From positions 23,923 through 87,922 of the forward strand of contig NZ_JAUYAF010000064.1 of the NCBI RefSeq assembly GCF_030693625.1: 64,000 bases of DNA. The letters are read 5' to 3'. Origin of the DNA: Phenylobacterium sp. (lineage in GTDB: Bacteria > Pseudomonadota > Alphaproteobacteria > Caulobacterales > Caulobacteraceae). The notes under the pieces are model-generated. The model did not search any database and was not told the DNA's origin. It worked only from the letters and a program-made list of their open reading frames with translations. The position numbers and the translations under genes are program-made. Below are positions 1-64,000 of this stretch, piece by piece; position 1 is the first letter of the stretch; each line of letters begins with the position of its first letter.

Positions 1-163
1 AGGGATGCAGCAGGGCGATATAGATCTGGGTGGCGAAGCCGAAGCAGATCCCAAAGCCGATGGCCAGGGCCGCGACGCAGATGATCAGCCGGGAGCGAAG
101 CTCGACCAGATGCTCCAGCAGCGGCGCGCGGGAGGCCTCGATCTCGTCGTCCACATCGCTCAA
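1..163 (-). CDS. tatC: Sec-independent translocase protein TatC (5' part only)
   Basis: The first 54 codons of TatC are present; the rest lies beyond the left edge. The frame reads SDVDDEIEAS, then APLLEHLVELRSRLI, the conserved TatC start, which runs into the first membrane segment (IICVAALAIGFGICFGF). TatC is the polytopic inner-membrane receptor for twin-arginine signal peptides and works with TatA and TatB. The likely start is TTG at 163-161, overlapping the tatB stop by 2 bases; a GTG three codons further in is the alternative. The overlap implies translational coupling to tatB. The identification is firm, the exact start less so. Confidence 0.9.
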   Translation of the reverse strand, partial: MSDVDDEIEASRAPLLEHLVELRSRLIICVAALAIGFGICFGFATQIYIALLHP

Positions 164-720
164 GAGACCGTCCCCTTGGCTGGCCGGGCGGCGGGCGCCT
201 TCTTCGGCGGCTTGGCGGTCGCCACTTTAACGGTGGCGGCCTTCGGCTTGGGCTTGGGTTTCGGCTTGGCCACAGCGCTAGCGGCGGTCTTGGCGGCCGC
301 CTTGGGCGCGCGCGGCGCCTTGGGCTTGGCCGCGGGGACCTGGGCGGGGGCCGGCGCCTCGATGGCTTCGGGGTCGGCGTACTGGTGGCTCATCGGCGGG
401 TGGAACTGGATGCCGGCGCCCTGCAGGCTGTCGCCGATTTCGTTAAACACCTGATTGATCTCGACATTGGCGGCCTCGGCGGCCGCGTGGTCGGCGGCCT
501 GGCCCTTGCGCATGGCCTCGACCTCCTTGCGCAGGTCGTCCAGTTCGGACTGGCGGGCCATCTCGTCGAAGCTGGCGCGGAAGTCGTCGGCCATGCCTCG
601 CAGGCGCGCCACGAACTGCCCCAGCTTGCGCAGGAGCATGGGCAGATCCTTCGGCCCCACCACGATCAATGCGACCGCCGCGATGACCAGCAGTTCCATC
701 CCGCCGACTTCAGGAAGCAT
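160..720 (-). CDS. tatB: Sec-independent protein translocase protein TatB
   Basis: 186 residues. The N-terminus (MLPEVGGMELLVIAAVALIVVG, quoted in part) gives one membrane helix followed by the TatB-type hinge GPKDLPMLLRKLGQ and an amphipathic helix (residues 25-45). A charged helical region follows to about residue 90, then a long Pro/Ala/Lys-rich tail (about 120-186, repeated KPK and AAK), typical of alphaproteobacterial TatB. TatB forms the substrate-receptor complex with TatC at the inner membrane. It sits between tatA and tatC, is separated from tatA by 73 bases that contain a hairpin, and overlaps the tatC start. Membership is certain; the low-complexity tail has no assignable motif. 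Confidence 0.96.
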   Translation of the reverse strand: MLPEVGGMELLVIAAVALIVVGPKDLPMLLRKLGQFVARLRGMADDFRASFDEMARQSELDDLRKEVEAMRKGQAADHAAAEAANVEINQVFNEIGDSLQGAGIQFHPPMSHQYADPEAIEAPAPAQVPAAKPKAPRAPKAAAKTAASAVAKPKPKPKPKAATVKVATAKPPKKAPAARPAKGTVS

Positions 721-743
721 TGCCCACGCCTAAACGATCAAAA

Positions 744-769
744 CCCACGCCGATCAGGACCGGCGTGGG
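744..769 (-). terminator. GC-rich hairpin plus short U-run between tatA and tatB
   Basis: CCCACGCCG (744-752) and CGGCGTGGG (761-769) form a perfect 9-bp stem with an 8-base loop. On the minus (transcribed) strand the stem is followed by TTTTG. A third copy of the arm sequence (GCCCACGCC) lies at 722-730. The placement suggests partial termination or an mRNA-stabilising 3' end that raises TatA over TatB. The T-run is short, so full termination is unlikely; this is inference. Confidence 0.55.
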
Positions 770-793
770 CGGATTTCCGGGAACGGCAGCCGA

Positions 794-997
794 TTAGCTG
801 CGGGCTTCGTCTTTTTCGCGCGGCAGCGGCTTGGTCGTCTCGGCGACAACCTCGTCCTCGCCCTTCAGCCCGTCCTTGAAGGCGCGGATGCCCTTGGCGG
901 CGTCGCCCATGATCGAGGACAGCTTGCCACGGCCGCCGAACAGCAGCGCGACGACGGCCAGAACGATGACCCAGTGAACCCAACTCATTGCGCCCAT
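794..997 (-). CDS. tatA: Sec-independent protein translocase protein TatA
   Basis: 67 residues, the usual TatA size. An N-terminal membrane helix ([16 protein letters not shown]) is followed by the hinge and an amphipathic helix with the family signature [22 protein letters not shown], then an acidic tail. TatA polymerises to form the protein-conducting Tat pore. The start at 997 is preferred over the internal ATG at 988 because AAGGAG at 1008-1013 lies 10 bases upstream. It heads tatABC, 119 bases after scpB, so it may have its own promoter in that gap or be read from the scp operon. Confidence 0.96.
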
Positions 998-1116
998 GGC
1001 GACAAAACTCCTTCACGTCGGCGGCCCAACCGGCCGCACGCCCGCCCGTTGCTCAAATCCAATATAGTCCGTCGCACAGACGCCTTCCATCCCTCCCCTG
1101 CCTCGCGGCGAAAGAA

Positions 1117-1761
1117 CTAGAGAGTCTCGTCTTCTCCGAGGAAGTCTGTGTGGAATTCAGGCGCCGCGTCGTCCTCCAGCGGGTCCTCCTCCAGATCGGC
1201 TCCACCACCCGGGTTGGGGATGGCGAAGTCAGCCGGCAGGTCCAGGCTCAGCAGGCCCGCGGCCTTCATCTCGGACATGCCCGGCAGGTCGGCCAGGGCC
1301 GCCAGGCCGTAGTGCTCCAGGAAGGCGTCGGTGGTGCCATAGGTGACCGGCCGGCCCGGCGTCCGGCGGCGGCCGCGCATGCGCACCAGCCCGAGCTCCA
1401 GCAGCACGTCCAGGGTGCCCCGGCTGGCCTGGACGCCGCGCACGGATTCGATCTCCGCGCGGGTGACCGGCTGGTGGTAGGCGATGATCGCCAGGGTCTC
1501 CTGGGCGGCCTTGGAGAGGCGCCGGGGCTCTTCGCGCTCCTCGGTCATCAGAAAGGCGAGATCGGCGGCCGTCTGGAACCGCCAGCGGTCAGCGACGCAG
1601 ACCAGCTCCACGCCCCGGCCCGTGTAGGTCGCCTGCAGGGCGGCGATGGCCGCCTCGACATCGGAATTGGCCGGAAGGCGCTTGGCGATGTCGTCCAGGC
1701 TGAGGGGCCCGGCGGCGGCGAACAGCAGGGCCTCGACCTGACGCTCGGCGGGTTCCGTCAC
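1117..1761 (-). CDS. scpB: Segregation and condensation protein B
   Basis: 214 residues, matching ScpB. The N-terminal winged-helix region begins TEPAERQVEALLFAAAGPL and includes LAIIAYHQPVTRAEIESVRG (about residues 88-107), the hallmark second winged helix; a Gly/Asp-rich tail ends the protein. ScpB bridges ScpA and the SMC ATPase in bacterial condensin, which organises newly replicated chromosomes. The start is GTG at 1761, overlapping the scpA stop by GTGA, so translation is coupled to scpA. SMC itself is not in the window. Confidence 0.95.
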   Translation of the reverse strand: MTEPAERQVEALLFAAAGPLSLDDIAKRLPANSDVEAAIAALQATYTGRGVELVCVADRWRFQTAADLAFLMTEEREEPRRLSKAAQETLAIIAYHQPVTRAEIESVRGVQASRGTLDVLLELGLVRMRGRRRTPGRPVTYGTTDAFLEHYGLAALADLPGMSEMKAAGLLSLDLPADFAIPNPGGGADLEEDPLEDDAAPEFHTDFLGEDETL

Positions 1762-2567
1762 GCGACGGCTCCGCGACGGGCGCGCAGGAAGATGTCGGCG
1801 AAGGCCTCGAGCTGGCGTGCCTCCATGGCCCCTTCCTTCACCAGCTCCAGGCTGGCTGAGAGGGTGGACGCCACATAGGAGGCGCGGCTCGGCCCCGTCT
1901 CGGCGCTGGGCCGCAGGGGCGCGATGCCCTGCAGGGAGGTCCAGCGCGACAGGTCGGGCAGCATCTCGCGCAGACGGTCGCGAGCCTCCTCCAGGGGATA
2001 GGCCTGGGGCGTGCGCGGGGTGTAGTGGCGGCCCTGCTCCTTCTTCCTCTGGGCGATATAGGCGCTCATCAGGCCGTAGAGATCACCTTCGAGGCGGTTG
2101 GACGGGATGATCTGGATGGCCTGCGGGTCACCGCGCAGGAAGACCTCGCGGCCCAGCTGCGGGCCCTCGCGCAGGGCCTCGGCGGACTTGCGCATAGCGT
2201 CCAGCTTGGCCAGGCGGAAGGCCAGCTGCGCGGCCATCTCCTCGGCCGGCGGCTCCTCGGCCTTGGGCCGCTCGGGCTTGGGCAGCAGCAGGCGGGACTT
2301 CAGGTAGGTCAGCCAGGCGGCCATCACCAGATAGTCGGCGGCGAGGGAAAAACGGATCCGCCGGGCCTGCTGGACGAAGGCTAGGTACTGGTCGGCCAGC
2401 TTGGTGATCGACAGCTTCATCAGGTCGACCTTCTGGCTGCGCGCCAGGGCCAGCAGCACGTGCAGCGGACCCTCGTAGCCGTCCAGGTCGATGATCAGGG
2501 CCTCACCATCCTCAGCCGCGGTGGTGGCCGCCTCGAAGTCCAGATTGGGCTGGAAGGTGTTGCTCAA
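1758..2567 (-). CDS. scpA: Segregation and condensation protein A (kleisin)
   Basis: 269 residues. The ScpA signature DGYEGPLHVLLALARSQKVDL (quoted in part, residues 28-48) is followed by the helical kleisin N-domain (ADQYLAFV, AADYLVMAAWLTYLKSRLLLP); the C-terminal winged helix (LELVKEGAMEARQLEAFADIFL) contacts SMC. The N-terminal extension of about 26 residues is acidic and variable. The start codon is TTG, overlapping the nagZ stop by TTGA. It forms the SMC-ScpA-ScpB condensin with the adjacent scpB. Confidence 0.95.
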   Translation of the reverse strand: MSNTFQPNLDFEAATTAAEDGEALIIDLDGYEGPLHVLLALARSQKVDLMKLSITKLADQYLAFVQQARRIRFSLAADYLVMAAWLTYLKSRLLLPKPERPKAEEPPAEEMAAQLAFRLAKLDAMRKSAEALREGPQLGREVFLRGDPQAIQIIPSNRLEGDLYGLMSAYIAQRKKEQGRHYTPRTPQAYPLEEARDRLREMLPDLSRWTSLQGIAPLRPSAETGPSRASYVASTLSASLELVKEGAMEARQLEAFADIFLRARRGAVA

Positions 2568-3586
2568 GACCAGCGTCCCTCGAAGGCCGCGTCGAATCGG
2601 GCGCGCGCCTCCTCGGCGTCGAAGGGCTCGGGGACACGGGCGATGCGGCCCAGGGCCGCGCGGGCGCGCTGGGCGGCGCGCCCGGAGAGCTCGCGGGTTC
2701 CGGCGATCACCGCCTTCATCTCGGTCATGTCGCCGTTGCAGTGGAGGACCACGTCACAGCCGGCCGACAGGGCGGTCTTGGCGCGGGACGTGAAATCGCC
2801 GCCCAGCGCCTTCATGGACAGGTCGTCGGTCATCAGCAGGCCGTCGAAGCCGATGGCCTTGCGAACCACGGTGCTGATGACCCGCTTGGAGGTGGTGGCA
2901 GGGCCGCGCGGATCGACGGCGGTGTAGACGACGTGGGCGCTCATCGCCATCGGCATGTCCGACAGCACCCGGAAGGGGGCGAAGTCGCGCGCGTCGAGGT
3001 CCTCGTAGCTGGCCTCCACCACCGGCAGGTCGTGGTGGCTGTCAGCCATGGCGCGGCCGTGGCCGGGGATATGCTTGATCACCGGCAGGACCCCGCCCGC
3101 GATCAGGCCCTCGCAGGCCGCCCGCCCCAGCTGGGCCACGCCCTGGGGGGTCTTGGCGTAGGCGCGGTCTCCGATGATGTCGTGGGCGCCCTCGGCGGGC
3201 ACGTCCAGCACCGGGACGCAGTCGACATTGATGCCCAGGGCCGAGAGGTCATAGGCCAGCAGCCGCCCCCCCAGGCGGGTGATCTCTCGCCGTAGCAGCG
3301 GGTCGTTGGCCGGCAGGTCGCCATAGGCGCGGCCGGGCGGATAGCGTCGCCAGTGCGGCGGCCCCAGGCGGGCGACCCGGCCGCCCTCCTGGTCGATCAG
3401 GATCGGCGCGTCGGGCCGTTCCACGCAGGCCCGCAAGGCCTCCGTCAGCGCTCGCACCTGGTCAGGGCTTTCCACGTTGCGCTTGAAGAGGATGAACCCC
3501 CAGGGGCGCACGTCGCGGAAGAAGGCCTGCTCCTCCCCGGAGAGGGTCAGGCCCGCGCAGCCGAGGATGGAGGCGCTGGTGCTCAC
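2564..3586 (-). CDS. nagZ: Beta-N-acetylhexosaminidase NagZ (GH3)
   Basis: 340 residues. A GH3 (beta/alpha)8 barrel with substrate-site sequence IDQEGGRVARLGPPH (about 93-107) and the NagZ signature KHIPGHGRAMADSHHDLP (about 166-183), whose Asp-His pair is the flexible acid/base dyad; DDLSMKAL (about 249-256) holds the catalytic nucleophile Asp. NagZ removes GlcNAc from anhydro-muropeptides in the cytoplasm during peptidoglycan recycling and can influence AmpC induction. GTG start overlapping the SPOR gene stop (GTGA). Its pairing with a septal SPOR protein is the standard alphaproteobacterial context. Confidence 0.96.
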   Translation of the reverse strand: MSTSASILGCAGLTLSGEEQAFFRDVRPWGFILFKRNVESPDQVRALTEALRACVERPDAPILIDQEGGRVARLGPPHWRRYPPGRAYGDLPANDPLLRREITRLGGRLLAYDLSALGINVDCVPVLDVPAEGAHDIIGDRAYAKTPQGVAQLGRAACEGLIAGGVLPVIKHIPGHGRAMADSHHDLPVVEASYEDLDARDFAPFRVLSDMPMAMSAHVVYTAVDPRGPATTSKRVISTVVRKAIGFDGLLMTDDLSMKALGGDFTSRAKTALSAGCDVVLHCNGDMTEMKAVIAGTRELSGRAAQRARAALGRIARVPEPFDAEEARARFDAAFEGRWS

Positions 3587-4344
3587 TTCACGAAGCAGCT
3601 CTTGCCGGCGGCCTTGAGCTGATCGCAGAAGGCCGTGGCGTCGGCGCGGCTGGCGAAGCCCGTCACCGCGGTCCGGTAGAGGGTGGCGCCGTCCTTCTGG
3701 ATGGCCTCGACGCGCTTGCCCTTGCCCGCCGTCGCGCCCGGCGCGATGCGGGCCGCGTCGCTCCAGCCCTTGTCGGCCAGGGCCGAGGATGAGAAGGCGC
3801 CGATCTGCACCGACGCCGCGCCCCCGACAGCCGGGGCCGGCACGCTGGGCTTCAGGGCCGGAACCGGCTTGGGATCAGGGGTGATCGGCAGGGCGGCGAC
3901 CGGTCCGGTCTGCTGCGGCTTGGCCACCACCTGCGGCGGGATCGGCGCGGGCTTGGCGGCCGGCGTCACGACGACGGCCGGGGCCGGCTGGCGAGCGACA
4001 GGCTGTTCCGGCGGGGGGGTGAAGTTGGGCGCGGTCGGGGCGTCGCCGCCCTCGGTGGACTGGTAGATCTGCAGGCCCGCGGCCGGGTCGACCGGCTGGG
4101 CCTCGGCGGGCGCGGGCCCCTTGATCGCGCCCACGGGGGCGCCCACCGCCTGGGGGGCGGCGCCGGCCTGGCGCACGCCGGAGCGATAGAAGACCACGAT
4201 GGCCACCACCAGGCCGATCAGCACCAGGGCGCTGACGATCAGCATCATCGGCGCGGGCCGTGTCCCGCGCACCGGCTGGCGCGCGTCAAAGGACAGCGGC
4301 GCGTCGGTCGGCGGCGTATAGGCTCCACGGTCGGGGTTGGTCAT
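3583..4344 (-). CDS. SPOR domain-containing membrane protein
   Basis: 253 residues. A short cytoplasmic head, one membrane helix (about 32-52, MMLIVSALVLIGLVVAIVVF), a long Pro/Ala-rich periplasmic linker (about 65-170), and a C-terminal SPOR domain (about 175-253, beginning ASVQIGAFSSSALADKGW and ending GKSCFVK). SPOR domains bind denuded glycan strands at the division site, so this is a probable septum-localised protein. It overlaps nagZ by GTGA. It lies 100 bases downstream of dgt, where argS is usually found in related genomes. No enzyme domain is present. Confidence 0.9.
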   Translation of the reverse strand: MTNPDRGAYTPPTDAPLSFDARQPVRGTRPAPMMLIVSALVLIGLVVAIVVFYRSGVRQAGAAPQAVGAPVGAIKGPAPAEAQPVDPAAGLQIYQSTEGGDAPTAPNFTPPPEQPVARQPAPAVVVTPAAKPAPIPPQVVAKPQQTGPVAALPITPDPKPVPALKPSVPAPAVGGAASVQIGAFSSSALADKGWSDAARIAPGATAGKGKRVEAIQKDGATLYRTAVTGFASRADATAFCDQLKAAGKSCFVK

Positions 4345-4420
4345 CGAAGGCTCCCAGGGGAATCGGTCAGCGCGCGCGAAACGAATCGCACGGCGTCGGG
4401 GTCAGTGTACCGAAGGGCGG

Positions 4421-4438
4421 CGGGCTTCGAACCGCCCG
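4421..4438. other. T-arm-like stem-loop in the dgt/SPOR gap
   Basis: CGGGC (4421-4425) pairs with GCCCG (4434-4438) around the loop TTCGAACC. On the minus strand the loop reads GGTTCGAA, as in a tRNA T-arm, but no complete tRNA can be folded around it. It lies in the 100-base gap left between dgt and the SPOR gene. It may be a weak terminator or a tRNA-like scrap; function unassigned. Confidence 0.3.
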
Positions 4439-4444
4439 GAACGC

Positions 4445-5617
4445 CTAATTCCAGACGTCCAGGTGGAAAAGCCTGCGATGCTCTTCGATGGCGAAACGGT
4501 CGGTCATCCCGGCGATGTAGTCGCACACCACCCGGGCGCGGCCGGCGTCGTCGCGGTTCTGCGACCGGGCGAACCACTCCGTCGGCAGGACATCGGGTTC
4601 GCTCATGAACAACTGGAACATCTCGGCCAGAATGCGGCGGGCCTGCGAACGGGTGCGGTTCACCTTCCAGTGCCGGTACATGCGGTTCATCAGGAATTCC
4701 CGCAGTCGCCCCAGGTCCTCAAGCATATCGCGGGAGAACGCCACCAGGGCGTGGTCGAGCTGGCGGACGTCGTCGGCCGAGTTCACCTTGGAGGACACGG
4801 CGCGTCGGGCGGTCTCGGCCAGGACGTCGTCGATCATCGCCCCGATCATCCGGCGCACCGCCTCCAGGCGGATGATGCCCGGGTCGAGGTCAGGGTATTC
4901 CTTGTAGACGCCGGCCAGGATCGGCCCGATCAGCGGCACGTCCAGCAGTTCCTTCAGGTGAAACAGCCCCGCCTGCACCCCGTCGTCCACATCGTGGTTG
5001 TTGTAGGCGATGTCGTCGGCCAGGGCCGCGCACTGGGCCTCGGCCGAGGCCCAGGTGTCCAGGCCGAGATCGTACTCGGCGTCGAACTCCTTGATGGCGT
5101 TCCAGGAGGGCTGGGAGAGCTTAGCCGTCACCGGGCCGTTGTGCTTGAAGACCCCTACCAGGGTCTCCCAGGTGAGGTTCAGCCCGTCCCAGCGGGGATA
5201 GCGGCGCTCCAGCTTGGTGACGACCCGGAAGGTCTGCACATTGTGGTCGAAGCCGCCGAAGGGCTCCATCTGGATCTGCAGTTCGTCCTCACCGGCATGG
5301 CCGAAGGGCGGGTGGCCAAGGTCGTGGGCCAGGGCGATCGTCTCCGCCAGATCGGCGTCGAGCCCGAGCGCCGAGGCCAGGGAGCGGGCCACCTGCGCCA
5401 CCTCCAGGGAATGGGTCAGGCGGGTGCGGAAGTGGTCGCCCTCGTGGGCCACGAAGACCTGGGTCTTCTCCTTCAGCCGTCGAAAAGCGGTGGCGTGGAT
5501 GATCCGGTCGCGGTCGCGGGCGAAGGGGGTGCGGTTGCGGCTCTCGGGCTCCGCCACCTTCCGGCCCAGGGAGAGGGCGGGGTCTTCAGCGTAGGGCGCG
5601 CGGGTCGGCAAAGCCAT
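4445..5617 (-). CDS. dgt: Deoxyguanosinetriphosphate triphosphohydrolase-like protein
   Basis: 390 residues from ATG 5617; an in-frame TTG at 5629 would add four. The N-terminal segment [22 protein letters not shown], split here as the family's RxxFxxDRDRI and FRRL motifs, precedes the HD metal site: THSLEV (first His) and [13 protein letters not shown] (His-Asp pair), with [12 protein letters not shown] later as the third metal-ligand motif. The family hydrolyses dNTPs to nucleoside and triphosphate; substrate preference cannot be read from sequence. Divergent from erpA across an 80-base region that must hold both promoters. Confidence 0.93.
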
Positions 5618-5697
5618 GTATGCTCGCAAATATCGGGTGGCCTCTTGGTGAGAGGCCGTGGGGCCCTCATATAGTCCACACAGGCCTTTTACGCATC

Positions 5698-6030
5698 ATG
5701 ACCACATCAGACCTCACCCTCTCCCCGACGGCAGCCCAAAGGCTGCATGACCTCAGCAAGGCCGAGGGTCATCCCGTCATGCTGCGCGTGGCGGTGGAGG
5801 GTGGCGGCTGCTCGGGATTCCAGTACCAGTTCGACCTGGTCAGCGAGCCCCAGTCCGACGACCTTCGGGTCGAGCTGGACGGGGCCGCGGCCCTGGTGGA
5901 CGAGATGAGCCTGATCCTGCTGAAGGGCTCGGTGATCGACTATGTCGACGAGCTGGCGGGCGCTGAATTCCGCATCCGCAACCCCAACGCCAAGTCCAGC
6001 TGCGGCTGCGGCGTGAGCTTCTCGATCTAA
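5698..6030 (+). CDS. erpA: A-type iron-sulfur cluster carrier/insertion protein ErpA-like
   Basis: 110 residues. The three cluster-ligand cysteines of A-type carriers are present: Cys38 in VEGGGCSGFQYQ and Cys102/Cys104 in the C-terminal SSCGCGVSF. The protein accepts a [2Fe-2S] or [4Fe-4S] cluster and delivers it to apo-enzymes. The ATG at 5698 was chosen because the open frame upstream (to 5620) lies in the divergent promoter region and lacks family similarity. The position next to dgt matches related alphaproteobacteria. Assignment as ErpA rather than IscA/SufA rests on this context. Confidence 0.92.
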   Translation: MTTSDLTLSPTAAQRLHDLSKAEGHPVMLRVAVEGGGCSGFQYQFDLVSEPQSDDLRVELDGAAALVDEMSLILLKGSVIDYVDELAGAEFRIRNPNAKSSCGCGVSFSI

Positions 6031-6106
6031 CACCAACGTTCCCCTTGCGGGGTCGAGAGCGGTCAGGGATGCCGCTTTACGGCTTCATGGGCGCACATTG
6101 CAGGCC

Positions 6107-6577
6107 TCAAAAGGCGGGCTTGGCCACCATCAGCCAGACGATGCCCAGCACCGCCGCAAAAGCCGGGAAACCCAGTACGAACCACAGCCTGAACAGGCGG
6201 AAATAGCGCTCAGGCAGCGGCGCGCCAGTGGCGACGGCTTGCAGGGCCAGGTCCCGCAGGCGGATCTGGATCCACACCACCGGCAGCCAGCACAGGCCGG
6301 TGACGACATAGAGAACCAGGCTCAGCCCGATCCATCCCGACAACAGCGGATAGCCGGCCAGGTGCGCCAGGGCCGCGCCGGTGATGGGCTGCAGGATCAC
6401 CGCCGAGGCCGTGAACACCGTATCGGCCAGCACCACGATCCTGGCGGTGTGGGCGATCAGCGCCGGATCGCCCGTGCGATGGGCCATCAGCATGAAGAAG
6501 GCGATGCCGGCCCCGGCGCCAAGCAGCACCGTCGCGCCAACCACGTGCGCGACCTTCAGCAGGGTGTAGAGATCCAT
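6107..6577 (-). CDS. DUF2269 family integral membrane protein
   Basis: 156 residues starting MDLYTLLKVAHVVGATVLLGAG, with four predicted membrane helices (about 5-25, 45-70, 78-100, 130-150). The KVAHVVGA start and the GAALA and WLPVVWIQIRLRDLA motifs fit DUF2269, a small membrane family with no proven function. The start overlaps the stop of the SDR-DoxX gene by one base (TGATG), so the two are translated together. No catalytic motif is visible. A longer upstream reading of this frame overlaps the SDR gene and is not real. Confidence 0.8.
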   Translation of the reverse strand: MDLYTLLKVAHVVGATVLLGAGAGIAFFMLMAHRTGDPALIAHTARIVVLADTVFTASAVILQPITGAALAHLAGYPLLSGWIGLSLVLYVVTGLCWLPVVWIQIRLRDLALQAVATGAPLPERYFRLFRLWFVLGFPAFAAVLGIVWLMVAKPAF

Positions 6578-7869
6578 CAGCGCTCGTCCAGCATGGCCAG
6601 GGCCGCCAGGGCCAGGAAGGCGGCGGGAATGCTCTTGAGCAGCGGACCCATGGGGTCGAGCCACAGATCGGGGCGCACCAGGGCGCCGGCAAGCAGATAG
6701 CCAACCGTGACTAGCAGCATGCCCTGCAAGGCGCGGGCGGCGGTCGGTCGCCAGATCAGCAGCAGGGCCAGGGCGATATCGACCAGACTGCCTCCGATCA
6801 CCGCGCCGGCCGCCAGCCTCGCGTCCATGCCGGAGGCGGTCAGGACGGCGATGGCGTCCTTCAAGCCAACCGTCAGGCCGATCAGCCCTGACAGCAGCCA
6901 GAAGGCGAACAGGCAGGTCAGGATGGCGGGCTTGACGAAATAGGCGCGGGCGAACCAGCGCTCTTGCACGCCCGAGGGGGCGGCGGCCAGCAGGGCGTCG
7001 AAGGATCGCGGCGCCCATCCCAGGCGCGCCGCGTCTTCCGTCCGGCCGCGAACGCCCATCCGCAGTTGCTCCAATGCAGCGGTGCGCATCGGGCTGCGCC
7101 AGCCCAGCCAGGCCAGGGCGTCGCTGGCGGCGGCGGTCGCGCGGGCCAGAACGAGCGGCACGCGGATCGTCCGCACGGGCCGCAGCCCCAGCCAGCCGCG
7201 CAGACGGCCGACGAGGTCAATCAGGGTCAGCGCCTCGCCGTGGACGAGGTCCAGGCTGACGCGTGTTGGCGCGTCCGGCGCCAGGCAGCGGGCGACCGCG
7301 ACCGCCAGGTCCTCGGCCCCGATGGTCTGGACCAGGCTCTCGCCGAAGACCACGGGGCTGGCGCCGGGGAATCCGGCCAGGCCGCGCAACAAGGCCGTGC
7401 CGCCATAGGCCGCCGGGGCGAATACGAGGCCGGGGCGCAGGATGATCCACTCCAGCGGGCTTTGAGCCAGGAGGGTCTCGGCCTCCAGCTTTGTGGCGTT
7501 GAAGGCGGTCCCCCGCCCGGGCTCAACCCCGGCCGCCGAGATATGCACGAGACGACGGACGCCGATCCCCTCGCAAGCCTTGGCCAGGCGACGAACCCCT
7601 TCGACATGGACAGCCTTCAGGTCGTCGCGGGGACTGTCCTGCAAGACACCGGCGCAGTTGATCACGACCTCGATGTCGGCGAGCACGGTGGCCCAATCCG
7701 CGACCGTGGCCTTGGCCAGATCCGCGCGCTTCCACTCCAGCGCGGGGAAGCGACGGCGAGCCGCGTCGATGTCGCGCCCGACGCCGACCACCACATGACC
7801 GTCAGCCGCCAACCGGGCGGATACATATGAGCCGATAAGCCCATAGGCCCCGATAATCGCGATGCGCAT
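6577..7869 (-). CDS. SDR-family NAD(P)-binding protein fused to a DoxX-like membrane domain
   Basis: 430 residues from ATG 7869 (an in-frame TTG lies one codon before). The N-terminal Rossmann domain begins MRIAIIGAYGLIGSYVSARL (GxxGxxG) and includes VINCAGVLQDSP and LVHISAAGVEP, as in atypical/extended SDRs; a canonical YxxxK is not obvious, only FNATKLEAE (about 125-133). After about residue 310 come four membrane helices of DoxX type (AILTCLFAFWLLSGLIGLTV and following). The fusion suggests membrane-tethered redox or quinone-related chemistry, but the substrate is unknown. It forms a two-gene unit with the downstream DUF2269 gene. Confidence 0.85.
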   Translation of the reverse strand: MRIAIIGAYGLIGSYVSARLAADGHVVVGVGRDIDAARRRFPALEWKRADLAKATVADWATVLADIEVVINCAGVLQDSPRDDLKAVHVEGVRRLAKACEGIGVRRLVHISAAGVEPGRGTAFNATKLEAETLLAQSPLEWIILRPGLVFAPAAYGGTALLRGLAGFPGASPVVFGESLVQTIGAEDLAVAVARCLAPDAPTRVSLDLVHGEALTLIDLVGRLRGWLGLRPVRTIRVPLVLARATAAASDALAWLGWRSPMRTAALEQLRMGVRGRTEDAARLGWAPRSFDALLAAAPSGVQERWFARAYFVKPAILTCLFAFWLLSGLIGLTVGLKDAIAVLTASGMDARLAAGAVIGGSLVDIALALLLIWRPTAARALQGMLLVTVGYLLAGALVRPDLWLDPMGPLLKSIPAAFLALAALAMLDER

Positions 7870-7992
7870 CAACGACGCTTAGCGTCTCAACCTTGGAGGG
7901 GGAAGCGTCACCGTCGACCGCCGCTTTCGCCTTAAGGTCCGGCATCCACACGAACAGGGATCAGCATGTCGGCTATCGGCGCCGGCGGCGCC

Positions 7993-9039
7993 TCACCGCT
8001 CCCGCGCCCAGTTCCGGCGCTGCTGGATCAGGAACGACCAGAGGCCGAGCCCGCCCAGGGCCGCCAGGGCGACGCCCCCCAGGAACACCACCAGCTCATA
8101 GAGCCCGCCGCCCACCGAGGCGGCGTGGATCGGGTAGACCGCGTTCTGGAACCGCGCGCCGGGCCCGAAGGCCTGGGCGTCCACCGTGCCGATCACCCTG
8201 GAGGTCGCCGGGTCGATATAGACCAGGGTCCTGCCGTTGGGGTGCCACTCGGCCGGCTGCTTCATGCGGATGGTCGCCGGCGCGCCGGGCTTGGCCGGCC
8301 AGCTGGCCAGCCGCAGGGTCGCCTGGGGGAAGACCGCCTGGGCGCCCCCCAGGGCCACGGGCCAGTCGATATCCCCCTGCCCCGCCTTGGGCGGCTTGGG
8401 CGGCTCGATCCCGCCGGGCGCCAGCCGAGTCACCAACGCCTTGCTGGTGTCATTGAAGATGATCATCCCACCGGTCAGGCACAGGACCAGGACCGGCAGG
8501 GCCATCAGAATGCCGAGGTCCCGGTGCGAGGACACCAGGTCACGCCGCGCCATCGACCTGGGCCACACCCTGCCCGCGAAGCTGCGCCAGGCCGGGAACC
8601 AGACGATCACACCGGTCAGGCAGAGCACGGCGCCGGCCAGACCCGCCACTCCCACCACGATCTCCCCGCCCTCCCCGGCCAGCAGCCGGTGATGCAGTTG
8701 GAAGACCCATTGCTCGACCCGCTCGGCGCCGGTCCAGCGGGTCAGGATGGCGCCGTCGGCGGCGGCGTAGGCCATGCCATCCTCGGGATAGGTCAGCCGG
8801 TGGACGCCGATGTGCGGCCCGGCGAACATCATGCTGCGCGGGCGCCCTTGCGCCTCCACCGCCTCGGCCGCCGCTCCCAGCACGGGGGCGGACGGCGTCA
8901 CCGCCATGCGCGCCTCCGGGACCGTCAGCTTCACCCAGTCCTCGCGCAGCACCAGCAGGGAGCCGGTGACGCCGAGGATCACCAGGATCAGCGCCAGGAT
9001 CGCGCCGGCCCAGGCGTGCAGACTGCGGACCAGACCCAT
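7993..9039 (-). CDS. PepSY-associated TM helix protein (iron-regulated membrane protein type)
   Basis: 348 residues. The first helix (HAWAGAILALILVILGVTGSLL) has the PepSY_TM start RxLHxWxG; further helices lie at about 150-175 (GLAGAVLCLTGVIVWF), 195-215 and 315-340. The periplasmic segments hold two PepSY-like regions. Members usually lie beside TonB-dependent siderophore receptors and are thought to act in periplasmic iron release or reduction. This gene starts one base inside the stop codon of the receptor gene upstream (TGATG), so it is co-translated with it and probably shares its Fur-type control. Confidence 0.88.
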   Translation of the reverse strand: MGLVRSLHAWAGAILALILVILGVTGSLLVLREDWVKLTVPEARMAVTPSAPVLGAAAEAVEAQGRPRSMMFAGPHIGVHRLTYPEDGMAYAAADGAILTRWTGAERVEQWVFQLHHRLLAGEGGEIVVGVAGLAGAVLCLTGVIVWFPAWRSFAGRVWPRSMARRDLVSSHRDLGILMALPVLVLCLTGGMIIFNDTSKALVTRLAPGGIEPPKPPKAGQGDIDWPVALGGAQAVFPQATLRLASWPAKPGAPATIRMKQPAEWHPNGRTLVYIDPATSRVIGTVDAQAFGPGARFQNAVYPIHAASVGGGLYELVVFLGGVALAALGGLGLWSFLIQQRRNWARER

Positions 9040-11168
9040 CAGAAGGTCTTCACGATCCCGAGGGTGACCGCGCGGCCCTGGCCGGCGAAGTAGCGACTGT
9101 TGTCGGTGGGGTTGGTCGTGTCGCTGTTGTAGGTGATGTACTGGGCGTCCAGCAGGTTGCGGACGCCCAGGCTGACCACCCCGAAGGGGGCGTTCCAGGC
9201 GGCGACAGCGTCGAGCAGTTCATAGCCCTCGAAGCTGTTGGCCGCCGGCTGGCCCTGGAAGCTGCGGGCCTCGAAGACCTGGCCCTGCAGGCGGAAGTCG
9301 AAATCGCCATAGGTGGCGTCGGCGGTCAGGGTCAGGCGGTCGGGCGAGATGTTGGCGCCGTCCAGGTCGGCATCGACGCGGCCATCGCCATTGGTGTCGG
9401 TGCGGCCCTCCAGGTGCGAATAGGCGGCGCCCAGGGTCAGCCAGTCGGTGGCGGCCCACTTCACAGTGGCCTCGACGCCCTCGATCTCGTTGCGCTGGCG
9501 CTGCACGTCGAAGGTGCCGCCGGCGTTGAGCACCAGCAGAGCGCCCTTGTCCGAGGACGAGGTGAACCAGGCCAGGGACCCGTTCACCGGCCCGCGGGTG
9601 AACTCGACGCCCAGTTCGATGTTGTCGGAGACCACCGGAGCGACGTCGAGATAGGTGTCGATGTCGCGGCCCGGAGTGTTGATGGCGCGCAGCACCCGGC
9701 CGACGTCGGGCATGGTGAAGCCTTGAGCATACGAAGCATAGACGGTCACACCGTCCACGACGCGCACGGTGCCGCCGACATTGCTCAGCACCTCGGTGAA
9801 GCTGGGCTCGCCGCCGCTGACGCGGGTGTTGCCCGACGACGCCAGGGTCGTGAAGTCGGCGACTTCCAGGGTGGCGTTCTCCTGGCGCACCCCGGCCGAC
9901 AAGTGGATACGGTCGTCCCACAGCGCCTGGTGGACCTGCAGGAAGGGCGACAGGCTCTTGTAGGTGGTCTCGGGAACCCAGACACGGTTGGTCAGCACCA
10001 GTTCCTGGTAGGTCTTGTCCTTAAGGCCATCCAGTCCCAGCAGCACCTTCAGGCCGGGCACGGCCTCGAAGCCGCGCTCGTAGTCCAGCTTGAAGCCCTG
10101 CTTCTCGGAGTTGTTGGCCGACTGGTCGAACAGGGTGTTGATGGGCGCGATCCGCACGTCCTGGAAGGTCCCGGTGATCGAGCCGCCGAACACGCCGTGA
10201 TAGTCGTGGGCGAAAGCCTGCGCGGTCAGGGCGCCGCCGAACAGGTCGCCGTCCTTGTAGGTGATCGCCGCCGAGGTGACCTCGTTGGCGGTGGGCAGGC
10301 CGCGCTGGACACCCTTCACGGCGCTGGCCGGCCGGCCAGTGGCGCGGTTTCCGTTCACCAGCACATAGTCGTTCCCGCCCTCCAGCTCGAAGTGGTTGAC
10401 CATGGCCTCCAGGCGTCGCCCGGCGCCCAGGTCGACCCCGGCCTTGCCGAACAGCGACCAGCTGTCGGAGTTCTGCAGTTCGCCCTGGGTGGCGTCGATG
10501 CCGATACGGCGGCCGTCGGCGTCGAAATAGCCGCCCCGCCGCTCATAGGACGCGCCGGCCACGAAGTCCCAGGCGCCGAAGTCACGGCCCACGAGGCCAG
10601 CGGCCTTGTAACTGAAGCTGTCGTCCAGGTTTGCGTCATCGAAGCTGGTCTGCGCCAGGACCTTTCCGGTCCAGCCCTGCTCGGACTTGGGCGTGGGGGC
10701 GGTGACATAGTTGATCACCCCGCCGGTGGCGCCCACGCCCTGGATGGCGTTGGAGCCGAACACCACCTCGACGCGGTCGATGAAGAAGGGGTCGATGGTG
10801 AAGCCGTCGCGGCTGTCGTCGCGCAGCGGCGTCGACTGCGGCACTCCGTCCACCAGATAGAGCGGCGAGCGGCCGCGCAGGGTCTCACCGGCCCCCGACA
10901 GCTTCTGCCGGGTCGGCGAGAACGACGGCACCAGGGCGGCGACGGCCTCCACCGCGCTCTGCGAGAGGGACTGCTGGATGCGCAGGTCGTTGGACCCGAT
11001 GATCTGGATGGTGGAGGGCACCGTGGCGCGGGGCGCGTCGAAGCGCATGGCGGTGATCACCAGCTCGTCCACCGCCTTGTCCTCGGGAATCGCGACCTGG
11101 GCCTGGGCCGGAACGATCGCGGCCAGGAGGGCAAGAGCCGTCCCTCCGAACAGGGCATGGAGCGTCAT
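9039..11168 (-). CDS. TonB-dependent siderophore-type receptor
   Basis: 709 residues from ATG 11168. A signal peptide (MTLHALFGGTALALLAAIVP, cut after AQA), a TonB box-like stretch VDELVITA, a plug domain (about 45-165; LYLVDGVPQS, DRVEVVFGSNAIQGVGATGGVINY), and a 22-strand barrel ending in aromatic Phe (GIVKTF). The IutA-like plug motifs point to iron-siderophore uptake; the ligand is not determinable. An in-frame extension to 11234 was rejected because it would run through the Fur-like palindrome and precede the signal peptide. It forms an operon with the PepSY gene. Confidence 0.94.
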   Translation of the reverse strand: MTLHALFGGTALALLAAIVPAQAQVAIPEDKAVDELVITAMRFDAPRATVPSTIQIIGSNDLRIQQSLSQSAVEAVAALVPSFSPTRQKLSGAGETLRGRSPLYLVDGVPQSTPLRDDSRDGFTIDPFFIDRVEVVFGSNAIQGVGATGGVINYVTAPTPKSEQGWTGKVLAQTSFDDANLDDSFSYKAAGLVGRDFGAWDFVAGASYERRGGYFDADGRRIGIDATQGELQNSDSWSLFGKAGVDLGAGRRLEAMVNHFELEGGNDYVLVNGNRATGRPASAVKGVQRGLPTANEVTSAAITYKDGDLFGGALTAQAFAHDYHGVFGGSITGTFQDVRIAPINTLFDQSANNSEKQGFKLDYERGFEAVPGLKVLLGLDGLKDKTYQELVLTNRVWVPETTYKSLSPFLQVHQALWDDRIHLSAGVRQENATLEVADFTTLASSGNTRVSGGEPSFTEVLSNVGGTVRVVDGVTVYASYAQGFTMPDVGRVLRAINTPGRDIDTYLDVAPVVSDNIELGVEFTRGPVNGSLAWFTSSSDKGALLVLNAGGTFDVQRQRNEIEGVEATVKWAATDWLTLGAAYSHLEGRTDTNGDGRVDADLDGANISPDRLTLTADATYGDFDFRLQGQVFEARSFQGQPAANSFEGYELLDAVAAWNAPFGVVSLGVRNLLDAQYITYNSDTTNPTDNSRYFAGQGRAVTLGIVKTF

Positions 11169-11183
11169 GGGGTCTTCCGTTTT

Positions 11184-11202
11184 GCGATTAAGTCTCAATC
11201 GC
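11184..11202 (-). promoter_or_regulatory. Fur-like palindrome upstream of the TonB receptor
   Basis: GCGATT (11184-11189) and AATCGC (11197-11202) are perfect inverted arms around AAGTCTC, 15 bases before the receptor start. Spacing and core (TGCGATT...CTCAATCGC) resemble the alphaproteobacterial Fur/iron-response box form TGCRAATNATTCTCATTYGCA. Iron repression is inferred from site plus gene content. Confidence 0.65.
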
Positions 11203-11250
11203 TGCCAAATGGCAGAGCCGGCCGCACGGGTCAAGCGCGACCAGGACCAG

Positions 11251-11589
11251 CTAGCCTGGAATGAACTGCAGGATCGCCACCAGCACCGTCAGCCAGGCCA
11301 GGGGCGCGGCCATCGCGGCCCAGGCCAGCTGCTCCTGGTCGCGCTTGAACAGCACCCAGGCGCCGAAGGGCCCGATCAAGCAGACGATCCAGAACAGGAT
11401 CATCATCAGGAAGGCGATCCAGGCCAGGGGATTGAAGATGTTGCCTTCGTGGTCGAACACCAGCGGCGAGAAGAGCGCCCCCACCGCCCCGAACGGCAAC
11501 AGGGCCAGGCAGGCCGCGGTCGCCACGCCCATCCAGATCATTCGCGCGCGGCGCGAAAGCGGCCGTCGTTTTCGGGGGGCCCCTGACAT
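11251..11589 (-). CDS. Small integral membrane protein, unrecognised
   Basis: 112 residues from ATG 11589. A basic N-terminus (SGAPRKRRPLSRRAR) precedes three predicted membrane helices (about 20-42, 55-78 and 88-110; IAFLMMILFWIVCLIGPFGAW is the central one). The basic start predicts a cytoplasmic N-terminus. No family is recognised. An upstream in-frame extension to 11727 is low-complexity and overlaps the promoter area of divergent xthA, so the shorter start is preferred. It is a single gene on the minus strand between the receptor and xthA. Confidence 0.65.
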   Translation of the reverse strand: MSGAPRKRRPLSRRARMIWMGVATAACLALLPFGAVGALFSPLVFDHEGNIFNPLAWIAFLMMILFWIVCLIGPFGAWVLFKRDQEQLAWAAMAAPLAWLTVLVAILQFIPG

Positions 11590-11741
11590 GGGCGCAAGGT
11601 CCCCATCCGACCCCGGCCCGTCAAACTGAATCGCCGGTCGGGCGCTCAAAGGTCGCGTGCCAGGATAGCGCGCTTGTTTGCTTGGCGATCCCCGCGACGA
11701 GAGGCTAGATCGGGTCAGACCCGCCACCCCGAAGGACGCCC

Positions 11742-12521
11742 ATGAAGATCGCCACCTGGAACGTCAACTCGGTCAACGCTCGCCTCGAGACCGTGCTGCG
11801 CTGGTTCGAGGAGGTTTCCCCCGACGTCGCCTGCCTGCAGGAAATCAAGTGCGTCGACGAGAAATTTCCCGTCGAAGCCTTTGAACGGCTTGGATATAAT
11901 GTCGCCATCCACGGACAGAAAACTTATAATGGCGTCGCCATCCTGGCGAAGACCCCGCTCGAGGATGTTCGGAAGGGCCTGCCCGGCGACGACGCCGACG
12001 ACCATGCCCGCTACCTGGAGGCCGTGGTCTCTGGCCCCAATCCGGTCCGCGTGGCCTCGATCTACCTGCCCAACGGCAATCCCATCGACACCGAGAAATT
12101 TCCCTACAAGCTGGCCTGGATGGCGCGCCTGCACGCCCACGCCCGCGAGCTGCTGGCCTATGAGGAGCCCCTGGTCCTCAACGGCGACTTCAACGTCATC
12201 CCCGAGCCCCGCGACGCGGCCCATCCGGAGAACTGGACCAAGGACGCCCTCTTCCAGCCGGAGAGCCGCGAGGCGTTCCGGGCGCTGAAGTGGCTGGGCC
12301 TCACCGAGGCCTTCCTGGCCATCGACGGCGCGCCCGAGAGCTACACCTTCTGGGACTATCAGGCCGGGGCCTGGCAGCGGAACAACGGCATCCGCATCGA
12401 CCACGCCCTGCTCTCCCCCCAGGCCGCCGACAAGCTGCTGTCCTGCGTCATCCACCGCGACGTCCGGGGCTGGGACAAGCCGTCGGACCACGTGCCGGTG
12501 GTGACGGAACTGGACCTCTAG
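11742..12521 (+). CDS. xthA: Exodeoxyribonuclease III
   Basis: 259 residues, full length for the ExoIII/APE1 family. Catalytic motifs are all visible: ATWNVNSVNAR (Asn), LQEIKC (metal-binding Glu), NGDFNVIPEPRDA (Asp/Asn), and the C-terminal SDHVPVV (catalytic His). The enzyme cuts DNA 5' of abasic sites and has 3'-5' exonuclease and 3'-phosphatase activity in base-excision repair. ATG start with upstream AAGGACG. The following epimerase gene begins 4 bases after the stop, so they are probably co-transcribed although functionally unrelated. Confidence 0.96.
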   Translation: MKIATWNVNSVNARLETVLRWFEEVSPDVACLQEIKCVDEKFPVEAFERLGYNVAIHGQKTYNGVAILAKTPLEDVRKGLPGDDADDHARYLEAVVSGPNPVRVASIYLPNGNPIDTEKFPYKLAWMARLHAHARELLAYEEPLVLNGDFNVIPEPRDAAHPENWTKDALFQPESREAFRALKWLGLTEAFLAIDGAPESYTFWDYQAGAWQRNNGIRIDHALLSPQAADKLLSCVIHRDVRGWDKPSDHVPVVTELDL

Positions 12522-12525
12522 GCGC

Positions 12526-13551
12526 ATGAGCCGCCGCGCCTTCATCCTGGGAGGTTCGGGCCAGATCGGCCGGGCGGCGGCGCTGAACCTGCTGGAGGCC
12601 GGCTGGGAGGTCACCGTCGGCCAGCGTCACGGCGAACTTCCTCAGGTGCTGGCTGGCCGGGTGACGGTGACAGTCCTGGACCGCGACGACGACCGCGCCC
12701 TGGGTGACGCCCTGGCCCGCCCCTTCGACGCGGTCATCGACACCGTGGCCTTCAACGCGGTCCACGCCCGCCAGTGGCTGGCCCTGCAGGACCGCCTCGG
12801 CGCGCTCGCGGTCATCTCGACCGGCAGCGTCTATGTGGACGATGAGGGGCGCAGCCTGGGCGGCGGCGCGACCTACCCCTTTCCCATGTCCGAGACCCAG
12901 CGCCGCGCGCCGGCCAGCAACGCCGACTATTCCAGCAACAAGGTTGCGATGGAGGACGCCCTGCTGTCGGGCGTCCGCGCGCCGCTCAAGATTCTGCGCC
13001 CTTTCGCGGTCCACGGGCCGGGCAGTCGGGCGCCCCGGGAATGGTGGTTCCTGGCCCAGATCCTGCGCGGCGCGGAGACCATCCCCCTGGCGTTCGACGG
13101 CGAGAGCCAGTTCCACACCACCGCCACCGCCAATCTTGCGGAACTGGCCCGTGTGGCCCTGGAACAGCCGGGTGTCCATGTTCTCAACGCCGCCGATCCG
13201 GAGGCGCTGAGCGTGGCGGAGATCGGCGCGGCGATCCTGGCGGCCATGGGGTCGGAGGCGGCGCTCGCTCCCTTCGCCGGACCGCCCAGGGGGTGGAAGG
13301 GCCGCACCCCATGGAGCGTCGAGACCCCGGTGGTGGCCGACCTGAGCGCCGCCGCCGCCCTCGGCTACCGCCCCGTCACCGACTACGCCGCCGCCGCGCC
13401 CGCCCTCTGCGCCGCCCTGGTGGAGCAGGCCCGGGGCAAGGACTGGCTGAGCGCTTTCCCGGGCCTGGCCGCCTACCCCCCGCAGATGTTCGAGGCCCCG
13501 CCGGCGAAGTCGCCGCCTCTGTCAGCAATGGTTCAGCTTGCGAAAGCTTAA
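12526..13551 (+). CDS. NAD-dependent epimerase/dehydratase family protein
   Basis: 341 residues. Extended-SDR fold: FILGGSGQIGRAAALNLL (GxxGxxG, residues 6-23), DAVIDTVAFNAVHA, the STGSVYVDD strand with the catalytic Ser/Thr, and YSSNKVAMEDALL with the YxxxK pair (about 127-131). It most likely binds NAD(P) and modifies a nucleotide sugar or similar substrate; the substrate is unknown. It follows xthA by 4 bases. The distal third (about 210-341) is the substrate domain and shows no recognisable specificity motif. Confidence 0.85.
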   Translation: MSRRAFILGGSGQIGRAAALNLLEAGWEVTVGQRHGELPQVLAGRVTVTVLDRDDDRALGDALARPFDAVIDTVAFNAVHARQWLALQDRLGALAVISTGSVYVDDEGRSLGGGATYPFPMSETQRRAPASNADYSSNKVAMEDALLSGVRAPLKILRPFAVHGPGSRAPREWWFLAQILRGAETIPLAFDGESQFHTTATANLAELARVALEQPGVHVLNAADPEALSVAEIGAAILAAMGSEAALAPFAGPPRGWKGRTPWSVETPVVADLSAAAALGYRPVTDYAAAAPALCAALVEQARGKDWLSAFPGLAAYPPQMFEAPPAKSPPLSAMVQLAKA

Positions 13552-13593
13552 CTACCGAAATCGAGGCGGTATGATTAAGAGGCCGCTCGCAAC

Positions 13594-13974
13594 ATGAAAG
13601 CCCCCGTTATGCGTTTCGTCCTGCCCGTCTCCGTCGCCCTGGCCCTGACCGCGGCCCCCGCCCTCGCCCAGGACAGCGGCGCCGACGCCTCGGGCGCCTC
13701 GGCGGCCACGTCGGAGGCCGTGGGCCTGCTGGCCTCCTCCGGCGTGAAGACCGCCGTCGGCGTCTCCGCCGTCCCGGCAAGTGTGGTGGCCACGGGATCC
13801 ATGGCCGGCGGCTCGGCTATGATGGCCAGCGGCGCGGCGTCGGTGGGCGCGGGCGCCTCGGTTTCCGAGGCCGCCGACGACTCCGGCAAGCTGATCGTCG
13901 ACGACAAGGTCGTGGTCTCCCCCGATCCGGCGCCGGCCGTACCCTACAACACCCCGGCCCCGGCCAGCACGTGA
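13594..13974 (+). CDS. Small secreted Ala/Ser/Gly-rich protein
   Basis: 126 residues. A signal peptide (RFVLPVSVALALTAAPALA, cleavage after ALAQ) is followed by a low-complexity mature chain rich in Ala, Ser, Gly and Val (for example MAGGSAMMASGAASVGAGAS) that ends in a Pro/Ala tail. No domain recognised. Its stop overlaps the GTG start of the DUF2145 gene (GTGA), which makes the two proteins a translationally coupled exported pair. The ATG at 13606 (MRF) is an alternative start. Confidence 0.75.
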   Translation: MKAPVMRFVLPVSVALALTAAPALAQDSGADASGASAATSEAVGLLASSGVKTAVGVSAVPASVVATGSMAGGSAMMASGAASVGAGASVSEAADDSGKLIVDDKVVVSPDPAPAVPYNTPAPAST

Positions 13975-14780
13975 ACCGCCGCGCCCTTCTCGCCGCCGGC
14001 GCCGCCGCGCTGATGAGCACGGCGGCGGTCCCGGCCGTCGCCCAGGATTCCTCGGCCCGCGCCGTCGCTCCGCACTTCACGGCGCCGGAGGCCGCAGCCT
14101 TTTCCAAGCAGGTGGAGCGCGACCTGGCTTCCCGAGGCGCCAAGCTGGCCATGGTGTTCCGCACCGGCCGGCCGCGCAGCCAGCTTCCGGAGGGGATCAG
14201 CTACACCCACGGCGGCTTCTGGGTGCACCGCGCCATCAAGACCGCCGATGGCAAGACCCAGCACGGCTACGCTGTCTACAATCTCTATGCCGGCGACGGT
14301 GAGGCCTGGCCCAAGATCGAGAGCCGGCTGGTCCAGGACTATCCCTTCGACTTCACCCGCGGCTCCACCGTCGACGACATGGCGGTGATCATTCCCTCGC
14401 CCGAGATGCAGCGCCGGATCATCGCGGTGATCGACAGCCCGACCTATCAGGCGGTGCACAATCGGCACTACTCCCTGGTGGCCAATCCGTGGCGGCGGAC
14501 CTACCAGAACTGCAACAACTTCATGCTCAACGTGATCGCCGCGGCCGTCTGGCAGACCGCCAGCCCCGACCAGATCACCGCCAATCTGAAGGCCCACTAC
14601 AAGCCGACCCTGGTGAAGGCCAACGCGGTCCTGCGGCTGTTTGGCCCCATCGCCGACCAGCGCCTGCGCACCGACGACCAGCAGGGGCCGATCCGCACCG
14701 CCACCTATGAATCGATGGCGGAATTCATGCGGGAAAACAATTTGTTGGAAGCGACCTATTCCATCAACTACGCGCGCTGA
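13971..14780 (+). CDS. DUF2145 domain-containing exported protein
   Basis: 269 residues with GTG start. A signal peptide with a twin-Arg-like start (NRRALLAAGAAALMSTAAVPAVA) precedes a DUF2145 domain over nearly all of the mature chain: VFRTGRPRSQLPEGISYTHG (about 63-82), GYAVYNLYAGDGE, and the conserved YQNCNNFMLNVI (about 179-190) with a Cys-Asn-Asn core. The Cys together with the THGGFW and HNRHY histidines suggests a papain-like/NlpC-type amidase fold, which is inference. It is coupled to the small secreted protein upstream. Confidence 0.85.
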   Translation: MNRRALLAAGAAALMSTAAVPAVAQDSSARAVAPHFTAPEAAAFSKQVERDLASRGAKLAMVFRTGRPRSQLPEGISYTHGGFWVHRAIKTADGKTQHGYAVYNLYAGDGEAWPKIESRLVQDYPFDFTRGSTVDDMAVIIPSPEMQRRIIAVIDSPTYQAVHNRHYSLVANPWRRTYQNCNNFMLNVIAAAVWQTASPDQITANLKAHYKPTLVKANAVLRLFGPIADQRLRTDDQQGPIRTATYESMAEFMRENNLLEATYSINYAR

Positions 14781-14845
14781 TCGTTCGCTTTTCGGGCGGA
14801 CCGAACACCGCCGGGCCGCAGATCGGTCCGGCGATTTCTGCTGGC

Positions 14846-14894
14846 GCGATTTCGGGCGGCGAACCGGTTTCCACTTCGCCTGAAATCGCTCTAG
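14846..14894 (+). repeat. Extragenic hairpin repeat, copy 1 (ACCGGTTTCCAC loop, TCTAG end)
   Basis: GCGATTTC (14846-14853) pairs with GAAATCGC (14882-14889); inside, GGCGAA (14858-14863) pairs with TTCGCC (14875-14880) around CCGGTTTCCAC. The element ends TCTAG at 14894. GCGATTTC also occurs at 14831-14838. Copy 2 at 17712-17763 has the same loop and layout but different, still complementary arms. Confidence 0.75.
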
Positions 14895-14903
14895 CGTCGC
14901 GCC

Positions 14904-15614
14904 ATGAACGACGTCGTCCGGCTCCTGTTGATGTTGGCCCTGGCCGGAACCGCGGTGACCTTCGCGGGCTCCTTCGCGATCTGGTTCTTCGATGAGGACC
15001 GGCGGATCGGCCGGGCGCTGAAGCGCGTGCTGAAGGGCGAGCCGGAGGCCATGCTGGTGGCCCGCGGCCGGGGACGCGGGGTCGGGGTCAACTTCGCCAC
15101 GGGCCTTGCCGCCGTCGCCTGGGACGCTGGGGCCTGGTGCCTGGTCTACCGGATCGACGAGCTGATGGGCGCCGAGCTGATCATCGACGACCAGGTGGTG
15201 GCCCGCGCCCACCGCGAGGAGCCCCGCCGCGCTCTGGACCAGCGGGTCAGCCATGCGGCCCGCGTCACCCTGCGGCTGATCTTCGACGACCCGCAGCATC
15301 CCGATTTCGAACTCGACCTCTGGCTGACCGGGGACGAGAGCCGCCGCGTGGCAGCCTCACCGGGCGCCGCCGTGCTGGAGGCCAACCGCTGGCTGGCCCG
15401 CGCCGAGGCGATCCTGCGCCGCCCCCGCGCCCTGAACCCCAGCGCCGCCGCCGCCGCCGCCGTGACCGCCCCCCTGCCGCCGCCCGCGGCGCCCGGACCG
15501 ACGCCTCCGCCGACACCCCAGGCCGAACTTCCTCTCCCCCAGCCCCGCGCCGGCGCCGAGCCGCCGCCCTGGGAGGACGACGACGACCTCGATCCGGACG
15601 ACGACCAACGCTAA
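14904..15614 (+). CDS. Hypothetical protein with one N-terminal membrane helix
   Basis: 236 residues. One membrane segment (about 4-27, VRLLLMLALAGTAVTFAGSF), then a soluble domain (about 30-175) containing FDEDRRIGRALKRVLKGEPE, VAWDAGAWCLVYRIDELMGAE and LRLIFDDPQHPDFELDLWL. A low-complexity Ala/Pro linker follows (about 178-215) and an acidic tail WEDDDDLDPDDD. The pattern looks like a membrane-anchored protein with a beta-rich domain, but I recognise no named family. The ATG start is 9 bases after the hairpin repeat. Codon use matches the neighbours. Confidence 0.7.
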   Translation: MNDVVRLLLMLALAGTAVTFAGSFAIWFFDEDRRIGRALKRVLKGEPEAMLVARGRGRGVGVNFATGLAAVAWDAGAWCLVYRIDELMGAELIIDDQVVARAHREEPRRALDQRVSHAARVTLRLIFDDPQHPDFELDLWLTGDESRRVAASPGAAVLEANRWLARAEAILRRPRALNPSAAAAAAVTAPLPPPAAPGPTPPPTPQAELPLPQPRAGAEPPPWEDDDDLDPDDDQR

Positions 15615-15616
15615 AC

Positions 15617-15636
15617 TTGACACTGTAAATTTACAG
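15617..15636 (+). promoter_or_regulatory. TTGACA box abutting a perfect 14-bp palindrome upstream of nnrU
   Basis: TTGACA (15617-15622) is followed directly by CTGTAAATTTACAG (15623-15636), a perfect palindrome, 35 bases before the nnrU start. It is A/T-rich against a very GC-rich background, as expected of an operator placed to block RNA polymerase. No clear -10 box follows at 17 bases. The binding protein is unknown. Confidence 0.5.
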
Positions 15637-15670
15637 CCGCACCCTCCCCTTACCTTGAGGGAGGTTTTCC

Positions 15671-16364
15671 ATGGCCAGCCTGCTCGCCGCCGCCGCGTTC
15701 TTCGTGCTGCTGCACCTGCTCGTCTCGGGCACCCGCGCCCGCGACGCCATCACAGCCAAGATCGGCGACGGCCCGTACATGGGCCTGTTCTCCCTGGCCT
15801 CTGTGGCAGGCCTCGCCTGGCTGGGGTTCGGCTACGCCGACGCCCGCACCGCGCCCTGGAACGCGTCGTACTGGGACATTACCCCCCTCACCTGGAAGAT
15901 TCAGCTGCTGCTGCAGGGCCTGGCCTTCCTCTTCGTGGTCGTGGGCCTGACCACCCCCAACCCCACCAGCGTCAAACAGGAGGGGACGCTCAGCCGCCCC
16001 GACGTGGTCAAGGGCATGCTGCGGATCACCCGCCATCCCTTCCTCTGGGGCGTCGCCCTGTGGGCCGCAGGGCACCTGCTGGTGAACGGCGACCGCGCCA
16101 GCATCATCCTGTTCGGCGCGATGCTGCTCCTGGCCCTGTCCGGAACCGCCAGCATCGACGCCAAGCGCCAGCGAGCGCTGGGCCCGACCTGGCACGCCTT
16201 CGCCACCCAGACCTCCAACCTCCCCCTTCGGCGCCATCCTGTCCGGCCGCCAGACCCTGAAGATCGGCGAGATCGGCGTGTGGCGGATACTGGCGGCCAT
16301 CGTCGTCTATGTCGGCCTCGTCGTGGCCCACCCCTTCCTGTTTGGCGTGTCGGCCACCTCTTGA
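15671..16364 (+). CDS. nnrU: NnrU family membrane protein, frameshifted near the C-terminus
   Basis: NnrU-type polytopic protein: LHLLVSGTRARDAI, LFSLASVAGLAWLGFGY, GMLRITRHPFLWGVALWA (about 116-133) with the conserved RHP-x-LWG, and five to six membrane helices. NnrU proteins are linked to nitric-oxide/nitrite metabolism, and the wider family includes zeta-carotene isomerase. The frame is broken at a C5 run (16222-16226): one extra C gives a basic, non-membrane tail that runs to 16417. Removing one C restores a helix (WRILAAIVVYVGLVVAHPF) and a stop at 16362-16364. Either a recent mutation or a sequencing error; the first ~185 residues are intact. Confidence 0.8.
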
Positions 16365-16413
16365 TCGCCGTTCGCGCCTTCAGGTCCGCTCAGGTGAGAT
16401 CCGCCAGCGGGAG

Positions 16414-16923
16414 CTAGGCCCGGGCGGGCAGGTCGCCAAGATAATCGCGCTTGCCGATGTTCACGCCCTCTCTCCGCAAGAGGGCGTAGGCGATAGCGAC
16501 GTGGAAATGGACATTGGACAGGGCGAGCCTCAGCACATAGTCGAGGCCTGCGAAGCGCCGTGCGCCCTTCGGGCTCGGCAGGACGATTTCGCGCGTTTCC
16601 GCGCCGTCGAATTCGTGAGCCTCCAACGACTCGAGCTCGGCGATGGCCGCGGCCAAGGCGTTGCGCAGTTCCGACAGGGTGATCGGCGCTTCGATATTGG
16701 CGGCAGGCAGGCCCCTCAGGCGCGCCGCCGCGCCAACTGCGTTGTTGATCGCCGCTTCAATGTGGAACGGGAACGGCTTCATGTCCGGCGTCAGGCGCAG
16801 GGCGGCGAGTTCGGCGATATCCCGCCCCTCGATCGCGAAGTGCACCTGCGCCTTGTCCAGCAATCGGACCAGGACCCGCAGGCTTTGCAGGAAGCTCGGG
16901 ATGGTCAGGTCGTACAGGGTCAT
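16414..16923 (-). CDS. DUF1993 family protein
   Basis: 169 residues. Starts MTLYDLTIPSFLQSLRVLVRLLDKAQ, the typical DUF1993 opening, and contains LTPDMKPFPFHIEAAINNA (about 45-63), LRGLPAANIEAPITLSEL and NVHFHVAIAYALLRREGVNIGKRDYLG (quoted in two parts by family convention as NVHFHVAIAYALLR and GVNIGKRDYLG). DUF1993 belongs to the DinB-like four-helix bundle group; the conserved His residues suggest metal binding, but no reaction is known. Single gene, convergent with nnrU; if the nnrU frameshift is real the two coding regions overlap by 4 bases. Confidence 0.88.
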   Translation of the reverse strand: MTLYDLTIPSFLQSLRVLVRLLDKAQVHFAIEGRDIAELAALRLTPDMKPFPFHIEAAINNAVGAAARLRGLPAANIEAPITLSELRNALAAAIAELESLEAHEFDGAETREIVLPSPKGARRFAGLDYVLRLALSNVHFHVAIAYALLRREGVNIGKRDYLGDLPARA

Positions 16924-17009
16924 CGGAAGCCTCCACGACGAGGCGTCTAGCAGGCGACGGTCACGACGGAATGACGTCCCCGATCCGCGCGACGCGCTGG
17001 GGGAGGAAT

Positions 17010-17693
17010 TCAGCTCAGCGCGAAATCCGCGCCGGCCTGGGCGTGGACCAGGGCGGTGTCCACCACCGGCAGGCTCAGATCCGCCGGCGTCAGCAGTAGT
17101 CCGATCTCCGTGCAGCCGAAGATCACGCAGTCGGCGGCTCCGGCCTTGTCGATCATGGCCAGCACCTCAGCTTTCGACGCCGCCGAGATCACCCCCTGGC
17201 AGAGTTCGTCATAGATGATGGCGTGCAGGCGGTCTCGGTCGGCCAGATCGGGGACCAGGGCGTCGACGCCCTGAGTGGCCAACCGGCCGCGGTAGAAGTC
17301 CTTTTCCATGGTGAACCGGGTGGCCAGCAGCAGCGGCCGCGAACAGCCTACCGCCTTGACCGCCCGCGCCGTCGCATCGGCGATGTGGATCACCGGCACG
17401 GCCACGGCGGCCTGCACCTGGTCGGCGACAAGGTGCATGGTGTTCGCGCAGATCAGGATGGCCTCAGCGCCCGCGCCCTCCAGCCGCCGGGCGGCGTCGG
17501 CCAGCACCGCGCCGGCCTGCTCCCAGTCGCCGGCCGCCTGCAGCTCGGCGATGCCGGCGAAGTCCACCGACCACAGCAGCAACTGCGCCGAGTGCAATCC
17601 GCCCAGCCGCTCGCGCACCAGGCGGTTGAGCTCCTGATAGTAGAGCGTCGTGCTCTCGGCGCTCATACCGCCCAGCAGGCCAAGGGTCTTCAT
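17010..17693 (-). CDS. Aspartate/glutamate racemase family protein
   Basis: 227 residues from ATG 17693. Begins MKTLGLLGGMSAESTTLYY, with the two catalytic cysteine motifs of the Asp/Glu racemase superfamily: ILICANTMHLVAD (about 79-91) and VIFGCTEIGLLL (about 188-199). These act as the two-base pair for cofactor-independent amino-acid racemisation. Sequence is closest to the RacX/YgeA subgroup with broad or unclear substrate. An in-frame extension to 17741 was rejected because it overlaps the hairpin repeat. It lies 66 bases downstream of ilvD on the same strand. Confidence 0.9.
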   Translation of the reverse strand: MKTLGLLGGMSAESTTLYYQELNRLVRERLGGLHSAQLLLWSVDFAGIAELQAAGDWEQAGAVLADAARRLEGAGAEAILICANTMHLVADQVQAAVAVPVIHIADATARAVKAVGCSRPLLLATRFTMEKDFYRGRLATQGVDALVPDLADRDRLHAIIYDELCQGVISAASKAEVLAMIDKAGAADCVIFGCTEIGLLLTPADLSLPVVDTALVHAQAGADFALS

Positions 17694-17711
17694 GCGAGTC
17701 CTTTCCTGGTC

Positions 17712-17763
17712 GCGCGACGGGCGCCGAAAACCGGTTCCCACTTTAGGCTGTCGCGCTCTCTAG
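17712..17763 (+). repeat. Extragenic hairpin repeat, copy 2 (ACCGGTTCCCAC loop, TCTAG end)
   Basis: GCGCGAC (17712-17718) pairs with GTCGCGC (17750-17756); inside, GCCGAAA (17723-17729) faces TTTAGGC (17742-17748) around ACCGGTTCCCAC. The CTA of its TCTAG end is the complement of the ilvD TAG stop codon (17760-17762), so the repeat forms the 3' end of ilvD. Confidence 0.75.
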
Positions 17764-19496
17764 AGGTCGGCGTAGACGTGGGTCTCGCCCGCCGCGCCGG
17801 GATGGGTCACGGCCCCCTTGTGGGCGGGACCGACGATCTGGGCGTACTTCCACAGGGCGCCGGAGCCGTAGTTGGTGACCTTCGGCTCCCAGTGGCGCTT
17901 GCGGCTCTCCAGTTCGATGGGATCGACCTCCAGGTCGAGGATGCCGGCGTCGGCGTCGATGTTGATGATGTCGCCGTCCCGGATCAGCGCGATAGGTCCG
18001 CCCATCTGGGCCTCCGGTCCGATATGGCCGACGCAGAGGCCGCGCGTGCCGCCGGAGAACCGGCCGTCGGTGATCAGGGCCACCTTGTCGCCGCGGCCCT
18101 GGCCCGACAGAGCCGCGGTGGTGGACAGCATCTCGCGCATCCCCGGGCCGCCGCGGGCGCCCTCATAGCGGATCACCAGGACGTCGCCGTCTTGGTAGTC
18201 GCCGGCTTCGACGGCGGCGAAGCAGGCGTCCTCGCCATCGAAGCAGCGAGCCGGGCCGCGATGGCTGCGGTGGCTGGTCATGCCGGCCACCTTGACGATG
18301 GCGCCGTCCGGCGCGAGCGAACCCCACAGGCCCACCACGCCGCCGGTAGGCGAGAGCGGCTCGGACACCTTGCGGATCACCACCTGATCGTCGCGCCATT
18401 TCACGTCCTTGACGTTCTGCGCGATCGTCTTGCCGGTGACGGTCATGCAGTCGCCGTGGATGAAGCCGCCCTCCAGCAGGGTCTTCAGCAGCATGGGCAT
18501 GCCGCCGGCCTCGCCCATGTCCTTGGCCACGAACCGGCCGCCGGGCTTCAGGTCGGCGATATGCGGGGTCCGCTGGGCGATCTCGGCGAAGTCGCGCAGG
18601 GTGAACTCGATGCCGCACTCATGGGCCATGGCCGGCAGGTGCAGGCCGGCATTGGTGGAGCCCCCGGTGGCGGCCACCACGGCGGCGGCGTTCTCGAAGG
18701 ACTTGCGCGTGATAAAGTCCCGTGGGCGAAGCTGCTCGGCGATCAGCCGCACCACCGTCTCGCCCGAGGCCACCGCATAGGCGTCCCGGGTCAGGTAGGG
18801 GGCGGGCAGCGAGGCTGAAAGCGGCAGGGCCAGGCCGATGGCTTCGGAGACGCAGGCCATGGTGTTGGCGGTGAACTGGCCGCCGCAGGCGCCGTCCGAC
18901 GGACAGGCGTGCTGCTCCAGGGAGCACAGGTCCTCCAGGCTCATCTTGCCGGCCGAATGCATGCCGACGCCCTCGAAGACATCCACCACTGTGACGTCAC
19001 GGCCCTGCCACGAGCCCGGCAGGATGGAGCCGCCATAGAGGAAGACGCTGGGGACGTTGAGCCGCAGCATGGCCATCATCATCCCGGGCAGGGACTTGTC
19101 GCAGCCGGCGATGCCCACCAGGGCGTCATAGCCGTGGCCACGCATGGTCAGCTCGACCGAGTCGGCGATGACATCGCGGCTGACCAGGGACGAGCGCATG
19201 CCCTCGTGGCCCATGGCGATGCCGTCGGTGACGGTGATGGTGCAGAACTCGCGCGGGGTGGCGCCGGCCGCCTTCACCCCCTCCGACACCGCGTGCGCCT
19301 GGCGCATCAGGGCGGTGTTGCAGGGCGCGGCCTCGTTCCAGCAGGACGCCACGCCCACGAAGGGCTGGGCGATCTCGCGGCTGCCGAGACCCATGGCGTA
19401 GTAGTAGGACCGGTGCGGGGCCCGGGCCGGCCCCTCGGTCACGTGGCGGCTGGGGAGGTTCGACTTGTCCCAGGTTCCATCGGGCTTGCGGGTCAT
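17760..19496 (-). CDS. ilvD: Dihydroxy-acid dehydratase
   Basis: 578 residues, normal for the IlvD/Edd family. Iron-sulfur ligand cysteines are in SCWNEAAPC (Cys52), AGCDKSLPG (Cys132) and SDGACGGQFTANTM (Cys204); the C-terminal domain has DGRFSGGTRGLCVGHIGPEA. The enzyme dehydrates 2,3-dihydroxy-isovalerate and -methylvalerate in valine/isoleucine biosynthesis; a sugar-acid dehydratase role cannot be excluded because the family is shared. ATG start; divergent from the MFS transporter gene by 130 bases. Its stop codon lies inside hairpin repeat copy 2. Confidence 0.92.
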   Translation of the reverse strand: MTRKPDGTWDKSNLPSRHVTEGPARAPHRSYYYAMGLGSREIAQPFVGVASCWNEAAPCNTALMRQAHAVSEGVKAAGATPREFCTITVTDGIAMGHEGMRSSLVSRDVIADSVELTMRGHGYDALVGIAGCDKSLPGMMMAMLRLNVPSVFLYGGSILPGSWQGRDVTVVDVFEGVGMHSAGKMSLEDLCSLEQHACPSDGACGGQFTANTMACVSEAIGLALPLSASLPAPYLTRDAYAVASGETVVRLIAEQLRPRDFITRKSFENAAAVVAATGGSTNAGLHLPAMAHECGIEFTLRDFAEIAQRTPHIADLKPGGRFVAKDMGEAGGMPMLLKTLLEGGFIHGDCMTVTGKTIAQNVKDVKWRDDQVVIRKVSEPLSPTGGVVGLWGSLAPDGAIVKVAGMTSHRSHRGPARCFDGEDACFAAVEAGDYQDGDVLVIRYEGARGGPGMREMLSTTAALSGQGRGDKVALITDGRFSGGTRGLCVGHIGPEAQMGGPIALIRDGDIINIDADAGILDLEVDPIELESRKRHWEPKVTNYGSGALWKYAQIVGPAHKGAVTHPGAAGETHVYADL

Positions 19497-19626
19497 GGCG
19501 GGGCCTTCCGTTCAACGAGGTCTTTCCGTACCGGTCGCGCGGGGCGGTTGGAACCCCGCATGCCGACCACCATTGAAATGCCCGCCGAAACGAGATCGTA
19601 TCCGCGCCATTCTGGGGGGCGCGTAC

Positions 19627-20934
19627 ATGGTGGCCGATAGTCCGGCGGAGAGTTCCGTGGCGCCGCCCGTGCGCGCCGCCGATCGGCTGCGCTCGATCCT
19701 GGCCGGCTCAGCCGGAAACCTGGTCGAGACCTATGACTGGTTTGTCTACGCCGCCTTCGCGCTCTATTTCGCCAAGGTGTTCTTCCCGGACGGCGACCAG
19801 ACGGCCCAGCTGTTGAACACCGCCGCCGTGTTCGGGGTCGGCTTCTTCGCGCGGCCCGTCGGCGCCTGGCTGATGGGCCTCTATGGCGACCGGGTGGGCC
19901 GCAAGGCGGCCATGGTCGCCTCGGTCAGCCTGATGTGCTTCGGTTCGCTGATCATCGCGCTTTGCCCCGGCTATGCGGAGATCGGCGCCTGGGCGCCGGC
20001 GATCCTGGTCACCGCCCGCATCCTGCAAGGCGTCAGCATGGGCGGCGAGTACGGCACCAGCGCCACCTACATGTCGGAGATGGCCGGACGCGACAATCGC
20101 GGCTTCTGGTCGGGTATCTTCTATTCCACCCTGATCGGCGGGCAGCTGCTGGCGGTGGGCACCCTGGTGGCGCTGAACGCCCTTCTATCTGACGACGACA
20201 TGCAGGCCTGGGGCTGGCGGGTTCCGTTCTTCATCGGCGGCGCCCTGGCCTTGGCGGTGTTCTGGTTCCGGCGCGGGATGCACGAGACCCCGTCCTTCCA
20301 CGCCCGCACCGGCGAGCGTGTCAGCACCTGGAAGCTGATCAGCACCCACCCGCGCGAGAGCCTGCTGGTGATGGGCCTGACCGCCGGCGGGACGCTCGGC
20401 TATTATACCTACTCCACCTACATCCAGAAGTTCCTGGTCAACACCTCGGGGTTCTCCAAGGACACCGCCACCGCAATCACAGCCTGCGCCCTGGTGGTGT
20501 TCATGCTGGCCCAGCCGCTGTACGGCGCGCTGTCGGACCGGATCGGACGGCGTCCCCTGCTGATCGCTTTCGGCGTGGCGGGCGTGACCCTGACCTGGCC
20601 GATCCTCTCGACCCTGGCGGGGACCCGCGATCCCCTGGCGGCCTTCGCCATCACGGCCGGCGCCCTGCTGATCGTGGCGGCCTATTCGTCGGTGAACGGG
20701 GTGGTGAAGGCTGAACTGTTCCCCACCGAGGTTAGAGCGCTCGGGGTGGCCCTGCCCTATTCCCTGGCCAACGCCCTGTTCGGCGGCACGGCGGAATATG
20801 TCGCCCTCTGGTTCAAGTCCAAGGGCCACGAGACCTGGTTCTTCACCTACGTCACGGTGGTGATCGGGGCGTCACTGCTGGTCTACATCTTCATGCGCGA
20901 CACCCGGAAGCACAGCCGCATCCTGGAGGACTAG
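19627..20934 (+). CDS. MFS transporter, metabolite:H+ symporter (KgtP/ShiA-like)
   Basis: 435 residues with 12 membrane helices. The N-terminal signature SAGNLVETYDWFVYAAFALY is that of the metabolite:H+ symporter family; the loop 2-3 motif GDRVGRKAAM and the helix-5 region ILQGVSMGGEYGTSATYMSE are also present, and the second-half copy SDRIGRRPLL. Likely substrates are dicarboxylates, alpha-ketoglutarate or related organic acids. The start at 19627 has a G-rich Shine-Dalgarno (GGGGGG) nearby; the open frame extends back to 19465 without family similarity. Its last 4 bases overlap the convergent glycosyltransferase gene. Confidence 0.9.
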   Translation: MVADSPAESSVAPPVRAADRLRSILAGSAGNLVETYDWFVYAAFALYFAKVFFPDGDQTAQLLNTAAVFGVGFFARPVGAWLMGLYGDRVGRKAAMVASVSLMCFGSLIIALCPGYAEIGAWAPAILVTARILQGVSMGGEYGTSATYMSEMAGRDNRGFWSGIFYSTLIGGQLLAVGTLVALNALLSDDDMQAWGWRVPFFIGGALALAVFWFRRGMHETPSFHARTGERVSTWKLISTHPRESLLVMGLTAGGTLGYYTYSTYIQKFLVNTSGFSKDTATAITACALVVFMLAQPLYGALSDRIGRRPLLIAFGVAGVTLTWPILSTLAGTRDPLAAFAITAGALLIVAAYSSVNGVVKAELFPTEVRALGVALPYSLANALFGGTAEYVALWFKSKGHETWFFTYVTVVIGASLLVYIFMRDTRKHSRILED

Positions 20935-22844
20935 GCCGGCACATCGAAGGCGGCCGGCGGTTCGCCGCGCTGCTGGCGTTGCCAGGCGATCGCATAGGCG
21001 GCCTCGATGTGGCGGCGCGACAGGTCGGTGTCGAACAGGGGGGCGCCCTTGATCTGCGCTGCCAGCCGGGCCTTCAGGTCCGCCAGACGTTCTGGATGGG
21101 TGGCGAGAGCCAGCGCCAGGGCCTCGTAAGCCTCCAGACTCTCGGTGATCAGTTCAGGCAAGCCGACGGCGTGAAGCAACCCCGCGGCGACCCGTGACGC
21201 AAACGAGCGGCCCACGCAGGTCACCAGCGGCAGGCCCGTCCAAAGCGCGTCGCTGGCCGTGGTGTGAGCGCTGATCGGCAGGCTGTCGACAAACAGGTCC
21301 GCAAGCCGATGGCGGGCCAGGTGCTCGTCGAGGGGAGCCCGGGGGGCGAAGATCAGCCGGTCGGGCGACACGCCGCGGGCGTGGGCCTCGCGGCGCAGGT
21401 TGCGGACCACCGCATCATTTGTGTGCAGCAGCCACAGCACGCTGCCCTCGACCTGGCGCAGCAGGCGCATCCAGACATCGAAGACCCGTGGGGTCAGCTT
21501 GTAGTTGGCGTTGAAGCTGGCGAACACGAAACCGTCCGCCGGCAGGCCCGCCTGGGCGCGGGTCAGCGGCGGCGGCCCGACCTCGCCGCGGCGGTCATTG
21601 ACCTGATAGCTGTGGGGCAGGCGGATGATCTGCTCGCTGTAGAACCGCTCCGAACCCGCCGGAATGACGTGCGAATCGGCCAGGAGATAGTCCATGAAAT
21701 CGACCCCCATGGTGGCCGGAAACCCCAGATAGCTGATCTGGATGGGGGCGGGCCGATGGGCGAAGATCCCGGGCCGGCAGTGGGTCGTGTAGCCTTTCAG
21801 GTCAACGACGATGTCGACCTCAGCGGCGCGGATGCGGCGGGCGATCTCCAGGTCGCTGAGGCTGGCGACGTCGTGGAATTCATACACGGCCGCGCGGATG
21901 CGCTGTCGCTTGTCGTCCTCGATGCTCGGCCCCAGGGCGTAGCTCGTGATCTCGAAACGGCTGGTGTCGTGACGTTCAAACAGGCCGGCGATCAGGTGCG
22001 CCGTGGCATGGGTGTAGAAGTCGGCCGAGACATAGGCGACGCGAATCTTCTCGTGACGATAGGCCTCCCCGCTCCAGAGCGGGGGCGGCGGGACGGGGAA
22101 GCGCCCCCTCGCGTGGATCTGGGCGCAGGCGAGCTGCGCAGCGGGATCGTCGCTGTGGGCCAGGAAGGTGAACGGCAGGTCGGCCGGTGCGCCCTCCCCG
22201 ATCCGCTGGGCGATCTGGGCGCTGGCTTCGGCATGGTCGGACCAATCGCAGATCTGCATCTGCTGGAAGAGCTTGGCGCCCAGCATTTCGGGGTTTTGCA
22301 GCCCCAGGCGCAAAGCCTGCCGGTAGCCGGCCACCGCCTCCTCGGGACGCCGCAAAGCGCCCAGCGCATTGGCGCGGTTCATGACGGCCAGGCCATAGTG
22401 CGGGTCAACCGCCAACGCCCCATCGTAGCTCGCCACGGCGTCGGGCAGACGGCCGATCCGCGCCAGGGCGTTGCCTCGGCAATTCAGGGCGTCGACATCC
22501 TGCGGCGAGATGGCCAGCGCGGCGTCAAAGGTGCGTACGGCCTCGGCCACCCGGCCCTGCATGTTCAACACCTTGCCGGCGGCGACAAAGGCTGGGGCAT
22601 GGCCCGGATTGTTCGTCACCGAGGTGCGCCAGAGGGAGAGCGCAGTCTCCAGTTCCCCCCGCGCCTTGAGAATGTGGCACAGGTTCAGCAGGCAGTGGGG
22701 ATCGACGGGCGAGGTCGCCAGGATTGCGCGATAGAGAACTTCGGCTTCGTCGAGACGGCCAAGCCTCTGCAGCCGGAGCGCCTCTTGGAAATTGGCGACG
22801 GGGTCGCCGGCCGCCGGATCGGGCGGCGAAACCTCGTTCGTCAT
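20931..22844 (-). CDS. TPR-containing SPINDLY/O-GlcNAc transferase-like glycosyltransferase (GT41)
   Basis: 637 residues from ATG 22844. Five tetratricopeptide repeats (about 14-190; for example ALRLQRLGRLDEAEVLYRAI, DAVASYDGALAVDPHYGLAV, EEAVAGYRQALRLG) lead into an OGT-type catalytic region: IRVAYVSADFYTHATAHLI, VVDLKGYTTHCRPGIFAHRPAPIQ (split at GYTTH), YLGFPATMGVDFMDYLLAD, FASFNANYKLTP and TTASDALWTGLPLVT. These match bacterial SPINDLY-like transferases that use nucleotide sugars. The acceptor protein is unknown; in Caulobacterales flagellin modification is one possibility. It is followed by gpx after 16 bases of upstream spacing. Confidence 0.9.
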   Translation of the reverse strand: MTNEVSPPDPAAGDPVANFQEALRLQRLGRLDEAEVLYRAILATSPVDPHCLLNLCHILKARGELETALSLWRTSVTNNPGHAPAFVAAGKVLNMQGRVAEAVRTFDAALAISPQDVDALNCRGNALARIGRLPDAVASYDGALAVDPHYGLAVMNRANALGALRRPEEAVAGYRQALRLGLQNPEMLGAKLFQQMQICDWSDHAEASAQIAQRIGEGAPADLPFTFLAHSDDPAAQLACAQIHARGRFPVPPPPLWSGEAYRHEKIRVAYVSADFYTHATAHLIAGLFERHDTSRFEITSYALGPSIEDDKRQRIRAAVYEFHDVASLSDLEIARRIRAAEVDIVVDLKGYTTHCRPGIFAHRPAPIQISYLGFPATMGVDFMDYLLADSHVIPAGSERFYSEQIIRLPHSYQVNDRRGEVGPPPLTRAQAGLPADGFVFASFNANYKLTPRVFDVWMRLLRQVEGSVLWLLHTNDAVVRNLRREAHARGVSPDRLIFAPRAPLDEHLARHRLADLFVDSLPISAHTTASDALWTGLPLVTCVGRSFASRVAAGLLHAVGLPELITESLEAYEALALALATHPERLADLKARLAAQIKGAPLFDTDLSRRHIEAAYAIAWQRQQRGEPPAAFDVPA

Positions 22845-22860
22845 GAGCCGACAGCGATGC

Positions 22861-23337
22861 CTAGAGGGCGGCCTTGACCGCCGCGGTGATTTCGTCGGCC
22901 TGGGGTTCGGTGCGGGGACCAAAGGCGCGGATCAGCTTGCCGTCCTTGCCCACCAGCAACTTGTGGAAGTTCCAGGCCGGGTCGGCCGACTCGCCCAGTT
23001 CGGCCAAGGCCCACTTGTAGAACGGATGGGCGGTGTCGCCCTTCACGTCTTCCTTGGCGGTCAGGGGGAAGTCGATGTTGAACTTGGTCTCGCAGAAATC
23101 CTTGATCTCCGCCTCCGTGCCCGGCTCCTGGCCCATGAACTGGTTGCAGGGCACGCCTAGCACCACCAGGCCCTGGCCCTTGTAGTCGCTGTAGAGCTTC
23201 TCCAGCCCCTCGTACTGCGGGGTCAGGCCACAGGCGGACGCGGTGTTCACCACCAGCACGACCTTGTCCTTGAAGGTGGTCAGCGGCAGGGGGGCGCCAT
23301 CGATGGACTTGAACGAGAAATCATAGGCGTCGGACAT
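22861..23337 (-). CDS. Glutathione peroxidase
   Basis: 158 residues. The GPx signature NTASACGLTPQYEGLE gives the peroxidatic Cys36; GVPCNQFMGQEPG and PAWNFHKLLVG supply Asn65/Gln66 and Trp122, completing the catalytic tetrad. The enzyme reduces hydrogen peroxide or lipid hydroperoxides with thioredoxin or glutathione; Cys rather than selenocysteine is encoded. Cytoplasmic, no signal peptide. It sits 16 bases upstream of the SPINDLY-type gene on the same strand, so a shared transcript is likely, without an obvious functional link. Confidence 0.95.
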   Translation of the reverse strand: MSDAYDFSFKSIDGAPLPLTTFKDKVVLVVNTASACGLTPQYEGLEKLYSDYKGQGLVVLGVPCNQFMGQEPGTEAEIKDFCETKFNIDFPLTAKEDVKGDTAHPFYKWALAELGESADPAWNFHKLLVGKDGKLIRAFGPRTEPQADEITAAVKAAL

Positions 23338-23376
23338 GGCGGCTTCCTCCAGGGATATGACGACAGGCTACCCTCC

Positions 23377-24303
23377 TTACCCAGCGTCCTCCAACGCCTG
23401 TTCGACCGCCAGGGCCAGATCGAGGGCGCGGGCGGCTTCCTCCCCGGTCACGACGGGTCGCGGGGACTCGCCTCGCACGGCGGCGAGGAACCCGGCGACG
23501 CTGGCGCCTAGGGGGTCCTTGGCGCCCGGTGTATCGGCGAAGTCGGGATTGAGCGGGAAGCCGGTGGTGTTGCGGAACTCCCGGGTCAGGAAGTCGATCT
23601 CCAGCTCGCCGGAGGGATAGACCACCTTCATGGTGCGCTTGCGGGCCGGCGCCATGCGCGAGGCGTCGAAGACGGCCAGGAAGCCGTTATCGAAATTGAC
23701 CTCCGCCCGGGCCTGGTCCCAGCCGCCGCTGAAGTCTCGGACGCCGGTGGCTTCGACGGCCAGGGGTTGGCCGGCGGACAGGGCCAAGGCCAGGTCCAGG
23801 TCATGGACCATCAGGTCCAGCACCACCGAGACGTCCAGGCTGCGCTCCGAGGGCGGGCCGTGGCGGACGGCCTCCAGGCGCAGGGGTTGCTCGGGCACGT
23901 CGAACAGGCCGATGGCCTGGAACACCACCCGCTCCTGATGTCCACAGGCCAGCACCAGCTTGCGCCGAGCCGCCTCGCTGATGATGCGATCGGCGTCCTC
24001 GAGGCTGACCGCCAGCGGCTTTTCCACATAGACCGGCTTGCCGGCCGCCAGGGCCGCGAGAGCCCCCTGCGCATGGTGGCTGCCGGGCGAAGCCACCGTG
24101 ACGACATCCACCGCCGCCAGGAAGGCCTCAAGGTCATCGAAGCCCTGGCCGCCGTGGCTCTGAGCGATCTCCTGGGCGCGGGCGAGATGGTGCGGATCAT
24201 AGACGGCGGCCAGGCGCGCGCTCGGCTGGTTGGCGTACTGACGCGAATGATAGCCGCCGAACACCCCAGCCCCGATCACCCCGCCCCGCAAGATTTCCGC
24301 CAT
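23377..24303 (-). CDS. Gfo/Idh/MocA family oxidoreductase
   Basis: 308 residues. The Rossmann start RGGVIGAGVFGGYHSRQY (GxGxxG), VVTVASPGSHHAQGALAALA and the family signature GKPVYVEKPLAVSLEDAD (about 88-105, catalytic Lys in EKP) are followed by the beta-sheet substrate domain (LEAVRHGP, DLMVHDLDLALAL). The reaction is probably NAD(P)-dependent oxidation or reduction of a sugar or inositol derivative; specificity is unknown. ATG start at 24303, and it is divergent from the next gene. Confidence 0.88.
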   Translation of the reverse strand: MAEILRGGVIGAGVFGGYHSRQYANQPSARLAAVYDPHHLARAQEIAQSHGGQGFDDLEAFLAAVDVVTVASPGSHHAQGALAALAAGKPVYVEKPLAVSLEDADRIISEAARRKLVLACGHQERVVFQAIGLFDVPEQPLRLEAVRHGPPSERSLDVSVVLDLMVHDLDLALALSAGQPLAVEATGVRDFSGGWDQARAEVNFDNGFLAVFDASRMAPARKRTMKVVYPSGELEIDFLTREFRNTTGFPLNPDFADTPGAKDPLGASVAGFLAAVRGESPRPVVTGEEAARALDLALAVEQALEDAG

Positions 24304-24460
24304 GACTCACTCCGAAAGCTCGACTGCGCTTACAGGCTGCGGGCGCGGGACGCCACCGGGCCGTACGGAATCGAAACTGGGATGTGAACGCCTCCGGCGT
24401 TGGCCGGGGGATGGGGAAGGTCTACAAGCCTCCCGTCCTTCCTCCCCCGGAGCTCACCCC

Positions 24461-25363
24461 TTGTCTCGCCTGTTCAGCGCCTATGTGATCGTCGACTGGA
24501 GCGCGGCGGCAAAGCCGTCCACGGGAGCCGATTCCGTCTGGATCGGCGTCGCCAAGCGCGACGTCCGCTTCCGCTTGACCTTCGAGAGCCATAACCCGGC
24601 GACCCGGGCCGAGGCCGAGAAGCTCCTGACCAGCATCCTGGACGACTTCAAGAAGCGCTCGGAACGCGCCCTGGTGGGCTTCGACTTCCCGCTGGGCTTC
24701 CCGCGCGGCTTCGCCAAGGCCCTGAACCTGGCCGGCGAGCCCCCGTGGCGTGCGGCTTGGGACCAGCTCGACAAGATGGTCAAGGACAAGGCCGACAACA
24801 CCAACAACCGCTTCGGCGTGGGCTCGGAAATCAACCGGCGCATGACCGGCGGCCCCTTCCCCTTCTGGGGCTGTCCGCCCAAGGACGCGCTGACCACCCT
24901 GCAGCCCAAGCGGACGCGGGCCCACGAGGCCGGCGATCTGCCGGAATTCCGGCACGCCGACCTGGCGGCCAAGGGCGCAGCCTCGATCTGGAAGCTCTAT
25001 TACAACGGCTCCGTCGGGGGGCAGGCGATCCTGGGCATTCCGGCGGTCCGCCGCCTGAAGCTGGCCCGAGGCGACGCCTTGAAGGCCTATCCCTTCGAGA
25101 CGGGATTCAAGGCGCTCACTGAGGCCGACCTGGACGGCGTCGATGTCGTGGTCACCGAGGTCTATCCCAGCCTCTACAAGGCCCAGCCCTTGCCCGGCGA
25201 GGTCAAGGACCAGGCCCAGGTGCGGGTGACCGCCGAGCACTTCGCCAAGCTGGATGAAGCGGGCAAGCTGGGAGCTGTCTTCGGGCCCTCCAAGACCGCC
25301 GATCCGGCTGTGGTGGCGGACGCCGAGACCGAAGAAGGCTGGATCCTGGGGGTCGAAGCCTAG
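24461..25363 (+). CDS. Conserved protein of the type often annotated cobalamin biosynthesis protein CbiG / MGD synthesis
   Basis: 300 residues from TTG 24461; the open frame continues to 24302 but that part is low-complexity and overlaps the divergent gene start. The core begins AYVIVDWSAAAKPSTGADSVW, then ALVGFDFPLGFPRGFAKAL (about 70-88), DNTNNRFGVGSEINR, KLYYNGSVGGQAILGIPA, VVVTEVYPSLYK and EEGWILGVEA. The paired Asp motifs (VDWSA, GFDFP) resemble RNase H-like/DUF429 folds. Databases often call it CbiG or molybdopterin related, but no cobalamin gene is near. I treat the function as unknown. Confidence 0.75.
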   Translation: MSRLFSAYVIVDWSAAAKPSTGADSVWIGVAKRDVRFRLTFESHNPATRAEAEKLLTSILDDFKKRSERALVGFDFPLGFPRGFAKALNLAGEPPWRAAWDQLDKMVKDKADNTNNRFGVGSEINRRMTGGPFPFWGCPPKDALTTLQPKRTRAHEAGDLPEFRHADLAAKGAASIWKLYYNGSVGGQAILGIPAVRRLKLARGDALKAYPFETGFKALTEADLDGVDVVVTEVYPSLYKAQPLPGEVKDQAQVRVTAEHFAKLDEAGKLGAVFGPSKTADPAVVADAETEEGWILGVEA

Positions 25364-25779
25364 GCGGTCTCGCGCTCAGGCTGGAGGACTTCGATCTGAC
25401 CCAGGCCGGAGGCCCGGCGCTCCCGGCGCGGGAAGCGAAGGTGCTCCAGCCACACAGGGGCCAGGACCGCCAGAGCGCCCAGGGCGTCAGCGCAGAGGTC
25501 CCCGAACTCACCATCACGCCCGGCGAGGATCTGCGCCACCTCGGTGGCCGCGCCCGCGAAGATGGCCAGGACCGTCAGGTCCAGCCTGCGGCGTCGCGGA
25601 AAGGCGGTGAACAGCAGCAGGGTCAGGCCATAAAAGGCCATGAAGTGGGCGGCCTTGTCCCAGGGCACAAAGGCGTGCTCGATCCCCTGGAACGGCCCCA
25701 CCATCCCAATGGCGCAGACCAGAAACGCCACCAGCAGCAGGCCCTTGGCGACGGTCGGGGAACGGGGCGCGTGCGGCAT
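25360..25779 (-). CDS. VanZ family membrane protein
   Basis: 139 residues with four predicted membrane helices. The VanZ-type motif pattern is present: VPWDKAAHFMAFYGLTLLL (about 39-57), a mid-helix EVAQILAGRDGEFGDLCADALG (split here as EVAQILAGRDGE and DLCADALG, about 80-101), with conserved Asp, His and Glu residues. VanZ relatives confer low-level teicoplanin resistance in Gram-positives, but in proteobacteria the role is unknown. It is convergent with the previous gene, overlapping it by 4 bases. Confidence 0.82.
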   Translation of the reverse strand: MPHAPRSPTVAKGLLLVAFLVCAIGMVGPFQGIEHAFVPWDKAAHFMAFYGLTLLLFTAFPRRRRLDLTVLAIFAGAATEVAQILAGRDGEFGDLCADALGALAVLAPVWLEHLRFPRRERRASGLGQIEVLQPERETA

Positions 25780-25817
25780 GCCACCGTTCTACCGCCACGC
25801 GGTGAAAACTTCGTTGC

Positions 25818-27194
25818 CTAGCGGCCCCGAGCGCTCAGCCACTGGAAGCGGGCCAGCAGCAGGGCGGCCGACAGGAAGCTGGCCGCGATCACCGCCCAGA
25901 CGATGCCGTTCAGTCCCATGCCCATGGGGATGGCCAGCCACCAGGCGAGCGGCGCCATCACCAGGACGTAGCTCGCCAGGTGGGTGAAGGTGGGGATCCA
26001 GACCTCGCCACGGGCCCGGAGCGCCTGGGCGGCCACCACCTGGACGGCGTCGGGGATCAGGAACAGGCAGGACAGGGCGACGGCCGGGGCGGCCATGGCG
26101 AGGGTCAGCGGGTCCTTGGTGTAGGCCGCCGAGATCAATTCCGCGCCCGGCCAGACGACCAGGCTGACCAGCAGGCCGAACACGGCGGTGACCGCGAAGG
26201 CGATGACGCCCGCGCGGTTGACGGCCGCGGTGTCGCGCGCGCCATAGGCCCGGCCCACCAGCACCGCCGCGGCCGTCGACAGACCGAGCGGCACCATGAA
26301 GACGATCGCCACGACATTGAGCGTGATCGCCCAGGCCGCCACCGCCAGGCCACCGATCCAGCCGGCGATGACGTTCATGCCGGCGAAGGAGGCCACCTCG
26401 AAGAAGTTGGACGCGCCGGCTCCGTAGCCGATGCGCCGCTGCTCGACCTCGGCGGCCAAGTTGCGTTCGGGCTTGTTGAAGACCCCCAGGGCGCGGGCCT
26501 GGGGCATGCGGGCGATGTAGATCAGCAGGGCGACCGCCAGGAAGGTGCGCGCGCCCGTGGTGGCCCAGGCACCGCCGACGGCGCCCAGGGGCTGCAGGCC
26601 GAAGGTTCCCGGGACCAGCACGAGGTCCATCGCCAGGTTCACCGCATTGGCCACCCACATCAGGGCCGCCGCCGGCTTGGGCCGCCCCTGCCCCTCCAGC
26701 CAAAAACTGGCGGCGACGCTGATGGCGTAGCCTGGCATGGAGAGCGCGAAGATGATCAGCGGCGGCGAAGCCCCGTCCGCAAGGTCCTTCTCCAGACCCA
26801 GGATGTGCAGGAAGCCGGGCCCGCCGGAGATCAGGATCACCGTCGAGATCAGGCCGATCCACAGGCTGTAGCTCAGACCCCGGCGCAGAACCGCCCCGGT
26901 GATCTCCGGCCGGCCCTGCCCGTTCGCCCGGGCGGTCATCACCTGGATGCCGCTCAGCAGGCCAACCGTCATGGTGACGATGACGCTGGTGGGGGCCCAG
27001 GCCATGGCGTGATAGCCGAGCTCGGTCGCTGAGTAGCGCCCCACGACGATGGCGTCGGAGAGGCCCATCCCCATGATCCCCAGGCGCGACAACACCACCG
27101 GCCAGGACAGCTGCAGCAGCTCGGCGGTTTCGGTGCGGACGACATGTGCGCGCCCTCCCGGCGGGGAGTTCGCGGGGGCCGAGGGCTCGGCCAT
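25818..27194 (-). CDS. MATE family efflux transporter (NorM-like)
   Basis: 458 residues from ATG 27194 (an in-frame GTG three codons upstream is possible). Twelve membrane helices in two homologous halves; the first half has LQLSWPVVLSRLGIMGMGLSD and the second GASNFFEVASFAGMNVIAGW. PGYAISVAASFWLEGQGRPKPA marks the inter-half region. MATE transporters export cationic drugs and metabolites in exchange for Na+ or H+. The 268-base upstream gap contains two hairpins (27236-27271 and 27321-27342), but I do not recognise a riboswitch. Substrate unknown. Confidence 0.92.
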   Translation of the reverse strand: MAEPSAPANSPPGGRAHVVRTETAELLQLSWPVVLSRLGIMGMGLSDAIVVGRYSATELGYHAMAWAPTSVIVTMTVGLLSGIQVMTARANGQGRPEITGAVLRRGLSYSLWIGLISTVILISGGPGFLHILGLEKDLADGASPPLIIFALSMPGYAISVAASFWLEGQGRPKPAAALMWVANAVNLAMDLVLVPGTFGLQPLGAVGGAWATTGARTFLAVALLIYIARMPQARALGVFNKPERNLAAEVEQRRIGYGAGASNFFEVASFAGMNVIAGWIGGLAVAAWAITLNVVAIVFMVPLGLSTAAAVLVGRAYGARDTAAVNRAGVIAFAVTAVFGLLVSLVVWPGAELISAAYTKDPLTLAMAAPAVALSCLFLIPDAVQVVAAQALRARGEVWIPTFTHLASYVLVMAPLAWWLAIPMGMGLNGIVWAVIAASFLSAALLLARFQWLSARGR

Positions 27195-27203
27195 GGGGAT
27201 CAC

Positions 27204-27462
27204 CAGTTTTCAAAGAGGGCCGGAACCTGCCGCCGCCCTCCGCGCCTCGCAAGCGAAGCTTCGGCGGAGGGGCCGGATTCTTCAGCCCCGGTGACAACAA
27301 TGGCACATCAGGGAGGCTGCCGCCCGCGACGCGAAGCGGGCGCAAAGTGACGCAGACGCGCGATCTTTAGACTTCCTGCGGACTTTTAGGGCCAAGCTCC
27401 GGTCACCCCCAAGGCGCAACAAGGAGGGTTGGTCGCCGAAAGTCGACTCGCCCAGGACACCC
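27204..27462. other. Divergent intergenic region with two stem-loops
   Basis: Separates the MATE gene (minus) from the 473-residue gene (plus). CCCTCCGC (27236-27243) pairs with GCGGAGGG (27264-27271), with a CGAAGCTTCG palindrome within the loop; CGCCCGC (27321-27327) pairs with GCGGGCG (27336-27342). No open frame or known RNA family seen. Confidence 0.4.
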
Positions 27463-28884
27463 GTGACTTCCAAAACGCCCTCCCCCAGGCGAAACCTCGA
27501 ACCTCTCTGCGCCACCGCCGCCGATCTCTATGAGCCAGCGGCGCGAGAGCAGATCGGCCGCGTCCTCGAGACCTGGCTGGCCGCCAACCAGGCCACGCCC
27601 TTCGAGCTGCTGCATCGCCCCGACCTCATCCGCAAGCTCGAGGCCTCCAGCCGCGACCTGCAGCACGCCTTCCAGAAGATCGCCGTGCCCCTGGCCTTGG
27701 CTCGGAGCGCCAGCGTCCACGAGGTGATACGTGGCCTGCACGCCGTGGCCGACCAGGCCATCGGCCGCATGCTGCGCGAGGAGAAGCAAGGGTTGCTGGC
27801 CAAGGTGGACCTCGGCAGCTTCGCCGACGCCTGCGCTTCAGCCGAGCCCGAGTTCGGCTATCGCCTGGCCGCTGGGGTCGCCGCCTACATGGCCGCCGCC
27901 GAGACCTGGGACGGCAAGGTGCAGCGGCTGCTGGACCTTGTGGTCGCCGCCCCGGCCGATGGTCCGGCGCGCGCCTTGGCTCTTGCCGTCCTCGAGCCGG
28001 CCTTGGAGGACCTCTGCGGTTCAGAGCCGGGCCTGGCCCAACTGATCGGCGCCGACCTGGAGCTGGGCTGCTTCCTGCTCGGCATGGTGCGCCTGGCCCA
28101 TGGCGGCGCCATCGACGCCATCATCGCGGTCCATCCGACGCTGCAGCAGCTGGTGGCGCCGCTTCCGGCCCCCGGCGCCCGGCTGGCGCGGCATCTGGAG
28201 AATGACGACTTCAGCAACCTGCGGCTGGCCCTCAGCCGGCGGGTGCTGGCCGACCTGGACACCAAGCGACGCCTGCATCCCGGCAGCGCCCTGGGCGAGA
28301 TCGCCGCGGTGCGCGGCCTCGCCGTGGCCCTGACCGCCGCCAGCGGCCCCCTGCTGCCGGCCGAGGACGTCGCCGAGGCGATCCTGCAGCGCTCCGAACG
28401 CCTGGTTGAGCCGAATTTCGTCAACACCCTGCTGCACGAGCAGAACGGGCTGGTGGCGGGTCTGGACGCCCTGCTGACGGTGCTTGAGAGCGTCACCGGT
28501 GACGCCAACCGTCGCCGCGCCGTGCGCTTCGTCGAGGCCGCTGTGCTCACGCCGCAGTTTAAGCCGGACCTGCTGAACGCAGCCGGCGGCGCGGTGGGCG
28601 CCTTGCAGGTGCTGGCGCGGGCCTATCGACGGTTAGGGCGGGCCGGCGCCGGGGTCGTCGGAACTCAGGACCTGCTGGACGGCATCGGCCAGGCCGGAGG
28701 CGCCATCAACCAGGAGGGCGGCGTGATCGCCGACCTGGCCGGCGGCATGACCGCCAAGGGGAAGAAGCTGGCCGCGCTCCTGGCCATGGCCAATGGCGAA
28801 ACCGCGCCTCCCGGCCCCGCCGCGCGCCATGCAGCTGACGCCCTGCGAAAGCTGAGCGCCAGCGAAAATCAGGCTGCAGGCTAG
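27463..28884 (+). CDS. Conserved-looking hypothetical protein, all-helical
   Basis: 473 residues with a GTG start preceded by CAGGA. The sequence is strongly helical and Ala/Leu rich throughout: [20 protein letters not shown] (about 47-66), [58 protein letters not shown] and [20 protein letters not shown] near the end. No signal peptide, no membrane helix and no nucleotide-binding motif. I do not recognise a family. Full-length open frame with codon use like its neighbours supports a real gene. Convergent with the DAHP synthase gene, overlapping its end by 4 bases. Confidence 0.7.
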
Positions 28885-30260
28885 ACCGCGGCGCGCAGGG
28901 CCGCGTCCACCCGCTCCTCCTTGAGCTTCTCGGCCACCAGGAAGGCCAGCTCCAGAGCCTGTTCGCCGTTGAGCCGGGGATCACAGTGGGTGTGGTAGCG
29001 GTCGGCCAGGTCGCCCTCGCTGAGCGCGCGGGCGCCGCCGAGGCATTCGGTGACGTTCTGGCCGGTCATCTCCAGGTGCACGCCGCCCGGATGAACGCCC
29101 TGGGCCTTGGCGATCTCCACGAAGCTCTTCACCTCCGACAGGATGCGGTCGAAGGGACGGGTCTTGTAGCCGTTGTTGGCGGTGAGCGTGTTGCCGTGCA
29201 TGGGGTCGATGGCCCAGACGACGCTGCGGCCGGAACGCTTGGTGGCCTCCATCAGGCGCGGCAGGCGAGCCTCAATCTTGTCGGAGCCGAAACGGCCATA
29301 GAGGGTCAGCCGGCCGGCCTCGTTCTTCGGATTCAGCACGTCGATCAGGCGCAGCAGCTCGTCCGGCTCCAGAGTCGGGCCGACCTTCACGCCGATGGGG
29401 TTCTTGATGCCGCGGAAGTACTCGACATGGGCGCCGTCCAGTTGGCGGGTGCGCTCGCCGATCCAGAGCAGGTGAGCCGAGGTGTCGTACCATTCGCCCG
29501 AGGTGCTATCGACCCGGGTCATGGCCTCCTCGAAGCCCAGCAGCAGAGCCTCGTGGGCGGTGAAGAACTCCACGCGATGCAGGTCGGGCTGGCTCTCGGG
29601 CGTGACCCCGATGGCGGCCATGAAGGTCAGGGCCTCGCTGATCTTCTCCGACAGTTCGGCGTAGCGCGCGCCCTGCGGGCTGTCGTTGACGAAGCCGAGG
29701 GTCCAGCGGTGGATGTTGTAGAGGTCGGCATAGCCGCCGCCGGCGAAGGCCCGCAGCAGGTTCAGGGTCGAGGCCGACTGGGAATAGGCCTGCAGCAGGC
29801 GCTGCGGGTCCGGCACGCGCGAGGCGGCGTCGAAGTCCATGCCATTGATGATGTCGCCGCGATAGGAGGGCAGCTCGACGCCGTCGATGGTCTCCACGGG
29901 CGAGGAGCGCGGCTTGGCGAACTGGCCCGCCATGCGCCCCACCTTCACCACCGGCTTGCCGCCGGCGAAGGTCAGCACGACGGCCATCTGCAGGATCAGG
30001 CGGAAAGTGTCGCGGATGTTGTCGGCGTGGAACTCCTTGAAGCTCTCGGCGCAGTCGCCGCCCTGCAGCAGGAAGGCCCGGCCGTCGGCCACCTCGCCCA
30101 GCAGGGTCTTCAGGCGACGTGCTTCACCAGCGAACACCAGGGGTGGCATGCCGCGCAGGGTCTGCTCCACACCAGCCAGGGCGGCCGCATCCGGATAGTC
30201 GGTGGGCAGGTGCTTGGCGGGCTTGGCTCTCCAGGAGGCCGGCGTCCAATGTTCGGTCAT
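28881..30260 (-). CDS. Class II 3-deoxy-7-phosphoheptulonate synthase (DAHP synthase)
   Basis: 459 residues, the class II (plant/Mycobacterium-like) length. Motifs include [12 protein letters not shown] (Cys metal ligand, about 83-94), [29 protein letters not shown] (about 278-290), [13 protein letters not shown] with the metal-binding His, and [18 protein letters not shown]. The enzyme joins PEP and erythrose-4-phosphate, the first step of the shikimate pathway for aromatic amino acids. Class II enzymes are often feedback-sensitive, but no extra ACT domain is present. It ends a minus-strand series glmU-rpiA-gor-ligase. Confidence 0.95.
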
Positions 30261-30302
30261 CTCAACAACTCCGTCCCCGCCTGGTCTTGCGGGCCGGCGT
30301 TC

Positions 30303-31538
30303 TTACTCCGAGAACACCGCCGCCGTCGATGGCCGCGCGGCCACAGGCGCCTGGGTTACGGCGACCTGGCGCTGAAGGGCGGCGCAGGACAGGGCCGCCA
30401 AGGCCCCGAGCGCCAGCCACCACTCCTGCCAGACCCCAAAAGAAAAGGCGCCGAAGGTCAGGTAGGCCGCGCCCGTCGCCGCCGAGATCGCCAGGGCGGC
30501 GTCCCGGGCGCCGCGGCTCATTCCCGCCAGCAGGGCGGCCCAGAAGACGGCGGCGGCCATGGCGCCGATCAGCCCCAGCTCCAGCCAGATCTGCAGGGGC
30601 GCGTCGTGCGGGTGGAGCTTGATCCCCGGGTTGAACATCCGGCTGGCGTCGAGGCCCCAGCCCCGCAGGGGGTGGTCGGTGATCCAGTCGGCAGCGTGGC
30701 GCCAATACCCCATGCGCTGGGCCCAGGAGACCGGCACGTCGCCTTCCAGCACCGTGTACCAGCCCGAGCGCCGCACGATCCAGACGATGGCCGGCGCGGT
30801 CAGGAAGAAGGCCGCGGCAAGGGCGCCCAGGCCGCGCGGCGCCCACCTCGGCCAGGCGGCGACGGCCAGGCCCGCGAGCACGCAGGCGGTCAGGGCGATC
30901 AAGGGCGCGTCGTATCCGAAGGTCACCGACGGCACGACCAGGCCCAGCGCCATCAGGGCGATCAGCCAGCGAGCCCTGGCCACCCGCACTGCGGCCAGGG
31001 CGGCGGCCGGCGCCAGCATGGCCAGGACAAACAGGCCCTGGGCGGCGTTCTTGACCCCAAGGTCGGGGCGGATAGGGTCGTTGATGGCCTCGCGCACCGC
31101 GCGGTAGAGGGCCGCGCCGGTGAGGCCCTCGATCAGCATCACCACGCCCAGCAGGGCCGTGCCCCAGGCCAGGATCCGCAACGCCACGATCCGCGACCGG
31201 GGGGACGCGGCGCGCGCGGCGCAGATCGCGGCGAAGAAGAGCACGGTCTCGGCGATCAGCTTGGCGGCGGTGGACTCTCCCAGGTCCTTGGCGGTGAAGG
31301 GACTCCAGGCCGAGGAGCCCGCCGCCCACAGCACTAGGGTGACCACCGCGATGCCGACGGGCCGGTCCTCTTCCTCGATCCGCAGGGCCGGTAGGGTCAG
31401 CAGGCCCATCAAGGTCAGCAGGGGCGCGAAGGCGAGCGGCGCCAGCCACCCGACGATGGGTGTCAGGGCGAGACCGCCCGCCACCACCCAGCCGCACCAG
31501 GCGGCGAGCTTGGGTCCGGGCTGGGCGGCCTGGCTCAC
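30303..31538 (-). CDS. O-antigen ligase/polymerase family membrane protein
   Basis: 411 residues from a GTG start at 31538 that overlaps the gor stop (GTGA). About ten to eleven membrane helices with one large periplasmic loop. The Wzy_C/WaaL-type motif HPLRGWGLDASRMFNPG (about 297-313) and LHPHDAPLQIWLELGLIGA (about 317-335; the His is the family hallmark) identify the family. It probably joins or polymerises surface glycans onto lipid A-core or a carrier. No other glycan genes adjoin, so the substrate is open. A longer frame to 31628 overlaps gor and was rejected. Confidence 0.87.
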   Translation of the reverse strand: MSQAAQPGPKLAAWCGWVVAGGLALTPIVGWLAPLAFAPLLTLMGLLTLPALRIEEEDRPVGIAVVTLVLWAAGSSAWSPFTAKDLGESTAAKLIAETVLFFAAICAARAASPRSRIVALRILAWGTALLGVVMLIEGLTGAALYRAVREAINDPIRPDLGVKNAAQGLFVLAMLAPAAALAAVRVARARWLIALMALGLVVPSVTFGYDAPLIALTACVLAGLAVAAWPRWAPRGLGALAAAFFLTAPAIVWIVRRSGWYTVLEGDVPVSWAQRMGYWRHAADWITDHPLRGWGLDASRMFNPGIKLHPHDAPLQIWLELGLIGAMAAAVFWAALLAGMSRGARDAALAISAATGAAYLTFGAFSFGVWQEWWLALGALAALSCAALQRQVAVTQAPVAARPSTAAVFSE

Positions 31539-32914
31539 GCGGCGCTCAGGCCAGGCGGCACATACTTGTCGCGCATGGTCACCAGCTCTTCGGCCAGGGT
31601 CGGGTGCACGGCGCAGGTGGAATCCCACTGGGCCTTGGTCACGCCCATCTTCAGGGCGATGGCGGCCATCTGGATGATCTCCGGCGCATCAGGCCCCACA
31701 ACATGACAGCCGACGATCTTCTGGCTCTCGGCGGCCACCACCAGCTTGATCAGGCAGCGGTCGTCGCCGCCGTAGAAGGTAGTCTTCATGGGCCGGAAGC
31801 GGGACAGGTAGATATCGACCTTGCCCTGTTCGTGCCGGGCCTCCGCCTCCGACTGACCCACCGAGCCCACCGGCGGCTGCGAGAACACCGCCGAGGCCAC
31901 CATATCGTGATCGAAGGTGGTGGGATTATTGTAGAACTCGGTCTGGGAGAAGGCCGCGCCTTCGCGGATCGCCACCGGGGTCAGGTTGATGCGGTCGGTG
32001 ACGTCACCGACGGCCCAGATGTTGTCGACATTGGTCTTGGAGAACTTGTCCACCATCACCGCGCCGCTTTCGGCCAGCTTCACCCCGGCGGCCTCCAGGC
32101 CCAGGCCCTTGGTGTGAGGCTTGCGGCCGGTGGCGAGCATGATCTGGTCTGTGACGACGTCCAGGCCGCTGGACATGTGACTGACCAGACCGGCCTGCGT
32201 CTTCTCGATGCTGGTGTGCTGGCAGCCGAGGATGATCTTGATGCCGCGCTTCTTCATCTCGTCCGTGAGATGGCTTCGCACATCGTCGTCGAAACCACGC
32301 AGGATGTTGGCCCCGCGGTAGACCAGCGTGGTGTCCACCCCCAGGCCCGCGAAGATGCCGGCGAACTCCACGGCGATGTAGCCGCCGCCGACGATCATGA
32401 TCGACCTGGGCAGTTGCGGCAGGTGGAAGGCCTCTTCGGAGGTGATGGTGTGCTCGACGCCGGGCAGATCTTCGGGGCTCCAAGGCCTGCCGCCGGTGGC
32501 CACCAGGATCTTGTCGGCGCTCACCGTTCCCTTGCCGACCACCTCGACGGTATGAGGGTCCTTCAGCACGGCGCGGGCATGGACGATCTCGGCGCCGGCG
32601 TTGCTGAGGTTGGTGACATAGATCCCCGACAGCCGGGCGATCTCACGGTCCTTGGCCTCAAGGAAGGTGGGCCAGTCGAAGGTCGATTGGCTGGGGGACC
32701 AGCCGTAGCCCTCCGCCACCTTGGCGTAGCTGGCGAATTCCGAGGCGTAGACCATGAACTTCTTGGGCACGCAGCCGCGGATCACGCAGGTGCCGCCCAC
32801 GCGGTGCTCCTCCGCCACCACCACCTTGGCGCCGGACATGGCCGCCAGCCGCGCGGCGCGGACGCCGCCCGAACCGGCGCCGATGACGAAGAGGTCGTAG
32901 TCGTAGGTCGCCAA
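31535..32914 (-). CDS. gor: Glutathione-disulfide reductase
   Basis: 459 residues from TTG 32914. FAD-binding YDYDLFVIGAGSGGVRAARLA, the redox-active disulfide GGTCVIRGCVPKKFM (about 42-56), the NAD(P)-binding IMIVGGGYIAVEFAG, the second FAD motif NIWAVGDVT, and the dimer-interface C-terminus with catalytic AVHPTLAEELV (His-Glu). It regenerates GSH with NADPH; it fits the several GST and peroxidase genes in this window. The start codon is decided by AAGGAG at 32922-32927 seven bases upstream; upstream in-frame residues to 32962 have no family match. Upstream gene rpiA is 84 bases away. Confidence 0.94.
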   Translation of the reverse strand: MATYDYDLFVIGAGSGGVRAARLAAMSGAKVVVAEEHRVGGTCVIRGCVPKKFMVYASEFASYAKVAEGYGWSPSQSTFDWPTFLEAKDREIARLSGIYVTNLSNAGAEIVHARAVLKDPHTVEVVGKGTVSADKILVATGGRPWSPEDLPGVEHTITSEEAFHLPQLPRSIMIVGGGYIAVEFAGIFAGLGVDTTLVYRGANILRGFDDDVRSHLTDEMKKRGIKIILGCQHTSIEKTQAGLVSHMSSGLDVVTDQIMLATGRKPHTKGLGLEAAGVKLAESGAVMVDKFSKTNVDNIWAVGDVTDRINLTPVAIREGAAFSQTEFYNNPTTFDHDMVASAVFSQPPVGSVGQSEAEARHEQGKVDIYLSRFRPMKTTFYGGDDRCLIKLVVAAESQKIVGCHVVGPDAPEIIQMAAIALKMGVTKAQWDSTCAVHPTLAEELVTMRDKYVPPGLSAA

Positions 32915-32920
32915 GAGAGA

Positions 32921-32928
32921 ACTCCTTT
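32921..32928 (-). promoter_or_regulatory. Strong Shine-Dalgarno that fixes the TTG start of gor
   Basis: On the minus strand AAAGGAGT lies 7 bases before TTG 32914-32912, optimal spacing. It settles the start of gor against the longer reading frame that opens at 32962. Confidence 0.8.
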
Positions 32929-32998
32929 GAAGCGTCGCCGCCTGAAATGGCGATCGGGCCACCCGGCGGGAACACGTCAGATCAAATAAACCTGCGCC

Positions 32999-33682
32999 TT
33001 AAGGCTCTACAGAGACGACGCCGCCGTCCGTCCCCACCAGGGCAAGGTCGGCGAGATCCAGGAACAATCCGTGGTCCACCACCCCGGTGACGCTCTTCAG
33101 GGCCGCCGCCAGCAGGGCAGGCTCCTCGATGCGACCGCAGGAGGCGTCGTAGATCACGTTGCCGCCGTCGGTGCGAACCGGCTGGCCGTCCGTCATCCGC
33201 AGGCGCGGGGCGACTCCCAGGTCGCATTCGGTCAGCGCGTCGCAGATGCGCAGCATGGTGGTCTCGTGCCCGAAGGCCACCACCTCTATGGGCAGGGGGA
33301 ACTTGCCCAGAATGGGCACGCGCTTGGCGGCGTCGGCGATGACGACGCAGCGCCGGGACGCCTCCCAGACCAGCTTCTCCCGCAGGAGAGCCGCGCCGCC
33401 GCCCTTGATCAGGGAGAGCGCCGGGCCGATCTCGTCTGCGCCGTCGACGGTAAGGTCGATGGACCTGGCCTCTCCCAGCTCCTTGAGGCGGATCCCCAGG
33501 CTGGCGGCCAGCTCGGCGGTGGCGACGGAGGTCGAGACCGCCACGATGTCAAGCTTGCGGGCGGCCAGCGCCTTGACGAACCAGGCGGCGGTGGAGCCGG
33601 TGCCAAGGCCCACGGTCATGCCGGCTTCGACAAGGGCCGCGGCGGCCTCGCCGGCGGCGCGTTTCTGATCGTCTGCGCTCAT
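32999..33682 (-). CDS. rpiA: Ribose-5-phosphate isomerase A
   Basis: 227 residues. RpiA motifs: GLGTGSTAAWFVKAL (phosphate loop, about 25-39), SIDLTVDGADEIGPALSLIKGGGAAL in two parts (DGADEI with catalytic Asp pair, about 80-85; KGGGAALLREKLV, about 93-105 with catalytic Glu). The enzyme interconverts ribose-5-phosphate and ribulose-5-phosphate in the pentose phosphate pathway. ATG start, 37 bases after glmU and 84 bases before gor on the same strand, so a glmU-rpiA-gor transcript is plausible. This neighbourhood recurs in related Caulobacterales. Confidence 0.96.
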   Translation of the reverse strand: MSADDQKRAAGEAAAALVEAGMTVGLGTGSTAAWFVKALAARKLDIVAVSTSVATAELAASLGIRLKELGEARSIDLTVDGADEIGPALSLIKGGGAALLREKLVWEASRRCVVIADAAKRVPILGKFPLPIEVVAFGHETTMLRICDALTECDLGVAPRLRMTDGQPVRTDGGNVIYDASCGRIEEPALLAAALKSVTGVVDHGLFLDLADLALVGTDGGVVSVEP

Positions 33683-33719
33683 GGCTTTGACATAGGCGAA
33701 GGTTGGCCTCCCCGCGACG

Positions 33720-35069
33720 CTATTTCTTCGCCTTCTGGGCGATCTTCATGGCTCGGAAGCGGGCCGCCCAGCCGTCCTTGTTCTGCTGCGGCGCCCGCGA
33801 CAGGGCGAGCCCGTCGGCGGGCACGTCGGCGGTGACCACCGAGCCAGAGCCGGTCATGGCGCCGGCCCCGACCGTCACCGGGGCGACGAGAGCGCTGTTG
33901 GAGCCGATGAAGGCGTTCTCGCCGATGTGGGTCTCGTATTTGTCGAAGCCGTCATAGTTGCAGAAGATGGTGCCCGCCCCGATGTTGGCCTTGGCCCCCA
34001 CCGTGCCGTCGCCCAGATAGGACAGGTGGTTGGCCTTGGCGCCCGCGCCCACCTTGACTTTCTTCACCTCGACGAAGTTGCCGATGTGGGCCTCCTCGCC
34101 GATGTCGGCGCCGGGGCGCAGCCGGGCATAGGGGCCGATCAGGGCGCCGGCGCCCACCTTCGCGCCCTCCAGGTGGCTGAAGGCGCGGATCACCGCCCCG
34201 GTCTCCACGGTCACCCCCGGCGCGAAGACCACGAACTGCTCGACCTGCACCCCAGGGGCCAGCTGGGTGTCCCAGCTGAAGTGGACCGTCTCAGGCGCCG
34301 CCATGGCCACGCCTTGCGCGAGGAAGTGGGCCCGGGCGCGGGCCTGGAAGATCGCCTCGGCCTGGGAGAGCTGCATCGGGGTGTCGGCGCCCATCACGGC
34401 ATTCTCTGGGGCGAAGTTGACCCGCACAAGCTTCTCCTCGGCCGTGGCCAGGCCGACGATGGAGGTGATGTAGTATTCCTGCTTGGCGTTGTTGTTGTCG
34501 ACACGGTCCAGCCAGCCGAACAGGGCCGCGCGGTCGGCGCAGTACATGCCGGCGTTGCAGGCCTTCACCGCCAGCTCCTCAGCGGTGGCGTCCTTGGGCT
34601 CCACAACGCGGATCACGTGCCCATCGGCGCCCATGATCAGGCGGCCATAGAGCAGGCCGTCCACCGGCTTGAAACCCATGATGGCCAGGTCCGTACCCGC
34701 CGCCCGCAAGGCGAACAGCGGATCGAGGTCGGCGGCCTGCAGCAGGGGGCAGTCGCCATTGGTCACCAGAACATCCCCATTGAAGTCGGCCAGGGCGTCC
34801 TTGGCGGCGAGAACCGCGTGGGCGGTGCCCAGCGGTGGGTCCTGGACGGCCACCGCGCCCTCCCCCAGCCGCTTGACCACCAGGGCCCGGACGCCGGGGC
34901 TGTGGTCGCCCACCACCACCACGATCCTCTCGCAGCCCGCCAGCTCGACGGTGTCGATCACCCGGTCCAGCAGGGTGCGGCCGCCCACCTTGTGCAGCAG
35001 CTTGGGAATCGGGGACTTCATTCGCGTGCCCTGGCCGGCGGCGAGGATAACGGCGGCGCGTGCGGTCAT
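33720..35069 (-). CDS. glmU: Bifunctional UDP-GlcNAc pyrophosphorylase / GlcN-1-P N-acetyltransferase GlmU
   Basis: 449 residues from ATG 35069. The N-terminal nucleotidyltransferase starts [19 protein letters not shown] (GxGTRMxS) and has TNGDCPLL and [11 protein letters not shown]. The C-terminal left-handed beta-helix acetyltransferase carries hexapeptide repeats and [32 protein letters not shown] and [20 protein letters not shown] (split by function). It makes UDP-GlcNAc for peptidoglycan and LPS. The in-frame extension to 35099 was rejected because the family start is [12 protein letters not shown]. Divergent from gph over 71 bases. Confidence 0.96.
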
Positions 35070-35140
35070 GGGCGAAGATCCTGGAATCGGCGGGGACATT
35101 GCAATCTCACGGCGTTTAGCCGAAACGGCGAGCCCTTTCG

Positions 35141-35869
35141 ATGGAGCCCGCCGCCGTGCCCGACCTTACGCCCCTCGACGGCGCCACCATCGCGTTCGAT
35201 CTGGATGGGACCCTAGTGGATTCCGCCCCCGACCTGATCGGGACCCTCAACGTCTTGCTGGCGCAGGAGGGGATCGCCCCCCTGCCCCTGGCCGAGGGCC
35301 GCCCGTTCATCGGCCACGGCGCGAAAATTCTGCTGGAGCGAGGCTTCGCAGCGCAGGGCCATCCCGTACCCAGCGACCGGATGCCCGAGCTCTTCGACCG
35401 CTTCCTGGCCCACTACGGCGAGCACAGCGCCGACCTGACCCGGCCCTTTCCCGGCCTGGTGGCGTGCCTGACGCAGCTGAAGGCGGCCGGCGCAAGACTT
35501 TCGGTCTGCACCAACAAGCCGACGCCGCTGTCCCTGCCGATCCTCGCGCGCCTGGATCTGGCCCAATTCTTCGACTCGGTGATCGGCGCCGACCTGGCCC
35601 CCAGGCCCAAGCCGGACGCGAGCCACCTGATCACCGCCGTGGCTGCGGCCGGCGGCCGGATCGACCGCGCGGTGATGGTCGGCGACGCCGCCCCAGACGC
35701 CGGCGCGGCCCGCGCGGCCGGGGTTCCCCTTGTGCTGGTGAGCTTTGGCTACACCGACACCCCGGTCGCGGAATTGGGCGCCGATATCCTCATCGACCAC
35801 TACGATCAGTTGACGGATGCGTGTCTGCGGCTTCTCACCGCTTGCCCGGCGAGAAGCGGCGAGCTATAG
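35141..35869 (+). CDS. gph: Phosphoglycolate phosphatase (HAD family)
   Basis: 242 residues. HAD motifs: [14 protein letters not shown] (motif I, about 19-32), [12 protein letters not shown] (motif II), RPKPDASHL (motif III Lys) and [18 protein letters not shown] (motif IV). The cap domain lies at about 35-110. The family hydrolyses 2-phosphoglycolate from damaged DNA ends or photorespiration-like metabolism; other small phosphates are possible. ATG 35141 is used; a GTG five codons in is an alternative. Upstream region shared with glmU. Confidence 0.9.
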
Positions 35870-35885
35870 GCCCGTCCCTTCCGGA

Positions 35886-35960
35886 GGATGCGTAGCTCAG
35901 CGGGAGAGCACCTCGTTCACACCGAGGGGGTCACAGGTTCAATCCCTGTCGCATCCACCA
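35886..35960 (+). tRNA. tRNA-Val (anticodon CAC)
   Basis: A 75-base cloverleaf: acceptor GGATGCG pairs with CGCATCC; D-arm TAGCTCAGCGGGAGAGCA; anticodon stem CCTCG/CGAGG with loop TTCACAC, giving anticodon CAC for GUG codons; T-loop GGTTCAATCC; the 3' CCA is genome-encoded (35958-35960). It lies between gph and the broken P-loop kinase gene. Confidence 0.97.
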
Positions 35961-36011
35961 CTTCCTTCCCTGGCCCTTTGCGGCGGGATGGACCTCCACT
36001 AGCCTCCCCAG

Positions 36012-36545
36012 ATGACCCAGGTGGTGTCCTTCGCAGCCGCGCTGTCGGCTCTGTCGCCCACCGACGGGCGGGTGGTGCTGATGTGTGGTCTGGCGAGCAG
36101 CGGTAAGACCACATTCTCGCAGGCCTTGGCCGACAAGGGATTCGGCCGGTTGGGCCCTGACTAGGAGGTCTGGGCGCGGTTCGGGCGCTATGGCCTCGAC
36201 TATCCGGCGGAAGCCTATGACGCCAACCTGGCCGCCGCCCGGGCCGGCCTGCTGGAAAAGCTGGACGCGAACATGCGCGCCGGCGATGCCGTGGTGGTAG
36301 ACTCCGCCTTCTGGAACCGGCCGCATCGCGAAGAGTGCAAGGCGCGCATCGAGGCCGCCGGGCGGCCCTGGTCGCTGGTCTTTATGAAGACGCCGGAGAC
36401 CGTTCTGCGGTCGCGCCTAGCGATACGGTCAAAGCGCTTCGACGCCAACGCCGCCCGGCCTATCGACGAAGCCACCTTCAGCCGGTTCCTGGCGAGTATC
36501 CAGGAACCGGTGGACGAAGGCCAAATCACGGTGGCGCCGACCTAG
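36012..36545 (+). pseudogene. P-loop NTPase/kinase (AAA-type), interrupted by an in-frame TAG
   Basis: 177 codons. The frame starts MTQVVSFAAALSAL and has Walker A MCGLASSGKTTFSQALA (about 24-40), then RLGPD and a TAG at 36162-36164 (codon 51). It continues uninterrupted with EVWARFGRYGLDYPAEAYDA, GDAVVVDSAFWNRPHREECK (Walker B-like Asp), LVFMKTPETVLRSRL and AATFSRFLASIQEP. The stop probably replaced a Glu codon (GAG to TAG) because family members read D-E-E-V-W-A there. Single clean nonsense change, no other damage, so either a very recent pseudogene, a sequencing error or readthrough. Convergent with the XRE gene. Confidence 0.8.
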
Positions 36546-37009
36546 AGCTTTCGGCCCAGGTACTTCTCCACCTGACGCCGCTCCCAACCCCCATCGAGGA
36601 ACGGGACCACGCCGAACACCGTGGCGCCATGGGCCAGGACCCCCAGGCCCCAGCCGAGGGCAGGCCAGACGAACCACAGGTACTGCGGGTAGCCCACCAG
36701 ATTGATGCCCGCGAGGATCGGGATCACGATCAGGTACTGGGTCAGGTGAATATAGAAGTCCTTCACCTTTCGAACGTGGGCGAGGGCGAGAGCTTCGTCG
36801 GGTCGGATGTCAGACTGCAGGGCGTCCATGGCAGGCTCCTTGAGGCGGTTGAGGTCCATCTCGAAGACGGCCGCCAGGGCCTTCATCGACTCAAGGCTGC
36901 CGGGTTGGCCACGCTCGAGCCGCTGAACGGTCCGCACGCTGAGGCCGGAGACTTCCGCCAGCTGTTCCTGGGACCAACCCCGTTGCAGCCGCAGTTTCTG
37001 GATCAACAT
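36542..37009 (-). CDS. XRE family HTH regulator fused to a 2TM domain
   Basis: 155 residues from ATG 37009. An N-terminal Cro/CI-type helix-turn-helix (LIQKLRLQRGWSQEQLAEVSGLSVRTVQRLERGQPGS, shown as RGWSQEQLAEVSGLS and TVQRLERG) is followed, after a linker, by a 2TM domain (about 90-140): HVRKVKDFYIHLTQYLIVIP and NLVGYPQYLWFVWPALGWG. Such XRE-2TM proteins are membrane-tethered regulators, likely sensing envelope conditions and repressing nearby genes; the target here is unknown. Three 22-bp direct repeats lie 78-133 bases upstream. It is convergent with the broken kinase, overlapping 4 bases. Confidence 0.87.
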   Translation of the reverse strand: MLIQKLRLQRGWSQEQLAEVSGLSVRTVQRLERGQPGSLESMKALAAVFEMDLNRLKEPAMDALQSDIRPDEALALAHVRKVKDFYIHLTQYLIVIPILAGINLVGYPQYLWFVWPALGWGLGVLAHGATVFGVVPFLDGGWERRQVEKYLGRKL

Positions 37010-37086
37010 GTGCGTCCTCCTTGGAGATCGCTCCAAACCTGGACCGACGCGCCATTCCGCCGCCACGTCAGCGACCCGTCAACCTG

Positions 37087-37142
37087 GCGACAGCAGGCCG
37101 ACGTTCCGCCGACAGCAAGCCGACGTCCAGGCGACAGTAAGG
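37087..37142 (-). repeat. 22-bp tandem direct repeats upstream of the XRE-2TM gene
   Basis: Units begin at 37087 (GCGACAGCAGGCCGACGTTC), 37109 (CCGACAGCAAGCCGACGTCC) and 37131 (GCGACAGTAAGG, partial). The exact 22-base period (two helical turns) is as expected for binding sites on one face of DNA. They lie between the XRE-2TM gene and the HAD gene, so could serve either promoter. Confidence 0.6.
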
Positions 37143-37227
37143 CCCTGGCGCTCTGCGGACGCGCCAGATGCAGGCTTCACCGGCGAGAACCCTTTCAGCG
37201 CCGCGCGCCACGGGCTACGAAACCTTC

Positions 37228-37854
37228 GTGGCTTATCGACTCGCAATCTTCGACTTCGACGGCACGCTCGCGGACTCATATCCGTGGTTCACCAGCGTCC
37301 TCGATCACATGGCGGCCCGACATAACTTCCGGGCCATCGACGCCGAGGAGCGGGAATCGCTGCGCGGAGCGAGCGCGCGGGTGATCATGAAGAGCCTTGG
37401 CGTCTCCACCTGGAAGCTGGCGCGGATCGCCAAGGACTTCCGGGCCATGAAGGTGGACGCCTCCTCCGGCATCCCCCTGTTCCCGGGCGTGCCCGAGATG
37501 CTGCGGGAGTTGCACGCCAACGGGGTGATCCTGGCTCTGGTGAGCTCCGACACCGAGGCCAGCGTGCGGATCGGCCTGGGCCCCGAACTCGCCGGCCTGT
37601 TCGTGCACTTCGATTGCGGGGCCTCGCTGTTCGGCAAGGCGCGGAAGTTCCGCCGGGTGTTGCGCAAGCTGTCCATGACCAAGGCCAAGACCATCTGCAT
37701 CGGCGACGAGGACCGCGACGCGCGGGCCGCCGACAAGGCCGGGATCGACTTCGGAGCGGTGACCTGGGGCTACTCCACGCCGGAAAGCCTGATCGCCCAC
37801 AATCCGAAGCTGACCTTCGGCGCCGTGCAGGACATCGCCGCCATCGCCCGCTAG
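37228..37854 (+). CDS. HAD-family hydrolase
   Basis: 208 residues from GTG 37228; an ATG at 37168 would add 20 residues without family similarity. Motifs: LAIFDFDGTLADSYPWF (motif I, about 4-20), LALVSSDTEASVR (motif II), GKARKFRRVLRKL (motif III Lys) and ICIGDEDRDARAADKAGIDF (motif IV, split). Predicted small-molecule phosphatase of the phosphoglycolate phosphatase/pyrophosphatase type. Followed closely (convergent, 4-base overlap) by the YdcF gene. Start remains uncertain because neither candidate has a strong Shine-Dalgarno. Confidence 0.85.
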   Translation: MAYRLAIFDFDGTLADSYPWFTSVLDHMAARHNFRAIDAEERESLRGASARVIMKSLGVSTWKLARIAKDFRAMKVDASSGIPLFPGVPEMLRELHANGVILALVSSDTEASVRIGLGPELAGLFVHFDCGASLFGKARKFRRVLRKLSMTKAKTICIGDEDRDARAADKAGIDFGAVTWGYSTPESLIAHNPKLTFGAVQDIAAIAR

Positions 37855-38342
37855 CGGCGACGCGCCACCAAGGCCAGGGCCAGATCGTAGGGATAGGCGA
37901 GCACTTCGCGGCCCACCATCCGCAGCCAGTGCGACCGGGTTCCGGCATAACCCTTCGTGACCGGCCCGGCCCGGCTGGCCAGGCCCGCGGCGCGGAACAA
38001 CATGCGGCACCTCGGCAGGTGATAGCCGTCACTGCAGATCACCGCGCCTTCCAGACCCTCGGCGCGGATAAAGGCCGCGGCGGCCGCGACGTTCTCCATG
38101 GTGTCGCGGCTATGCTCGTCGAGGGCGATGCGCGCGGGGTCCAGTCCAGCCTCGATCAGCAGACGGGCCATCAGGGAGGCTTCGGACGGCCCATGACGCC
38201 CCACGCCGCCGGAACAGAAGACCAAGGCGTCAGGGTGCTCCTCCGCCGCCCGGCGGCCGTAGGCGACACGCCGGCGCAGGGCGGGGCTGGGGTCGCCGTC
38301 CGGCCAGACCGCCGCCCCGAAGATCACGATCGCCCAGGCCAT
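37851..38342 (-). CDS. YdcF family protein (DUF218)
   Basis: 163 residues from ATG 38342. DUF218 core: AIVIFGAAVWPDGDPSPALRRRV (about 5-27, shown as AIVIFGAAVWPDG and PALRRRV), LVFCSGGVGRHGPSEASLM, ALDEHSRDTMENVAAAAAF and AVICSDGYHLPRCRMLFRAA. This is the ElyC/SanA/YdcF envelope-integrity family with a likely small-molecule or lipid-linked role and no proven reaction. It is predicted cytoplasmic or loosely membrane associated: no clear signal peptide. An in-frame extension to 38534 overlaps the next gene and is rejected. Confidence 0.86.
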   Translation of the reverse strand: MAWAIVIFGAAVWPDGDPSPALRRRVAYGRRAAEEHPDALVFCSGGVGRHGPSEASLMARLLIEAGLDPARIALDEHSRDTMENVAAAAAFIRAEGLEGAVICSDGYHLPRCRMLFRAAGLASRAGPVTKGYAGTRSHWLRMVGREVLAYPYDLALALVARRR

Positions 38343-38374
38343 GGGGCCATGATGGCGGGCGGGGGTGGCTCGCG

Positions 38375-38722
38375 CTAGCCCGCGTTCATCGGCGGGCAGT
38401 GTTCCTCGATGAGGTCCTCGCGCTCGGCCTTGCGGACCGCGCTGCGCACGTTCAGCCGAGTCAGCACCTCGGTCTCCCCGTAGCGGGCATGGGCCTCGTC
38501 CAGGGCGGCTTGCCAGTCGCGGGCCGACAGGCACTCGGTCTCCCCCGCAAACAGGATGCTGGCGCCCTTGGGCGTCACCTGAGCGATGACATAGTTGGCG
38601 CCGACCGGCGGCAGGGTCCGCTCTTCTTCAAGAGCGGAGTAGCGATAAACCGACCCGGACTTGCCGGCGAAATCGATCTGGCGGGTCAAGGGAAGGCTCC
38701 CGGCAGCTGGACGACTGAACAT
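38375..38722 (-). CDS. Small hypothetical protein
   Basis: 115 residues. Begins MFSRPAAGSLPLTRQIDFAG, then GSVYRYSALEEERTLPPVGAN and TPKGASILFAGETECLSARDWQAAL (about 51-75) and DLIEEHCPPMNAG at the end. One short beta-rich stretch and one amphipathic helix, no signal peptide or membrane segment. I recognise no family. It is 32 bases upstream of ydcF on the same strand, so it is probably co-transcribed with it. Codon usage and a plausible start support a real gene. Confidence 0.65.
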   Translation of the reverse strand: MFSRPAAGSLPLTRQIDFAGKSGSVYRYSALEEERTLPPVGANYVIAQVTPKGASILFAGETECLSARDWQAALDEAHARYGETEVLTRLNVRSAVRKAEREDLIEEHCPPMNAG

Positions 38723-38937
38723 GGCCCCCTGATACCCGACCGAATTGGGCGAAAGATAGGCTGTAGCGACAATAGGTGATCACCAGACCGCGAGCGCGCC
38801 CGAGATCCTGTTCATATTGACGGAACAACCGGCGCCATAAGGCGTTCGGCGAGTGGGGTGGGCTCTGCTAGGCTCGGCCTTTCGACCCTCGACTCAATTC
38901 GCAAGCGGCCCTCCAGAAAGGCATAGACCACCCGCCT
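38723..38937. other. Divergent intergenic region before the Mla operon
   Basis: 215 bases with no open frame of note. GGTGATCACC at 38775-38784 is a perfect 10-bp palindrome. TTGACG at 38817-38822 resembles a -35 box on the plus strand, but no clear -10 follows. The promoter of the Mla operon probably lies here. Confidence 0.4.
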
Positions 38938-40053
38938 ATGGAACGACCGGCCGATTTCACCGTCAGAGACGCCCACCAACAAGGCGTCATCGAGCTGACC
39001 GGCGACTGGACAGCGGCCCAGATCGGGCCCGCGGCCAGTGGCCTGCGCGACGAACTGGCCGGCCGCAGCGCAGTCGAGCTCGACCTCACAAAGGTCGGCC
39101 GCATGGACACCGCGGGCGCCTACGCCGTCATCCAGGCCTCCGGCGACAAGTACGACGCCGCTCGGGTGAAAGCCCGGCCCGAGACGCTGCGGCTTATCGA
39201 ACTGGTCAGCCAGGCCGCCCTGCCAAAACCCGCGCCGAAGCCCAAGCCGCGCGGATTCCACGAGCTGACCATCCGCATCGGCAAGGGCGTGGTGGACCTC
39301 GCCAGGGAGATCTTCGACACCCTGGTGTTCGCCGGCCACCTTCTGGTGGTGCTGTTCCAAGCGATCATCAATCCCAAGCGCATCCGCTGGGCCGCCTGCG
39401 TGTCCCTGGCCGAGCGCGCGGGGCTGGACGCCATCCCAATCGTGGTCACCACCTCGTTCTTCATCGGCGCGGTGGTAGGTCTGCTGGGCGCCAACATGCT
39501 GCGGCAGTTCGGGGCCGAGGTGTTCGCCGTGGAGCTGATCGGCATCGCCGTGACCCGCGAGTTCAACATCCTGATCACCGCCATCCTGCTGGCCGGTCGC
39601 TCGGCCTCGTCCTTCGCAGCCGAGCTTGGCTCGATGAAGATGAGCCAGGAGATTGACGCCATGAAGGTGATGGGGGTCGATCCCTTCGAGGCCCTGGTCC
39701 TGCCGCGCTTCGTGGCCCTGTTGTTGACCATCCCCCTGCTGACCTTCGTGGCCACCCTGGCGGGCCTGGCGGGAGGCCTGATGATCACCTGGTCGGTGCT
39801 CAACCTGGGGCCCTCCTTCTTCCTGCAGCGGATCGTCGACAATGTGGGGGCGACCCATTTCTGGATCGCGCTCACCAAAGCTCCGGTCATGGCCGCGGTG
39901 GTGGCCGGGATCGGCTGCCGTCAGGGCCTGGAGGTCGGCGGCGACGTGGAATCCCTCGGCCGCCGCGTGACGGCCGCGGTCGTGCACGCGATCTTCGCCA
40001 TCATCCTGATCGATGCGATCTTCGCCCTGATCTACATGGAGCTCGACCTGTGA
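38938..40053 (+). CDS. mlaE: ABC transporter permease MlaE with N-terminal STAS domain
   Basis: 371 residues. The N-terminal STAS domain (about 8-95) has VIELTGDWTAAQIGPAASGL and ELDLTKVGRMDTAGAYAV. The MlaE permease (about 110-371) has five to six membrane helices and the family signatures AIPIVVTTSFFIGAVVGLLG, REFNILITAILLAGRSASSF and MKVMGVDPFEALVLPRFVAL. It is the membrane subunit of retrograde (or anterograde) phospholipid transport between inner and outer membranes. A STAS-permease fusion replaces the separate MlaB found in E. coli. Its stop overlaps the mlaF GTG start. Confidence 0.95.
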   Translation: MERPADFTVRDAHQQGVIELTGDWTAAQIGPAASGLRDELAGRSAVELDLTKVGRMDTAGAYAVIQASGDKYDAARVKARPETLRLIELVSQAALPKPAPKPKPRGFHELTIRIGKGVVDLAREIFDTLVFAGHLLVVLFQAIINPKRIRWAACVSLAERAGLDAIPIVVTTSFFIGAVVGLLGANMLRQFGAEVFAVELIGIAVTREFNILITAILLAGRSASSFAAELGSMKMSQEIDAMKVMGVDPFEALVLPRFVALLLTIPLLTFVATLAGLAGGLMITWSVLNLGPSFFLQRIVDNVGATHFWIALTKAPVMAAVVAGIGCRQGLEVGGDVESLGRRVTAAVVHAIFAIILIDAIFALIYMELDL

Positions 40054-40886
40054 GCCTGGAGACGCCGGACGACGTCGAACTAACCGAGGACGAACTGCCG
40101 ACCACCGGCCCCGCCATCACGGTGAAGGGCCTGGTCTCCCGGTTCGGCGAGAAGGTCATCCACGATGGCCTGGACCTGGTGGTCAAGCGCGGCGAGGTCC
40201 AGGGCGTCGTGGGCGGATCCGGCAGCGGCAAGTCGGTGCTGCTCAACACCATCATTGGCCTGAAGACCCCCGACGGCGGCACGGTGCAGGTGTTCGGCCA
40301 GGACATTCAGCGCGCCTCGCGCCGCAAGTGGTCGGCCATCGAGCGCCATTGGGGGGTGCTGTTTCAGCAGGGCGCCCTGTTCTCCAACCTGACGGTCCGC
40401 GAGAATGTCGCGGCTCCCATGTACGAGCATACCAACATACCCAAGCGGGTGGTGATGGAGCTGGCGGAGCTGAAAATCGCCCTGGTGGGCCTGCCCGCCA
40501 ACGCCGCCCACTTGAAACCCTCGGAGCTGTCGGGGGGCATGCGCAAGCGCGCGGGCCTGGCCCGCGCCCTCGCCCTCGACCCCGAACTGCTGTTCCTCGA
40601 CGAGCCGACCGCCGGCCTCGACCCCATCGGCGCCGCGGCCTTCGACGAGCTGATCAAGGACCTCTCCGACAGCCTGGACCTGACCGTCTTCATGATCACC
40701 CACGACCTCGACACCCTCTACGCCATCACCGACCGGGTGGCGGTGGTGGCCGACAAGAAGGTGGTCGCCAACGCCCCCGTGCGCACGCTGGAAAAGTCGA
40801 AGCACCCGTGGATTCGTGAGTATTTCCTGGGGCCGCGCGGCCGGGCCGCGGTGCGTTCAGCGACAAAAGCCGAGACAATGGTCTGA
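40050..40886 (+). CDS. mlaF: Phospholipid ABC transporter ATP-binding protein MlaF
   Basis: 278 residues. Walker A GGSGSGKSVLLNTIIGLK (from residue 55), Q-loop FQQGALFSNLTVREN, ABC signature LSGGMRKRAGLARALALDPE, Walker B LLFLDEPTAGLDPIGA and switch His ITHDLDTLYA. It energises lipid movement with MlaE and MlaD. GTG start overlaps mlaE by 4 bases and its stop overlaps mlaD (TGATG). The C-terminal 30 residues extend beyond the core and are basic, as in other alphaproteobacterial MlaF. Confidence 0.95.
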   Translation: MSLETPDDVELTEDELPTTGPAITVKGLVSRFGEKVIHDGLDLVVKRGEVQGVVGGSGSGKSVLLNTIIGLKTPDGGTVQVFGQDIQRASRRKWSAIERHWGVLFQQGALFSNLTVRENVAAPMYEHTNIPKRVVMELAELKIALVGLPANAAHLKPSELSGGMRKRAGLARALALDPELLFLDEPTAGLDPIGAAAFDELIKDLSDSLDLTVFMITHDLDTLYAITDRVAVVADKKVVANAPVRTLEKSKHPWIREYFLGPRGRAAVRSATKAETMV

Positions 40887-41824
40887 TGGAAAAAGACGCC
40901 AACTACGCCCTGGTGGGCCTTTCGACCCTGATCCTGTTCCTGGGTCTGGTGATCTTCGGCGTGTGGCTGGCCAAGGTCCAGTTCAGCCGCGATTACCAGC
41001 TCTATGACATTGTCTTCCAGGGGCCCATCAACGGCCTGACCCAGGGCGGCGAGGTGCGGTTCAACGGCATCAAGGTGGGCGAGGTCACCAAGATCGAGCT
41101 GGCCCGCGACAACCCCAAGAACGTGGTGGCCCGCGCCCGCGTGACCTCCGACGTGCCGATCCGCGTGGACTCCGTGGCCACCCTGGAGCCCCAGGGCATC
41201 ACGGGCGTGAACTATGTGCAGATCAGCGCCGGCGTTCAGTCCAAGCCCCTGCTGCGTTCGGTGACGCCGGACGGCAAGGTGCCGGTGATCCGCAGCCAAC
41301 GCAGCACGTTGTCGGACCTGCTAGCCGGCGGCGGCACGGTGCTGAGCCGCACCGTCGAGGCCCTGGACCGGGTCAACAAGGTGCTGTCGGACCAGAATGT
41401 GAAGACCTTCTCCGCCGCGCTGAACGACGCCCAGGCGGTCACCGCCGAGCTGCGGGAGCGCAAGGCGGTGATCGCCGACGCCCAGAAGGCCCTGCAGAGC
41501 ATCGACGCCGCGGCCCAGTCCTTCGCCGAACTCGGGCGGTCGGGCCAGGCGCTGGTGGACGGCGATGGCAAGCGCACCATGCGGAATGTCGCCGACGCCG
41601 CTGAGGAGACCAAGGCCGCAGCCAAGGACCTGCGCCAGATCATGAGCAAGCTGGAAGGTCCGACCAGCGACTTCGCCACCACGGGCCTGCCGCAGATCAC
41701 GGCGGCGACGGTGCAGCTGCAACAGACCGCTGAGGCGCTCGAGCGCCTGGCCAACGAACTCCAGACCAACCCGCGCGGCGCTGTCGGCAAGCCGCCCGCC
41801 AAGGAAATCGAGGTGAAGCCATGA
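40886..41824 (+). CDS. mlaD: MlaD family (MCE) lipid-binding protein
   Basis: 312 residues. A single N-terminal membrane helix (YALVGLSTLILFLGLVIFGVW) anchors an MCE domain (about 35-118; FQGPINGLTQGGEVRFNGIKVG, ATLEPQGITGVNYVQISAG) followed by a long coiled region (about 140-290; GGGTVLSRTVEALDRVNKVLS, ADAAEETKAAAKDLRQIMSKL) and an Arg/Lys tail. MCE proteins form hexameric lipid rings in the periplasm. The extended coiled tail could bridge the periplasm, unlike compact E. coli MlaD. Start overlaps the mlaF stop. Confidence 0.94.
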   Translation: MEKDANYALVGLSTLILFLGLVIFGVWLAKVQFSRDYQLYDIVFQGPINGLTQGGEVRFNGIKVGEVTKIELARDNPKNVVARARVTSDVPIRVDSVATLEPQGITGVNYVQISAGVQSKPLLRSVTPDGKVPVIRSQRSTLSDLLAGGGTVLSRTVEALDRVNKVLSDQNVKTFSAALNDAQAVTAELRERKAVIADAQKALQSIDAAAQSFAELGRSGQALVDGDGKRTMRNVADAAEETKAAAKDLRQIMSKLEGPTSDFATTGLPQITAATVQLQQTAEALERLANELQTNPRGAVGKPPAKEIEVKP

Positions 41825-42462
41825 CCCGTCTTCAGCGCCTGATCCGGCTCTCGGCCGTGGCTCTGACCGCCGTGGCCCTCTCCGGCTGCATTTCGCTCTT
41901 CCCGAAGAGCAAACCGGCCAACCTCTACCGCTTCGACTATCTCATGCCGGCTGAGGCCGCCTCGCCGCCGCGGGCGAGCGGCGAGAAGTTCGGGGTGCTG
42001 AAGCTCTCCAACGAGTTCAACAAGGCGGCCGCCGGCGACCGGATCATGACGGTCACCGCCGGCAGCGACGTGGCCTATATCGCCGAGGCCCGCTGGGTCT
42101 CGCCGGCCTCGGTGCTGTTCGACGAGGCGGTGAGCCGGGCCTTCGACCAGGATGGCCGGTCCGCCCGGTTGATCAGCCGCGGGGAGATCGGCCAGTCGGA
42201 CTATGTCCTGAAGCTCGACGTGCGCGACTTCCAGGTCAACTACGCCGCGCCGAAGGGCCGCCCTTCCGTGGTGGTCAATGTGCATGCGGTGCTGACACGG
42301 TCCGCCGACCGCAGCGTGGCGGCCGAGCGCACCTTTTCCCAGACGGTCGCGGCCGACGGGGACCGCCAGGCCGACATCGTGCGCGCCTTCACCGTGGGGG
42401 TCAGCGGCGTGCTCCGCGACCTGGTGGAATGGACCTCGTCGTTGGGGAAGGCGGCGAGCTGA
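41821..42462 (+). CDS. ABC-type transport auxiliary lipoprotein (PqiC/DUF330-like)
   Basis: 213 residues. A lipoprotein signal (RLIRLSAVALTAVALSGC, lipobox LSGC with the +1 Cys at about residue 23) is followed by the auxiliary lipoprotein domain: LYRFDYLMPAE, GVLKLSNEFNKAAAGDRIM, WVSPASVLFDEAVSRAFDQ and VLKLDVRDFQVNY. It is an outer-membrane (or periplasmic) lipoprotein that partners MCE lipid transporters. Its ATG overlaps the mlaD stop by 4 bases, so it is the last gene of the Mla operon. Confidence 0.92.
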   Translation: MTRLQRLIRLSAVALTAVALSGCISLFPKSKPANLYRFDYLMPAEAASPPRASGEKFGVLKLSNEFNKAAAGDRIMTVTAGSDVAYIAEARWVSPASVLFDEAVSRAFDQDGRSARLISRGEIGQSDYVLKLDVRDFQVNYAAPKGRPSVVVNVHAVLTRSADRSVAAERTFSQTVAADGDRQADIVRAFTVGVSGVLRDLVEWTSSLGKAAS

Positions 42463-42482
42463 GCCGCTGACGGCCTGGGTGC

Positions 42483-43379
42483 CTAACCCTCGAGCCCGTG
42501 GATCCGCTTGGCGGCGGTGACGGTGTTGGCGAGCAGGCAGGCCACGGTCATCAGGCCGATGCCCCCGGGGACCGGCGTGATGTTGGCCGCGACCTTCTCC
42601 GCCTCCTTGAAGGCCACGTCGCCCACCAGCTTGGTTCTGCCCTCGGCGGCCTTCACGGGATCGCGGAACGGCACCCGGTTAATGCCGACGTCGATCAGGG
42701 TGGCGCCGGGCTTGATCCAGTCGCCCTTGATCATCTGAGGCCTGCCCACGGCGGCGACGAGGATGTCGGCCTCTCGGCAGACGGCGGGTAGATCCACGGT
42801 GCGCGAGTGGGCGATGGTCACCGTGCAGTCGGCCTGCAGCAGCAGCTGGGCGATGGGGCGGCCCACCAGCACCGAGCGGCCCACCACCACGGCGCGCTTG
42901 CCGGCCAGGTCGCCAAGGGTCTGGCGCAGAACCAGCATGCAGCCCAGCGGCGTGCAAGGGATCAGGGCCGGCATGCCGCTGGCCAGCAGACCGGCATTGA
43001 CCACGGTCAGGCCGTCCACGTCCTTGTTGGGGTCCATGGCCGCGAGCACCATTTTCTCGTCGAGGTGCTTGGGCAGAGGCATCTGGACCAGGATGCCGTG
43101 GATTTTCGGATCGTCGTTGAGCTGCTCCACCAGGGCCATCAGCTGGTCCTGGGTGGTGTCGGCCGGCAGGCGGTGGGTCTCTGAATGCATGCCGGCGGCC
43201 AGGGAGTGCTCGCCCTTGGACCTGACATAGACCTGGCTGGCCGGATCCTCGCCCACCAGCACCACCGCCAGGCCCGGCTGGATCCCATGCTCGGACTTGA
43301 GCATGGCCACTTCGCCGGCCGCCTGAGCGCGGACCAGCTCGGCGAGGGACTTCACGTCGAGGGTGTGGGCTTGGGGCAT
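42483..43379 (-). CDS. folD: Bifunctional methylenetetrahydrofolate dehydrogenase/cyclohydrolase
   Basis: 298 residues. FolD signatures: [21 protein letters not shown] (Tyr-x3-Lys, about 44-64, split as [14 protein letters not shown]), [29 protein letters not shown] and the NADP-binding [18 protein letters not shown] plus [11 protein letters not shown] near the end. The enzyme interconverts methylene-, methenyl- and formyl-tetrahydrofolate for one-carbon metabolism. Cytoplasmic dimer. Single gene, convergent with the Mla operon and 84 bases upstream of the S1/P1 nuclease stop on the same strand. Confidence 0.96.
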
Positions 43380-43463
43380 GGGCGCTCCTGCGCGGTCGCG
43401 AACTTGGCGTCCGACTACCGGTTCAGGCCGCCCCGCGCAATGCGGACCGGTTCGAGAAGCCGC

Positions 43464-44471
43464 CTAGCGCCCGCTGAACAGCGAGTCGTACGGATCGACC
43501 TTACCGCTGACGGAGTCGGCGACGGACGCCGCCGGCCAACCCAGCTTCACGGTGAGGCTCTCCGCCCAGGCCTCGGTGATCAGGTCACGCAGTTCAGAGG
43601 CCCCAGCCGCCAGCCGCTCGGTGGCGAAGGCCACGCCCTTCGGATTGGCTGGGCTGAAGCCTCCCGCCTTCTCCAGTTCATAGAGAGGGACCACCTGGCG
43701 ACCGGCGATCAGCAGATAGGCGGACACCCGCGCCTCGATGGGGCCGTCGGCGGTATGGGGTCGCAGCAGGTTGGCGCGCACCATGGTCGGGGTCACGTAC
43801 TGGGTGGCGAAAACGTCCTCGAAGGGCGCGTGAATTTTCGCTGTCGTGTAGCCGTTAGGGTTGGGGTAATCGCCCCAGCCGTTGTAGTGGCCGCTGACAT
43901 GCAGGGGTTGCGATCCGTCGCCGACATAGTGGGCGAGGTAGCCGATGGTCACCAGCATCAGCTGTTCGCGGCGCAGGCGGTCAGCGTGCAGCCAGGCGCG
44001 GCGCGCCTTGTTCTTCTCGCGGCCTTCAGCGGCCATGCCCATGCGCCAATAGCCCATGTCGGTGACGAGCTGCTGGTACTTCTCGATGATCGCATAGGGC
44101 AGGTAGCCGGCCTTCCAGCTGTCCTGGCCGGCGGCGCGCAAAGCGGTTTCGTAGGCCGCACGAGTCGGCGGCAGGGCGTCCAGGCGCGGGCCGCCGAGGA
44201 TGCGGCCGTCCTCCTCGTAATCCACGAAATGCGCCGGATCGAGGTTACTGAAGTGCACCTTGCCCGAGCCCTTGATGCGGTCCGGCTCCCGCGACAGTTC
44301 GCCGATCGCCTGGATGGCGGCGGGGCTGCGCAGGAAAGCCGGCAGGGTCGGCGGCAGAGCACGCGTGGCTTCCTGTCCGATCATCCGGTGGCCGGTGTTG
44401 CTCCAGGCGAGGGCCGGGGCTGGCGCGGCGGCGATCAAGACGGCGGCGAGATGCAGGGCGAGACGTTTCAT
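43464..44471 (-). CDS. S1/P1 nuclease family protein
   Basis: 335 residues from ATG 44471. A signal peptide (KRLALHLAAVLIAAAPAPALA) is cut so that Trp23 becomes the mature N-terminus; in S1/P1 nucleases this Trp and nearby His (WSNTGHRMIG) ligate zinc. Further metal ligands are in HFSNLDPAHFVDYE and YLAHYVGDGSQPLHVSGHYNGWG (split as YLAHYVGDG and QPLHVSGH). Periplasmic single-strand nuclease/3'-nucleotidase, useful for scavenging phosphate and nucleosides. The frame to 44885 overlaps a GST gene and is rejected. Follows that GST on the same strand. Confidence 0.9.
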   Translation of the reverse strand: MKRLALHLAAVLIAAAPAPALAWSNTGHRMIGQEATRALPPTLPAFLRSPAAIQAIGELSREPDRIKGSGKVHFSNLDPAHFVDYEEDGRILGGPRLDALPPTRAAYETALRAAGQDSWKAGYLPYAIIEKYQQLVTDMGYWRMGMAAEGREKNKARRAWLHADRLRREQLMLVTIGYLAHYVGDGSQPLHVSGHYNGWGDYPNPNGYTTAKIHAPFEDVFATQYVTPTMVRANLLRPHTADGPIEARVSAYLLIAGRQVVPLYELEKAGGFSPANPKGVAFATERLAAGASELRDLITEAWAESLTVKLGWPAASVADSVSGKVDPYDSLFSGR

Positions 44472-44556
44472 GCCTCCGATTTGAAGGCCGGCGCCGTCGA
44501 AGGCAAGTGCGTGAAGTCCGAGCCGCGGCGAATTCACCGGAACGTCGCAAGCCGCC

Positions 44557-45138
44557 CTAGATGATAGCCAAGGCCTTCTCCACCCGGGCGATCCAGGCCA
44601 GCACCCTCGGATAGTCGGCCAGGCGGAAGCCGCCGTCGCCGGCCTCGCGGGTGTAGGCCACCAGGGCGACGTCGGCGAGACTGACCGCCCCGTCCACCAG
44701 GAAGGGTGAGGCCGCAAGGCCGTCCTCAAGCCGCTGCAGGGCCGCCTTGCCGCGCTCCACGATGCGCGGCTCCAGGTCCGCCACCGCCTTGCCCTGGAAG
44801 CGCACCTGGAAGCGGGCGACGGCGACATAGGGCTCGTGGCTGTACTGCTCCCAGAACATCCACTCCAGCATGCGGGCGCGGTCATAGGGGTCGGCGGGGA
44901 TGAGGGCCGAGCCCTCGGCCAGGTGCAGGATGATGGCGTTGGACTGGGCCAGGGGCCGACCGTCGTCGAGAATCACGGCGGGGACCTGGCCGGCGGGGTT
45001 GAGGGCCAGGAATTCCGGCGTCCGGGTGGCCGCCTTCAAGACATCAGTCTCGATCCAATCATAGGAAAGCCTGAGATGATCGGCGGTCCACTTCACCTTC
45101 AGGCAGTTGCCCGAGATCGAGTCTCCAAAGATGCGCAT
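44557..45138 (-). CDS. Glutathione S-transferase family protein
   Basis: 193 residues from ATG 45138. Thioredoxin-like N-domain: MRIFGDSISGNCLKVKWTAD with a Ser/Cys active-site region, the cis-Pro motif GQVPAVILDDG and the GSH-binding LAQSNAIILHLAE (about 62-74). The C-terminal helical domain has LFRQVR-like and VDGAVSLADVALVAYTREA. It conjugates or transfers glutathione; substrate unknown. Gor, gpx and four GST-type genes in this window suggest active thiol metabolism, though they are not one operon. Divergent from the 3D-domain gene. Confidence 0.87.
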   Translation of the reverse strand: MRIFGDSISGNCLKVKWTADHLRLSYDWIETDVLKAATRTPEFLALNPAGQVPAVILDDGRPLAQSNAIILHLAEGSALIPADPYDRARMLEWMFWEQYSHEPYVAVARFQVRFQGKAVADLEPRIVERGKAALQRLEDGLAASPFLVDGAVSLADVALVAYTREAGDGGFRLADYPRVLAWIARVEKALAII

Positions 45139-45303
45139 GCGGCCTGCCCCATTGTTTGAGGAAGCTTGATAGACCAAGAGTCCACAGGCGCAATGTATGC
45201 TGTCTACAGGGGATCGCGGGCCAGGCTATTCCCGGGGTTGCCCTGACGCCAGAGTCCCGGTACTCAGACCCTCGCTGACAGATCAACGACGTAGGATCCC
45301 CAT

Positions 45304-45783
45304 ATGGGACGCCACCTCGCCGCCCTGGCCGCCCTTCCCCTTCTGGCTTTCGGAGGTGGAGCGCACGCCGCTCCTTCCGACCCCATCGGGGATCTCCTGA
45401 TGAACGCCCTGACGGGCGCCGTGCCCGGGTCGGCCGACTATCGCCTCAAGGCGACCCTCTATCACGCCGGCGCCAAGGGCGTGGGCGCGCTGGACTCCCT
45501 GGGCTGCAAGGTCGTGGCCATGCGCACGGCGGCCATCGACAAGAGCCTGATCCCACGCCGGACCATCCTGTTCATCAAGGAGACGGTGGGGCTCTCCATG
45601 CCCGATGGATCGGCCCATGACGGCTACTGGTACGCCTCCGACGTGGGCGGCGCGATCAAGGGCCAGCGGATCGACCTCTATACCGGGGCTGGCGCCGGCT
45701 CGATGAAGCCTTTGCGACCGTTGAACCTGGCCCAACTGACGGTCACCAAGACCGGCCAGTTCAAGGGCTGCCCGCCGAAATAG
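45304..45783 (+). CDS. Exported 3D domain-containing protein
   Basis: 159 residues. A signal peptide (MGRHLAALAALPLLAFGGGA, cut after HAA) is followed by the 3D (three-Asp) double-psi beta-barrel: AMRTAAIDKSLIPRRTILF (Asp79), YWYASDVGGAIKGQRIDLYTG (Asp113, Asp124, quoted across the site). The fold is that of the MltA-type lytic transglycosylase catalytic domain, so it likely cleaves or binds peptidoglycan. Here it is a free-standing domain without a LysM or MltA N-domain. It is followed by a large inverted repeat. Confidence 0.85.
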   Translation: MGRHLAALAALPLLAFGGGAHAAPSDPIGDLLMNALTGAVPGSADYRLKATLYHAGAKGVGALDSLGCKVVAMRTAAIDKSLIPRRTILFIKETVGLSMPDGSAHDGYWYASDVGGAIKGQRIDLYTGAGAGSMKPLRPLNLAQLTVTKTGQFKGCPPK

Positions 45784-45797
45784 GCGGACTCTTCCCG

Positions 45798-45904
45798 CCC
45801 CTTCATGGGGAGAGTGGACGAAGTAAAGCTTCGGACGCGTGGGGATGCTGGCCACACTCCCCCACCCCCACCGCTATCGCGGTCTGCCCCTCCCCATGAA
45901 GGGG
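45798..45904. repeat. Large nested inverted repeat between convergent genes
   Basis: CCCCTTCATGGGGA (45798-45811) and TCCCCATGAAGGGG (45891-45904) are perfect 14-base arms around a 79-base centre that itself holds CGAAG/CTTCG and CCG/CGG hairpins. It resembles the multi-copy extragenic elements seen in Caulobacteraceae (recall, not searched). Probable bidirectional terminator for the 3D gene and fpr. Confidence 0.65.
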
Positions 45905-45914
45905 AGGGAGAAGA

Positions 45915-46724
45915 TCACGTCTCGACGAAGGCCCGCTCCAGGACGTAGTCGCCGGGGCTGGCCAGTGAACCCTCAACATAGCCGCGGGCTTCCAGCAGGA
46001 CCTTCAGGTCGGCCAGGACCGAGGGGCCGCCGCATAGCATCAGGCGGTCGACGGCGGGATCCAGGGGCGGCAGGCCCAGGTCCTCGAAGATCTTGCCCGA
46101 GGCGATCAGGTCGGTGATCCGGCCCTGGTGCTTGAAGGGCTCGCGGGTGACGGTGGGGTAGTAGCGCAGCTTGGGCGCGACGATCTCGCCCAGGATCTCG
46201 TCCTGCGGCAGCTCGGTCTCGAACAGCTCGCGGTAGTTCAGATCCGCCACATTGCGCACCGTGTGGGTGACGATCACCTCGTCGAAGCGGTCATAGACTT
46301 CGGGGTCGCGGGCCAGGCTCAGCCAGGGGGCGAGGCCGGTGCCGGTGCCCAGCATGTAGAGGCGCTTGCCCGGCTTCAGGCCGTCCAGCACCAGGGTGCC
46401 GGTGGGCTTCTTGCCGATGAGCACTTGGTCTCCGACCTGGATCTTCTGCAGGCGCGAAGTCAGCGGGCCGCTATCGACCTTGATGGAATAGAATTCCAGC
46501 TCGTCGTGCCAGGACGGCGAGGCGATGGAATAAGCGCGCAGCAGCGGCTTGCCGTCCACCTCCAGGCCCACCATCACGAACTGGCCGCTCTGGAAGCGGA
46601 AAGCCGGGTCGCGGGTGGTGCGGAACGAAAACAGGCTGTCGGTCCAGTGCTGGACCCAGGTCACGGTCTCATGGAGGAAGGCGCCAGCCTTCTTGGCCGG
46701 AGCGGCGGCGGTCACATCGGTCAT
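45915..46724 (-). CDS. fpr: Ferredoxin--NADP reductase
   Basis: 269 residues. FAD-binding RAYSIASPSWHDELEF (about 63-78), NADP-binding MLGTGTGLAPWLSLARDPE (about 128-146) and VTHTVRNVADLNY, with the VET C-terminus that stacks near FAD in plant-type FNRs. It transfers electrons between NADPH and ferredoxin; as the last gene of the sulfur operon it is the likely electron source for the ferredoxin-type sulfite reductase CysI. It starts 24 bases after cysH. Confidence 0.92.
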   Translation of the reverse strand: MTDVTAAAPAKKAGAFLHETVTWVQHWTDSLFSFRTTRDPAFRFQSGQFVMVGLEVDGKPLLRAYSIASPSWHDELEFYSIKVDSGPLTSRLQKIQVGDQVLIGKKPTGTLVLDGLKPGKRLYMLGTGTGLAPWLSLARDPEVYDRFDEVIVTHTVRNVADLNYRELFETELPQDEILGEIVAPKLRYYPTVTREPFKHQGRITDLIASGKIFEDLGLPPLDPAVDRLMLCGGPSVLADLKVLLEARGYVEGSLASPGDYVLERAFVET

Positions 46725-46748
46725 GATCGGTCTGCTTGAAAGCTTGGA

Positions 46749-47486
46749 CTAGATATCGCCGCCGACGTTCGTCACGGCGTCGGGCGCGCGGGCGACATGT
46801 ATGCCGCATTCGGTCTTTTCGGAACCCGCCCAGCGACCGGCGCGTACATCTTCGCCCTCCTCCACCGGCTTGGTGCAGGGCCAGCAGCCGATCGAGGGGA
46901 AGCCCTGGGCCACCAGGGGATGGGCCGGCAGATCGTGTTCGGCCATATAGGCGTCGAGCTCGGTCTTGCCCCAGTTGGCCAGGGGGTTGAACTTCACCTG
47001 CCCATCGGCCTGCTCCACCACCGGCAGGGACAGGCGGTCGCCGCCATGGAAGCGTTTGCGGCCGGTGATCCAGCCATCGAAGTCCTTCAGGGCGGTGTCC
47101 AGTGGGATCACCTTGCGGATGTTGCAGCAGGCGTCGGTGTCGGTCTGCCAGAGGTTGGCCTTGGGATCGACGGTGGCCAGGTCGGTATAGAGCGGCCGCA
47201 GGTCGCGCACGTCCGTCAGGCCCAGCCTGGCCGCCAGGTTGCGCCGGTAGTCGAGGGTCTGGCCAAACAGCATGCCGGTGTCGAGGAACATGATCGGCAT
47301 GTTCGGCTTGATCCTGGAGACCATGTGCAGCAGCACCGCCGACTCCGCCCCGAAGGACGAGACCAGGGCGAGCTTGTCGCCGAAGGTCTCGACGGCCGAT
47401 TCCAGCACCGTCACCGGATGGGCGTGGCGCAGTTCGGCGTCAAGGCGCAGGGCGATCTGCGGGCGTTCCAGTTGATCAAAGGCCAT
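46749..47486 (-). CDS. cysH: Assimilatory adenylyl-sulfate (APS) reductase, CysH family
   Basis: 245 residues. PP-loop core SSFGAESAVLLHM (about 43-55), the [4Fe-4S]-binding Cys pairs TDACCNIRKV (Cys120-121) and GCWPCTKPVEEG (Cys201, Cys204), and the C-terminal catalytic EKTECGIHV (Cys227). The four cluster cysteines mark it as an APS reductase rather than a cluster-free PAPS reductase. It reduces APS to sulfite using thioredoxin. It follows the DUF934 gene by 2 bases and precedes fpr. Confidence 0.94.
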   Translation of the reverse strand: MAFDQLERPQIALRLDAELRHAHPVTVLESAVETFGDKLALVSSFGAESAVLLHMVSRIKPNMPIMFLDTGMLFGQTLDYRRNLAARLGLTDVRDLRPLYTDLATVDPKANLWQTDTDACCNIRKVIPLDTALKDFDGWITGRKRFHGGDRLSLPVVEQADGQVKFNPLANWGKTELDAYMAEHDLPAHPLVAQGFPSIGCWPCTKPVEEGEDVRAGRWAGSEKTECGIHVARAPDAVTNVGGDI

Positions 47487-47488
47487 GC

Positions 47489-47992
47489 TCAGGACTCCGC
47501 ACGCTCGGTGAAGGCCGGGGTGCGGCCGTCAGAGGCGCGTTGATAGACGTGACGATGACGATTGGCGGCGTGGGCCCATTGCTCGGGGCTGGAGCCGTCG
47601 GCGGTTTCAAAACTGTCGCAGCCGCAGCGGGTCAGGAAGTTGGCCTCCTCGCGCAGCACCTCTCCCACCGCCCGGACCTCGCCCTTGAAGCCGAAACGGC
47701 CGCGCAGCAGATGGGCCGTGGAGAAGCCGCGGCCGTCGCGGTATTTCGGGAAGGCGACCGCCACCACCGCCAGCTTGGGCAGGTCATAGGCGAGCGCCTC
47801 GACCTCCTCGTCCGGCTCGATGCGCACGCCCACGGAGCGGCCCTGGGAGATCAGGGCGTCGCCCTCGGCGGAGAACCGGGTCAGGGAGACGATCACATCG
47901 CCCGAGGGCATGCCCTCGTCGTCGGCGACATGGGTGAAGGGGTCGTCGGCCGAAACGAACTGGCCGTCGATGATCCTAATGAGCTTCGGCAT
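47489..47992 (-). CDS. DUF934 domain protein, sulfite-reduction operon
   Basis: 167 residues from ATG 47992. Contains PKLIRIIDGQFVSADDPF, VSLTRFSAEGDALISQGRS and LAVVAVAFPKYRDGRGFSTAHLLRGRFGFKGE (the DUF934 signature, shown as FPKYRDGRGFSTAHLLR) and RCGCDSFETADG. DUF934 proteins are found almost only beside assimilatory sulfite/nitrite reductase genes and are thought to act in their assembly or activity. It overlaps the 3' end of cysI by 17 bases, so it is probably translated after cysI. A longer frame to 48238 is antisense to cysI's code and rejected. Confidence 0.9.
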   Translation of the reverse strand: MPKLIRIIDGQFVSADDPFTHVADDEGMPSGDVIVSLTRFSAEGDALISQGRSVGVRIEPDEEVEALAYDLPKLAVVAVAFPKYRDGRGFSTAHLLRGRFGFKGEVRAVGEVLREEANFLTRCGCDSFETADGSSPEQWAHAANRHRHVYQRASDGRTPAFTERAES

Positions 47993-49631
47993 AGACAGCC
48001 TCCTTGAAGGGGGCCGAGCCCGTGCGGCGGAAGGTGTCGAGGAACCGCTCGCCCTCGACGCGCTCGCGCAGATAGACCTCGACGATAGTGTCGATGGCGT
48101 CGGTGACGCGGTCGGCGGGAAGCGCCGGGCCCAGCATCTTGCCGACCTCGGCGTCCTCGGCCCCGGAGCCGCCCAGGGTGAGCTGGTAGAACTCCTCACC
48201 CTTCTTATCGACGCCCAGAATGCCGATGTGGCCGACATGGTGGTGGCCGCAGGCGTTGATGCAGCCGCTGATCTTGATCTTCAGTTCCCCCACCAGTTCG
48301 GCGCGGTCCTGGTCAGCGAAGCGGTGGGCGATGTCCTGGGCGATGGGGATGGCGCGCGCATTGGCCAGCGCGCAGTAGTCCAGCCCAGGGCAGGCGATGA
48401 TGTCGGTGATCAGGTTGATGTTGGGGGTCGCCAGGCCCGCGGCGGCCAGGGCCTGGAACACGGCGTGCGCATCGTCCAGCTTCACGTGGGGCAGGACCAG
48501 GTTCTGCTCGTGGGTGATGCGGATGTCGTTCTGGCCGTAGCGTTCGCCTAGGTCGGCCACCACATCCATCTGGTCGGAGGTGGCGTCGCCGGGCGTGTCG
48601 CCGATCCCCTTCAGGGAGATCTCGACGATGGTGTAGCCCGGCCGCTTGTGGGGCTTGAGGTTATTGCGGGCGAAGCGCGCGAAGGCGGGATCAGCGGCCT
48701 TGGCGGTCTCGAAGGCTTCCGAGCGGTTCACCAGGGTGTCGAAGGCCTTGGGGGCGAAGGCCGCGCGGATGCGGGCGATCTCGGTGTCGGGCATGTCGGC
48801 GCCCGCACCCACCTTTTCCCACTCTTCCTCGACCTGGCGCGCGAACTCCTCGCGGCCCAGGGCGGCCACCAGGATCTTGATCCGGGCCTTGTAGCTGTTG
48901 TCCCGGCGACCGTGGCGGTTGTAGACGCGCAAGGTGGCGTCCAGGTACGAGAACAGCCGGTTGGCCGGGAGAAACTCGCGGATCGTCGGCCCGACATAGG
49001 GCGTGCGCCCCATCCCGCCGCCGACGATCACCTCAAAGCCCATGGTGCCGTCGCGGGCGCGGCGGACCACCAGGCCGATGTCGTGGACCCGGGCGGCCGT
49101 GCGGTCCTTGGGCGCGGCGGTGACCGCGAACTTGAACTTGCGCGGCAGGTGGCTGAATTCCGGGTGCAGCATCGACCACTGGCGGATGGCCTCGGACCAG
49201 ACGCGCGGGTCGTCGATCTCTTCGGCCGTCGCCCCGGCATAGGGGTCGGAGGTGACGTTGCGGATGCAATTGCCGCTGGTCTGGATGGCGTGCAGGTCGA
49301 CGGTGGCCAGCTCCTCCAGGATCGCGGGCGCCTCGCGCAGCTTGATCCAGTGAAACTGCAGGTTGGTGCGGGTGGTGAAGTGGCCGTAGCCCTTGTCGTA
49401 GCGGCGGCCGATATCGGCCAGCTTGCGCAGCTGGGTCGCGTTCAGCGAGCCGTAGGGGATCGCCACCCGCAGCATGTAGGCGTGCAGCTGCAGATAGAGC
49501 CCGTTGCGCAGACGTAGCATCTTGAACTGGTCTTCGGTGATCTCGCCGGCCAGGCGGCGCTCCACCTGTTCCTTGAACTCCGCGGCGCGGTCGGCCAGGA
49601 ATTCCCTGTCGATGGTGTCGTACTGATACAT
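47976..49631 (-). CDS. cysI: Ferredoxin/NADPH-type sulfite reductase hemoprotein
   Basis: 551 residues. The siroheme-[4Fe-4S] ligands are ACPGLDYCALA (Cys414, Cys420) and SGCINACGHHHVGHIG (Cys457, Cys461). Siroheme-binding basic residues sit in HFTTRTNLQFHWIK and VGGGMGRTPYVGP. It reduces sulfite to sulfide with six electrons, using siroheme made by CobA. Two repeated halves (about 1-320 and 330-551) follow the sulfite/nitrite reductase pattern. No Tyr-Cys thioether typical of ferredoxin-nitrite reductases is decisive here, so the nitrite option remains, but the cysH neighbour favours sulfite. Confidence 0.93.
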   Translation of the reverse strand: MYQYDTIDREFLADRAAEFKEQVERRLAGEITEDQFKMLRLRNGLYLQLHAYMLRVAIPYGSLNATQLRKLADIGRRYDKGYGHFTTRTNLQFHWIKLREAPAILEELATVDLHAIQTSGNCIRNVTSDPYAGATAEEIDDPRVWSEAIRQWSMLHPEFSHLPRKFKFAVTAAPKDRTAARVHDIGLVVRRARDGTMGFEVIVGGGMGRTPYVGPTIREFLPANRLFSYLDATLRVYNRHGRRDNSYKARIKILVAALGREEFARQVEEEWEKVGAGADMPDTEIARIRAAFAPKAFDTLVNRSEAFETAKAADPAFARFARNNLKPHKRPGYTIVEISLKGIGDTPGDATSDQMDVVADLGERYGQNDIRITHEQNLVLPHVKLDDAHAVFQALAAAGLATPNINLITDIIACPGLDYCALANARAIPIAQDIAHRFADQDRAELVGELKIKISGCINACGHHHVGHIGILGVDKKGEEFYQLTLGGSGAEDAEVGKMLGPALPADRVTDAIDTIVEVYLRERVEGERFLDTFRRTGSAPFKEAVYAEAH

Positions 49632-49636
49632 CGGCC

Positions 49637-49996
49637 CTACTTACGCTTGATCAGGTTGACGCGGCCGGTGGAGCGCGAGGCGCCGGCGGCATGCCGCAGG
49701 GCCTCGATGGCCGCTCCGCCCTCGGCCTGCTTGCCATGGGTCGGGTGGTTGAGAGGCCCGAGCGCCCGGATGCGCTCCCGGAAGCTCAGCGGGGCCCAGA
49801 GGCCCTCGCTCTCGATCAGGTCGATCAGATAGACGTCGATCACCGTATTGGGCTGGGACTTGCCCGCGCCCTCGGCGGCCTCGCCGCTGGCGTCATCGGC
49901 GAACAGCTCGGCGTCGGCGAACCGCTCCACCCAGGCGCCCTTGTTCCAGAACACGACCTCGCCGTCGTCCAGGCGATTGGCGGTCAGCGCCTTCAT
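49637..49996 (-). CDS. DUF2849 domain protein, sulfite-reduction operon
   Basis: 119 residues. MKALTANRLDDGEVVFWNKG and ASGEAAEGAGKSQPNTVIDVYLI (shown as SQPNTVIDVYLIDL) match DUF2849, a small alphaproteobacterial family found between cobA and the sulfite reductase gene. Its C-terminus is basic (RSTGRVNLIKRK). Role unknown; positional conservation implies help in siroheme supply or CysI maturation. Its ATG overlaps the cobA stop by 4 bases, and cysI starts 5 bases after its own stop. Confidence 0.88.
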   Translation of the reverse strand: MKALTANRLDDGEVVFWNKGAWVERFADAELFADDASGEAAEGAGKSQPNTVIDVYLIDLIESEGLWAPLSFRERIRALGPLNHPTHGKQAEGGAAIEALRHAAGASRSTGRVNLIKRK

Positions 49997-50841
49997 GATC
50001 CCACTCCCCGCTCGAGATCGCGAGCTTCGACACTTTGAACAAATTGCGCGGTCCCGGCCTGAGCCAGGGCCATGGCCTCACCCACGATCAGCAGGGCGGG
50101 ACCGGAAACATCGGCGGCGGCGGCGGCCAGACCCGCCAGATCGGTGACGACGCGGCGCTCCTCGGCGCGGCTGGCGTTCTCGACGATCAGGGCGGGCGTC
50201 GCGCCCGCACGGCCGGCGGCCATCAGGCGCTCGGCGATTCCGCCGGCGGTGGAGAGGCCCATATAGATCACCACCGTGTGGTTGGCCTTGGCGAGGCCGG
50301 CCCAGTCCAGGTCCGGGGTCTCCCCGGTGGCGGCGTGGCCGGTGACGAAGGTGACCGCCTGGGCCGCCCCGCGATGGGTCAGGGGAGCGCCGGCGCTGGC
50401 GGCGCTGGCCAGAGCCGCGGTGACGCCGGGCACCACATGGCAGACGACGCCCGCCTCGCGGCAGGCTTCCAGCTCCTCGCCGCCCCGGCCGAAGATGAAG
50501 GGATCGCCGCCCTTCAGCCGGATGACCGTCAGGCCCTCCAGGGCGAAGGCCACCAGCATCCTGTTGATCTCGCCCTGGGCGTAGGAATGGCGCGACTTGC
50601 GCTTGGCCACCGAGATGCGGCGCGCGGCTGCCGGCGCCAGGTCCAGAATCTCGTCGCTGACCAGGCCGTCGTGCACCACCACGTCAGCGGTCGCCAGCAC
50701 CTTGAAGGCCTTGAGGGTCAGCAGTTCCGGGTCTCCGGGGCCCGCACCCACCAGCCACACCGAGCCGGCCGCGCGCACGCCTTCGCCGCCCAGGACGACG
50801 AGGCGGTTGGCGGTGGGGGCCTTGGGCGCGCGGCGCGACAT
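49993..50841 (-). CDS. cobA: Uroporphyrinogen-III C-methyltransferase
   Basis: 282 residues. SUMT motifs: VWLVGAGPGDPELLTLKAFK (region 1, about 28-47), VVVHDGLVSDEIL, VIRLKGGDPFIFGRGGEELEA (region 3, split) and VVPGVTAALASAASAGAPLTHR. It doubly methylates uroporphyrinogen III to precorrin-2, the branch to siroheme (and cobalamin). As the first gene of the cys operon it supplies siroheme to CysI. The CysG-type precorrin-2 oxidase/ferrochelatase part is absent, so another protein must finish siroheme synthesis. Divergent from the LysR gene over about 178 bases. Confidence 0.93.
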   Translation of the reverse strand: MSRRAPKAPTANRLVVLGGEGVRAAGSVWLVGAGPGDPELLTLKAFKVLATADVVVHDGLVSDEILDLAPAAARRISVAKRKSRHSYAQGEINRMLVAFALEGLTVIRLKGGDPFIFGRGGEELEACREAGVVCHVVPGVTAALASAASAGAPLTHRGAAQAVTFVTGHAATGETPDLDWAGLAKANHTVVIYMGLSTAGGIAERLMAAGRAGATPALIVENASRAEERRVVTDLAGLAAAAADVSGPALLIVGEAMALAQAGTAQFVQSVEARDLERGVGS

Positions 50842-51019
50842 GGGCTTTCAGGTTCTCTAACGACTAGGTTTGAGTTTTGAGGCGCGACGGGCTCTACACC
50901 CGCCTCGCCCGATGTCCACCGATGAAAAGGGCCTATACACCGCCGGACGCTTGCAAACTGGTCTCGGAGGGCCCAATTCGCAAGCCAAGGTCTTCTGCCG
51001 GGGCTGTCAGGAAAACTCC

Positions 51020-51976
51020 ATGGAACGCGACGCGCCGCGCCGCAGGTTGCCGCCGCTGAACGCCCTTCGCGCGTTCGAGGCCGCCGCCCGCCACCTCAAC
51101 TTCTCACGCGCGGCCGACGAGCTGTCGGTGACGCCGGGAGCTGTCAGCCAGCAGATCCAGAACCTGGAAGACTATGTGGGCGCGGCGCTGTTCAAGCGCA
51201 CCCCCAAGGGCCTGCTGCTGACCGACGCGGCCCAGACCGCCCTTCCCGCCCTGCGCGAGGCCTTCGACCGGCTGGCCGAGGCCGCCTCCATGCTGACCGC
51301 CGCCGTGGACGGCCGTCGCCTGACCCTGACCGCCGCCCCCTCCTTCGCCGCCAAGTGGCTGGTGCCGCGCCTGGGCAAGTTCGAGGAGCTGCATCCGCAG
51401 GTGGACGTCTGGCTGTCGGCGGGCCTGGAGCTGGTGGACCTCACCGCCGGCGAGGTGGACGTAGCCATCCGCTACGGCGCCGGCCGCTATCCCGGCCTGG
51501 AGGTCCGCCGCCTGATCGGCGAGACGGTGATCCCGGTGCTGAGCCCCGAACTGCAGGCCTCCAACCCCCTGAATTCGCCGGCGGATCTGCTGGGTCACAT
51601 CCTGCTGCACGATGGCTCGCCAGAGCCCGACGACAGCTGCCCCGACTGGACCATGTGGCTGGCGGCACGTGGGGTTAAGGGCGTGGACGGCGCCCGTGGC
51701 CCCCGCTTCAACCAGTCCAGCATGGTGATCGAGGCCGCCGCCAACGGCCGCGGCGTGGCGCTCGCCAAACGCACCCTGGCCCAGGCCGACCTGGACGCCG
51801 GCCGCCTGGTCTCGCCGCTGCAGATCTCGACCGCCGTGGACTTCGCCTATTACGTCGTCCACCCCAAGGCCAAGGGCCGCCTGCCCCAGGTGAAGGCCTT
51901 CATCAACTGGATCACCGCAGAGGCCGAGGCCCACGAGCTGGCCCTGCAGGCGCTGGACAACGGGGCGGGGATTTAG
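51020..51976 (+). CDS. LysR family transcriptional regulator (GcvA-like)
   Basis: 318 residues from ATG 51020. N-terminal winged HTH: PPLNALRAFEAAARHLNFSR and AADELSVTPGAVSQQIQNLE (about 12-50), then an effector domain beginning LTLTAAPSFAAKWLVPRLGKF with the GcvA-type GEVDVAIRYGAGRYPGLEV. GcvA/AmpR-like subgroup. Its divergent location next to cobA suggests it may control the sulfur operon, but LysR promoters with T-N11-A sites were not firmly located in the 178-base gap. The frame to 50870 upstream is rejected for lack of similarity. Confidence 0.88.
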   Translation: MERDAPRRRLPPLNALRAFEAAARHLNFSRAADELSVTPGAVSQQIQNLEDYVGAALFKRTPKGLLLTDAAQTALPALREAFDRLAEAASMLTAAVDGRRLTLTAAPSFAAKWLVPRLGKFEELHPQVDVWLSAGLELVDLTAGEVDVAIRYGAGRYPGLEVRRLIGETVIPVLSPELQASNPLNSPADLLGHILLHDGSPEPDDSCPDWTMWLAARGVKGVDGARGPRFNQSSMVIEAAANGRGVALAKRTLAQADLDAGRLVSPLQISTAVDFAYYVVHPKAKGRLPQVKAFINWITAEAEAHELALQALDNGAGI

Positions 51977-51977
51977 G

Positions 51978-52016
51978 GACCCCTTCCTCCTCCCCTTGCG
52001 GGAGAAGGAAGGGGTC
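51978..52016 (+). terminator. Strong hairpin terminator after the LysR gene
   Basis: GACCCCTTCC (51978-51987) pairs perfectly with GGAAGGGGTC (52007-52016), extended by TCCTCCC/GGGAGAA around a CTTGC loop, and is followed by GTTCTG. It starts 2 bases after the LysR stop and ends 8 bases before the monooxygenase stop on the other strand, so it can serve both convergent genes. Confidence 0.75.
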
Positions 52017-52023
52017 GTTCTGC

Positions 52024-53820
<1,797 letters not shown>

Positions 53821-53998
53821 TTCAATGGCCTCAGTCTTAAATTCAAAGAAAACAAACACCTGAGCCGCCAGGGCCGGAGTCGTAACTTAGAAGATAGAGT
53901 ATGGCGCGGGACAAGGCTAGCCACGCGGGCGAATTCCCACGCGCCGAGCGGGGATGGCGATGTCGTGAAGTTCTGGAACAGTCCGTCCACCAAACGAA

Positions 53999-54074
<76 letters not shown>

Positions 54075-54166
54075 GTACCGTTCGGAGCCCGCGAGGGCCT
54101 GTCGGCAAGGGCGCGGAACATACTTGAAGCCTCGGTGAAAGCAAGGCGGGTAAGGGGACGAATTTT

Positions 54167-54517
54167 TTGGCCAGGCGAGACCTCACCGGCGCGGTGGATT
54201 TTGCGTACCTCGAAGACTTCGCTGCGGGCGATACCGGCGTCGTGGACGAGGTCCTCGCCCTCTTCCGAGAGCAGGCCAATCTGTGGTCGGCGATGCTCGA
54301 TCCGACCAGCGAGGGATGGCTGGACGCAGTCCACACCATCAAGGGCGCGGCGCGGGGCGTCGGGGCCTTTCAGCTCGGCGACGCCTGCGAGGTGGCCGAG
54401 CAACAGGGCGCGGTGCGCCTTGAGAGCGTTCGCATCGCCCTCCAGGCCGCGCTGAGCGACGTCGCCGCCTATGCCCACGAGCGGGCGCTGCAGTCTCTGA
54501 AAACCCCGCGAAGCTAG
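54167..54517 (+). CDS. Hpt domain protein (histidine phosphotransferase)
   Basis: 116 residues starting at TTG 54167. The Hpt phospho-site helix AVHTIKGAARGVGAFQLGDA (about 54-73, His56) is exact for the HPt family (HxxKGxxxxxG). The N-terminal helix (VDFAYLEDFAAGDTGVVDEV) and C-terminal helices complete the four-helix bundle. It should relay phosphate between a response regulator and a histidine kinase; no partner gene adjoins, so it is an orphan. AAGGGGA about 8 bases upstream supports the TTG start. Convergent with the aldehyde dehydrogenase gene by 4 bases. Confidence 0.88.
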   Translation: MARRDLTGAVDFAYLEDFAAGDTGVVDEVLALFREQANLWSAMLDPTSEGWLDAVHTIKGAARGVGAFQLGDACEVAEQQGAVRLESVRIALQAALSDVAAYAHERALQSLKTPRS

Positions 54518-55947
54518 CGCTTCATCGCGCCGTCGAGATATTTGCGGATGCCGGGGCCGTAGGGCGGGCGCATCTGCACCAGGGGGCCGATGTCCTTCTT
54601 GATCTGGGTGTAGATCGCCTTGCGGTGGCTGAACTCGCGGAAACCGTCGATCCCGTGGTAGCTGCCCATGCCCGAGGGGCCGACGCCGCCGAAGGGCAGC
54701 TCCTCCTGGGCCACGTGGAAGACCACATCATTGATGGTCACCCCGCCGGCCGTGGTGCCGTTCAGCACCTTCTCCTTCTCCGCGGCGTCATCGCCGAAAT
54801 AGTAGAGGCCGAGCGGGCGGTCGTGGGCGTTGACGTAGGCGATGGCCTCGTCGACCCCGGAATAGGTCTTCACCGGCAGGACCGGGCCGAAGATCTCCTC
54901 CTGCATCACCAACATGTCGTCGGTCGGGTCGATGATCAGGGTCGGCGCGATCTTGCGGTGTTCCTGCTGGCTCAGGTCCTCGCCATCGGGCTTCATCTCA
55001 ATGATCCGCGCACCTTTGGTCCGGGCGTCGTCCACATAGCCCTTGATGCGGTCATAGTGCCTATCCGCCACGATGGCGGTGTAGTCGGGGTTGTCGCGGA
55101 TGGTGGGGAACATCTTGGCCACTGCGCCCTGCGCATGGCCGATGAAGTCCTCCAGCTGATCCTTCGGGGTCAGGACATAGTCAGGCGCCAGGCAGATCTG
55201 GCCGGCGTTGAGGGTCTTGCCATTCATCACCCGGGCGGCGGCCGTGGCCATGTCGGCGGACTTGCCGAGGATCACCGGGCTCTTGCCGCCAAGTTCCAGG
55301 GTCAGGGGCACGAGGTTGGCCGAGGCGGCCTTCATCACGTGGCGGGCGATGGCTGTCGCGCCGGTGAAGATCAGATGGTCGAAGGCCAGTTCGGAGAAGG
55401 CCTGGCCCACCTCCGGCCCGCCGGTGATCACCGCGATCTCCTCCTCGGAAAAGACGCTGGAAAACATCACCGCCATCAGCTCCGAGGTGGCGGGCGTGAA
55501 TTCCGACGGCTTGATCATCGCCCGATTGCCGGCGGCCAGGACGCCCGCCAGGGGGGCGAAGGTCAGGTTCACCGGGAAGTTCCACGGACTGATGATCCCC
55601 ACCACCCCCTTGGGCTGGAACCGCACCTCGGCCTTGGCGCCGAACAGGCCCAGGATCGCGGGCGTCGTCTTGCGCTTCTCAGGCTTCATCCACTTGGTCA
55701 GGCTGTCGCGGGCGTGCTTCAGCGGGCCGATGGAGCCGGCGATGTCAGTGAAGGCGGTGGCCTCCCGCGAGCGGGAACCGAAGTCGGTGTTGAGCGCGTC
55801 CTCGATGGCCTTGCGGTTATCGATGAGCAGGCCGATGCAGCGGTCGATCCGCGCGATCCGCTGCTCCGCGGTGGGGGCGCCATCGCGTAGGTGGGCGGCC
55901 TTCTGCCGTGCAAGCAGGGCGTTCATCGAAGCGGCGTCGTGGGCCAT
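54514..55947 (-). CDS. Coniferyl aldehyde dehydrogenase-like NAD(P)-dependent aldehyde dehydrogenase
   Basis: 477 residues. ALDH motifs: VVGIISPWNFPVNLTFAPL (NAD site, about 115-133), KPSEFTP, TGATAIARHVMKAASANLVP, LELGGKSPVILG (general base Glu218) and GQICLAPDYV (nucleophile Cys252). The C-terminal RPPYGPGIRK resembles CalB-type enzymes that oxidise coniferyl aldehyde and other aromatic or aliphatic aldehydes. Such a role suits a soil or plant-matter habitat. ATG start; no neighbouring lignin-aromatic genes were seen. Confidence 0.9.
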   Translation of the reverse strand: MAHDAASMNALLARQKAAHLRDGAPTAEQRIARIDRCIGLLIDNRKAIEDALNTDFGSRSREATAFTDIAGSIGPLKHARDSLTKWMKPEKRKTTPAILGLFGAKAEVRFQPKGVVGIISPWNFPVNLTFAPLAGVLAAGNRAMIKPSEFTPATSELMAVMFSSVFSEEEIAVITGGPEVGQAFSELAFDHLIFTGATAIARHVMKAASANLVPLTLELGGKSPVILGKSADMATAAARVMNGKTLNAGQICLAPDYVLTPKDQLEDFIGHAQGAVAKMFPTIRDNPDYTAIVADRHYDRIKGYVDDARTKGARIIEMKPDGEDLSQQEHRKIAPTLIIDPTDDMLVMQEEIFGPVLPVKTYSGVDEAIAYVNAHDRPLGLYYFGDDAAEKEKVLNGTTAGGVTINDVVFHVAQEELPFGGVGPSGMGSYHGIDGFREFSHRKAIYTQIKKDIGPLVQMRPPYGPGIRKYLDGAMKR

Positions 55948-56030
55948 GGTCGTCTGTCCTCCGGTCGTCGGCGGGCTCTTTGGTCGGCCGCCGTGACCGG
56001 AGCTTAGCAGGCTTTCCGCCTGCCGTTGGG

Positions 56031-56630
56031 TCAGGCCGGGATGGTGCTTTTCAGCGAAGGCCGCTCGGAGATCGCCGCGAAGAAGGCGGCCAGTTTCGGG
56101 TGACCGGAGCGCCAGCCGTTCTCCGGGAACCGCAGATCCAGGTAGCCGAGGGCGCAGGCCACACAGATGTCGCCCAAGCCGGGGTTGGCGGCGTCACGGG
56201 CCGAGGTCTCCAGCAGGTCCACGGCGCGCTCGATCTTGCCCGCCTGCCCGGCCAGCCACTCCGGCCAGCGCATCGCCTGCGGCCGCATGGCCAGCTCGTA
56301 GCGGCTGAGCAGCGCTGCATCGAGGATGCCGTCGCAGGCCGCCTGCTCCACCAGGGCGGCCCAGCGAGCGTCGCCCGAGCGCGGGGCGAGGGCCCTGTCG
56401 GTCAGGCTGTCGAGATAGTCGACGATCACCCGGCTGTCATAGATCGTCCGGCCATCCGCCAAGACCAGGGTAGGTATCTTGGCCAGGGGGTTGGCCGCCG
56501 CCAGCCCCGGATCGGCCGCCTGGGAGGGGTTGGCGCCCACCACCACCTCATCCAGGGCGATCCCCAGCTCGAGGGCGCAGATGCGGACCTTGCGGGCATA
56601 GGGCGAGGTCGGAGAATAGAGGAGCTTCAT
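56031..56630 (-). CDS. Glutathione S-transferase family protein
   Basis: 199 residues. N-domain MKLLYSPTSPYARKVRICAL with the N-terminal Ser/Thr active-site region (SPTSPYARKV), cis-Pro AKIPTLVLADG and GSH motif TIYDSRVIVDYLDSL. The C-terminal helical domain has NPGLGDICVACALGYLDLRF. It resembles YibF-type bacterial GSTs. It overlaps the ATP-grasp gene by 4 bases (ATGA), so the pair is translationally coupled and may act on the same substrate. Confidence 0.86.
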   Translation of the reverse strand: MKLLYSPTSPYARKVRICALELGIALDEVVVGANPSQAADPGLAAANPLAKIPTLVLADGRTIYDSRVIVDYLDSLTDRALAPRSGDARWAALVEQAACDGILDAALLSRYELAMRPQAMRWPEWLAGQAGKIERAVDLLETSARDAANPGLGDICVACALGYLDLRFPENGWRSGHPKLAAFFAAISERPSLKSTIPA

Positions 56631-57682
56631 ATCGGGGTTCCTGGGCTCCCGCCGTCCCCGGCATGTCGCCAGCGCGTCGGGTCAGCCAGCAGATCGAGAA
56701 GGGCCGTACGGATCGCCTCGACGGGCGCGTCCCACATATTGGGCGGCGGCACGGTACGAGCCAAGAAGTTCATGCAGGCGTTGGACTCGAACACCAGAAG
56801 GCGCCCGTCCTGGTCCAGGTGGCAGTCGATGCCGAAGACGTCGAGCCCCAGGCGGCGGGCGATCTCGTGCACAGCGGGCGCGATCACGGGCAACAGGCCC
56901 TCCTGGAAACTCGCCAGGCGCGCTTCCTCATCGGCTTCGGTGTCCACGCCCTGGCTGTCGGCATGGAGCAGCCAGGTGTCGCCGATGATCACGTGACGCA
57001 GAATGATCTGGTCCCCGATCACCGCGAGGCGATATTTGCGATGCACGCCGTCCGGGTCGGCGAACGGATGAAACTCGGTCACATAGACCTGGGCGCCGCA
57101 CATCCAGCCCGCCACCAGGCCTTCCAGGTCTTCTGGGCGATCCATTCGCAGCAGTTCCTTGCCGCCGTAGGCTCCGACAGGCCGGATCAGGACGGGATAG
57201 GTCATCCCCAGGTCGGCGATCATCCGAGCCAACTCCTGGGGACCCGCGCTGCTCAGACGCTCGGTCCGCGGCGCCACCACCCCCGGCATGCCCTCCAGCG
57301 CCCTGGCCACCTTGTCGCGCCCGGACCGCAAAACCGCCCCGGGAGGATTCAGGCAAGGCCGCCCCATCGCGCGGGCCAGCCGTTCGGCCTTGGCCAGGGC
57401 CATGCCGTAGATGTCGGGGTCGGCGAGGTAGTTCACCATCGGCCCCGGCGCGATCCGCAGACTCATCGGGCCGGCGGGAGGCGCAAACCAGATTTCCCGG
57501 GCGCCGGCGAGGCGGTCGCCGAGGTAGCTCAGGTAGCTGCAGGTCCCGGAGAAGACATAGGTCGGCCGCCGAAGCAGACCCTGCCCCCGGGCGAGCACCC
57601 TGCCGTCATCAGGCACGCCCATGAGCAGGAGGTAGTCCTTGAAATCGACGCCAGGAGACAACTTACTGAGACTCTTCAACAA
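56627..57682 (-). CDS. ATP-grasp family protein (RimK/GshB-like)
   Basis: 351 residues, probable TTG start at 57682 (a stop codon lies upstream in frame). ATP-grasp regions: YPVLIRPVGAYGGKELLRMD (ATP-binding Lys and Gly loop, about 165-184), AQVYVTEFHPFADPDGVHRK, and the metal-binding C-terminus LDVFGIDCHLDQDGRLLVFESNACMN, shown as FGIDCHLDQDGRLLVFE and NACMN (about 303-324). The fold ligates an amino or carboxyl group using ATP. Coupled to a GST, it may make or use a glutathione-like or peptide conjugate; this is inference. No GshA gene is present. Confidence 0.78.
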   Translation of the reverse strand: MLKSLSKLSPGVDFKDYLLLMGVPDDGRVLARGQGLLRRPTYVFSGTCSYLSYLGDRLAGAREIWFAPPAGPMSLRIAPGPMVNYLADPDIYGMALAKAERLARAMGRPCLNPPGAVLRSGRDKVARALEGMPGVVAPRTERLSSAGPQELARMIADLGMTYPVLIRPVGAYGGKELLRMDRPEDLEGLVAGWMCGAQVYVTEFHPFADPDGVHRKYRLAVIGDQIILRHVIIGDTWLLHADSQGVDTEADEEARLASFQEGLLPVIAPAVHEIARRLGLDVFGIDCHLDQDGRLLVFESNACMNFLARTVPPPNMWDAPVEAIRTALLDLLADPTRWRHAGDGGSPGTPI

Positions 57683-57890
57683 CTCGTCGGGCAGCGATGG
57701 TCCAGTCCGGGCTCAAAGTCCAGGCGGGAGCTCACCCCGGCGCCCCGACCCTGATCCTCCCCTCGCTGCAGGTGACCATCCGGGCCGGCGCCCTGCCCCC
57801 GCCCTCGCCCGGTGGGCACGTCCAACTCTAGCTGCTGGTGACCCTGGCCTAGGTCTGGGCCGCGCCCCCCGCCCGGGCTAGAGGTGGGCC
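57683..57890. other. Intergenic region, small Pro/Gly-rich open frame only
   Basis: A 44-codon frame MVQSGLKVQAGAHPG... occurs at 57697-57831 on the plus strand, but it is low-complexity, has no Shine-Dalgarno and no family. I treat the region as the divergent promoter area of the ATP-grasp and P-loop kinase genes. Confidence 0.4.
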
Positions 57891-58364
57891 ATGACCCGCA
57901 TTCTCCTTCTGGGCTGCGCCGGCAGCGGCAAGACCACCCTGGCGCGGCGGCTGTCGGAAAGGACCGGGGCGCCGATGATCGACCTGGACGCGATCTGGCG
58001 AGGCCGCGTCCAGGAGACCTCGGATTTCCGCGCGACCCTGCAGGTGCTGCACGCGCAGGACGCCTGGATCAGCGACGGCAATTTCGCGGCGGTCACCTTT
58101 GACCTGCGGATACCGAGGGCCGACCTGGTGGTCTGGCTCAATCGCCCTCGCATCACCTGCGCCTGGCGCGCCATCATCCGCACGTTCCAGGCGGGCGAGA
58201 TGCATCGCCCCGGCGATCTCGCCACCGTGCTGCGCTTCATCTGGAACTTCGAGCGCCAGAACCGGCCGCGGATCGAGGCGCTGCGGATACAGCATGGGCC
58301 TGACGTGCCGGTGGTCCGGCTGCGAACGGACGGTGAGATCGCCGCCTTTGTGGAGCGCCTCTAG
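57891..58364 (+). CDS. Small P-loop kinase (FlaR/adenylate kinase-like)
   Basis: 157 residues. Walker A ILLLGCAGSGKTTLARRL (about 4-21), then GAPMIDLDAIWRGRVQ with the substrate-site Asp, DAWISDGNFAAVTFDLRIPR (Walker B-like with LVVWLNRPR), and a lid-like Arg-rich segment NFERQNRPRIEAL. Family members are annotated DNA topology modulation protein FlaR or adenylate kinase-like; substrate undetermined. ATG start. An AraC-family remnant lies directly downstream on the opposite strand. Confidence 0.82.
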   Translation: MTRILLLGCAGSGKTTLARRLSERTGAPMIDLDAIWRGRVQETSDFRATLQVLHAQDAWISDGNFAAVTFDLRIPRADLVVWLNRPRITCAWRAIIRTFQAGEMHRPGDLATVLRFIWNFERQNRPRIEALRIQHGPDVPVVRLRTDGEIAAFVERL

Positions 58365-58450
58365 GCACGGTGGTTCCGCGGGCTCACGCCGGTCCAGCGC
58401 TTGACGGCGCAGGAGAAGGCGCTGGCCTCCGAGACCCCGACCGTAGCCGC
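58361..58450 (-). pseudogene. AraC-family HTH C-terminal remnant
   Basis: The minus-strand frame reads AATVGVSEASAFSCAVKRW then TGVSPRNHRA and a TAG stop, which is the last helix-turn-helix of AraC/XylS regulators (usual form LGFSDASAFSRAFKRWTGxxP). Upstream, QVAGVTQR in another frame continues the match, showing a frameshift. No start or N-terminal domain remains. A decayed regulator fragment overlapping the last 4 bases of the kinase gene. Confidence 0.6.
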
Positions 58451-58555
58451 TGGGTGACACCCGCGACCTGCCCCCCCGGCGCCTGAGGAACCGCCACCGT
58501 GCCGCCGCGTTTAACCTCCCGACGGACGGATACAATGTCCCCAGGAGTGCCCCCT

Positions 58556-59617
58556 ATGCGCAAGACCCTTCTCGCCGCAGGCATCGCCGCCGCGGCCCTG
58601 CTGCCCACCTTCGCCTTGGCCCAACAGACTTGCGAAGAGCAACAGCGAAACAACCGTGTCGCCGGCACCGTGATCGGCGCGGGCCTCGGCGCCATCCTCG
58701 GCAGCCAGGTCTCCGGCAACGGCGCCCGCACCGAAGGCTCGGTGGTCGGCGCGCTGGCCGGCGGCTTCGCCGGCAACCAGATCGCCAAGTCCCGCACCAA
58801 TTGCGCTAGCCCCAACGCCTATGGCTACTACGACAGCAACGGCGCGTGGCATGCCAACGCCGTCGATCGGGCCAGCGCACAGGGCTACTACGACCGCGAC
58901 GGCCGTTGGGTCGATGGCGCGCCGAGCGGCTACTACGACAGCCAGAACCGCTGGGTCGCCGCCAACACGAACGCTTCGGCCAGCGGCTATTATGACCGCA
59001 ATGGCCGCTACGTTCCGGCCTCGGCCAGCGGCTACTATGACGTGAACGGCCAGTGGGTCGGCGCCTCGGCCAGCGGTTACTATAGCAACGGCCGCTGGAT
59101 CGCCGGTCCCGCCACGGGCCGCTATGACGCCAATGGCCGCTGGATTCCCGGCCAAGCCGCCGGTCGTCGTGACGCAAACGGCGTCTGGATCGCCGACGCT
59201 CAGCCGGGCTACTACAACAGCAACGGTCGCTGGGTCGCAGGCCAATCCTACGGCTATTACGACGGCCAAGGCCGCTGGATCGCCACGGCGCCGGCCGCCT
59301 CCGGCTACGGCCAGAACGCCTCCTACGAGCAGGGCTCGGGTTGGTCGGGCTCGCCGATGGACGTCCGCGGCCGCCAGGCCTGGCTTCAGGAACGCATTCA
59401 ACGCGGGCTGAACGACGGCTCCCTGTCCGGGGCCGAGGCCAATCAGGCCCAACGCTCGCTCAACATGATCAGCCGCCAGGAACGTGGCATGCGCCACTAC
59501 CGCAACGGCCAGCTGAGCCGTCGCGACGCCGCGACGATCCAAGCCAAGCTGGATGTGGTGGCCCGCAACATCCGCGCTGATCGGCGCGACAACGACCGTA
59601 CGCCGCGCGGTTACTAA
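58556..59617 (+). CDS. Glycine-zipper 2TM envelope protein with tandem GYYD repeats
   Basis: 353 residues from ATG 58556 with AGGAG upstream. A signal peptide (KTLLAAGIAAAALLPTFALA) precedes a glycine-zipper segment (about 35-75; VAGTVIGAGLGAILGSQV, VVGALAGGFAGNQIAKS). Then ten short repeats of about 13-20 residues with consensus GYYDxNGRWV (first GYYDSNGAWH near residue 89, last GYYDGQGRWI near 235), with two variants (GRYDANGRWI, GRRDANGVWI). A helical C-terminal domain follows (about 258-340; RIQRGLNDGSLSGAEANQAQ, RRDAATIQAKLDVV). Probably an outer-membrane-associated structural protein; function unknown. Confidence 0.85.
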   Translation: MRKTLLAAGIAAAALLPTFALAQQTCEEQQRNNRVAGTVIGAGLGAILGSQVSGNGARTEGSVVGALAGGFAGNQIAKSRTNCASPNAYGYYDSNGAWHANAVDRASAQGYYDRDGRWVDGAPSGYYDSQNRWVAANTNASASGYYDRNGRYVPASASGYYDVNGQWVGASASGYYSNGRWIAGPATGRYDANGRWIPGQAAGRRDANGVWIADAQPGYYNSNGRWVAGQSYGYYDGQGRWIATAPAASGYGQNASYEQGSGWSGSPMDVRGRQAWLQERIQRGLNDGSLSGAEANQAQRSLNMISRQERGMRHYRNGQLSRRDAATIQAKLDVVARNIRADRRDNDRTPRGY

Positions 59618-59644
59618 GGCCTTCGGTCCCGGCCGATAATGCAG

Positions 59645-59671
59645 CGGGCCTCCGGCATTGCCGGGGGCCCG
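59645..59671 (+). terminator. Hairpin terminator after the GYYD-repeat gene
   Basis: CGGGCCTCCGGCA (59645-59657) pairs with TGCCGGGGGCCCG (59659-59671, one bulge) and is followed by TTTG. It starts 28 bases after the stop. Confidence 0.65.
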
Positions 59672-59760
59672 TTTGCTTGTGGCCCGTTGCAGATTTTTTG
59701 GGATTGAGGCGGCCCATCTCGGGCCTAGGCTCGCAGGATTGAAATCCCGCGAGGCGCTCC

Positions 59761-60486
59761 ATGCTCGATCTCCACTACTGGCCCACTCCGAACGGCAAGA
59801 AGGTCACCATCCTGCTGCAGGAGCTGGGGGTCGCCTACAACATCGTGCCCGTGAACATTGGCCGGGGCGACCAGTTCACCGACGCCTATCTGAAGATCGG
59901 CCCCAACAACCGCATGCCGGTGCTGGTGGACCACGAGCCCGCGGACGGCGGGGGCCCGCTGAGCGTCTTCGAGAGCGGCTCGATCATGATGTACCTGGCC
60001 GAGAAGTTCGGGAAATTCTGGCCGCAGGACGTGCGTGGCAAGTACGAGGTCAACCAGTGGGTCGTCTGGCAGATGGCCAACCAGGGCCCCAAGACCGGCG
60101 AGCGCGGCCACTTCAGCCGCGTCGATCCCAAGCACGGCGACCAGGCCTACGCTCAGCGGCGGTTCAACGACGAGGTCCATCGCATGTACGGGGTGCTGAA
60201 CAACCGGCTCTACGACCGTCCGTGGATCGCTGGCGACGACTACACCATCGCCGACATGATCGCCTATCCGTGGACCGCGTCCTGGGAGCTGCAGGGCATC
60301 GACATGGGCGAGTTCCAGTACTTCAAGCGCTGGTGGGACACGATGGCCGCCCGCCCTGCCGTGGTGAAGGGCATGGCCGTGGTCGCCGGCCCGCCCGAAG
60401 ACCCCGCCACCGTGACGCCCGAGGAGCGCGAGCGACGCATGAAGCTGCTCTACAACCAGCGCGCCCGACCGGCGCCCGCCGCCTGA
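59761..60486 (+). CDS. Glutathione S-transferase family protein (YfcG/YghU-like)
   Basis: 241 residues. N-domain [20 protein letters not shown] with the active-site Thr/Asn (PTPNGKKV), [12 protein letters not shown] (cis-Pro) and [15 protein letters not shown] (GSH carboxylate site). The C-domain contains [20 protein letters not shown] and [16 protein letters not shown], typical of the Nu-class disulfide-bond oxidoreductase YfcG/YghU. It likely reduces disulfides or hydroperoxides with glutathione. It overlaps the next gene start (TGATG), so the two are coupled. Confidence 0.9.
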
Positions 60487-61478
60487 TGGCGACCCTCCCA
60501 GTCATCGAGATGAGCCCCCTGTTCGACCGCGCCGACGCGGTGGGCCGGGCGCGGGTGGCCGGGGAGATCGCCAGGGCCTGCGAGGCGCACGGCTTCTTCT
60601 ACCTGACCGGACATGGGATCGACCTTGCGACCCTGGCCGACCTTGAGACGCAGAGCCGCAGGTTCTTCGCCCTCCCGGAGGAGGAAAAGCTGAGGATCGA
60701 CATGGCCCGCGGCGGCCGGGCCTGGCGAGGCTACTTCCCAGTCGGGGGCGAGCTTACCTCCGGGGCGCCGGACCAGAAGGAAGGCCTCTATCTGGGGACC
60801 GACCTGGCCGCCAATCATTCTCGGGTCCAGGCGCGCATGCCCCTGCACGGCGCCAACCTGTGGCCCCCCGCCCTGCCCGAACTGAAGGTGGCCGCTGAGG
60901 CCTATATGGCCGGGGCGACACGCGCGGCGGCGGCGCTGATGGAGGGGTTCTCGATCAGCCTGGGCCTGCCCGACGACTATTTCCGCGACGCCTACACCAC
61001 CGAACCGACCGTGCTGTTCCGCATCTTCAACTACCCTGCTCAGGGGCCCGGCGCGGACGCCAGGTCCTGGGGCGTCGGCGAGCACACCGACTACGGCCTG
61101 CTTACCCTGCTGGCCCAGGACCGGTTCGGAGGCTTGCAGGTCAAGGCGCCCGGCGGCTGGATCGAGGCGCCGCCCATCGAGGGCGCCCTGGTCTGCAATA
61201 TCGGCGACATGCTGGAGCGGCTGACCGGCGGGCGGTACCGCTCGACGCCGCACCGGGTGAGGAATGTGAGCGGTCACGACCGCCTGTCCTTCCCGCTGTT
61301 CTTCGACCCGGACTTCAACGCCAGAATGGCGCCCCTACCGGGCGTGGCCATCACCACTGGGGCCGATGGCCGCTGGGACGGCGCCAGCGTGCACGACTTC
61401 GACGGGACCTATGGCGACTACCTCCTCTCCAAGGTGGCCAAGGTGTTCCCGAACCTGGTGGACGACGCTCTGACCTAG
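60486..61478 (+). CDS. Isopenicillin N synthase family 2OG-Fe(II) oxygenase
   Basis: 330 residues from ATG 60486. N-terminal [25 protein letters not shown] and [16 protein letters not shown]-terminal Fe(II) site: [15 protein letters not shown] (His/Asp), [13 protein letters not shown] (second His) and [14 protein letters not shown] (Arg-x-Ser for 2-oxoglutarate). It oxidises a small organic substrate using 2-oxoglutarate, or acts like plant/fungal IPNS-type enzymes. The longer frame from 59658 covers the GST gene and is a shadow extension. It is translated just after the YfcG-like GST. Confidence 0.9.
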
Positions 61479-61564
61479 CCCCCCTTGCAGCCGCGCCCCG
61501 GCCGATCATGAGCGAGGCGGCGGTCGGGCGACTGACCCGCAAGGTCAAGCTGTCGCCAGTTTTC

Positions 61565-62944
61565 CTACCTGGCGCGATAGACCACCTTGCCCCCCACCAC
61601 GGTCATCACGGCGTGGGCCTTGGCGATGTCGGGGAACGGGGCGGTCATCAGGTCCACCGAGAAGACGGAAATGTCGGCGGCCTTGCCGACCGCCAGGTCC
61701 CCCAGGTCCTTCTCGCGGAACACCGCATAGGCCGCGCCCTTGGTGAGCATGGCCAGGGCCTGCGGCCGGGTCAGCACCTCGTCCAGCCCCCAGTTGGGAC
61801 CGGCGAAGCCCTGCAGGTCGTGGCGGTAGGTCGCGGCGTAGAACTCGATGAGCGGATCACCCTTCTCCACTGGCGCGTCGGTGCCGGCGGCCAGATGCGC
61901 GCCGCTGGTCCGGAGCGCCTGCCAGGCATAGGCGCCCTTCAGCCGCGCCTCGCCCAGGCGGGCGGGGGCGAAGTGGAGATCGCCGATGGCGTGGGACGGC
62001 TGCATCGAGGCGATGACCCCGTTGTCGGCGAAGCGCGGGATGTCGTTGGGGGAGATCACCTGGGCATGTTCGATGCGCCAGCGCGCGGCGCGCAGTTGCG
62101 CGGGGTCACCGTCAAACGCGGTCTCAAAGGCGTCCAGCACCAGGCGATTGCCCCGGTCGCCGATGGCGTGAATGGCCATCTGCGCCTTCGACTTGCGCGC
62201 CGCCGCCAGGGTCTTGGCCACCACCTCGGGCGGGGTCAACAACAGGCCGGTTCCCGGCGCGTCGTCATAGGGCGCCAGCAGGGCCGCCCCACGCGAGCCC
62301 AGCGCGCCGTCGATGTACATCTTGATGCCGTCCACTCGCACCAAGCCTGTGGGATCAGCGGACGGACCTGTGGTCAGCAGGGTCCCTTGACTGGACAGGT
62401 CCATGAAGTTGTCCACCCGGATCGGCAGGGTCCCGGCGGCCGCCATGGCGTTCAGGATCTCCACGTCCCGGGCCGCGACACTGACGCTGTGCATCCCGGT
62501 CCAGCCGCGGGAGGCGTAGAGGTCCGCCGCCCGCTGGGCGGCCTCGCGCAACTGGGCCTCGGTCGGCGGCGGGACCTTCACCAGCGCCTTGGCGTTGTCC
62601 ACCAGCAGGCCGGTGGGCTCGCCCTTGCTGTCCCGCAGGATCTGGCCGCCGGCGGGGTCGGGGGTGTCGCGGGTGATACCGGCCAGGGCCAGCATCTTGG
62701 AATTGACGAGGATGGCGTGGCCGTCGGAGCGGCCCAGGACCACGGGGCGGTCGGAGACCACGGCGTCCAGGTCGGCCCGGTTGGGGAAGCGCTTCTCAGG
62801 ATAATGGGTCTCGATCCAGCCTCGGCCCGACAGCACCTCGGGACCGGGATGGGCTAGGGACCAGGCCTTAACCTTGGCGGTCATCTGCGCGATGGAGGCC
62901 GTGCCCTCCAGATTCAGGGTCATCTCCCGCAAGCCGACGCCCAT
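61565..62944 (-). pseudogene. YtcJ-like amidohydrolase, N-terminus removed by IS630
   Basis: 459 codons remain, in frame to the stop at 61565. Retained: GWIETHYPEKRFPNRADLD, IHAIGDRGNRLVLDAFETAF (metal-binding His-Ala-Ile-Gly-Asp, quoted in part), RIEHAQVISP and HLAAGTDAPVEKGDPL (metal Asp). Missing: the N-terminal 90-100 residues with the HxH zinc motif of the amidohydrolase barrel. The apparent start MGVGLREMTL is an internal Leu-Met-Gly of the family (usually HxHPLLGGVGL...). IS630 sits exactly at this point, so the gene is inactivated or makes an inactive stub. The missing part should lie beyond the right edge. Confidence 0.85.
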
Positions 62945-62946
62945 TA

Positions 62947-62972
62947 GAGCATTTTTCGATCAGTCTGCATCG
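62947..62972 (+). repeat. IS630 left terminal inverted repeat
   Basis: 26 bases beginning GAGCATTTTTCGATCAGTCT. The orfB stop codon (62960-62962) lies inside it. Confidence 0.88.
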
Positions 62973-63906
62973 TATCCAGCGGCGGCGAAGTAGTTCGCGC
63001 ATTCCCTTGGTGTGAAGGCGTCGATGATTTGAGCGATGGCTGACCAGAGCTGCTCGAGGGTTCTGGCGGCGGCCTTTCGGAGCATGGCCTTGAGCTTTGC
63101 GAAGGCGTTCTCGATGGGGTTCAGGTCGGGGCTGTAGGGCGGCAGGAAGACCAGGGTGGCGCCGGCGGCCTCGACGGCGGCCCTGGCCGAGGCGTTCTTA
63201 TGGGCGGCCAGGTTGTCGAGGACGACGATGTCGCCGGGGCTCAGGGTTGGGACCAGGACCTGCTCGACATAGGCCAGGAACCAGGCGCCGGTCATGGGGC
63301 CGTCCAAGACCATGGGGGCGGTCATTCCGGTCAGTCTCAGGCCGCCGATGAAGGTGGTGGTCTTCCAGTGGCCGTGAGGAACGCTGGCGCGCAGGCGTTG
63401 GCCGCGTAGGGCGCGCCCGTGGCGCCGCGCCATCTTGGTGGTGGCCCCGGTTTCGTCGAGGAAGACCAGCCGGGCGGGATCGAGATCGAGCTGACCCTCG
63501 AACCAGCTCTGTCGCCGGCTCAGGATATCTGGCCGACTTTGCTCGTCCGCGTGCGCCGACTTTTTTTGAGCGTGATCCTGCGACGGTCGAAGAACCGCCA
63601 GACCGCAGTGGTGCTGACCGTAACACCGTGCTCGGCCAGGACCGCCTGCATCTCAGCCAGCGTGATGTCCGGCTGGGCTTCCAGGCGCCCGAGGATCAGA
63701 TCGGCGTGCTTTTCAATGAGGCCTGAGCGCCGATCACCGCCCAGCGGACCGGGCCGCACGTCGCCTGTCTTGAGCGACAGGCTACGCCAACGGATCGCGC
63801 TCGCCGCGCTCACACCAAACCGCACCGCGGCCGCGCGACACGATAAGCCCTCGCCAATCGCGCCGATCACACGCTCACGAAGATCAACTGACAGCGCCTT
63901 GCTCAT
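62960..63906 (-). CDS. IS630 transposase, OrfA and OrfB joined by a -1 frameshift
   Basis: OrfA (63906-63520, 128 residues) is the helix-turn-helix part: [20 protein letters not shown] and [14 protein letters not shown]. OrfB (to 62960) carries the DDE core: [12 protein letters not shown] (Asp 1), [13 protein letters not shown] (Asp 2) and [14 protein letters not shown] (Glu), with D-34-E spacing. The frames differ by -1 and meet at AAAAAAA (complement of 63561-63567), after which OrfB reads [12 protein letters not shown] and on without a stop. A programmed -1 slip here would give a full-length transposase. OrfA starts with GGAGG upstream. All catalytic residues are intact, so it may still move. 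Confidence 0.9.
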
Positions 63907-63971
63907 AGGTGCCAGCCTCCGTCACCAGCACAGAGCTTGAATCAGAATCCGCGGGCCCTGGGAATCCCCAA

Positions 63972-63997
63972 CGATTCAATCAGGTCGCAGAATGCTC
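63972..63997 (-). repeat. IS630 right terminal inverted repeat
   Basis: 26 bases; read inward on the minus strand it begins GAGCATTCTGCGACCTGATT. Confidence 0.88.
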
Positions 63998-64000
63998 TAG

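Follow-up and report, generated by a model that had tools for sequence, protein, structure and literature searches.

Elements of the IS630 family, part of the Tc1/mariner superfamily, share with the element described here a DDE_3 transposase, a length of about 1 kb, inverted repeats, duplication of a TA, and a preference for CTAG. Tenzen and Ohtsubo are said to have found in 1991 that IS630 transposes preferentially to the TA in 5'-CTAG-3'. In the part of the ISY100 report cited here, insertion is described as occurring almost exclusively into TA, with duplication (PMC2170065). The sections of the ISHsp2 paper on which we draw place, in this element of Halomonas, a helix-turn-helix (HTH) in a first ORF and the DDE domain in a second, with an A-run proposed for -1 frameshifting (PMC3606827). 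Our element is alike in having two ORFs (HTH, then DDE) and an A-run motif, but ISHsp2 duplicates TTAA, according to the same sections, whereas ours duplicates TA (PMC3606827). The event reported below is ordinary for IS630, and both the CTAG preference and the A-run frameshift design are already published for elements of this family; the papers searched yielded none on IS630 in Phenylobacterium.

We analysed a stretch of 64,000 nucleotides of Phenylobacterium sp. (the window), whose position 64000 is the final base of a contig of 87,922 bases (C74). We find that an IS630-family element has almost certainly inserted into the TA of a CTA codon of an Amidohydro_3 gene in this Phenylobacterium-like bacterium, splitting the gene.

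The rear half of the gene and the adjoining element

The rear 459 codons of the interrupted gene occupy positions 61565 to 62944 on the minus strand and were recognised by the profile PF07969 (Amidohydro_3) and by rows of aligned homologues. The profile matches this half from position 29 to 472 of 472 with 302.5 bits (cut-off 29.7); because the match begins at position 29, the half is without the front of the domain. In Amidohydro_3 hydrolases, an HxH motif near the N-terminus is a metal ligand. We take the protein to be YtcJ-like. All four NCBIfam matches fell far under their cut-offs and no name was adopted from them. Among named homologues, those nearest to the protein come from Phenylobacterium (L050-L054, 74-91% identity). 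Two uncharacterised Amidohydro_3/YtcJ-like hydrolases in the PDB, 3icj and 3igh, match residues 10-429 of the rear half (E 4.9e-30 and 4.2e-27, respectively); unlike them, the window gene is interrupted.

Next to this half lies a TA (62945-62946; the left junction reads TTA), followed by an IS630-family insertion sequence of 1051 bp with its transposase on the minus strand (62947-63997) and by a second TA (63998-63999), identified from the sequence and from comparison of junctions. The duplicated TA agrees with the initial annotation, made from the letters of the window. The terminal inverted repeats (62947-62973 on the plus strand, 63971-63997 on the minus strand), delimited by aligning the two ends, are imperfect, with 20 of 27 terminal positions equal as counted from the alignment. 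A DDE_3 domain, insertion at TA, terminal inverted repeats, and the CTAG preference place the element in the IS630 family.

The transposase is divided between two minus-strand frames. The first, orfA (63520-63906), is the putative HTH part; it matches NF033545 (transpos_IS630) with 59.6 bits over profile positions 5-121, below the 100-bit cut-off, and HTH_23 with 22.9 bits, below the cut-off of 24.6. The second, orfB (62960-63433 when listed from its first ATG), is the DDE_3 part, with 103.8 bits for PF13358 and 128.7 bits for NF033545 (cut-off 100), and its open frame extends back beyond a run of seven A (C AAA AAA AGT; 63561-63567, minus strand). This A7 run, the presumed -1 frameshift site between orfA and orfB, stands in the same sequence context in all four related loci checked (L083, L048, L101, and L102). 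From the start of orfA to the stop of orfB there are 947 bases, which is not a multiple of 3, and the coding sequences annotated as IS630 family transposase in two plasmid relatives of the element (L101, 74% identical; L102, 68%) likewise span 947 bases. A -1 frameshift would join orfA to orfB. The case for it is built on the A7 run and the span of the coding sequences, since the RNA fold downstream of A7 was not significant (z -1.25), 26 of 200 shuffles being equally or more stable. The two-ORF layout is probably the normal design of the element, not decay.

The front half on a second contig

Sequence to the right of position 64000 is absent from C74 because this base ends the contig. When residues 1-89 of an intact homologue (L010) were used as the query against this genome, they matched contig C64 at 139-384 on the minus strand with E 7e-23 and 60% identity. 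Six places were found in all, and the second best had E 0.003, which leaves C64 as the sole convincing contig; the five weak places (E 0.003 to 0.7) may correspond to more distant amidohydrolases. C64 opens with 138 bases of the right end of the element, then TAG, then the front of an amidohydrolase gene. Read on its minus strand, the junction is GTC GAC GCC CAC GCC CAC C, then TA and the element. The frame, MRRQ...FVDAHAHL-EHSAT-stop, has 94 aa and terminates inside the element: 88 codons from MRRQ to HAH are followed by Leu, five element-derived residues, and the stop. This front piece has a signal-peptide-like start and the HAH motif; scored alone against PF07969, it reaches 23.0 bits over profile positions 1-20, less than the cut-off of 29.7. 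We also compared the front halves of homologues (12 loci tried, of which 7 gave a query) with the first 3000 bases of each of the 10 flanks found at right junctions of the element. All seven queries match C64 (E 2e-47 to 1e-23), and no front-half match better than E 0.11 was found in the first 3000 bases of the other nine flanks.

When the halves are joined with one TA, they read GCC CAC GCC CAC CTA ATG GGC GTC, that is HAH-L-MGVGLREM in frame, and the rejoined frame runs for 548 aa from MRRQ without a stop. This is the ORF length of two intact homologues, L010 and L011. The initial annotation had predicted much of this: that excision of the element with one TA would restore CTA ATG GGC (Leu-Met-Gly) in frame, that the HxH motif belongs to the missing half, and that minus-strand code for an amidohydrolase N-terminus, ending in HxH...L and continuing into MGVGLREM, should lie just beyond 64000. 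C64 bears out all three points, with DAHAH on its half of the gene and the window half beginning downstream of the motif. The base from which the missing codon had been deduced, the G at 64000, led to the right result, but every one of the 10 flanked right junctions of the genome has this base after TA. Since TAG is common to all of them, this base alone could not prove the locus.

The continuity of an open frame would likewise be a poor guide. When the C74 frame was set against the 10 right flanks, at least 84 codons stayed open in four of them (C65, 258 codons; C89, 233; C64, 121; C32, 84). An open joined frame as sole evidence is weak, and it is homology that tells the flanks apart. Pairing the 9 left flanks with the 10 right ones by open frame, in every combination, was discarded as too weak to match copies, because long open frames are common in DNA of 68% GC.

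The homologues also indicate what stood at the broken codon. The HxH motif with its context was sought in 29 related loci, and 12 rows were recovered, the other 17 loci being outside the counts that follow; two pairs among the 12 rows, L010/L054 and L018/L055, seem to be duplicate records. Leu occupies the place of the broken codon in all 12 rows, encoded by CTG in 3, CTC in 9, and CTA in none, so that TA is present at this codon in 0 of the 12. The next residue is Met in 9, Ser in 1, and Leu in 2, and Leu-Met-Gly (AHLMG) is found at the broken place in 9 of 12 rows. Five named Phenylobacterium homologues read His-Ala-His-Leu-Met at the joint. Excluding the broken codon, the two halves contain 1 CTA, 39 CTG, and 10 CTC codons for Leu. 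The allele hit by the element most likely carried the rarer CTA, a deduction made because IS630 elements, on the portion of the ISY100 report cited, enter almost exclusively TA (PMC2170065). The comparison with close strains lacking the insertion, proposed in the initial annotation, could be made in part: the related species L050-L052 have the gene uninterrupted (protein 87-91% identical), with CTG or CTC and not CTA at this codon. The search turned up no strain of the same species, and the comparison rests on related species.

Gene order in relatives connects the two contigs. In a Phenylobacterium MAG record (L051, JAGNIV010000034.1), an intact homologue has C64 genes upstream (a PAS-domain gene and the beginning of the adjacent gene for a PAS/HWE histidine kinase) and window genes downstream (the frames labelled 60485+, 59760+, and 58534+). 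In four others (L077, L078, L079, and L080), C64 genes lie within the 20 kb fetched around the homologue. This gives 5 of the 10 relatives compared; in the remaining five (L050, L052, L053, L081, and L082), covered for about 0.3 to 3 kb upstream only, no C64 genes were found at E 1e-15. The nearness of the genes of both contigs in relatives is thus a direct observation, as are the junctions, the TA on both sides, the frame, and the homology.

Copies of the element and their target sites

The left end of the element occurs on C74 and 8 other contigs (9 left junctions), and the right end on 11 contigs, among them C74 and C64 (10 flanked right junctions). We rechecked these counts by pattern, with up to 2 mismatches, and recovered the same 9 left and 11 right ends (that of C74 included) plus one C22 fragment with 1 mismatch; reversed-pattern controls gave 0. 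The element is therefore present in about ten copies, because there are 10 flanked right junctions, and the assembly lacks one left junction. The description of the insertion as "single, clean, probably recent" does not stand as to "single". Of the 194 contig ends, 19 lie inside the element (8 left, 10 right, and that of C74 itself), and the shared contig ends have 141 bases, equal flank bases counted, which we infer to reflect a k=141 assembly graph. Position 63955 of the window is T in C64 and C32 and G in C74 and the other eight right ends, so the genome contains the element in two or more sequence types. What the window displays is probably a collapsed consensus of the copies and not the local copy; this would follow if C64 is the true neighbour, because its copy differs at 63955.

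Elements about 97-98% identical occur in two other same-genus genomes (L083-L086; over 1003 and 175 bases in G069, and over 137 and 133 in G091), with CTA or TAG at the four readable ends. Their presence in G069 and G091 suggests recent spread. On C22 (L048; G000:C22:57000-64000), a full-length IS630 relative, 73% identical, abuts fragments that correspond to 583-729 and 999-1051 of the window element, an arrangement that looks like a deletion derivative beside a second element sharing a TA.

Each of the 9 left and the 10 flanked right junctions has TA, duplication being demonstrated for the window locus only, where both flanks are known. TAG follows the element at 10 of 10 flanked right junctions, and CTA precedes it at 8 of 9 left junctions (site CTAG), even though in the DNA sampled 5.4% of TA sites are CTAG. 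Base rates by themselves give a chance of 3e-5 for 10 TAG in 10 and of 0.0016 for 8 or more CTA in 9; the two ends of one target site are non-independent tests, and the other left and right ends are unpaired. The sole left exception is the window locus itself, with TTA: the target of this copy is TTAG, which reads CTAA on the gene strand, and not the CTAG preferred by IS630. Across 21 loci (relatives, two plasmids, and the C22 relative), CTA stands before 8 of 11 element starts (exceptions L087, L093, and L048) and TAG after 10 of 12 ends (exceptions L094 and a C22 fragment). The L048 start becomes CTA when the alignment shifts by one base.

Competing explanations and consequences for the gene

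According to our preferred explanation, a Tc1/mariner-type element would have transposed by cut-and-paste into the TA within CTA and duplicated it. The gene now consists of two pieces, a front of 88 codons with HAH and a rear of 459 codons without the motif, neither of which should yield active enzyme. C64 and C74 are separate contigs and the insertion is spanned by no single sequence; that both halves flank one element today is what we infer. It is conceivable, though improbable, that later recombination between copies separated the halves, so that C64 and C74 flank different copies. About ten near-identical copies are available for such exchange, the element-bearing contigs break at the element, and C64 differs from C74 at position 63955, where it shares T with C32. 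Assembly collapse of the repeat explains this mismatch, however, and L051 and four other relatives keep the C64 genes near the homologue, so there is no call for a rearrangement. We consider it highly improbable that the window junction is an assembly artefact in which an intact amidohydrolase was falsely joined to the element. C74 does end within repeat structure, and the 141-base shared ends fit the putative k=141 graph, but the two halves, though on separate contigs, are broken at one and the same codon, and each is bordered by TA and the proper end of the element; an uninterrupted copy of the gene was not found in the genome.

The frame starting at the ATG at 62944, directly after the element and its TA, could in principle be a real shorter gene, independent of the insertion. 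We give this almost no credence: the front of the domain (profile positions 1-28) would be missing, and in 9 of 12 homologue rows that Met stands inside a continuous HAHLMG. Judged by the homologues, the ATG is an internal Met codon, because they run on through that place, as the initial annotation had also concluded in rejecting 62944 as a gene start. Finally, since the gene around the element shows no decay and the TA is present in duplicate, the insertion might act as a reversible switch, precise loss of the element and one TA restoring the full frame in part of the population, which would then carry the active gene. This strikes us as very improbable; no sign of excision, in the form of an uninterrupted copy, was found in the assembly.

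Returning to a plain insertion, we compared the selection on the two pieces with that on intact genes. Against L050-L052, the rear half has a dN/dS of 0.12-0.19 (0.10-0.22 among intact relatives), and the front half (84 codons) one of 0.235-0.446 (0.221-0.460 among intact genes). There is no visible decay, which is compatible with the recent insertion initially proposed but gives no date. A polar effect on the neighbours is unlikely, because the upstream PAS gene on C64 is divergently oriented and the window frame closest downstream points towards the amidohydrolase.

Searched with the rear half at E 0.001, the genome returned this half once and no other homologue; the front half gave one strong match, and the gene was nowhere found uninterrupted in the assembly. 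An amidohydrolase match is absent from 4 of the 23 same-genus genomes listed beside G000, one of which (G008) is only 73% complete, and the enzyme seems dispensable in the genus. The locus provides a clean worked case in which one IS insertion is traced across two contigs of one assembly. It also carries a caution: where a window stops in a collapsed repeat, the element it displays is a consensus, and the next base may be uninformative on the locus. For the organism, the insertion means the probable loss of one hydrolase.
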